Shown: positions 1-35,572 of the stretch, piece by piece
How positions within the stretch are numbered: the first letter of the stretch is position 1
Layout of the letters: each line of letters opens with the position of its first letter
Assembly: GCA_025352995.1 (NCBI GenBank)
Contig: JANXRN010000080.1
Coordinates: 1-35,572 of the forward strand
DNA length: 35,572 nucleotides
Direction of reading: 5' to 3'
Origin: Acetobacteraceae bacterium
GTDB taxonomy: Bacteria; Pseudomonadota; Alphaproteobacteria; Acetobacterales; Acetobacteraceae
Translations under genes and position numbers: made by a program
The notes under the pieces: model-generated
The model's input: the letters and a program-made list of their open reading frames with translations, nothing else
What the model was told of the DNA's origin: nothing
The model's database searches: none

Positions 1-9
1 GTTTTTTTG

Positions 10-33
10 CTTCTTTTTGTTCACAAAAAGAAG
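10..33. repeat. Terminal hairpin (H1) of the dispersed AT-rich repeat family; rest of element lies outside the window
   Basis: CTTCTTTTTGT-TC-ACAAAAAGAAG, 11-bp perfect arms, preceded by GTTTTTTTG exactly as in the right ends at 31717-31740 and 34088-34111. Confidence 0.85.
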
Positions 34-59
34 ACCTTCCTTCGCCTTCCCCTGCCCCT

Positions 60-1088
60 TCACTTCACCACCTTGCGCGGATCAAACGCATCCCGCACCG
101 CTTCGCCGATAAAAATCAGCAAAGTCAGCACGCCGCCAAGCACCACGAAGGCGACCACCCCGAGCCACGGCGCCTGCAAATTATTCTTACCCTGGGCCAC
201 AAGTTCGCCAAGTGACGGTGCACCGGGCGGCAGCCCGAAGCCGAGGAAATCCAAAGTGGACAGCACCGCGACCGAACCCGACAGGGTGAAGGGCAAATAG
301 GTCAAGGTCGCCACCATCGCGTTCGGCAGAATATGGCGCCACATCACCGCGATGTCCGAAACCCCCAGTGCCTTCGCAGCACGAACATATTCCAGATTGC
401 GCCCGCGCAGGAATTCGGCGCGCACCACGCCAGTGAGGTTCATCCAGCTGAACAGCAGCAAAAACAGCAGCAGCACCAGGAAGGACGGGGTGATGATACT
501 GCCCAGGATGATCAGCAGATAAAGCTGCGGCATGCCGGCCCAGACTTCGATGAAGCGTTGCGCCAGCAGATCGGTCATCCCGCCGCGATAGCCTTGGATG
601 GCGCCGGCGGCGATGCCGATCACCGATGACAGGATGGTCAGCGCGAAGCCGAACAGCACCGACAGGCGGAACCCATAGACCACCCGGGCGAAGACATCGC
701 GGGCGAGATCGTCGGTGCCAAGGATATTGTTCCAGCTTGGTGGCGCGGGCGCGGGGACGGACAAGTTCTTCACCACGCTGTTGAAGCGGTAGCGCACCGG
801 CGGCCAGATCATCCAGCCATCGGCGTGGATGGTGTCGGCCAGAACCGGATCGGAATAATCCGCGATGGTCGGCATCAGATCGGCGCCGAATGCGTTTTCG
901 CTGTAATCGTTCAGCACCGGCGAAAACCAGTCGCCTTTGTAATGGATCAGCAGCGGGCGATCATTGCAGAGAAATTCGGCGAACAGGCTGGCGATGAACA
1001 AGGCCAGAAACACCCGCAGCGACCACAGCCCGCGCTTGTGGGCGCAGAACGCGGCAATGCGACGGCGGGCGATTGGGGGCAAATTCAT
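60..1088 (-). CDS. yejE: Peptide/microcin C ABC transporter permease, YejE-like
   Basis: 342 aa ORF; N-terminal [18 protein letters not shown]..., [19 protein letters not shown] and the [16 protein letters not shown] permease motif; adjacent to yejB- and yejA-like genes. Confidence 0.9.
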
Positions 1089-2164
1089 CGCCGGTCGAAA
1101 TCAATGCGCGGATCGACGATGGTGTAGATCATATCGCCCAGTATCTGCATCAGCAGCCCGAGCAGAGTGAAGATATACAACGTGCCGAACATCACCGGAT
1201 AATCCCGCCGGATCGCTGATTCAAAGCCCAGCAGGCCAAGCCCATCCAGCGAAAATACAATTTCCACCAACAAGGCCGATGAAAACACCATCGCGAGAAA
1301 CGCCGCCGGGAAGCCCGCGATCACCAGCAGCATCGCGTTGCGGAAAATGTGCCGATAGAGAATGCGGTTTTCGGACGCTCCTTTGGCCCGCGCGGTCACC
1401 ACATATTGCTTGCGGATTTCCTCCAGAAACGAATTCTTGGTCAGCATCGTCAGGCTCGCGAAACCGCCCACCACCAAAGCCGTCGTCGGCAGCACGAGGT
1501 GCCAGAGATAATCCGCAATCCGGGCCGGCCAGCCAAGCAGTTCGGCGCCGGGCGAGTATAATCCACGCAACGGAAACCATTGCACGAAGCTGCCACCGGC
1601 AAACATCACCACCAGCAGGATGGCGAACAGGAACCCCGGAATGGCGTAGCCGACCAGCACCACCACCGACGACGCGACATCAAACCGGCTGCCGTCCCGC
1701 ACCGCCTTGGCGATGCCGAGCGGGATCGACACCAGATAGACCAGCAAGGTGGACCACAGCCCGAGGGACACCGAAACCGGCAGCTTCTGTCCGATCAGTT
1801 GCAGCACCGTCGCATCACGAAAAAAGCTGCGGCCGAAATCAAAGCTCAGATAATCCCGCACCATGGTTGCGAAGCGGACATGCGCGGGCTTGTCGAAGCC
1901 GAACATGCGCTTGATGTCGGCAACCATCGCCGGGTCCAACCCGCGCGCGCCGCGATAGGCGCCATCGGTGCTGGGGGCGCTGGTTTCGCCAGTGCTACCC
2001 GCGGTCATCCGGCCGGTTGCCGAGCCACCCTTGCCGCGCAGTTCCGCCATCATCTGTTCAACCGGGCCACCCGGCGCGAACTGCACGACGACAAAATTGA
2101 TCGCAATAATGCCGAACAAAGTGGGGATCACCAGCAGCAAGCGCCGCAGCAAATACCCCAACAT
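1085..2164 (-). CDS. yejB: Peptide/microcin C ABC transporter permease, YejB-like
   Basis: 359 aa; [37 protein letters not shown]...; 4-nt overlap with yejE. Confidence 0.9.
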
Positions 2165-2167
2165 TGC

Positions 2168-4012
2168 CTATTTCCCCGCAGCGCGAGCGGCATCGGTGAC
2201 AATCGCGCGGCCCGCGTCGAACCACCAGGCATCGATCGCGAGCCCCACGCGCACCGGCTTGGCCGGATGGCCGAAGCGGTCCCAATGCACCACCCAAGAT
2301 GCCTGGTTATGCCAGTGCGGCACGGCGTACCAGTTCCACAGCAACACCCGGTCAAGCGCCCGGGTCGCGGTCACCAGGCTGGCCCGGTCCGGCGCCAGCA
2401 GAATATGCTTGATCATCGCCTCGACCGCCGGATGACACACCCCGGCGACATTATCGCTGCCGTCGAGTTTGGCGGCGTCGCACCCCCAGAAGCCGGTCTG
2501 TTCATTGCCGGGACTGTCGGATTCGCCGATCACCCCGTCGGTCATGTCGAAATCATAGCTGTCGGACAGTCGCTGATACTGCGCCGGATCAACCGTGCGC
2601 ACCCGCGCATCGATGCCCATCCGCGCCAGCCACTGCACATAGGGCAGCGCCACCCGTTCCATCGCCGGTTGCGACAGCAAAATCTCAAAGCTCATCTGGG
2701 TGCCGGCGGCGTTGACGAGCTTGAGGTCCTTGATCTCCCAGCCCGCCCCTTTCAGCAGCACCAGCGCCTGGCGCAAGGCGGTGCGGTTGTTGCCGGATGC
2801 ATCGCTGACCGGCAGCTTGAATTCCTCGGTGAACAGGCCGGGTGGCAACTTGGCCCGAAACGGTTCCAGCAGCGCGCGCTCGGCCGGGGACGGCAGCCCG
2901 GTTGCGGCCAATTCGCTATTGCTGAAATAGCTCGTGGTGCGGGCATAAGCACCATAAAATAAATTGGCGTTCACCCATTCAAAGTCGAACACCAAGGCCA
3001 GTGCCTGACGCACCCGCGCGTCCTGAAAAATCGGCCGCCGCGTGTTCATGAAGAAGCCCTGCATGCCGGTCGGCAGGCGATGGGGCAGCGCCTCCTTCTT
3101 CACCCAGCCTTTTTCCACCGCCGGGAAATCATACGCGGTGGCCCAGGTTTTCGAACTGGTTTCCTGGCGGAAATCGATCTGCCCGGCCTTCAGCGCTTGC
3201 AGCGCGATGGTGTCGTCGCGGAAATACTCGGTACGGATTCGGTCGAAATTCGCCAACCCCTTGCCGGTCGGCAGGTCCTGCGCCCAGTAGTTTGGCACAC
3301 GGGCCAACGTGACACTGCGGCCCAGTTCGAATTCCGCCACCCGATAGGGCCCGGACCCAAGCGGCGCCTCGGTCAACGGTTTGGTGAAATCGCGGCCTTG
3401 CCACCAGGCCTTGGGCAGCACCGGCAACTGGCCAAGGATTAGCGGTAATTCGCGGTTGGTGGTGTTTTTGAAGCGGAACCCGACACGGTCCGGCGCTTCG
3501 ACCACTGCTTCGGCGACATCGGCGTAATATTGCCGGTAGCGCGGCCGGCCCTGTTCGCGCAGGGTGTTGAAGGTCCACACGACATCGTCGGCGGTGACTT
3601 TGCTGCCATCGTTGAAGCGGGCTTCAGGCCGCAGAACGAAGGTAACCCCTTGGTTTTCCGGCCAGACGATGATCGCGCCGGCCAAATGGCCGTAATAGGC
3701 TTCCGGCTCGTCCTGATTGGGCCGCATCAGCGTATCAAAAATGCCGTTGATTGCGGCAGGGCTACCGCGCACGATGAACGGGTGAAAACTATCGAAACTT
3801 CCCACCGCGCCCAGCACCAGATCGCCACCCTTGGGGGCATCGGGGTTCACATAGGGAAAATAGGGGAAATTCGCCGGAAGTTGCGGGGTGCCGAGCAGGG
3901 ATAGGCCATGCACCGGCGTTTGCGCGCGGGCAGGTCCGACGAGGCCAAGCAGCATAAAAAACAACAGGATGGGCCGCACACGACTCTCCGGACCGACATT
4001 CCGAATAGTCAT
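2168..4012 (-). CDS. yejA: ABC transporter extracellular solute-binding protein (SBP family 5), YejA-like
   Basis: 614 aa with signal peptide (LLFFMLLGLVGPARAQ) and family-5 SBP features (GSFDSFHPFIVRG..., ARFNDGSKVTADDVVWTFNTL). Confidence 0.88.
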   Translation of the reverse strand: MTIRNVGPESRVRPILLFFMLLGLVGPARAQTPVHGLSLLGTPQLPANFPYFPYVNPDAPKGGDLVLGAVGSFDSFHPFIVRGSPAAINGIFDTLMRPNQDEPEAYYGHLAGAIIVWPENQGVTFVLRPEARFNDGSKVTADDVVWTFNTLREQGRPRYRQYYADVAEAVVEAPDRVGFRFKNTTNRELPLILGQLPVLPKAWWQGRDFTKPLTEAPLGSGPYRVAEFELGRSVTLARVPNYWAQDLPTGKGLANFDRIRTEYFRDDTIALQALKAGQIDFRQETSSKTWATAYDFPAVEKGWVKKEALPHRLPTGMQGFFMNTRRPIFQDARVRQALALVFDFEWVNANLFYGAYARTTSYFSNSELAATGLPSPAERALLEPFRAKLPPGLFTEEFKLPVSDASGNNRTALRQALVLLKGAGWEIKDLKLVNAAGTQMSFEILLSQPAMERVALPYVQWLARMGIDARVRTVDPAQYQRLSDSYDFDMTDGVIGESDSPGNEQTGFWGCDAAKLDGSDNVAGVCHPAVEAMIKHILLAPDRASLVTATRALDRVLLWNWYAVPHWHNQASWVVHWDRFGHPAKPVRVGLAIDAWWFDAGRAIVTDAARAAGK

Positions 4013-4103
4013 AGCCGCCAGACGCGGGCTTCACCACTCCCGATCGGCTTGCGCGCGATCGTTTTTTCCGGAATCGCTAAAAACGTGAATCGCCCGCTCT
4101 ACC

Positions 4104-4886
4104 CTACTCGGCGAGGAATTTCAGCACGGTCGGCAGTAAATTGGGGTCACCGACGACCAAGGTGCGGCCATCGCCGTCAGCGTGCAGCCGGTTGCCGTGC
4201 CAATCGGTCATCCGCCCGCCGGCGCCTTCAATGATCGGCACAATCGCCGCCCAATCCCAGACTTTCAGGCTGCATTCGACGATGATGTCGATCTGGCCCA
4301 GCGCCGCGAGGCCGTAGGCATAGCAATCGCCGCCGAAGCTGCTGCGCCGGGCCGCCCCGCGCAGCGCGTTCCACCGCGGGGTTTCAACCTCGTCAAACAT
4401 GTCCGGGCTGGTGCAAGATGCCTCGGCATCGGCCAGATCGGGGCATAGCCGGCAGCCGGCACGCCCACCCATCGGGCCGCTGAATGTCGTTGCCCGTCCG
4501 GCAACGCCAATCCAGCGCTCACCGGTCATGCATTGGTCAATGACCCCCAGGATCGGGGTGTCGCCATCCATCAGGGCAATCAGGGTTCCGAAGGTCGGCC
4601 GCCCGGTGATGAAGGCGCGGGTGCCGTCAATCGGGTCCAGCACCCAGCGATAGCGGGCACTGGCGTTTTCCAGCCCGAATTCCTCGCCCAGAATGCCATG
4701 GTCGGGGAAGCGTTCGGCGAGCACGGCGCGAATAGCGCGTTCGGCGGTGCGGTCGGCGATGGTGACCGGGCTCGCATCACTTTTCAGATCGGCGCCGACG
4801 CCCGCGCGAAAGAACGGGCGGATAACCGCGCCCGCCACATCCGCCGCCGCGTTGGCCGCCGCCAGCCAGCTCTCCATGTCCGACAT
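4104..4886 (-). CDS. hisN: Inositol monophosphatase family, probable histidinol-phosphatase
   Basis: 260 aa; GEEFGLE, WVLDPIDGTRAFITGRPTFGTLIAL and WDWAAIVPIIEGAGG motifs; TAATG overlap with the upstream cytochrome gene. Confidence 0.82.
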   Translation of the reverse strand: MSDMESWLAAANAAADVAGAVIRPFFRAGVGADLKSDASPVTIADRTAERAIRAVLAERFPDHGILGEEFGLENASARYRWVLDPIDGTRAFITGRPTFGTLIALMDGDTPILGVIDQCMTGERWIGVAGRATTFSGPMGGRAGCRLCPDLADAEASCTSPDMFDEVETPRWNALRGAARRSSFGGDCYAYGLAALGQIDIIVECSLKVWDWAAIVPIIEGAGGRMTDWHGNRLHADGDGRTLVVGDPNLLPTVLKFLAE

Positions 4887-5434
4887 TACGGCAGCGGGAC
4901 TGGGGTCTTCGACAGGGTGCGCAGATAGGCGACGATTTCGGCGCGCTGCTTGTCGCTGTTCAGGCCCGCAAACGCCATTTTGGTGCCGGCAATAAAAGCC
5001 GCCGGCTTTTTCAGCCAGGCATTAAGGTCTTCATAGGACCAGGTGCCGCCCTTGGCCTTGACGTTGGCCGAGTAGCTGAAGCCCTCGCTGGCGCCACGTG
5101 GGCGGGTCATCGCACCATACAAATTCGGGCCCACCCCGTTCTTGCCGCCCTCGTTGAAGGTGTGGCAGGCGCCGCACTGCTTCTTGGCGTTGGCTTCACC
5201 GGCGGCAATATCCGCGGTCGCGATCATCGCCGAAATCGGCGCCAGCACTTCGGGCTTGCCACCGGGCGCCGGGGCGGCGGCGGCTTCGACCTTCCAGGCC
5301 GCTTCATGCAGATGATGCGGGTTGATCAGCGCGCCGCCAATGATGCCCATCACCATGAAGGTGATGCCGGCAACCAGAATGGCGGCGATTGCCTTGTTGA
5401 TCTCCATGGCGTCCATCGTGCTGTCGTTCCTCAA
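4886..5434 (-). CDS. Membrane-anchored c-type cytochrome
   Basis: 182 aa; N-terminal TM segment; CGACH haem motif; GPNLYGAMTRPRG and GTKMAFAGL. Confidence 0.85.
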   Translation of the reverse strand: MRNDSTMDAMEINKAIAAILVAGITFMVMGIIGGALINPHHLHEAAWKVEAAAAPAPGGKPEVLAPISAMIATADIAAGEANAKKQCGACHTFNEGGKNGVGPNLYGAMTRPRGASEGFSYSANVKAKGGTWSYEDLNAWLKKPAAFIAGTKMAFAGLNSDKQRAEIVAYLRTLSKTPVPLP

Positions 5435-5549
5435 GAGTAATTCGCCGGCCCCGTCGCATTGCGCGACGGCAACCCTCTACCTAGACTGCGGCGCACCATA
5501 AAGAGCGTCGCCAAACGCATCAACCCACGCCAGGGCCAAAAAACACCCC

Positions 5550-6290
5550 ATGCAACCGATCGTTCTCATCCCCTCACGCATGGCGGCCACGCGCCTGCCC
5601 GGCAAGCCGCTGGCCGACATCCATGGCCGCGCGATGATCTTGCATGTGCTGGACCGCGCTCGCGAAGCCGATATCGGCCCGGTCGCGGTGGCCTGCGGGG
5701 ACCCCGAAATCGCCGACGCCATCCGCGCCGATGGCGGCATCGCGGTGCTGACCGACCCAACCTTGCCGCGCGGGTCAGACCGGGTGCACGCGGCCTTGTC
5801 GATCCTCGACCCTGGCGGCCGCCACGATGTGATCGTCAATTTACAAGGCGATCTGCCGACTATTCCGCCGGATTATCTGCGCGCGGTGCTCGCGCCGCTG
5901 TCCGATCCGGCGATCGATATTGCGACCCTGGTCGCCCCGATCACCAGTGATGAGGAAGCCAACGCGCCCCAGGTGGTGAAGGCCGCGTGCAGCTTTGATG
6001 GCGGGCGGGCAGTGTCACCGGCGTTGTATTTCTCCCGCGCGGCAATCCCCTGGGGCGATGGTCCGCGCTGGCACCATATCGGCATCTACGCCTTCCGCCG
6101 CCAGGCCCTGGCGCGCTTTGTGGCCCTGCCGGAATCCCCACTCGAACGGCGCGAACAGCTCGAACAACTCCGTGCCCTTGAAGCCGGCATGCGGATTTCC
6201 TGCGCCCGGGTTGAACACGCCCCGTTTGGCGTTGACACCAAGGACGATCTAGAACGCGCGCGACGTGAGCTTAAACGGACCCCAAAATGA
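5550..6290 (+). CDS. kdsB: 3-deoxy-manno-octulosonate cytidylyltransferase
   Basis: 246 aa; IPSRMAATRLPGKPLADI, GSDRVHAAL, VNLQGDLPTI. Confidence 0.9.
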   Translation: MQPIVLIPSRMAATRLPGKPLADIHGRAMILHVLDRAREADIGPVAVACGDPEIADAIRADGGIAVLTDPTLPRGSDRVHAALSILDPGGRHDVIVNLQGDLPTIPPDYLRAVLAPLSDPAIDIATLVAPITSDEEANAPQVVKAACSFDGGRAVSPALYFSRAAIPWGDGPRWHHIGIYAFRRQALARFVALPESPLERREQLEQLRALEAGMRISCARVEHAPFGVDTKDDLERARRELKRTPK

Positions 6291-7138
6291 CCGGTGTTAT
6301 CGCTTTCCAGGGCCGCCCTGGCGCCTATTCGGACCTCGCCTGCCGCAACGCCTACCCCGACATGACCACCTTGCCGTGCCACACGTTTGACGCGGCAATG
6401 GAAGCAGTGCGGTCGGGCGCGGCAGACCTTGCCATGATCGCCACCGAAAACAGCCTCGCCGGCCGGGTGCCGGACGTGCATTCGCTGCTGCCGCAATCCG
6501 GCTTGTTCGTGGTCGGCGAAGCCTTTCAGCGGGTCGAACATTGCCTGTTGGCGATCAAGGGTGCGACCGAGGCCGGCTTGAAGACCGCGCATTCCCACGC
6601 GGTGGCACTCGGTCAGGTCCGCAATGTGCTTGCCGAACTGAACCTGACGGCAGTGGTTGAATCCGACACCGCCGGGTCCGCCGAACTGCTCGCGCAATGG
6701 CAAGACAAGACCAAATGCGCCATCGCATCATCGCTCGCCGGTGAATTATTCGGCCTCGATATTCTGCGCCGCAATATCGAAGACGCGGCCCATAACACCA
6801 CCCGCTTCTTCGTCATGGCCCGCGCCCCGGTTGGGTTCGCGCCCGGGACGCCGGGCTTGATGACGACGTTCATTTTCCGGGTGCGCAACGTGCCGGCCGC
6901 ACTTTACAAAGCACTCGGCGGGTTCGCGACCAACGGCGTCAACATGACCAAGCTCGAAAGCTACATGGTTGACGGGCATTTTTCGGCGACCCAGTTCTTG
7001 TGCGATGTCGAAGGCCACCCGGAAGACCTCGACCTGCGTCGCGCGTTGGAGGAACTGACGTTCTTTTCGCGGGAGATGAAGATTCTCGGCGTTTATCCGG
7101 CCGCGGCGTTTCGCAAGGCGCAGGGGATTGGGGATTAA
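6287..7138 (+). CDS. pheA: Prephenate dehydratase with C-terminal ACT domain
   Basis: 283 aa; FQGRPGAYSDLACRNAYP, NTTRFFVMAR, ACT-type NGVNMTKLESYMVDG; ATGA overlap with kdsB. Confidence 0.9.
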   Translation: MTGVIAFQGRPGAYSDLACRNAYPDMTTLPCHTFDAAMEAVRSGAADLAMIATENSLAGRVPDVHSLLPQSGLFVVGEAFQRVEHCLLAIKGATEAGLKTAHSHAVALGQVRNVLAELNLTAVVESDTAGSAELLAQWQDKTKCAIASSLAGELFGLDILRRNIEDAAHNTTRFFVMARAPVGFAPGTPGLMTTFIFRVRNVPAALYKALGGFATNGVNMTKLESYMVDGHFSATQFLCDVEGHPEDLDLRRALEELTFFSREMKILGVYPAAAFRKAQGIGD

Positions 7139-7344
7139 GGCGGGACTTCTACCACCAATCGCTGCCATGGCCCGCCCGCCAGATCATCCATCACGCCGCC
7201 AACCAGCGCCCGCCCGACCGCGACCCGATCCGCAAACCAAATTTTCGGTCCGTCAGCTTCAAATCCGTCCCCACCACGCGCCACCGCGATCGTGCGATCC
7301 TTGAACGCCGCGTAGCCCATCACCCCGACGCGCAGTTCCGTCAC
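7135..7344 (-). pseudogene. Small ORF resembling the N-terminus of HVO_A0114-type DNA-binding partner proteins, without an HTH C-terminus
   Basis: 69 aa MTELRVGVMGYAAFKDRTIAVARG...PKIWFADRVAVGRALV; family recalled by motif (LRVGIxSYxxMKxRTxAIARG...PKVWF), not searched. Confidence 0.45.
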
Positions 7345-7678
7345 CGCCGCGTCTTTCGCGCCCGCAGCCAGGCATCGACCTCGTCCCAGAAATCTTCCAG
7401 CAACGTCGCGGCATCCCGATAGGCATAGGCCCGCACCGTGCGCAGCCGGGCGATATGGTCAAACGCATCCTTGCGCATCTGCTGGGTATTCTCGAACCCC
7501 ACCAGCGCCACCCCGCCCCGGCCGAACAAGGTCATCCGGTAGTCAATGCCATGCGGGTTGGCGGCACTTACGGGCGTGACTCCACGCGAAACCGCACCGC
7601 CAGACCCGCGGCAGGATCAACCACGTAGGTCTGGCCATCAAGGCCAAGCAAACTGTCGAGCGAGGGATCGCGCTGCAT
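7341..7678 (-). pseudogene. DUF6516-like (putative toxin-type) gene disrupted by a frameshift
   Basis: Frame 1 (7678-7568) MQRDPSLDSLLGLDGQTYVVDPAAGLAVRFRVESRP*; the neighbouring frame continues ...TPVSAANPHGIDYRMTLFGRGGVALVGFENTQQ to 7341; ATGA overlap with the 69-aa ORF. Confidence 0.5.
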
Positions 7679-7758
7679 CCCTCGCGCTTATGCGTTCATC
7701 CGCCCCGCCGTCACCCCACAAAACCGTGAGGACGGGTTTTCTACGCCGTATTCACGGC

Positions 7759-8493
7759 TTATTTCTTGCGCGCCGCCGCCACCGCGTCTTGCAGCTCCGC
7801 CAGTTCCACCGCGCCGGGCAACAAGCGCGTGCCGATAATGTAAGCCGGGGTGCCCTGAATATCGAGTTGATGGCTCAACGCCAGATTTGCATCGATGCGC
7901 GCCTTGATCTCCGGCGCCTCCATGTCCCGCTTCAACCGCGCCCAATCGAGGCCCGCCTTGTCAGACGCCGCCTTGATCGTCGCTTCATCCATCGCCGGGT
8001 TCGCGGCCATCAGCAACGCGTGCAGTTTGACATACCCACCCTGATTCTGCGCCGCCATCAGCGCCTTGGCGCCCGCGATGCTGCCCGGGCCGAGCACCGG
8101 CAGATCCTTGTAGACCACGCGGATATTGGGGTCCTGCTTCAACAGCGCGTCGAACACTGGCAGCATGCGCCGGCAATAGGGGCAGCGCACGTCGTAAAAT
8201 TCCACCAGCGTTACATCGCCCTTGGGATTGCCGGCCACCTGATCGGTCGGGTTGCGCAGCAGCGCGTCGGACAGATCGGCGATCAGGCCGGAAACGGCAT
8301 TTTGCTGGGTTTTCGCTTCGTCCTGTTGCAACGCGGTCACCGCGTCTTTCAAAATCGTCGGGTCATCCTTCATCGCCTGGCGGATGATGCTGATGATGTC
8401 GGCGCGCTGCTGGGGGGAGAAGCCCTGGGCGGCGACAAGGCCGGGCAACAACAACCACGCCAGCGCGATGGTTCGAAATAGACGCATATTCAA
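7759..8493 (-). CDS. DsbA-family thiol-disulfide oxidoreductase
   Basis: 244 aa, signal peptide, VEFYDVRCPYCRRMLP (CPYC active site), GTPAYIIGTRLLPGAV. Confidence 0.88.
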   Translation of the reverse strand: MNMRLFRTIALAWLLLPGLVAAQGFSPQQRADIISIIRQAMKDDPTILKDAVTALQQDEAKTQQNAVSGLIADLSDALLRNPTDQVAGNPKGDVTLVEFYDVRCPYCRRMLPVFDALLKQDPNIRVVYKDLPVLGPGSIAGAKALMAAQNQGGYVKLHALLMAANPAMDEATIKAASDKAGLDWARLKRDMEAPEIKARIDANLALSHQLDIQGTPAYIIGTRLLPGAVELAELQDAVAAARKK

Positions 8494-9902
8494 AATCCCT
8501 TACGATTCTCGCGCTTGACCGCATTGCTAATATCGGATGCCCGCATCCGGGCCTGCCCCGCTGGTAGCAGCTTCTCGGCCTTGCCTGCCAGTAAGTTGGC
8601 GCGGGCGATGTCACCATTCAACATGGCTTCTTCCGCCAAGGCCAGATTTGCCTGCCCGAGATCGCCCAGCCGCCCCCAGGCAGTGCCGAGCGCACGCCAG
8701 CTTTCGCCGTCATCGCCTTCCCGCGCCAGCGCCGATTGCAGTTCGGCGATCGCCGGGCGCAGCTGGGCCGGGTCCCCGGTTTCGATCAGCGCGCGGGCGA
8801 GGGCTGCGCGGATTTGCGATTGCTCCGGCGCCAACCGCGCCGCTTCCCGATACGGCGCCAGCGACAGCGCCCCGCGCCCGCCCTCGAACAGTATCTGGCC
8901 CTTCAGCTCATAGAGCCACGGGTTGGCGCGCTGCTCGGCGATTAGCCCGTCAATTAGCTTCAGCGCGTCGTCAGTATGGCCCAACCGGTACAGCGCAATG
9001 CCCCGCGCATAGCGCGCCGGCGCGGATTGGTCGTCCGATTTGACCCGCGCCAGGGTTTGCGAGCTCGGCGCCAGGAACCCTTGCAGCTTGGCCCGCACCA
9101 TCTGAAATGCCGGCTCAAAAGCCGCTGGCAGGGCTGCCTTGGCGTACGGGTTACCATCGAGATGATGGGTCACGAATTCAATCCGCGACTGGGTCAGCGG
9201 GTGGGTTTGCAAATACGGGTCCTGCATCGCCGTGGTCAGCACGGTTTCGTTTTCAAGCCGGCGGAACAGATCGACCATGCCTTGCGCCGACCAGTGCAGC
9301 CGGTCGAGCACCCGCACCGCGCTTTGATCGGCGGCCGCTTCGATCCCGCGGTTGAAACTCAGGAAATTACGCATCGCCAGTTGCTGGCCCCCGAGCATGG
9401 CCCCCATGCCGGCGTCGCCCACCGAATTATCCCCAAACGGGCCGCGCGACCGGCTTTGGCTGCTGCCAACCACGGCCGCCGCGCCGAACAGGGTGGCAGC
9501 GATGGTTTCCAGCATCGCCTCCTGCATCGCGTCCGGCAGGCGTGCCAGATGGCCGCCGCTGATATGCCCGGTCTCGTGCGCAAGCACGCCCACGATCTCG
9601 CCTACCGAATTTGCGCCGGCAATCAGGCCGGTGTTGATGAACATCCGGTTGCCGGTGCTCACGAACGAGTTTATGGCGTCATCGCGCAGCAGGATGATGC
9701 GGACCAGCCCAGGGTCCACCCCGGCGGCGCGAAACAGGGGATTGGCGATATTGCGCAGCAGGGTTTCGGTTTCGGCGTCGCGCACGACAATGAATGACTG
9801 CCGCATGGTCGGTTGGGCAAAAGCCTGCCCGCCAAGTGCTGCTGCCAACACCAGCGCCAAGCCTACCCGAAACACGCCAATGGGGCCACAAGGACGGGAC
9901 AT
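8490..9902 (-). CDS. M48-family metalloprotease with C-terminal TPR region (BepA/YfgC-like)
   Basis: HETGH zinc motif (GVLAHETGHISGGH); signal peptide at MSRPCGPIGVFRVGLALVLAAALGGQAFAQ, so start placed at 9902 rather than the ORF-track 10364. Confidence 0.85.
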   Translation of the reverse strand: MSRPCGPIGVFRVGLALVLAAALGGQAFAQPTMRQSFIVVRDAETETLLRNIANPLFRAAGVDPGLVRIILLRDDAINSFVSTGNRMFINTGLIAGANSVGEIVGVLAHETGHISGGHLARLPDAMQEAMLETIAATLFGAAAVVGSSQSRSRGPFGDNSVGDAGMGAMLGGQQLAMRNFLSFNRGIEAAADQSAVRVLDRLHWSAQGMVDLFRRLENETVLTTAMQDPYLQTHPLTQSRIEFVTHHLDGNPYAKAALPAAFEPAFQMVRAKLQGFLAPSSQTLARVKSDDQSAPARYARGIALYRLGHTDDALKLIDGLIAEQRANPWLYELKGQILFEGGRGALSLAPYREAARLAPEQSQIRAALARALIETGDPAQLRPAIAELQSALAREGDDGESWRALGTAWGRLGDLGQANLALAEEAMLNGDIARANLLAGKAEKLLPAGQARMRASDISNAVKRENRKGF

Positions 9903-11250
9903 GCCGCACACATACCGCATTCGCACGCCGGCCTCCACTCTCGGGAAATCGATTTTGCTCGGCGCTGGCCTGCTGCTCGCAGGCTGCTCAACGCTCGACA
10001 AAGTGACCAACATCTTTGCCAGCGATACGCCAGCCCTGGGAACCCAGGGTGCGGTCCAGGGCTTCCTCGGCCATGTTGTCAGCGATGAGCCGCAGGCGAC
10101 CCTCGCCGGGCGCAACATTCTGTCATCGGGCGGCAACGCGGTCGATGCTATGGTGGCGGTGACCAGCACGCTGTGGGTATCGCTCGGGTCGCGCGCCGGG
10201 ATCGGCGGCGGTGCGGAGTGCATAGTGTTCCCGGCCAAGGGCGCAAGCGGGCCGCAGGCATTCAGCTTTCCGGCTGGCAGCCCGCGGTCACTGTCCGGTG
10301 ACCGGCCGGCCGGCGTGCCAATGATGGCACGCGGCCTGTTCCTGATGCATGCCCGTTTCGGCAATCTGAAGTTCGAACAGTTGATCGTGCCCGCCGAGCA
10401 GCAGGCGCGCTTCGGCGTCGCCGTCAGCCGCGCCTTTGCCCGCGACCTTGCGGTGGTGGGCCAGGCGCTGGCCGCCGACCCGATTGCGGCGAGCCTTTAT
10501 TTCCGCAACGGCCTGCCGGTCGCCGAGGGCACCAATATCACCCAGCCGGAGCTTGCTGCCACAATCGGGCAGCTGCGCAGCGCCGGGGTGGGCGATTTCT
10601 ACCAGGGCGGCCTGGCGCGGCGCCTGTCGGATGGCTCGCAAACGGTGGGGGCGAATATCAGCCTCGACGATCTGCGCGGCGCACTGCCCAAGCAGGGCGC
10701 GCCGCTGCTGGTCGCGTCGCGCTTCAACGGCGATCAGGTGGCGTTTACCACCGGGCCGGGTGGCGCGGCGGCGGCCGCTGCGTTCCAGACATTGGCCCGC
10801 GATCCGCAGGCGGTGGTGCAAGATGGCGGCGGCGCACTACCAGCGTCATCCAGCGCAGTGACGCTCGATAATGCCGGCAACGCGGTGGCGTGCGCATTCA
10901 GCATGAATAATCTGTTCGGCACCGGCCGCATCGTGCCGGGCACCGGGGTTTTGCTGGCAGCGGCGCCGGGGCAAGGCTCAACCCCGCTGCTAAGCGCGGC
11001 AATCGCCTTCAACCCAGCCTTGAAAGTATTCCGCGCGGCGGTTGGCGGCAGCGGCCAGCAAGCGGCGGCGCGGGCCACCGCCAGCGCCATGGCGCAAACC
11101 CTGGCAACGGCCCAGGCCTTGCCAGCCCTGCCCGCCGAACCAGGGCGCGCCAACGTGATCGGGTGTAGCCGCTATTTGCCGGGCAGCGAAGGATCATGCG
11201 TTGCCGCCACCGATCCGCGCGGCGCGGGCTTGTCGGCGGGCAGCAACTAG
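9901..11250 (+). CDS. Gamma-glutamyltranspeptidase-like lipoprotein
   Basis: Lipobox ILLGAGLLLAGC; GGT-like ATLAGRNILSSGGNAVDAMVAV, SRAGIGGG; start placed at 9901, upstream ORF extension is antisense to the M48 gene. Confidence 0.75.
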   Translation: MPHTYRIRTPASTLGKSILLGAGLLLAGCSTLDKVTNIFASDTPALGTQGAVQGFLGHVVSDEPQATLAGRNILSSGGNAVDAMVAVTSTLWVSLGSRAGIGGGAECIVFPAKGASGPQAFSFPAGSPRSLSGDRPAGVPMMARGLFLMHARFGNLKFEQLIVPAEQQARFGVAVSRAFARDLAVVGQALAADPIAASLYFRNGLPVAEGTNITQPELAATIGQLRSAGVGDFYQGGLARRLSDGSQTVGANISLDDLRGALPKQGAPLLVASRFNGDQVAFTTGPGGAAAAAAFQTLARDPQAVVQDGGGALPASSSAVTLDNAGNAVACAFSMNNLFGTGRIVPGTGVLLAAAPGQGSTPLLSAAIAFNPALKVFRAAVGGSGQQAAARATASAMAQTLATAQALPALPAEPGRANVIGCSRYLPGSEGSCVAATDPRGAGLSAGSN

Positions 11251-11251
11251 A

Positions 11252-12412
11252 ATGGCCTTGAAGATCGGGCGCGGCGCCTCCGCCCCGCCCTTCATGGTGA
11301 TGGATGTCATCACCGCCGCCAATGCGCGCCAGCTTGCCTTGCCACAAGGCGCGCCGCACGTGATCCGGATGGAGGTCGGCCAGCCCGGCACCGGGGCACC
11401 CGCCGGGGCGGTTGCCGCCGCGCGGGCCGCGCTCGATGCCGGGCATGCGATGGGCTACACCGAAGCCTTCGGCCTGCCATCCTTGCGCGCCCGCATCGCC
11501 CGCCATATCGGCGCCTGGTACAATGCCGATGTGCCGACCAGCCGCATTGCAGTGACCGTCGGCGCGTCCGGCGCCTTTCCTTTGGCGTTCCTCGCCGCGT
11601 TCGATCCGGGTGATCGGGTCGCGATGGCAACGCCGTTCTACCCGCCTTACGTCAATATTCTTGTGGCACTCGGCATGGTGCCGGTGATGCTGGAAACCGG
11701 GCCGGAAACGCGGTTCCAACCCACCGTTGCCATGCTCGAAGCGCTCCACCCGCGCCCGGACGGCCTGATTGTCGCCAGCCCTTGCAATCCCGCCGGCACC
11801 ATGCTGCACCCGGACGACCTCGCGGCCATCGCGCGCTGGTGCCACGAAAATGGCGTACGGCTGATCAGTGATGAGATTTATCACGGCCTGCATTACGATG
11901 CCGGCATCGTTACTGCCGCTGCCCTGTCCCCCAGCGCCATCGTGGTCAACAGTTTCTCCAAATATTTTTCGATGACCGGCTGGCGCATCGGCTGGCTGGT
12001 GCTGCCGGACGATTTGGTGCGCCCGGTCGAATGCCTGGCGCAGAACATGTTCATCAGCGCGCCCCATATCGCCCAGATCGCCGCCGAGGCCGCGTTCGAA
12101 TGCGGCGAAGAACTTGACGCCAACATCGCCCGCTACCGACGGTCCCGCGACCTGCTGGTGCGCGCCCTGCCCGGCGCCGGGTTCCCGCGCCTAAGCCCGG
12201 CCGAAGGCGCGTTCTATCTTTATGCCGATGTCTCTGACCGCACCAACAACGCCCAGGAGTTTTGCGCCCGCATGCTGGAAGAAGCCGGCATCGCGGCGTC
12301 CCCCGGCGTCGATTTCGATCGCAAGCGCGGACATCATTTCGTGCGCTTCAGCTATTGCGGGCCGGAAGCGGATATGGCGGAGGCGGCGCGGCGGTTGGGC
12401 GCCTGGAAGTAG
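11252..12412 (+). CDS. Class I/II PLP-dependent aminotransferase
   Basis: ASPCNPAGTMLHPDDL, ISDEIYHGL, VNSFSKYFSMTGWRIGW. Confidence 0.9.
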   Translation: MALKIGRGASAPPFMVMDVITAANARQLALPQGAPHVIRMEVGQPGTGAPAGAVAAARAALDAGHAMGYTEAFGLPSLRARIARHIGAWYNADVPTSRIAVTVGASGAFPLAFLAAFDPGDRVAMATPFYPPYVNILVALGMVPVMLETGPETRFQPTVAMLEALHPRPDGLIVASPCNPAGTMLHPDDLAAIARWCHENGVRLISDEIYHGLHYDAGIVTAAALSPSAIVVNSFSKYFSMTGWRIGWLVLPDDLVRPVECLAQNMFISAPHIAQIAAEAAFECGEELDANIARYRRSRDLLVRALPGAGFPRLSPAEGAFYLYADVSDRTNNAQEFCARMLEEAGIAASPGVDFDRKRGHHFVRFSYCGPEADMAEAARRLGAWK

Positions 12413-12423
12413 GAAGACCGGCG

Positions 12424-13377
12424 CTACCCAACCACCCGCCGGAATTTCTGCATCCGCCGCAGCTTCTCCGGTCGCTCGGTCCCCGGAAACACTGCCGCCC
12501 AGTCATTGGCGATGACTTCGCCAACATACAGATCGCCCTTCGAATCCAGCGCCACGCTATGCGGTGCAACAAACGCCCCGGGCGACGTGCCGGGCTTGTC
12601 CTGCCCGAGCCGGTTGATCAGGGTGCCATCATTGCCCAGCACCATCAGCCGCGGCCCGAGATTAGGGGTGGCGTGGTTCACCGCCATGTAGGGCCCCAGT
12701 TCCCCCACCAGCAAGCACGGGCACGGCCCCGGCGTGATGGCGAGGCCACACGGACGGTGCAGGTTGTTGATCTGACGCAGGTAATTGCCCTCGCCGTCGA
12801 ATACCTGAATGCGATGATTTTCACGATCCGCGACATAGACCTGCCCGACCTCATCGCAGCAGATATTATGCGGCAAGTTGAACTCACCCGGTCCAGTGCC
12901 GGGCTTGCCCCAGCTTTTGATCAGCTTCCCGGTGGGCGAATACTTATGAACGCAGGCGTTCCAATACCCGTCGGAAACATAAATATCCCCAGTCGGGGAC
13001 AGCGCCGTGTGGGTGCAACGGCAAAACGGTTCGCCGCTCATGAATGCCGACGGTTGGTTCGGCACCCCGATTTCCAGCAGTAATTTGCCGTCCGGGGTGA
13101 ATTTGCGCACCGTGTGATCGCCATTATCGGTCAGATAGAGACTGTCATCCGGCCCAATGCTGGCACCGTGGGCGTTGCTGAACACCCCCTGGCCCCACGA
13201 CCGCAGAAATGTGCCGTCTTGCTTGAGCACCACCACCGGATGGTCGCCACGATTGAACAAATAGACCTGATCGCGCGAATCAACCGCAATGCCGGCGACA
13301 TCACCCAGCACGATCTCGGCCGGAAGCTTTTCCCAGGCCTCGATCGGCTGGAACTGGAACTGATCAAACAGGGGCAT
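12424..13377 (-). CDS. NHL-repeat beta-propeller protein (peptidylglycine alpha-amidating lyase-like family)
   Basis: Repeated blades: GIAVDSRDQVYLFNRGDHPVVVL, LYLTDNGDHTVRKFTPDGKLL, VYVADRENHRIQVFDGEGNYL. Confidence 0.75.
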   Translation of the reverse strand: MPLFDQFQFQPIEAWEKLPAEIVLGDVAGIAVDSRDQVYLFNRGDHPVVVLKQDGTFLRSWGQGVFSNAHGASIGPDDSLYLTDNGDHTVRKFTPDGKLLLEIGVPNQPSAFMSGEPFCRCTHTALSPTGDIYVSDGYWNACVHKYSPTGKLIKSWGKPGTGPGEFNLPHNICCDEVGQVYVADRENHRIQVFDGEGNYLRQINNLHRPCGLAITPGPCPCLLVGELGPYMAVNHATPNLGPRLMVLGNDGTLINRLGQDKPGTSPGAFVAPHSVALDSKGDLYVGEVIANDWAAVFPGTERPEKLRRMQKFRRVVG

Positions 13378-13407
13378 ATTATTTTCCCGGGTGCTGGGTC
13401 GCATGGA

Positions 13408-13482
13408 TGGTAGCGGTGGGCGGATTTGAACCACCGACCAAGGGATTATGATTCCCCTGCTCTACCACTGAGCTACACCGCC
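13408..13482 (-). tRNA. tRNA-Met (anticodon CAT), with encoded CCA
   Basis: GGCGGTGTAGCTCAGTGGTAGAGCAGGGGAATCATAATCCCTTGGTCGGTGGTTCAAATCCGCCCACCGCTACCA; cloverleaf, anticodon loop ATCATAA. Confidence 0.93.
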
Positions 13483-13548
13483 ATACCATCGTCCCAGCGA
13501 CCAGCTTTGCCGGGAGGCGCGCGACATACCGCTTGCGTGCCCTATCCG

Positions 13549-14610
13549 TCAACCGGCAGGCCGAATGAACCCACCGCCCAGCACCCGTTCGCCGTCATAG
13601 AATACGCATGCCTGCCCCGGCGCTGGCAGCGCGGGCGCGTCCAACAGCACGTCCGCACCATCCTCGGTCGGGATCACCTCGGCCGCATGCGGCATTTCGC
13701 GGGCGCGCAATTTCACCGTGCAGCGCAGCCGGGCCGGCGGTACCAGCCAGTTCACTTCCCGCAACCGCACCTGGCGTGTGCCACGATCGGGCGCGCCAAC
13801 CACAATGCGGCGCGTCGCGGGATCGAGGGACACAACCACCCGCCGCGCGCCACCGTCTTGTGCGGCATTGCCCAGCCGTTTCGCCTGCCCAACCGTGTAG
13901 CGCGCAATCCCGTCATGCTGGCCCAGCACCCGGCCGTCCTCGGCCACGATATCGCCGCCGAGCATCGCATCGGGGCGGAACTTGCCGACCACATCGGCGT
14001 AGCTGCCATTGGGCACGAAGCATAAATCCTGGCTGTCCGGCTTGGCGGCAACCGCAATGCCCAACCGTTCCGCTTCCGCCCGCACCGCGTCCTTGTCGGC
14101 CATCGCGCCGAGCGGGAAAATCGTTTGCGCCAGCTGCGCCTGGGTGGTGGCAAACAGGAACCAGCTCTGGTCGCGCGCCGGATCGGCGGCACGATGTAAC
14201 TGGGGGCCGTCCGCGCCATCAATGCGCTGCACGTAATGCCCGGTCGCCAGGCGTTCGGCGCCGAGATCGCGGGCCAGGCCCATCAGGTCGTGGAACTTCA
14301 CCGTCTGGTTGCAGCGCACGCATGGCACCGGGGTTTCGCCCGACGCGTAGCTGTCGGCGAAATCAACCATCACCGCGGCACGAAACCGCGCTTCGGCGTC
14401 AATCACATAGTGCGGAATGCGCAGATGGTCCGCGACCCGCTTTGCATCGTGGATGTCCTGTCCGGCACAGCACGCGCCCTTGCGGCCAACCGCCGCGCCA
14501 TGATCGTATAATTGCAGGGTAACGCCGATCACCTCATGCCCGGCTTCGGCCAGCAGCCCGGCGACCGTGCTGCTGTCAACACCGCCCGACATGGCAACCA
14601 CAATCCGCAT
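13549..14610 (-). CDS. mnmA: tRNA 2-thiouridine(34) synthase
   Basis: SGGVDSSTVAGLL, CVRCNQTVKF, DSQDLCFVPNG. Confidence 0.93.
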   Translation of the reverse strand: MRIVVAMSGGVDSSTVAGLLAEAGHEVIGVTLQLYDHGAAVGRKGACCAGQDIHDAKRVADHLRIPHYVIDAEARFRAAVMVDFADSYASGETPVPCVRCNQTVKFHDLMGLARDLGAERLATGHYVQRIDGADGPQLHRAADPARDQSWFLFATTQAQLAQTIFPLGAMADKDAVRAEAERLGIAVAAKPDSQDLCFVPNGSYADVVGKFRPDAMLGGDIVAEDGRVLGQHDGIARYTVGQAKRLGNAAQDGGARRVVVSLDPATRRIVVGAPDRGTRQVRLREVNWLVPPARLRCTVKLRAREMPHAAEVIPTEDGADVLLDAPALPAPGQACVFYDGERVLGGGFIRPAG

Positions 14611-14943
14611 CTATCCGGCCAGCATGTTGCGGGTGCCGGCGGGCAGCCGCACCACCAGGCCGTCGAGCGCGTCCGACATCACGATCTGGCAGCCCAGGCG
14701 CGACGTGCGTTCCAACCCGAAAGCTAGGTCGAGCATGTCTTCCTCGTCCTCGGTCGGGGTTTCGAGCCCATCGAACCAGGCCGCATCGACAATCACGTGG
14801 CAGGTGGAACAGGCCAGCGAGCCCTCGCAGGCGCCTTCGATATCCACCCCATGCTTATGGGCGATTTCGAGCACCGACAGCCCGGTCGGGGCATCAACTT
14901 CGCGGGCGGCGCCATCGCGCTCAATGAAAATCATTTTGGGCAT
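14611..14943 (-). CDS. 2Fe-2S ferredoxin (adrenodoxin/Isc type)
   Basis: 110 aa; [14 protein letters not shown] ... RLGCQI. Confidence 0.92.
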
Positions 14944-16103
14944 TACGGTTCCGTTTTCATCACGGTGGCATAGGCACGGGCGAACAGCGCCACGGCGTCA
15001 TCGATCTCGGCGGCGGAGGTAAAGCGTCCGATCCCCACGCGCAAGGTCCGCGCCGCGGCGTCATCGCTGAGGCCGAGCGCACGCAATACGTAAGATGGCT
15101 CGACTTCGGCCGACGAACAGGCCGATCCGGTCGAAACACATAACTCCGGCATCGCCGCCATCAGTAGAATCGCGGCGGCATCGGGGAAGGTGATGTTGAG
15201 GTTGCCAGCAATCCGCGCGCTGGTGCTGCCATTCAGGGAAATCCCCGGGATTGCGACGCCCAGGCCCTTCAGCATGCGGTCCCGCAACCAAGCGACCCGT
15301 TCGGCATCGGCCGCCATGTCCAGGCCCGCCAGCCGACACGCCTCCCCCAACCCGACAATTAACGGCGTCGGCAAGGTGCCGGACCGCAAGCCGCGTTCCT
15401 GCCCGCCGCCGGAAAATAACGGCGCGATCCGCACCCGGGGGCGCCGGCGAACATAAAGCGCACCCACCCCTTTCGGCCCGTATAATTTGTGGCCGCTGAT
15501 CGACAGCAAATCGATCCCAGCGACATCGAGCGCGATTTTGCCCGTCGCCTGCGCGGCATCGGTATGAAATAGCGCCCCGGCATCGCGGGCGATTTCGGCC
15601 AGCGCCTTGATGTCCTGGATCACCCCGATTTCGTTGTTCACCGCCATCACGCTGACCAGCAGGGTGGGCACAGCAAGGGCGTCCCGTAGCGTTTCGGGGT
15701 CGAGCAGGCCATCGGCGCCGACCGGAAGCACGATGGGTTCAAAGCCATCCTCAGCGAGGTCGGCCACGGATTCGAGCACGCATTTATGCTCGGTCGCGAC
15801 AGTTATGACCCGCTTGCGCTTATCGCCCATCCGGCCGGCAAAGCGCGCCGCGCCCTTGATAGCGATGTTGTTGCTTTCGGTGGCGCCTGACGTGAAAACG
15901 ATTTCGCGCACATCGGCGCCGATTAATGCCGCCACTTCAGCGCGCGCGGCTTCCACCGCCGCTTCGGCCTGCTGGCCCATCGCATGTTCGGCACTGTGCG
16001 GATTGCCAAAAAATTCGCTGAACCAGGGCAGCATGGCCGCCATCACCCGCGGGTCGCACTGGGTGGTCGCCTGGTTGTCGAGGTAAATCGGTCGGTTCCT
16101 CAT
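14943..16103 (-). CDS. iscS: Cysteine desulfurase (IscS-like)
   Basis: [54 protein letters not shown]; start placed at MRNRPIYL. Confidence 0.9.
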
Positions 16104-17230
16104 GCGGCCATTCCCGGTCGCAGCCGCGCCGCCATGGCGCGATAGGCGTCGATGGCGCAATCGATTTCGGTCGCCGTCATGTTCCACGGCAACGACACCC
16201 GAATTGCCTCCCCCGCCAGTGCCCCCAGTCCCATCGCATCAAGCACATGGCTGCGCGCCACTTTGCCGGACGAGCACGCAGCCCCCGCCGAAACCTGAAT
16301 GCCCGCCAGATCGAGCGCGATCACCTGAGTTTCTGCCTTCACGCCGGGCAGCGCGAGGCAGGCGGTGTTGCCCAAGCGCGGCGCGCCGGCGCCGATTTCA
16401 ATCGCGCCGCATGCCGAGGCTGCCACCGCAAACCGGTCTCGCTGGTCGCCCAGATCAGAAATGCCAGCGCATGCCGCAAACCCGGCGATCGCGGGCAGTG
16501 CCGGCGTGCCGCCGCGCCGCCCGCGTTCCTGCCCGCCCCCCTTGATCAGGGCTGCGATGTCCACGCCAGGCGCTGTCAGCAGCGCCCCGACCCCCATCGA
16601 TCCACCCAGTTTATGGCCCGACAGCGCCAGGCTGTCCGCGCCGAGCGCCATCAGATCGACCTTCATCCGCCCCGCCGCCTGCACCGCATCAACATGCAGC
16701 CGCGCACCCAACCGCCGGCAGATTGCGGCCGCCTCGGCAATGGGTTGGATCACCCCGGTTTCGTTATTGGCGAGCATCAGGCACACCAAAGCCGGCCCGT
16801 CGGCTAGCAGGTCAGCCAACTGATCCAGATCGGCCACCCCGTTGCCATCCACCCGCAAAATCACCGCCCCAGGGGCCGCCGCGCGGATCGCGTCATGTTC
16901 GGTGGCGCCGATGATGACCCTCCGGCCGGCGCCGAGCGCATGGATCGCCAGCGCATCGGCCTCCGTCCCACCCGATGTGAACACCAGATCGCCCGCCGCC
17001 CCGCCAAATCGGCCCGCCACCGCGTCCCGCGCATCTTCCAGCAGCGCCCGCGCCTGGCGGCCAGCGCCGTGGACTGACGCCGGATTGCCGACCAGGTCGA
17101 AGGCCGCAAGCATGGCGGCGCGCGCCTCTGGCCGAGACACCTCACTGGCGTTGGCGTCGAGGTAAATTGTTGCGCGGGACTCAGGTTTTTGCATCTTGTG
17201 TGACATTTTCATGGAAAGCGGCGCGGCCAA
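16100..17230 (-). CDS. Second cysteine desulfurase-family protein (NifS/IscS-like)
   Basis: IYLDANASEVSRPEARAAM, HVDAVQAAGRMKVD, LSGHKLGGSMGVGALL, SAGAACSSGK; ATGA overlap with the downstream iscS-like gene; start could be internal Met at 17206. Confidence 0.85.
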   Translation of the reverse strand: MAAPLSMKMSHKMQKPESRATIYLDANASEVSRPEARAAMLAAFDLVGNPASVHGAGRQARALLEDARDAVAGRFGGAAGDLVFTSGGTEADALAIHALGAGRRVIIGATEHDAIRAAAPGAVILRVDGNGVADLDQLADLLADGPALVCLMLANNETGVIQPIAEAAAICRRLGARLHVDAVQAAGRMKVDLMALGADSLALSGHKLGGSMGVGALLTAPGVDIAALIKGGGQERGRRGGTPALPAIAGFAACAGISDLGDQRDRFAVAASACGAIEIGAGAPRLGNTACLALPGVKAETQVIALDLAGIQVSAGAACSSGKVARSHVLDAMGLGALAGEAIRVSLPWNMTATEIDCAIDAYRAMAARLRPGMAA

Positions 17231-17549
17231 GGCCTATACTGGTCGCCGTGGCGATGCGATCCAAGTGGTTGGGCGCCAGAGTGCGTGCAAGCCCGAAACC
17301 AGATGAACCTATGCAAACCCGGCTGCCCAGGTCAAGAAAATCCAATTGTCACATGCGGCAGGGGAGGCATGAGATTCGCGCGCTGGTTTATGCGGCCCGC
17401 AATCGCCAGTTTAGGGCCTGATAAAAAGATTGGTCGCACGGGAGCGACCGCGCAGCGCGGTCCCGGGATACGCTTGAGACGGCTCGTTTGTAAACCCTGC
17501 CCGACTGGCTCCTGGTCGCTGGCAAACATGAATCGGATTTCGGAATATC

Positions 17550-18215
17550 ATGCCTGAAGTCATGTTCGCCGGCCCTGATGGCCGGCTTGAGGGTCGTTAC
17601 CACCACTCCAAAGAATCCGGCGCCCCGCTCGCGCTGATCATGCACCCGCACCCGATGCATGGCGGGACGATGAATAACCGCGTCACCTACACGATGTACC
17701 AGTCCTTCCAGAAGCTGGGCTTTTCGGTGATGCGCTTCAATTTCCGCGGCGTGGGCCGCAGTCAGGGCCGCTATGATGGCGGCATTGGGGAAATTTCCGA
17801 TGCGGCGGCAGCGCTTGACTGGATGCAGGCGGTCAACCCGTCGCATGGCGGGCTGTGGATTTCCGGCTATTCGTTCGGCGCCTTCATCGGCATGCAGCTG
17901 CTGATGCGCCGCCCGGAAGTGTCGGGCTGGATCAGCGTCGCCCCGCCGGCCAACCATTATGATTTCGGCTTCCTCGCCCCCTGCCCGTGCAGCGGCCTGC
18001 TGGTGCATGGCGATGCGGACGAGCTGGTGCCCGAACCGGCGGTGAAGAAGCTGGTCGACAAGCTCAACACCCAGAAGAACGTCACCGTCGATTACCGCAT
18101 CCTGGCCGGCGCCGATCACGTGTTCGCCAACCATGCCGACTCGATCGCCTACGCCCTCGAAGATCATGTCAGCACCGTGATGGCCCGCCGTACCATGGCA
18201 CTCGCAGCCGATTAA
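17550..18215 (+). CDS. Alpha/beta hydrolase
   Basis: 221 aa; [36 protein letters not shown] nucleophile elbow. Confidence 0.87.
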
Positions 18216-18861
18216 CGAGGTCACGCCGGACTTACTGCTGCGGGCCTATGCTGCCGGGGTGTTTCCGATGGCAGAGGCCCGCGATAGCGACGAGCTCGCT
18301 TGGTTCGATCCCGTCATGCGGGGCATTTTGCCGCTTGATGGGTTCCATTTGCCGCGTCGGCTGCGGCGAACGGTGCTGTCGGACCGTTTCACAGTTACCA
18401 CCGATCAGGACTTCGCCGGCGTAATCGCTGCCTGCGCCGAACCTCGGCCGGGCGCGCCCGATACCTGGATCAACCCGCATATCCAGGCGCTTTATACCAG
18501 CTTGCATCGCCACGGTTTCGCCCATTCTGTCGAATGCTGGCGCGACGGCGCGCTGGTGGGCGGGCTGTACGGGGTCGCCATCGGCGCCGCTTTTTTCGGT
18601 GAAAGCATGTTTAGCCGCGCGACGGACGCATCGAAAGTCGCCCTCACCCACCTCGTCGCCCGGCTCCGCATCGGTCGCTGGCGTCTGCTCGACACCCAGT
18701 TCATCACCGCCCATCTCGCCCAGTTCGGCGCCATCGAAATCCCCCGCGCGCGCTACAAACGATTGCTGGCCGCAGCGATTGCCGCGCCAGCCGACTGGGA
18801 CGCCACCCAAGATCCGGCCCGCTTGGACGCCGAGTTCCGCGCCCTCGCCGCATCCGTCTGA
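18211..18861 (+). CDS. aat: Leucyl/phenylalanyl-tRNA--protein transferase; 5' end uncertain (candidate ATT start at 18211, GTG at 18259)
   Basis: [39 protein letters not shown]...[18 protein letters not shown]...[11 protein letters not shown]. Confidence 0.85.
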
Positions 18862-18941
18862 ACAAAGCCCGCGTATCGTGACCGAAAGCCGTGTTATATT
18901 CACGGCCCCGGCAAGTCGGACCCGCGAGAGGATGACCAACT

Positions 18942-19784
18942 ATGTGGAGTTCGATTGCCGGATCTTGGCGCGACCGCGCCGGGCGCTTCGCCGCCTGGAA
19001 AGCAACCGCGCTGGTGCTGTCCATCATACCCGCGCTGCTGCTGGGGGCCCGTGCCCTCACCGGGGACCTTGGCGGCCGTCCGATTACCGAGGCGACCCAT
19101 AATACCGGCGACTGGGTGATCCGGTTTTTCCTGCTGAGCCTGGCCGTCACCCCCGCCCGGGCGCTGCTCGACGCGCCCAAACTTGTGCCGCTGCGGCGTA
19201 TTTTCGGGGTTGCCGCCGCCTGCTACGCGGTTATTCATCTGCTGATCTACGCCTATGATCAGAAATGGTCGCTCTGGACTGTGGCGTCCGAGATCGTCCT
19301 GCGCTTCTACCTCACCATCGGCTTCGTGGCCGTGATGGGGCTGGTTGTGCTGGCAATCACCTCCACCGACGGGTGGCAACGCAAATTGCGGCATCGCTGG
19401 AAGCAGCTGCATCGGCTGGTCTGGCCGATCGGGGTGTTAGCGCTGTGGCATTACTTCCTGCAATCGAAAAGCAATGTCGGCGACGCAGTGTTCGACACTG
19501 GCCTGTTCCTCTTCCTGGTAATCTGGCGGCAGACTCCACGACGCTGGCAGACCGGCGTGCCCGCAATGGTGCCGCTGATCCTGCTCGCCTGGGTTGGCAC
19601 CGCATTGGTGGAGTTTGCCTGGTATGGCTTGGCCACCAACCTCAACCCCGTGCGGGTGCTGCACGCCAATCTCGATGTGCTGTATGATTTGCGACCGGCC
19701 GAGCAAATCCTGATCGCGGGCGCTGCCCTGCTGGGGGTGCTGCTGCTGCGGCGCTGGCGCAAACGGGTGACCGCGCGGGCGTAG
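18942..19784 (+). CDS. msrQ: Ferric reductase-like haem-binding membrane protein, MsrQ/YedZ-like
   Basis: Multi-TM protein; TGDWVIRFFLLSLAVTPARALL, RRIFGVAAACYAVIHLLIYAYDQ, RHRWKQLHRLVW. Confidence 0.8.
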   Translation: MWSSIAGSWRDRAGRFAAWKATALVLSIIPALLLGARALTGDLGGRPITEATHNTGDWVIRFFLLSLAVTPARALLDAPKLVPLRRIFGVAAACYAVIHLLIYAYDQKWSLWTVASEIVLRFYLTIGFVAVMGLVVLAITSTDGWQRKLRHRWKQLHRLVWPIGVLALWHYFLQSKSNVGDAVFDTGLFLFLVIWRQTPRRWQTGVPAMVPLILLAWVGTALVEFAWYGLATNLNPVRVLHANLDVLYDLRPAEQILIAGAALLGVLLLRRWRKRVTARA

Positions 19785-19796
19785 TGCCTCTCTCCC

Positions 19797-20792
19797 TCAG
19801 CCCCCGAACCGGTCCCGCCAGGACGGCAGCGCGCCGGGGTAAGGCAGCGCGGTCGCTTCATAAACGCCGCGCGCGATCGCCCGGGCCATGACCAGGGTGG
19901 CGAGATGGCCAATCTCGTTGAGTTCGCCAGGATCGACCATCGGACGGCGGCAGGTGGCGGCAGCGAAAACGCAATCGCCATCGGATGGTGCATGGGCCGG
20001 CAACAGCGCGCGGGCCAGGCCGTCATTGGCCATGATGGCGAGGCGTTTGGCCTGCGACTTGGTCAAGGTCGCGTCGGTGGCAACCAGCCCGATGGTAGTC
20101 GCGGTCCCCTGCGGTAGCGCGCCCTTGAGCCGCATGCGGAGATCATCGGCCACCACCTGCGCGGGAAGCCCCCTCCCCCCAAATTCGGCGTTCACTTCAT
20201 AGGGCGCGGCCCAGAAATGCGGGCCATCACCGATCATCGGCGTCCCCACTGCGTTGACCGCAACGATAGCCGCAACGGTATGGCCGGACGCCGTGCGCGC
20301 ACTCGCCGAACCCAGCCCGCCCTTGACGCCAGGGACGGTCGCGCCGGTGCCAGCGCCGACCGTGCCGAGCGCGAATTCCCCCGGAGCCGCCGCGCAGGCC
20401 GCCCCGTAGCCAAGATCGCGGTACGGCGAATGCAGCCCCCAATCCTTGTTGCCGCCATTGAGCAGGTCGAACAAAATCGCCTGGCTGACGATCGGAACGA
20501 CCGCCTCGCGCGCCCGCCAGCCGCGGCCCTGCGCGCGCAGATGGGCCTGCACCCCGCCCGCCGCATCCAAGCCGAACGCCGAACCGCCCGACAGCACGAA
20601 CGCGTTGACGCCCGGGATCGTGGCCTCTGGTTCTAATAACCTTGTATCGCGCGTGCCAGGAGAGCCGCCAAGCACCACGCAAGACGCCACCGTCATTTCA
20701 TCAAACAAAATCGCGGTAACACCAGAGCCAAGCGCGAGATCGGTCGCGTGGCCGACGGATATGCCGGCCACATCGGTGAGCAAATTGCGCAT
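19797..20792 (-). CDS. P1 family peptidase (DmpA-like aminopeptidase)
   Basis: NLLTDVAGISVGHATD, FVLSGGSAFGLDAAGGV, GTVGAGTGATVPGVKGGLGSAS. Confidence 0.88.
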   Translation of the reverse strand: MRNLLTDVAGISVGHATDLALGSGVTAILFDEMTVASCVVLGGSPGTRDTRLLEPEATIPGVNAFVLSGGSAFGLDAAGGVQAHLRAQGRGWRAREAVVPIVSQAILFDLLNGGNKDWGLHSPYRDLGYGAACAAAPGEFALGTVGAGTGATVPGVKGGLGSASARTASGHTVAAIVAVNAVGTPMIGDGPHFWAAPYEVNAEFGGRGLPAQVVADDLRMRLKGALPQGTATTIGLVATDATLTKSQAKRLAIMANDGLARALLPAHAPSDGDCVFAAATCRRPMVDPGELNEIGHLATLVMARAIARGVYEATALPYPGALPSWRDRFGG

Positions 20793-21577
20793 TACTGATT
20801 GGTCGCCGGCTGATAGGTGCCGATCGAGTTGCCGCCATCAACCGCGATCGCGGTGCCGGTGATGTAGGACGCCGCCGGTGAACACAAGAACATCACCGCG
20901 GACGCGGTATCATCCGGCCCGGAATTGCGGGCGAGCGGGATGCGCGCCGTCATCCGGTCAACATAGTCCGGCGGCAAATACGAAAAATCACTGCCCGGCG
21001 CGAAGCCAGGTTCGACCACGTTGACGCGAATTTTGTGCGGAGCGAGCTCCAGCGCCTGGCCCTTCGACAGCCGCTCCAAGGCAGTTTTGGACATGCAGTA
21101 AGTAACCGACCCGGTCGGCATCTGCCGCGCCGCCCCCGAACCGATATTGATGAATACGCCCTGAACCCGTTCGGCGATCATCAGCCGCGCCATCGCCTGG
21201 GTCACCAGGAAGGGCGCGCGAACATTAACCGACATGATGCGATCGAACTCAGCCTCGGCCAGATGCAGCAGTTCGCCCGTGCGCGGATAAACCCCGGCAT
21301 TATTGATCACGATGTCGGGCGCACCCCAGGCGGCGGCAATTGTTGCGGCAAGGTCCTGGATTGAGGCGGACTCCGTCAGTTCCGTCGCGTGGCGCAAAGT
21401 CGTCGCGGGATCGAGCCCGAGGCGCGCCACCACGTCATCGAGCAAATCGCCCCGCATATCGGACAGGCAGAGCGTCGCGCCAGCGCGGGCGAAGCCGGCC
21501 GCGATCCAACCGCCATAAATGCCCGCCGCCCCCGTGATCACGACCCGCTTGCCACGGAAATCATCGCCAAATTGCAT
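20792..21577 (-). CDS. SDR-family oxidoreductase
   Basis: GKRVVITGAAGIYGGWIAAGF, INNAGVYPR, YCMSKTALERLSK; TAATG overlap with the P1 peptidase gene. Confidence 0.88.
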   Translation of the reverse strand: MQFGDDFRGKRVVITGAAGIYGGWIAAGFARAGATLCLSDMRGDLLDDVVARLGLDPATTLRHATELTESASIQDLAATIAAAWGAPDIVINNAGVYPRTGELLHLAEAEFDRIMSVNVRAPFLVTQAMARLMIAERVQGVFINIGSGAARQMPTGSVTYCMSKTALERLSKGQALELAPHKIRVNVVEPGFAPGSDFSYLPPDYVDRMTARIPLARNSGPDDTASAVMFLCSPAASYITGTAIAVDGGNSIGTYQPATNQ

Positions 21578-21696
21578 TCGTTGGGTCCTTGCCGGAAATT
21601 TGCTCACCGTATCGCAGCCCAGGCATAGCAACGGCGCAAGTATATTCGGAAATGGGAATGCGTTATGCCGTTTCGGTGTGATCTGAGGAGAAAACC

Positions 21697-22062
21697 ATGA
21701 CCCGTTTTTCCGCCGTGCTTGCCGCAATGTTACTGACCAGCCTGCCAGCAATCGCGGGCGATGTGGCGAACGGGACGAAAATCGTCAAGACACAATGCGG
21801 CGCCTGCCATCGGGTGGAAGCCGGTAAAAACCTGATCGGCCCAAGCCTGTTCGGCATCGTCGGCCGGCCTTCCGGCAGCGTCGCCGGGTTCAAATACTCG
21901 GCGGCCAATCAGGGCGCGAAACTGACCTGGGATGCGGCGACCTTGGATAAATATCTGGTCAACCCGCGCGAGATGGTGCCGGGAACCACGATGACCTTTG
22001 CTGGATTGAAGAACGAAACCCAGCGGGCTGACGTGATCGCTTATCTGGAGACGTTGAAGTAA
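21697..22062 (+). CDS. Soluble c-type cytochrome (c2/c552-like)
   Basis: 121 aa, signal peptide, CGACH, GPSLFGIVGRPSGSVAGFKYS. Confidence 0.9.
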   Translation: MTRFSAVLAAMLLTSLPAIAGDVANGTKIVKTQCGACHRVEAGKNLIGPSLFGIVGRPSGSVAGFKYSAANQGAKLTWDAATLDKYLVNPREMVPGTTMTFAGLKNETQRADVIAYLETLK

Positions 22063-22165
22063 GCGATTCTTCTTTTTGTGAACAAAAAGAAGCAAAAAAA
22101 CTTTCCTACGTTACTGCCTGGCCGTTGGGTTGGGAATTCTCACAATTTATTAACAAATCGAAACA

Positions 22166-22197
22166 AATAAGGCGCAAAAAGCCCCAAACGCCTTATT
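22166..22197 (-). terminator. Putative intrinsic terminator overlapping the stop codon of the element ORF
   Basis: 9-bp perfect arms AATAAGGCG / CGCCTTATT, 14-nt loop; minus-strand reading continues into TGTTTCGATTTG. Confidence 0.5.
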
Positions 22198-22732
22198 GCC
22201 ATTCCAGCCTACCGGTCGGGCCGACGATCATCTTCGCCTGCTTCACCGCTTCCACCCATGCCGGCGGAGGCCAAACCACCTCCCGCTGCACCTTCGCGGC
22301 GATCTTTCCAGCCGGCACGAACAGCATTCGCGCCAACACGCCCACAATCTTCCGCGCCTGCGGAACCTCGGCAAGGAACCGCGCGCACTCCTCCTGACTG
22401 ACCATCAACTGCCAATCGCCCAGCTTCTGATGAATGTCCGGCATCCGCGCCGCCAGCCAGCCATGTCCCTCGGGGAAGCTGATCTTCGGCGAGCGCACCC
22501 GGTCCTTGCGCTTGCCCTTCTCGGAATCCTGCGCCCGTGGCGCCGGCAGAGTGCCCGCCCGCCACTGCGCGATAAGCCGCTCCAACCGCCGCCCCATGCG
22601 CCCGACGCGATTCCACAGCTCCCGGAAGAAGTCCGGCTTGCTCTGGTCGCGCAGCGACAGCACGCCAATGGCGGCCTGCAGCAACGTGAAGAAGGGAAGG
22701 AATGAAACCATGGGCCGACCATACATGTTCAT
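22193..22732 (-). CDS. Hypothetical basic protein carried inside the inverted-repeat-bounded element
   Basis: ORF track 209 aa; start moved to MNMYGRPMVSFLPFF because the longer form begins with GTG inside the terminal hairpin; no family recognised. Confidence 0.55.
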   Translation of the reverse strand: MNMYGRPMVSFLPFFTLLQAAIGVLSLRDQSKPDFFRELWNRVGRMGRRLERLIAQWRAGTLPAPRAQDSEKGKRKDRVRSPKISFPEGHGWLAARMPDIHQKLGDWQLMVSQEECARFLAEVPQARKIVGVLARMLFVPAGKIAAKVQREVVWPPPAWVEAVKQAKMIVGPTGRLEWQ

Positions 22733-22885
22733 GATATGTTCCGTCAAGCTTTTTTCATGAGTTCCCGACCCAACGGGTAGGCAGTGCCGTCGGAAAAAGT
22801 TTTTTTGGTTCTTTTTGTTCACAAAAAGAACTTCTTGCCTTCTGACTTCTCTTGCCTGGGAGCCTTTCTAAACAAAGAAGCCCCT

Positions 22886-23749
22886 CTACTCCCCCTCCGC
22901 CAGCGTTTCCGCCGCCCGCCGCAGTCCCGCGTAACTCCGCGCCGAAAACGGCAGCATCCCGACATAGACCAGCCCGGCCGCTGCCAGCGCCGCCCAGGGA
23001 TCGGCCACCAGCAGTGCCGCGAACAGCCCGGTTCCGAGCAGCATTGGCAGCACGTAGCGGGTTGGCACCTTGAAGTTTTTGAAGCTCCACACCGGCAAGG
23101 TGGACACCAGCAGCACCGCGACCCCGACCAGGGTTGCCGCCACCACCGCGGGGAACTGCATAGCGGCCAGCAACCAGTCCCAGTGCATCACTTGCGCTTC
23201 CAGCCCGACGAACAGCGGGAACAGCACCAGCCCGGCGCCGGCGGGGGCGGGAACGCCGGTAAAGAAATTATAGGTGAAGGCCGGGTGTGCCGGGCCGTCG
23301 ATCGCGGCGTTGAAGCGCGCCAGCCGCAGCGCCATGCAGACCGCGAACATCAGGCACGGGGTGAAGCCGTAGCCGTGCCAGGATTGCAGGCTCCACAGAT
23401 AAAGGATGAACGCCGGCGCCACGCCGAAGCAGACGAAATCGGCCAGGCTGTCGAATTCGGCGCCGAAGCGGGAGGTCGCTTTGAGCAGCCGGGCGAGCCG
23501 GCCATCCAGCCCATCGATGACGGCAGCGACCACGATGGCGACGGCGGCCGCACCGAAGCGGCCTTCAAGGGCGAAGCGCATCCCGGTAAGGCCGGAGCAC
23601 AGGCCGAGCATGGTCAGCAAATTGGGGATCATGCGGTTGAAAGACGGCCCGCTGAAGCGCGGCCGGCCGCGGGGGCGCAATTTACCTTTCAGCCGCCCCC
23701 CAAAGCGCTGGATGGGGGAAATCACCGGACGTGGCGCCCGTTCACTCAT
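22886..23749 (-). CDS. pssA: CDP-diacylglycerol--serine O-phosphatidyltransferase
   Basis: DGLDGRLARLLKATSRFGAEFDSLADFVCFGVAPAF (CDP-alcohol phosphatidyltransferase motif); ATGA overlap with psd. Confidence 0.9.
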   Translation of the reverse strand: MSERAPRPVISPIQRFGGRLKGKLRPRGRPRFSGPSFNRMIPNLLTMLGLCSGLTGMRFALEGRFGAAAVAIVVAAVIDGLDGRLARLLKATSRFGAEFDSLADFVCFGVAPAFILYLWSLQSWHGYGFTPCLMFAVCMALRLARFNAAIDGPAHPAFTYNFFTGVPAPAGAGLVLFPLFVGLEAQVMHWDWLLAAMQFPAVVAATLVGVAVLLVSTLPVWSFKNFKVPTRYVLPMLLGTGLFAALLVADPWAALAAAGLVYVGMLPFSARSYAGLRRAAETLAEGE

Positions 23750-24417
23750 GCGGATAGTTCCGCGACCACGGTTTCCGCCCCGATCATGGTCTGGCCGACC
23801 ACCACCAGCGGCATCACGCCATGCGGCAGATAGACATCGGTGCGGCTGCCGAAGCGGATAATCCCGAAGCGGTCCCCGGCGCGCACGGTTTGGCCTTCAT
23901 GCACGTCGCACAAAATCCGCCGCGCGATCAGGCCGGCGATCTGAACCACGGCGAGGTCTCGGCCATCGGGCAAGCGAATGGCAAGGGCGTTGCGTTCATT
24001 GTCGGTGCTTGCTTTGTCGAGATTGGCGCTGAGATATTTGCCATGGCGATAGGCAATCCGCGTCACCACCCCATCGACCGGCACGCGGTTGACGTGAACA
24101 TCGAGCACCGACAGGAAAATCGCCACCCGCCAGCGCGGCTCCGCACCCAGGCCGAGTTCTTCGGGCGGGGCTGCCATGACCACCGACACGACATGCCCAT
24201 CCGCCGGCGCCAGCACCAGATTGGGCCTGGGCGGCACCACCCGTTCCGGATCGCGGAAGAAATAAAAGCAGAATGCGGCGAAAATCACCCCGAGCCAGGC
24301 AAGCCACGGGGCCACGATCAGCCCGACCACCACCGCGACGGCGCCACCCGCGATGAACGGCCGGCCGGCAGGGTGCGGCGGGGACAGAACGAGTTTCAGA
24401 GATTCGGCAAGGGCCAT
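23746..24417 (-). CDS. psd: Phosphatidylserine decarboxylase proenzyme
   Basis: 223 aa; FFRDPERVVPPRPNLVLAPADG, IRFGSRTDVYLPHG (GS cleavage site). Confidence 0.9.
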   Translation of the reverse strand: MALAESLKLVLSPPHPAGRPFIAGGAVAVVVGLIVAPWLAWLGVIFAAFCFYFFRDPERVVPPRPNLVLAPADGHVVSVVMAAPPEELGLGAEPRWRVAIFLSVLDVHVNRVPVDGVVTRIAYRHGKYLSANLDKASTDNERNALAIRLPDGRDLAVVQIAGLIARRILCDVHEGQTVRAGDRFGIIRFGSRTDVYLPHGVMPLVVVGQTMIGAETVVAELSA

Positions 24418-24507
24418 GGTGATTTTGTGCTCCGGGGGCCGTGTTTATGGAAGTTTCACCTTTGTCGGGCAAGAGAGTTCCGCCTTGGCTGGCAAAGGAG
24501 AGTGTGA

Positions 24508-24957
24508 ATGCCCTTCGACGCACCGCTGACCCTGGGTCCGTTCCAGGTCGATCGCGACGGCCGCCTAAGCCCGATGTCCGCCGAGACGTTCCCGACCTTC
24601 AACGTAACCTGGATGGGCCGCCAGGTCTGGGCGACGATGATCGGCGCTGGCGGCGGCCTCAGGCTCAGCGTCGTTGCCGGACGGGTGCCGAGCACGGCTG
24701 GCGCGATGGAAGACCGACGGCGGGGCGTGCTGGGCGCGGTGGGCCGCCTTCCGGCGCTGCTGCCGGATGACTGGACCGCGCGGTTGCAGGCCGATCACCG
24801 GGTGGTGCTGGCCAGCGAGGTGACGATCGCGATGCCGCCCACCGTTACCGAACTGGTGACCGCGCTGACCTTGTTTCTGCTCAGCCTGACGCCTTATCTC
24901 GAGCTGCTGGACGGCACCGGCCTGGCGTCCACCCGCACTGGCGTGGCGAAGACCTGA
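24508..24957 (+). CDS. Hypothetical protein
   Basis: 149 aa ORF MPFDAPLTLGPFQVDRDGRLSPMSAETFPTFNV..., divergent from psd; C-terminus overlaps the LysM gene on the other strand. Confidence 0.6.
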   Translation: MPFDAPLTLGPFQVDRDGRLSPMSAETFPTFNVTWMGRQVWATMIGAGGGLRLSVVAGRVPSTAGAMEDRRRGVLGAVGRLPALLPDDWTARLQADHRVVLASEVTIAMPPTVTELVTALTLFLLSLTPYLELLDGTGLASTRTGVAKT

Positions 24958-25970
24958 CCGGGGAAAATCAAGTCCGGGTCGCGGATCTGGCTGAGATTGG
25001 CCTGATAAATGTCGGTATAGTGAATGCCGGCGCCATAACGCTTCCGCGCGATGCGCCACAGGCTTTCACCCGGCTGCACCACCACGCTCTGCGCCCCGAC
25101 GATCGGCACTTCCGCAGGAAGCACGCGGCGGAACGGCGCTTCGACCCGCGCCGCGACAGCCCCGTTGGCGGCAAGTTGATCGAGGCGCAGCGTATGATCG
25201 CCAGGCGGCACCGCATTGGTTGGCCCGATGACCCAGCTGCCGTCCGGCGCCGTTATAACTTTTCCAAAGGAGCGGTTGTCGACGTAAATCTGGATCGGGG
25301 TGGCAGGGTCGGCGGTGCCGGAAAAGCGGATCGCGCCGGCGGCGTCATAATCAACCGTGCCGAGCGTCAAGCCCTTGCGCGCGGGGGGCGCACCAACCGG
25401 CGCGGGCGCCTGTAACACGCGCGGGGCCGCGTCTGGCGGAGTTAGCACCACCAAGGGCGTCGCCATGGTGGGCGGATTGGCCTGCGCGATTTGCACTTGC
25501 GGCGCCGGCGGCACCACCACAATAACCGGGGCTGCGGCCTGGACTGCCGGCTGGTCGCCGGTTCGCGCCGACAACGTCAATTCCTGGGCGCCTGGTGCAA
25601 TCGGCTTATCCGGCAGCACCACGAACTGGCCTTGCTGATCGGCCCGGGCGTGGCCGATCTCCTGACCATTTTGCTGCACGCTAACCTCCGCCCCCGGCGC
25701 CGCGCGTCCGGCGATGACGGTGTTGCCTTGTGGGTTGACGCGAACAATGTCGAAGCTGGGTGCCGTGGGGGCTGCCGCGGCGGGCGCAGGCGCCTGCGCA
25801 ACGACAGTGGATGCAACCGGGGCAATGGAAGCCGACGGCACCTCGATCGGCGGGGTTCGATGGCTCGCGCTGCCCCACCAGACTGCGAGCCCGAGAAGGG
25901 CAGCACCGGCAACCAGGCCTGCCACGCGCCACGGGTTCGAACGGCGGAGTCTGACCGGTTCTTGTGCCAT
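24894..25970 (-). CDS. LysM peptidoglycan-binding domain protein
   Basis: N-terminal TM; C-terminal VVQPGESLWRIARKRYGAGIHYTDIYQANLSQIRDPDLIFPGQVF (LysM); start placed at MAQEPVRLRRS. Confidence 0.85.
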   Translation of the reverse strand: MAQEPVRLRRSNPWRVAGLVAGAALLGLAVWWGSASHRTPPIEVPSASIAPVASTVVAQAPAPAAAAPTAPSFDIVRVNPQGNTVIAGRAAPGAEVSVQQNGQEIGHARADQQGQFVVLPDKPIAPGAQELTLSARTGDQPAVQAAAPVIVVVPPAPQVQIAQANPPTMATPLVVLTPPDAAPRVLQAPAPVGAPPARKGLTLGTVDYDAAGAIRFSGTADPATPIQIYVDNRSFGKVITAPDGSWVIGPTNAVPPGDHTLRLDQLAANGAVAARVEAPFRRVLPAEVPIVGAQSVVVQPGESLWRIARKRYGAGIHYTDIYQANLSQIRDPDLIFPGQVFATPVRVDARPVPSSSSR

Positions 25971-26080
25971 AACCGGGACAGTATCTTGCAAAAGAAGCTG
26001 CGTCACCCTTTGTTCGCAGCCGGTTGATGGAATAGAAACACCGGCAACTCTGTCCACATGGCAGAAGAAGGAAACCACCA

Positions 26081-26764
26081 ATGGCGCCTCGCAAGCCGAA
26101 TTCGGGTCTGATCCTGCCGATGCGGATTTGGGATGTGCCAACCAGGCTGTTCCATTGGGTGCTGGTGCTGCTGATTGCCGGCAGCTACGTGACGATCAAA
26201 ACCAACATGCTGGCGCTGCATAAACTGTGTGGCGAAGCGATCCTGGCCCTGGTGCTGTGGCGCCTGGTGTGGGGGCTGGTGGGAAGCGAAACCGCGCGCT
26301 TCAGCCAATTCATCAAAAGCCCGATCGCCGCGATCCAGCATTTGCTGCATTTCCCGCGTCGCGAACCCGATACCCAGATCGGCCATAATGAGGCTGGGGG
26401 CTGGATGGTGCTGGGCATACTGGCGCTGCTGCTGGCGCAAATCGGCACCGGGCTGTTTGGGAAGAACGAGGAAGATTTCGTCGAAGGCCCGCTGTCAAAA
26501 CTGATCGCCGGGCCGTTGAGCGAGAAGTTGATGGGCTTTCATTTGGTGATTTTCAACGCCATCGAGATCGTGGTGCTGCTGCATGTGATCGCGATCATCG
26601 CTTACGCAGTGGTCAAGCGGCACGATCTGGTGCGGCCGATGTTCACCGGCAAGAAGCGCCTGCCGGCAGCAACGCCATCGCCACGAATGGCAAGCTCGAT
26701 GCTGGCAGGGGCGATCCTGGTGATCGCGGCTTGTGTGGTCTGGTTCGTCGTCACCAAACTTTAG
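26081..26764 (+). CDS. Cytochrome b561-family / b-type cytochrome membrane protein
   Basis: 227 aa; IWDVPTRLFHWVLVLLI, GFHLVIFNAIEIVVLLHVIAII. Confidence 0.85.
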   Translation: MAPRKPNSGLILPMRIWDVPTRLFHWVLVLLIAGSYVTIKTNMLALHKLCGEAILALVLWRLVWGLVGSETARFSQFIKSPIAAIQHLLHFPRREPDTQIGHNEAGGWMVLGILALLLAQIGTGLFGKNEEDFVEGPLSKLIAGPLSEKLMGFHLVIFNAIEIVVLLHVIAIIAYAVVKRHDLVRPMFTGKKRLPAATPSPRMASSMLAGAILVIAACVVWFVVTKL

Positions 26765-27210
26765 AAATCCGCCCTGAATTTCAGGTGGCAGGACCGGCAA
26801 GCATCGGCGGTCTGGGCAAGTGCGGCCGGCCGGGCTGACGGATCATCCGCACGCAAGGCACGGGCGAGCGCGGCGGCATCGTCCATCAGGCGGGCAAGAC
26901 GGCGATTGAACTCGGCCGGGTCGGTCCAGATGTCGTCGAGTGCGGCGGATTTCAGCCCGGCGCTGCGGCCGCTATTGGGCGGGAACAATGCCGTCATCTT
27001 ACGTGCCCAGTCGGCAATGGCGCGGGCGTACAGCGTGGCGGTGTCGAGGTCGCTATTGGTTTCGATGGCGCGTTTGATGATGGTCATCGCGTCATCGGCC
27101 GATTTCATCCCGGACTGACGTTCGATAGCGGCCTCAATCGGGCTGAGCTGGGCGTGCGCCAGGATGGGGAGCGTGAGCAGGCAGCAGGCAATCAGGACAT
27201 GGAATTTCAT
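26761..27210 (-). CDS. Cytochrome c' family protein (copy 1)
   Basis: MKFHVLIACCLLTLPILAHA signal peptide; C-terminal CRSCHLKFR haem motif; start placed at 27210. Confidence 0.82.
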   Translation of the reverse strand: MKFHVLIACCLLTLPILAHAQLSPIEAAIERQSGMKSADDAMTIIKRAIETNSDLDTATLYARAIADWARKMTALFPPNSGRSAGLKSAALDDIWTDPAEFNRRLARLMDDAAALARALRADDPSARPAALAQTADACRSCHLKFRADF

Positions 27211-27251
27211 CGGTAGGCTTCTGATCCAAGGGGGGACCGCGCGCAAACAAA

Positions 27252-27278
27252 AACCCGGAGGACGACGCCCTCCGGGTT
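27252..27278 (-). terminator. Intrinsic terminator downstream of the second cytochrome c' gene
   Basis: Minus strand AACCCGGAGG-gcgtcgt-CCTCCGGGTT followed by TTTGTTTG. Confidence 0.8.
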
Positions 27279-27298
27279 CGCTGTCGGCCAGGACAGGA

Positions 27299-27763
27299 TC
27301 AGATCTTGGCGCGGTAGGTGCGATGGCAGGCGCCGCACGCGCCGCCGGTGGCCGCGAACGCCGCGGTCGCCGCGGTTTTGTCATTGGCTTTGAGGGCGGC
27401 CATCAACTTGTCGGCCTCAGCACCGAGATTGGCGGCCAGTTTCTCGAAATCACCTTTGCTGACCCAGATTTCCGGCAGAGCGTTGGTTTTGACGCCGGAT
27501 TCCGGGCCGCTGCCGGCCGGGAAGACGCTCGCCATCTTGCGGCCCCAGTCTGCAACGCCCTGGGCGTTGGTCGCAACGCCGGTAAGGTCGCCGCCAGCAT
27601 CGAGCGCCTTCTTGATCGCGCCCATATTGCCGCCGCCTTGTTTCATGCTGGCCTGGCGGCCGGCAATCACTTCGCCAAAGGCACCCTGGGCCTGGGCGAA
27701 ACCCGCGCCCGCCACAACCGCCGCCAACGCCAAGCCGCCAAAAATCAATCCGAAACGACGCAT
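27299..27763 (-). CDS. Cytochrome c' (copy 2)
   Basis: Signal peptide MRRFGLIFGGLALAAVVAGAGFAQAQ; GGACGACHRTYRAKI. Confidence 0.87.
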   Translation of the reverse strand: MRRFGLIFGGLALAAVVAGAGFAQAQGAFGEVIAGRQASMKQGGGNMGAIKKALDAGGDLTGVATNAQGVADWGRKMASVFPAGSGPESGVKTNALPEIWVSKGDFEKLAANLGAEADKLMAALKANDKTAATAAFAATGGACGACHRTYRAKI

Positions 27764-27903
27764 TTTAAACCCCCTCGAAATATTGCACGCAACACAGACA
27801 TACGGAGGAAGACGGCTGGGCGGCAATCTCTATTCCCTGCCAGCGCAAAGAATGATGTGCGGCGGCGTTTGTGCTATGGCGGGCGCGTCGTCAGGAGGGC
27901 GGA

Positions 27904-28485
27904 ATGATAGGGATTCAGTCGGCCGCAGTATTTTGTGGCTCGGCGGCGGGGAGCAATCCGGCGTTTGCCGCCGCTGCCGAGGCGTTGGGCGAAGGGCTCG
28001 CGGCTTTCGGCATCAAGCTGGTTTACGGCGGTGGCGGGATCGGGCTGATGGGGGTGGTGGCGCGCGCCGCACACAAGGCAGGCGGCGAATTGGTCGGCGT
28101 GATGCCGGAATTTCTGATGCAGCGGGAAGTCGCCCATATCGGCGCGGGCGAACTGATCGTCACCCCCGACATGCACACCCGCAAACGCCGGATGTTCGAA
28201 CTTGCCGACGCCTTCGTGATCCTGCCCGGCGGACTCGGAACGCTCGACGAATTCTTCGAAATTCTGACCTGGCGGCAGTTGCGGCTGCACGGCAAGGCGA
28301 TTCTGATCTGCGACGTCGCCGGCTACGCCAAGCCCTGGGTGGCGATCCTTGAAGCCGCAATCGCCAACGGGTTTGCCCAAGCCAGCGCGCGGGATTTGTT
28401 CGAAGTCATCGATGGCGTTCCGGCCCTGCTCGCGCGCCTGGCCATGCTACCCAAGCCGGTCAGCCAACAAGCAACCTTGTTATAG
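27904..28485 (+). CDS. LOG family / TIGR00730 Rossmann-fold protein
   Basis: VFCGSAAGSNPAF, YGGGGIGLMGVVA, MHTRKRRMFELADAFVILPGGLGTLDEFFE. Confidence 0.92.
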   Translation: MIGIQSAAVFCGSAAGSNPAFAAAAEALGEGLAAFGIKLVYGGGGIGLMGVVARAAHKAGGELVGVMPEFLMQREVAHIGAGELIVTPDMHTRKRRMFELADAFVILPGGLGTLDEFFEILTWRQLRLHGKAILICDVAGYAKPWVAILEAAIANGFAQASARDLFEVIDGVPALLARLAMLPKPVSQQATLL

Positions 28486-28533
28486 GACGGGGTTGCCCTT
28501 CGGGGCCGGCCCCGATATAAGCCGCCTCTCGGT

Positions 28534-28610
28534 CGGAGTGTAGCTCAGCCTGGTAGAGCACTGGTCTCGGGGTCCAGGGGCCGGAGGTTCGAATCCTCTC
28601 ACTCCGACCA
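28534..28610 (+). tRNA. tRNA-Pro (anticodon CGG), with encoded CCA
   Basis: CGGAGTGTAGCTCAGCCTGGTAGAGCACTGGTCTCGGGGTCCAGGGGCCGGAGGTTCGAATCCTCTCACTCCGACCA; cloverleaf with loop CTCGGGG. Confidence 0.92.
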
Positions 28611-28654
28611 ATTTCCCGTGTTATTGACGTGATAGGTAGTATAAGAAGAAAGCA

Positions 28655-28790
28655 GTTCTTTTTGTGAACAAAAAGAACCAAAAAAACTTTTTATCCATTC
28701 CTGGCCGTTGGCGTGCGCCCTCCGCAACCGCCAAGCGCTCGGAACCAAAGTGGAAAAGTTTTTTTGCTTCTTTTTGTGAACAAAAAGAAG
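28655..28790 (-). repeat. Short (~136 bp) hairpin-ended dispersed repeat, opposite orientation to 31607-31740
   Basis: Ends GTTCTTTTTGTGAACAAAAAGAAC and CTTCTTTTTGTGAACAAAAAGAAG; reverse complement reads ...CAAAAAAACTTTTCCACTTTGGTTCC...GCCAACGGCCAGGAATGGATAAAAAGTTTTTTTG..., matching the other copies. Confidence 0.88.
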
Positions 28791-28824
28791 ATTTTTGCTT
28801 GCTGTACTGTTCAAAGCCTTAAAA

Positions 28825-29886
28825 TCAGCCGAGCCGCAACCCGGTTTCAGCATCGAAAACATGAAGCGCGGCGGCGGGGAAGCTGACATGGATTAGCGCG
28901 TCCGCAGGTGCCCGCCCCGGCACTTTCACCGACAGCAATTCGCCATCATCCAGCCGGCCGATCAGCACGGTTTCCGAGCCGAGCGGCTCCACCAGGTCGA
29001 TTTGCATCGCCATGCCGGCAGGATCGGGGGCGATATGTTCCGGGCGGATGCCGATGGTGAGCTTGCGGCCGTCGGCGCCATCGCGCTTGCCGTCGGCGAA
29101 TGGGATGATCAGGCCACGGCCGAGATCGGCAGCGGTGCCGTCCTGGCAGAGCACGGCCGGCAGCAAATTCATCGCCGGCGCACCGATGAAGCCGGCGACG
29201 TAGGTGGTGGCGGGGCGCTCGAACACCTCCATCGGGGTGGCCAACTGCACCGGAACACCTTGATGCATGACCAGCAGGCGGTCGCCCAAGGTCATCGCCT
29301 CGACCTGGTCATGGGTGACGTAAAGACTAGTGACACCCATGCGGCGTTGCAGCCGCTTGATTTCGGCCCGCATACTGACGCGCAATTTGGCGTCGAGGTT
29401 CGATAGCGGCTCATCGAACAGGAATAATTTGGGTTCGCGCACGATCGCCCGACCCATTGCGACGCGCTGGCGCTGACCGCCGGACAACTGCCGCGGCTTG
29501 CGGTCCAACAATGGCCCCAGCCCAAGAATATCGGCGGTTTCGCGCACCCGGCGGGCGATGTCATCGCGAGAAAGGCCGCGGATTTTCAGCGCGTAAGCCA
29601 TGTTGTCGAACACCGACATATGCGGGTAGAGCGCGTAATTCTGAAACACCATCGCAATGTCACGCTCGGCCGGGTCAAGCTGGGCGACGTCGCGCCCATC
29701 AAGTATAATCTGGCCGGAGGTCGGGATTTCGAGGCCCGCGATCAACCGCAGCAAGGTGGATTTGCCGCAGCCGGACGCACCGACAATGACCAGCATTTCG
29801 CCATCGTTGAGCGCGAGATCGACGCCATGCAGCACCGCGGTGGCGCCGAAGCTTTTGCGCAGATCATGCAGTTCCAGCGTCGCCAT
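28825..29886 (-). CDS. ugpC: sn-glycerol-3-phosphate-type ABC transporter ATP-binding protein
   Basis: Walker [25 protein letters not shown] signature, [13 protein letters not shown]; MalK/UgpC-type C-terminus. Confidence 0.87.
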
Positions 29887-30716
29887 TATTTATCGCCCTC
29901 GGTCAGGCCCTTGACGAACCATCGTTGCATCAGCAGCACCACCAGGACCGGCGGCAGCAGCGCCAGCACGGCGGCGGCCATCACCCGGTTCCAGTCGGTG
30001 ACGGTATCGCCGCCGATCATCTTGACGATGCCGATCACGATGGTGTCGAGCTTGGGATCAGTCGCCACCAGCAACGGCCAGAGATACTGGTTCCAGCCAT
30101 AGACGAACACGATCACGAACAAAGCCGCCATGTTGGCAGCCGATAGCGGGATCAGGATGTCGCGCAGAAACCGCAACGGCCCGGCGCCATCCATCCGCGC
30201 CGCTTCGACCATTTCATCCGGCACCACCAGGAAGACCTGGCGGAACAGCAGCGTGGCGGTGGCGCTGGCAATCAGTGGGACGGCAAGGCCGGTGAAGCTG
30301 TTGATCAGGCCGAAATTGGCCATCACCGCGTAGGTCGGCACGATGCGCACTTCGACCGGCAGCATCAAGGTGATGAAAATCGTCCAGAAGCAAACCATGC
30401 GCAGCGGGAAGCGGAAGAACGTGACGGCGTAGGCCGACAACAACGAAATAACGATCTTGCCAAACGCGATCGCCAGCGCCATCGCGCCCGACACCAGCAG
30501 CATGTGCCAGATTGTGGCGCCGCCGGGGCCTTTATCGGTCAAAACCTCCCAGAAAATCCCGAGATTGCGCAAATCGGGCAGAAAGGACAGTTCGCCGCGC
30601 GCAATCGCACTGCCATCCTGGGTAGCGCCGACCATGAGCAGCCACAGCGGCAGCAGGAAAAGTGCCACGCCGCCGCACAGCACTAGATGGGCGACCCAGT
30701 CGGTGCGCGGGCTCAT
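29886..30716 (-). CDS. ugpE: Sugar/glycerol-3-phosphate ABC transporter permease, UgpE-like
   Basis: 276 aa; [28 protein letters not shown] loop; [13 protein letters not shown]. Confidence 0.87.
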
Positions 30717-31594
30717 TCCGCGTTTCTCCGCCCGATGAAACGGAATTGCAGCGCGGTGAGCACCACGACCCCGACCATGAGCACGACCGATTGCGCGGAG
30801 GAGGAGCCGAGATCGAGATTAATCAGCCCGTCGCGATAGACTTTCAGCATCAGCGTTTCGGTCGCCTTGCCGGGGCCGCCATGGGTGATGGCCTGGATGG
30901 TCGCGAAAGTATCGAAGGCGGCATAAACGACATTGACCACGATAAGGAAAAACACCGTGGGCGCGAGCAGCGGCAAAGTGATGGTGCGAAAGCGCCGCCA
31001 GCCGCGGGCGCCATCCATGCGGGCAGCTTCGATCACGGTTTTCGGGATGGATTGCAAGCCGGCGAGGAAGAAGATGAAGTTGTAGCTGACCTGCTTCCAG
31101 GCCGATGCCAGGATAACCACCAGCATCGCCTGGGTATCGTTCAGCCGGTAGTCCCAGATGATGCCGATCGCCTTCAGCCCGTGCGCCACAATGCCGATTT
31201 GCGGGTTGAGCAGCAGCACCCACAGCACAGCGGCGATGGCCGGGGCAACCGCATAGGGCCAGATCAGCAATGTGCGATAAATCGTCCGGCCACGAATTTC
31301 ACGGTCGGCGAAGACGGCGAGCAATAACGCCGTCCCCATCGCCAGCACGGCGACGGCGCTGCAAAACACGACGGTGCGCACAGCCGAATCAAGATAGAGC
31401 GGATCGGCGAACAGGTCGGTGAAATTCTCCAACCCGACGAATTCGGTGCGGATACCGAACGCGTCCTGACGCATGAGGCTGAACCACATGGCCTGGGCGG
31501 CGGGCCATAGGAAGAAGAAGAAGGTGAGCAGCAGTTGGGGTGCCACCAGGCACACTGGCAGCACCCAGCCGGCGAAGATGGTGCGGCGTTCCAT
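30713..31594 (-). CDS. ugpA: Sugar/glycerol-3-phosphate ABC transporter permease, UgpA-like
   Basis: [29 protein letters not shown] loop; start placed at [13 protein letters not shown] because the longer ORF runs through the repeat element. Confidence 0.87.
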
Positions 31595-31606
31595 TAGAAG
31601 GAAGCG

Positions 31607-31740
31607 CTTCTTTTTTGAAAAAAAGAAGCAAAAAACTTTTCCACTTTGGTTCCCTGCGCGCGGGAACCGGATGAGTTCCCAACCCAACGGGCAGGAATGG
31701 ATAAAAAGTTTTTTTGCTTCTTTTTGTTCACAAAAAGAAG
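31607..31740 (+). repeat. Short (~134 bp) hairpin-ended dispersed repeat inside the ugpB-ugpA intergenic gap
   Basis: CTTCTTTTTT-GA-AAAAAAGAAG ... CAAAAAACTTTTCCACTTTGGTTCCCTGCGCGCGGGAACC...GAGTTCCCAACCCAACGGGCAGGAATGGATAAAAAGTTTTTTTG ... CTTCTTTTTGTTCACAAAAAGAAG. Confidence 0.9.
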
Positions 31741-31747
31741 AATCTCC

Positions 31748-33082
31748 TTAACCCTTCGCCGACTTCTCAAACTCCCGCAGCACCCGATTACCGCGCGTAA
31801 CCGCCGTATCCAGCGCCACCTGCGCGGTTTGCTGGCCTTGCAGCGCCTTTTCCATTTCTTCCTGGATGATGTTGCGCAGTTCGACCATGCGGCCCAGCCG
31901 GAAGCCCTTGGAATTGGCGGTCAGCTTGCCGCGCGCAAGCTGGGTAATCGGCACATCGGTGCCGGGAGTCTTTTCGTAGAAGCCCTGTTTCTTCGACAGT
32001 TCATAGCCGCCAAACGTCACCGGGACATAGCCGGAAACCTGGTGCCAATGCGCGTCTTGTTCGGGCTGGCCGATATATTTGAGGAACGTCGCGACGGCTT
32101 TGTATTCGGCGGCCGAGCGGTTCGGCGCGGTCATCGTCCACAGGCTGGCGCCGCCGATCACCGAGTTGATCGGGTTGGGATTCACCTCCGGATCGGTCGG
32201 CAGCAGCGCCGCGCCAGAATTGAACTTGCCGTCGCGCTTGATCGCCGCGCGGGCGGCGGACGACGTGAAGCCGATCGCCGCTTCGCCGGAAATAAACAAA
32301 GGCTCGGCCGCGCTGTCACGGCCGCCATATTTGAACAGGCCTTCCTTGGACATATCCAGCAGGCGGTTGAGATGCTTGACGAACGGCGCAGTGTTGATCT
32401 TGAGCTCAGCGCCCAGACCATCGAACCCGTTGCTCAGGGTCGCGACCGGCAGATCATGCATGGCGCCGAATTCTTCGATATGCACCCAGGTCGGCCAGGC
32501 AGTGGTCATCGGGATCGGCGCCGCGTTCTTCGCCTTGATGGCGCGGCAGGCGGTGATCACGTCGGCCCAGGTCGCGGGCGGCTTGGCGGGGTCAAGGCCG
32601 GCTTTTTCGAACGCGTCCTTGTTGTACCACATGATAGCAGTGGAGCTATTGAACGGCATCGACGCCATCCGGCCGTCCGACAAGCTGTAATAGCCGCGCA
32701 CCCCGCCGATATAGGATTCGGGATCGAGCTTGACGCCGGTTTCCTGGGACAGCTGCCAGACCTGCTTCACTGCCGGGCCGGCTGCCAGCATCGAACCGGT
32801 GCCGACTTCGAACATCTGCACCAGATGCGGTGCCTGCCCGGCGCGCCAGGCGGCGATGGCGGCAGTCAGGGTTTCGGGGTAGGTGCCTTTGAAAATCGGC
32901 TCGATTTCATATTCATTCTGCGACGCGTTGAAGCCCTTGCAGATATTGCCGATTTCCTCGCCGAGGAAGGCGGCCATGGCGTGCCAGAACACGATCTTGG
33001 TCTTGGCGCCCTGCGCGCGGGCGAAGCCCAGCGGCGCGATGGCGGTGGCGGCGGTGGCGGCCAGGAGCGAGCGACGCTTCAT
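31748..33082 (-). CDS. ugpB: sn-glycerol-3-phosphate-type ABC transporter substrate-binding protein
   Basis: 444 aa; signal peptide; IVFWHAMAAFLGEEIGNICKGFNASQNEYEI, GTYPETLTAAIAAWRAGQAPHLVQMFEVGTGSML. Confidence 0.9.
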   Translation of the reverse strand: MKRRSLLAATAATAIAPLGFARAQGAKTKIVFWHAMAAFLGEEIGNICKGFNASQNEYEIEPIFKGTYPETLTAAIAAWRAGQAPHLVQMFEVGTGSMLAAGPAVKQVWQLSQETGVKLDPESYIGGVRGYYSLSDGRMASMPFNSSTAIMWYNKDAFEKAGLDPAKPPATWADVITACRAIKAKNAAPIPMTTAWPTWVHIEEFGAMHDLPVATLSNGFDGLGAELKINTAPFVKHLNRLLDMSKEGLFKYGGRDSAAEPLFISGEAAIGFTSSAARAAIKRDGKFNSGAALLPTDPEVNPNPINSVIGGASLWTMTAPNRSAAEYKAVATFLKYIGQPEQDAHWHQVSGYVPVTFGGYELSKKQGFYEKTPGTDVPITQLARGKLTANSKGFRLGRMVELRNIIQEEMEKALQGQQTAQVALDTAVTRGNRVLREFEKSAKG

Positions 33083-33173
33083 CGGCTTGGATCCCTCAAG
33101 TTAATTCACGGGCGTGAGCTAGGCCGTGATTGTTACCGTGGCATGGCGGAATTAGGACAGTTGCGAGAAAGGC

Positions 33174-33365
33174 TTACCATTTGCGTGCCGCCCACAATAC
33201 CAGAAAATGCGCCGGCACAACCCACAGCACGCCGGCGAGCAGGAAATAGGTCACTTGCACCGTCCAGTGCAACGGCGCCACCCGATCGGCCAGCACCACG
33301 GCGCCGCCGATATAGGCGAAAAACCCGACCAGTCCGACGAAAGTGGCAAGCAGGATACGTGGCAT
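33174..33365 (-). CDS. Small two-TM membrane protein, DUF2842-like
   Basis: 63 aa MPRILLATFVGLVGFFAYIGGAVVLADRVAPLHWTVQVTYFLLAGVLWVVPAHFLVLWAARKW; family recalled, not searched. Confidence 0.6.
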   Translation of the reverse strand: MPRILLATFVGLVGFFAYIGGAVVLADRVAPLHWTVQVTYFLLAGVLWVVPAHFLVLWAARKW

Positions 33366-33448
33366 AGGCGTGACCTAGCCGCCGCCTTGCGATCCGACAA
33401 GCACCACGCCATACACCGCCACCTGACCCGCATCGGAGCGATCGAGGC

Positions 33449-33964
33449 ATGGACTTGAAAGACCATATACGCGGCATTCCGGATTTCCCCGAGCCGGGCA
33501 TCCTGTTTTACGACATCTCCACCCTGCTCGCCCACGGCGATGCCTGGCAGGTGGCAATGGGGCGGATGGCGAACGTGGTACGGGGATACAACCCGCATGT
33601 CATCGCCGGGATCGAGTCACGCGGCTTCCTGGTCGCGGCCCCCCTCGCCCTGAAGCTCGGTTGCGGCTTCATCATGCTGCGCAAGCGCGGCAAGCTGCCG
33701 GGCGCCACCATCGGGCTGGACTATGCGCTGGAATACGGCACTGACCGCATCGAAATCCAAGCCGACGCCGTCGCGCCCGGCCAGCGTGTGGTGGTGGTCG
33801 ATGATCTGCTGGCAACCGGCGGCACCATGGCGGCGGGCATCAAGCTGCTGCGCCAGGTAGGCGCGGAGGTCACGGCCGCGGCAACGCTGATCGAGCTGAG
33901 TTTTCTCGGCGGGCGGGCGCGGTTGGATGTGCCGGTGGAGTCGCTCATCACTTATGATTCTTAA
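33449..33964 (+). CDS. apt: Adenine phosphoribosyltransferase
   Basis: 171 aa; [53 protein letters not shown]. Confidence 0.93.
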
Positions 33965-33975
33965 GTAAGGAAGCA

Positions 33976-34111
33976 GTTCTTTTTGTGAACAAAGAGAACC
34001 AAAAAAACTTTTTCACACTTGGTACGGTTGCCGAGGGACTGCGGTAAGTTCCTGCGCCAACGGCCAGGAACGGACAAAGTTTTTTTGCTTCTTTTTGTTC
34101 ACAAAAAGAAG
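33976..34111 (+). repeat. Short (~136 bp) hairpin-ended dispersed repeat between apt and the ATP-grasp-like gene
   Basis: GTTCTTTTTGTGAACAAAGAGAACCAAAAAAACTTTTTCACACTTGG...GCCAACGGCCAGGAACGGACAAAGTTTTTTTGCTTCTTTTTGTTCACAAAAAGAAG; same orientation as 31607-31740. Confidence 0.9.
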
Positions 34112-34161
34112 ACTCTTCCTAACCTTAACCACTCCTAAACCCTTCCGCGCGACCGTGCGCC

Positions 34162-35385
34162 ATGAACCAAATCTCGCCCCCAGTTTCCTTCGTCACCCTC
34201 GCCATGCAACACGCCGAGCGCGGCGAATGGGCCATCGCCCGGGCCTTGCTGGAATATGCCGAGGCAGTTCCCCGCGATCGCCATGTGGCGCGGTTTCTGT
34301 TGTGGGAAGTATGCCAGGCGCTCGGCGATGCAGGTGCCGGCGTCGCCTATTTGCGTGCCGCGATTGCCGAAGCGCCACTGACCTTCCGGCAAGCAGCGAC
34401 ACCGCAACGGCGGCTGCTGGTGGTGAATACGCCGGGCGATTTTCAGGCGAATTTGCCGGTGGCGCTGTTGCTGGATGAGGCAACGACCGATCTGCACACG
34501 CTTTGGCTGGACGACATCGCAGACGCGCCGACGAATTTGCCAGACATTGACTGCGTTTTCATCGCCATCGCCCAGGACCATCGGCACGACGCCGCGTTGC
34601 GGGCGGCAGGTGCGTTGGCCGCGCGCATCGGCAAGCCCGTGATCAACCCAGCCCATCGCATTGCCGCAACAGGCCGCGATGCGGCAGCGGTTTTGCTGCG
34701 TGACGTGCCTGATGCGATTGTACCGCCGCAAATCCTGCTCGGGCGTGCGGCGCTCGCCGACAAGATCGCATTTCCCGCGATCATCCGGCCACGCCATTCG
34801 CATGCCGGCACGGGCCTGGCACGGATTGGAAACCACAACGATCTGCTGCGCTATCTGGCGGACTATCCTGGTGACGACGAATTCTTCACGGCGCCATTCA
34901 TCGACTACCGCAGCGCCGATGGATTATGGCGAAAGTTCCGCGTGGTGTTTGTCGATGGCACGCCGATGCCGTTCCACATGGCAATCCATGATGATTGGGC
35001 AGTGTGGTACTACAACGCCGGGATGGATCGCGATGCTGGCAAGCGCGCGGAAGAAGCGGCTTTCCTCGCCGACATCAGCGCCGTCTTTCCGCCTTGTGCG
35101 ATCCGTGCACTAGAAGAAATTGCGGCCCGCATCGGCCTCGATTATTTCGGCCTGGATTGCGGCCTCATGTCGGATGGGACGTTGGTGGTGTTCGAGGTGG
35201 AAACCGGAATGATCGTGCATGATCGGCCAGAAGGCGACGTGTTTGCCTATCGTCAGGCACCGGCCAGGCGGATTCTGACCGCGGTTGCCGCCATGATCGA
35301 TGCGCGCATAGACCTTGCTAGTGGTGCGATCCTAACGCTCACTACCCGAGCGTTAGGTGATCCGTTCCACCAAATCAAAGGCTAG
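34162..35385 (+). CDS. Protein with N-terminal TPR-like segment and ATP-grasp-like C-terminal region, function unknown
   Basis: 407 aa; helical N-term (HAERGEWAIARALLEYAEAVPRDRHVARFLLWEVCQALGDAGAGVAYLRAAI); AFPAIIRPRHSHAGTGLARI, KFRVVFVDGTPMPFHMAI, LDYFGLDCGLMSDGTLVVFEVETGMIVHD resembles RimK/ATP-grasp motifs. Confidence 0.65.
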   Translation: MNQISPPVSFVTLAMQHAERGEWAIARALLEYAEAVPRDRHVARFLLWEVCQALGDAGAGVAYLRAAIAEAPLTFRQAATPQRRLLVVNTPGDFQANLPVALLLDEATTDLHTLWLDDIADAPTNLPDIDCVFIAIAQDHRHDAALRAAGALAARIGKPVINPAHRIAATGRDAAAVLLRDVPDAIVPPQILLGRAALADKIAFPAIIRPRHSHAGTGLARIGNHNDLLRYLADYPGDDEFFTAPFIDYRSADGLWRKFRVVFVDGTPMPFHMAIHDDWAVWYYNAGMDRDAGKRAEEAAFLADISAVFPPCAIRALEEIAARIGLDYFGLDCGLMSDGTLVVFEVETGMIVHDRPEGDVFAYRQAPARRILTAVAAMIDARIDLASGAILTLTTRALGDPFHQIKG

Positions 35386-35429
35386 TGGATAGAATCTGAC
35401 GGCTCTTTCCGTCAGATTCTATCCACTAG
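35382..35429. terminator. Perfect 21-bp inverted repeat with 6-nt loop between convergent ORFs; probable bidirectional terminator or repeat
   Basis: CTAGTGGATAGAATCTGACGG-ctcttt-CCGTCAGATTCTATCCACTAG. Confidence 0.75.
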
Positions 35430-35572
35430 GCGCTGAAACTGCGCATGCCCTGCTCAGCCCGCATTGGCGGCCGAACGGCCACGATCGGGGTGCGCAATCC
35501 ATCGGCCAGATTGCGATTAACCTCAATCAATGGCTGCAAACTCGCATCATTGGTCATCGCTGCCACGCTGTA
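35426..35572 (-). CDS. C-terminal part of a CDS running off the window
   Basis: Minus-strand frame open from the window edge to TAG at 35426-35428: ...YSVAAMTNDASLQPLIEVNRNLADGLRTPIVAVRPPMRAEQGMRSFSA*. Confidence 0.45.
   Translation of the reverse strand, partial: YSVAAMTNDASLQPLIEVNRNLADGLRTPIVAVRPPMRAEQGMRSFSA

What the first reader, a model, noticed from the sequence alone, without database searches (positions are those of the whole stretch)
22069..22831. Inverted-repeat-bounded unit carrying one unrecognised ORF: candidate long form of an undescribed element family
Two ~70-bp imperfect inverted repeats face each other around a single 180-209 aa basic ORF (…GRPMVSFLPFFTLLQAAIGVLSLRDQSKPDFFRELWNRVGRMGRRLERLIAQWRAGTLP…MIVGPTGRLEWQ) with its own putative terminator. 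The outer 22-24 bp hairpins and CAAAAAAACTTT tracts are the same as on the three short ORF-less copies elsewhere in the window, which resembles an autonomous/passenger element versus MITE relationship. The ORF has no recognisable transposase motif (no HUH, DDE or RAYT signature that I can see), so it could be a novel mobility protein, a passenger, or a repeat-binding protein. Both ends here carry the GAGTTCCCNACCCAACGG subterminal box, while short copies have it at only one end, so the short copies are not simple internal deletions of this unit.
Basis: partly seen in the sequence, partly recalled or inferred. Interest (0 to 1): 0.78.

Follow-up and report, generated by a model that had tools for sequence, protein, structure and literature searches.

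The report
Hairpin-ended mobile gene unit, unknown protein
This is a real 0.76-kb gene unit with hairpin ends that has been copied to many places in an uncultured acetic-acid-family bacterium, carrying a gene from an undescribed protein family with about 50 functional-looking copies per genome and no recognisable relatives, which would matter because neither what moves it nor what the protein does is known.

Summary
At 22070-22830, 72-bp inverted arms (86% matching), each ending in a 24-bp hairpin, enclose one minus-strand ORF (22193-22711, 172 aa). At least nine such units (758-790 bp, 65-78% alike) sit at unrelated loci in this genome; their similarity runs hairpin to hairpin and fades about 0-20 bp outside. 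Three sister species have 4 bp between the flanking genes where the window has 823 bp, so this is an insertion. The ORF belongs to an undescribed family: about 50-60 copies per genome in this genus, found in 13 of 56 genera sampled, almost all intact, dN/dS about 0.2-0.3, pI about 11-12, with no Pfam, NCBIfam, PHROG, PADLOC, PDB or fold match. Each genus copy has a leaderless-type promoter and a near-palindromic DNA box 25 +/- 2 nt after the stop. The 585 hairpins mostly occur without the ORF, as uniform short elements that also show empty sites. No RAYT-type transposase was found in this genome, and the protein lacks conserved catalytic residues, so 'autonomous' is unsupported. Best reading: a non-autonomous, hairpin-ended element carrying a selected gene for a basic, probably nucleic-acid-binding protein, moved by an unidentified enzyme.

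The parts
22070..22830 (.). whole unit, outer hairpin to outer hairpin (761 bp)
   Evidence: nine two-armed copies in the genome align hairpin to hairpin and lose similarity about 0-20 bp outside; orthologous site empty in three sister species
22070..22139 (+). left arm (3' side of the ORF): hairpin 22069-22092, A-run, subterminal box 22122-22139
22149..22166 (-). conserved near-palindromic 3' DNA box (here TTGTTTCGATTTGTTAAT), about 25 nt after the stop codon in paralogs
   Evidence: genome-wide pattern hits fall almost only behind ORF copies; 54 of 54 genus copies at 23-27 nt; no covariation
22193..22711 (-). ORF, 172 aa, basic, predicted helical protein of an undescribed family
22712..22747 (-). 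leaderless-type promoter: TTGACG at 22742-22747 and TATGGT at 22718-22723, directly before the ATG
   Evidence: same layout in paralogs and other genera
22759..22830 (+). right arm (5' side of the ORF): subterminal box 22759-22776, T-run, hairpin 22808-22831
28656..28789 (.). short ORF-less copy, directly downstream of a tRNA gene; absent in G003 and G004
31607..31739 (.). short ORF-less copy between two genes of an ABC-transporter operon; absent in G001, G003, G004
33977..34110 (.). short ORF-less copy
11..32 (+). lone hairpin at the contig start (partner not in the assembly)

Best explanation
The unit is a non-autonomous, hairpin-ended mobile element that carries one selected gene. Shown: it is bounded by the hairpin arms, recurs at unrelated sites, and is absent at the orthologous site in three sister species; the gene is under purifying selection and is inherited together with a promoter and a 3' DNA box. 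Inferred: an unidentified enzyme acting in trans recognises the hairpin arms and moves both the short ORF-less copies and this long form; the protein (pI about 11, helical) binds nucleic acid, most likely its own 3' box or the hairpins, and regulates or assists the element or serves the host rather than catalysing transposition.
For: At least 16 near-full-length relatives in the genome; nine two-armed units of 758-790 bp with shared limits; near-identical copies in broken contigs share sequence out to the hairpin. Empty sites: this unit in G001/G003/G004, two more units in G004, two short copies. Two copies sit at the swapped ends of a rearrangement. dN/dS 0.17-0.27 among the closest G000 pairs. 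Box at fixed spacing and nearly exclusive to the ORF. Outward hairpin 3' of 34 of 54 copies against 1 inward; background 0.12 per kb. Among 56 genera, the 7 with more than 60 hairpins all carry the ORF family (p = 7e-6). No catalytic signature.
Against: No target-site duplication is visible, so the insertion chemistry is unknown. In sister species most copies have one arm or none, and some copies are old and syntenic (L057/L065; L058 with G001). Hairpins occur in 10 genera where no ORF was found, and ORFs in 4 genera without hairpins. No candidate trans-acting enzyme was identified. Nucleic-acid binding rests on charge and context only.
Confidence: 0.55

Rival explanations
1. Independent host gene family: the ORF family is an ordinary, selected paralogous family that spreads by duplication; hairpin elements merely share its intergenic sites and sometimes carried a copy along as a passenger.
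For: Family present where no hairpins were found (G014, G031, G045); old syntenic copies without a 5' arm; at one locus G001 carries a different family member without hairpins where G000 has a two-armed unit and G004 is empty.
Against: Outward orientation and near-constant spacing of hairpins in most G000 copies; genus-level co-occurrence; shared unit limits.
Confidence: 0.3
2. The ORF encodes a transposase or recombinase of a chemistry not seen before, so the long form is autonomous.
For: It is the only gene in every long form examined; the lineage with most hairpins also expanded the two-armed ORF group; purifying selection; no Y1_Tnp in G000.
Against: Near-invariant residues include no Tyr, Ser, His or Asp and only E44 and E108, not enough for DDE, HUH, serine or tyrosine chemistry as known; some 50-60 divergent, individually conserved copies is unlike a transposase family.
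Confidence: 0.1
3. The hairpins are just transcription terminators and the unit is a fixed gene between two of them.
For: They lie between genes and can form hairpins.
Against: A/T-rich stem without a 3' U-run; long arms beyond the hairpin conserved; clean empty sites in sister species, one inside an operon.
Confidence: 0.03

Closest known systems
REPIN/REP with RAYT (TnpA-REP) systems (PMC3116915, PMC3733652)
   Same: Hundreds of intergenic palindromes, often as inverted pairs, with an associated gene near them; copies move within the genome.
   Different: No Y1_Tnp protein in G000, G003 or G004; here the associated gene has about 50-60 divergent copies, whereas PMC3116915 describes RAYTs as single-copy entities; the protein shows no HUH signature.
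MITEs and MITE-like elements carrying passenger genes
   Same: Short, non-coding, inverted-repeat elements plus longer copies with a gene between the same kind of arms; empty sites.
   Different: No parent transposase known; no target duplication seen; the carried gene has its own conserved promoter and 3' box and exists independently of the arms.
Tyrosine transposase genes flanked by long TIRs ('TIRYT', PMC3733652)
   Same: One gene between long terminal inverted repeats that belong to a repeat family.
   Different: The gene there is a tyrosine transposase; here there is no such motif.

Membership tests
REPIN/RAYT | Y1_Tnp (HUH) transposase gene in the genome | tested here: not met
   PF01797 search: 0 in G000, G003, G004; weak single hits in G001 and G002
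REPIN/RAYT | repetitive extragenic palindromes, often as inverted pairs | tested here: met
   585 palindromes; paired short copies
REPIN/RAYT | GTAG or CGTC tail on the palindrome | tested here: not met
   the arms read in full show neither tag next to the palindrome
MITE | short non-coding unit with terminal inverted repeats, high copy, dispersed | tested here: met
   uniform short copies with 69-71-bp cores; two with empty sites
MITE | target-site duplication | tested here: inconclusive
   none visible at the junctions read; intergenic sequence diverged
MITE | ends shared with an autonomous transposase-bearing element | tested here: inconclusive
   no such element among the matches examined, but the genome was not scanned exhaustively
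Insertion sequence (autonomous) | encodes a recognisable transposase | tested here: not met
   no Pfam, NCBIfam, PHROG, PADLOC or PDB-sequence match; no catalytic residue set; no fold match
Phage or plasmid cargo | relatives on phages or plasmids | tested here: not met
   no match in phages, plasmids or viral contigs

The most novel reading that the evidence does not exclude
The protein family is the dedicated, RAYT-independent partner of a hairpin repeat family: each dispersed gene carries its own binding box, and the proteins recognise hairpins or boxes and drive or control repeat spread by an undescribed mechanism.
Probability: 0.2. Interest if true: 0.88.

Novelty: new variant of a known kind. 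Interest (0 to 1): 0.66.

Why it matters
A selected gene family of about 50 divergent intact copies per genome, invisible to current family libraries, with a rigid promoter-gene-box layout and in one lineage packaged between mobile hairpin arms, is unusual. It makes two open questions testable: how high-copy palindromic repeats spread without a RAYT, and whether a protein without known transposase chemistry can be the partner of a repeat family. Its copies also supply homology for genome rearrangement.

Tried and rejected
Known families: none in Pfam, NCBIfam, PHROGs, PADLOC or PDB sequences. Fold search of the whole model (mean pLDDT 81) and of the 59-residue C-terminal helical part: nothing better than E 1.9, and nothing at all for the part; this does not exclude a distant fold, since the whole model has a floppy linker and no library of cellular predicted structures was on hand. 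RNA stem at the 3' box: rejected, symmetric positions do not covary (20 Watson-Crick pairs at the variable position against 24 expected); this corrects an early notebook entry. Rfam: only a tRNA in the stretch searched. Coding read-through into the box: rejected, the spacing of 23-27 nt covers all frames and an in-frame stop follows in L039. Phage or plasmid origin: no match. Literature searches found REP and MITE comparators but nothing on this family. The first genome-contig query failed for lack of conserved stretches.

Full report
Observation. The unit at 22070-22830 is real. Arms 22070-22139 and 22759-22830 are inverted repeats (72 columns, 86% identity), their outer 35 bp 97% complementary. 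The palindrome occurs 8 times in the window against none in shuffles and the subterminal box is at both ends. The genome (4.5 Mb, 558 contigs) holds 585 palindromes, 0 for the control pattern.

What recurs. A DNA search with the unit found at least 16 near-full-length relatives (69-78%) plus many arm matches in the same genome. Nine copies, the window's included, have both arms: they are 758-790 bp long and 65-78% identical in pairs, with alignments running hairpin to hairpin and ending mostly 0-20 bp outside. Two pairs of closely similar copies, split across contigs at a 141-base identical stretch, remain alike out to the outer hairpin and then differ (flanks). These facts make the hairpin-to-hairpin stretch the duplicated unit.

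Insertion. In G001, G003 and G004 (same genus) the neighbours of the window's unit, a cytochrome c gene and a convergent phosphatidylserine-synthase-like gene, are 73-82% identical to the window's and have 4 bp between their stop codons; the window has 823 bp. Units L055 and L044 also have empty counterparts in G004 (gaps of about 22 and 56 bp). Short copies at 28656-28789 and 31607-31739 are absent in two and three sister species. No target duplication was seen. A deletion in all three relatives is possible but less economical. Two copies (L039, L042) have flanks that are reciprocally exchanged relative to G001 and G004, as expected if recombination between copies rearranged the genome; this is inference.

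The ORF family. A profile search gives 56 matches in this genome and 42-59 in the sister species, 38 and 58 in two other genera (capped near 59). Among the copies listed, internal stops are rare. dN/dS for the closest pairs is mostly 0.2-0.4 (up to 0.9 for one G024 pair), and 0.20 and 0.23 for the window's copy against its nearest relatives. So the protein has been selected over the history of most copies. By together it was found in 13 of 56 genera sampled in the family and in none of 40 genomes from other families of the class; two of the 13 rest on single matches, and one of these (G018) was not confirmed by the profile. Named records place relatives in metagenome-assembled genomes labelled Acetobacteraceae, Asaia or Rhodospirillales.

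Gene layout. In this genus and others a TTGACA/G box lies about 34-39 nt before the ATG in most copies where it is exact, so transcription should start at or near the ATG; this is read from sequence, not measured. A box with consensus TGCGnCTTATTTGTTACGATATCGnAATTAA follows the stop by 23-27 nt in all 54 genus copies for which it was scored, and in none of the control stretches. Genome-wide it is found almost only behind ORF copies. Its symmetric positions do not covary, so a DNA site is likelier than an RNA stem. The layout is recognisable in other genera, G024 above all, but degenerate or absent in some.

Link to hairpins. Within 300 bp of the stop, 34 of 54 genus copies have an outward-facing hairpin and 1 an inward one; background is 0.12 per kb. 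On the 5' side, 10 of 22 G000 copies have an outward hairpin at 103-108 nt, none of the 32 copies scored in sister species. Two-armed packaging therefore looks like a development in the G000 lineage, which also has 456 pattern-exact hairpins against 62-106 in its sisters. Across 56 genera the seven with more than 60 hairpins all have the ORF family (p = 7e-6), but association of mere presence is weaker (9 of 13 against 10 of 43, p = 0.006), the threshold of 60 was chosen after seeing the counts, and shared ancestry is not corrected for. The short copies are uniform, with a 69-71-bp core between two unlike arms (6 of 6 found), while long forms have two arms of one type, so short copies are not deletions of this unit.

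What the protein is. AlphaFold2 with 45 sequences gives a mostly helical model (mean pLDDT 81): helices 5-21 and 26-52, a basic linker, helices 85-130 and a C-terminal strand pair. No structural match was found. The pI is 10.9 for this copy and about 11.4-12.0 for the genomes computed. Near-invariant residues are mainly Arg, Leu, Pro, Trp, Glu44, Glu108 and Cys109. This argues against a known transposase chemistry and for a nucleic-acid-binding or structural role, which remains inference.

RAYT test. The Y1_Tnp family is absent from G000, G003 and G004, so the REPIN/RAYT mechanism (PMC3116915) does not account for the 585 hairpins here by that family; a divergent or unassembled enzyme cannot be excluded.

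Limits. The assembly is fragmented, identical recent copies would be lost in it, and copy counts are lower bounds. Sister genomes are about 80% identical at the window locus, so timing is coarse. Only part of the genome could be read. Literature coverage is open-access only.

Noticed in passing
window 35375-35436; also flanks of L056 and L042: A second inverted-repeat family (CTAGTGGATAGAATCTGACGG ... CCGTCAGATTCTATCCACTAG); in L056 it is inserted into the 3' arm of an ORF unit, a nested insertion.
   Followed up: partly
L039 and L042 (G000:C48, G000:C538) against G001 and G004: Flanks of two ORF units are reciprocally exchanged relative to sister species, suggesting a rearrangement by recombination between copies.
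   Followed up: partly
L152:about 796-1496 (G001:C38): At the site where G000 has unit L055 and G004 has nothing, G001 carries a very different family member without hairpins: the same intergenic site was hit twice or its content replaced.
   Followed up: partly
G000:C73, C281, C352, C246, C501 and others: A further subgroup of the family with open frames of about 183-300 aa and the 3' box further from the matched region; at least one (C246) has arms on both sides.
   Followed up: no
L177:about 540-700 (G000:C163): Tandem repeats of a GC-rich unit containing CGCCAACGG next to the 3' end of an ORF copy.
   Followed up: no
sister-species copies such as L059, L061, L097: Another dispersed repeat, roughly GATGGATTGCTTCGCAAGGGTTCGCAATGACG, between the 3' box and the hairpin.
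   Followed up: no
window 28534-28656: A short hairpin element lies directly downstream of a tRNA gene and is absent there in G003 and G004.
   Followed up: yes
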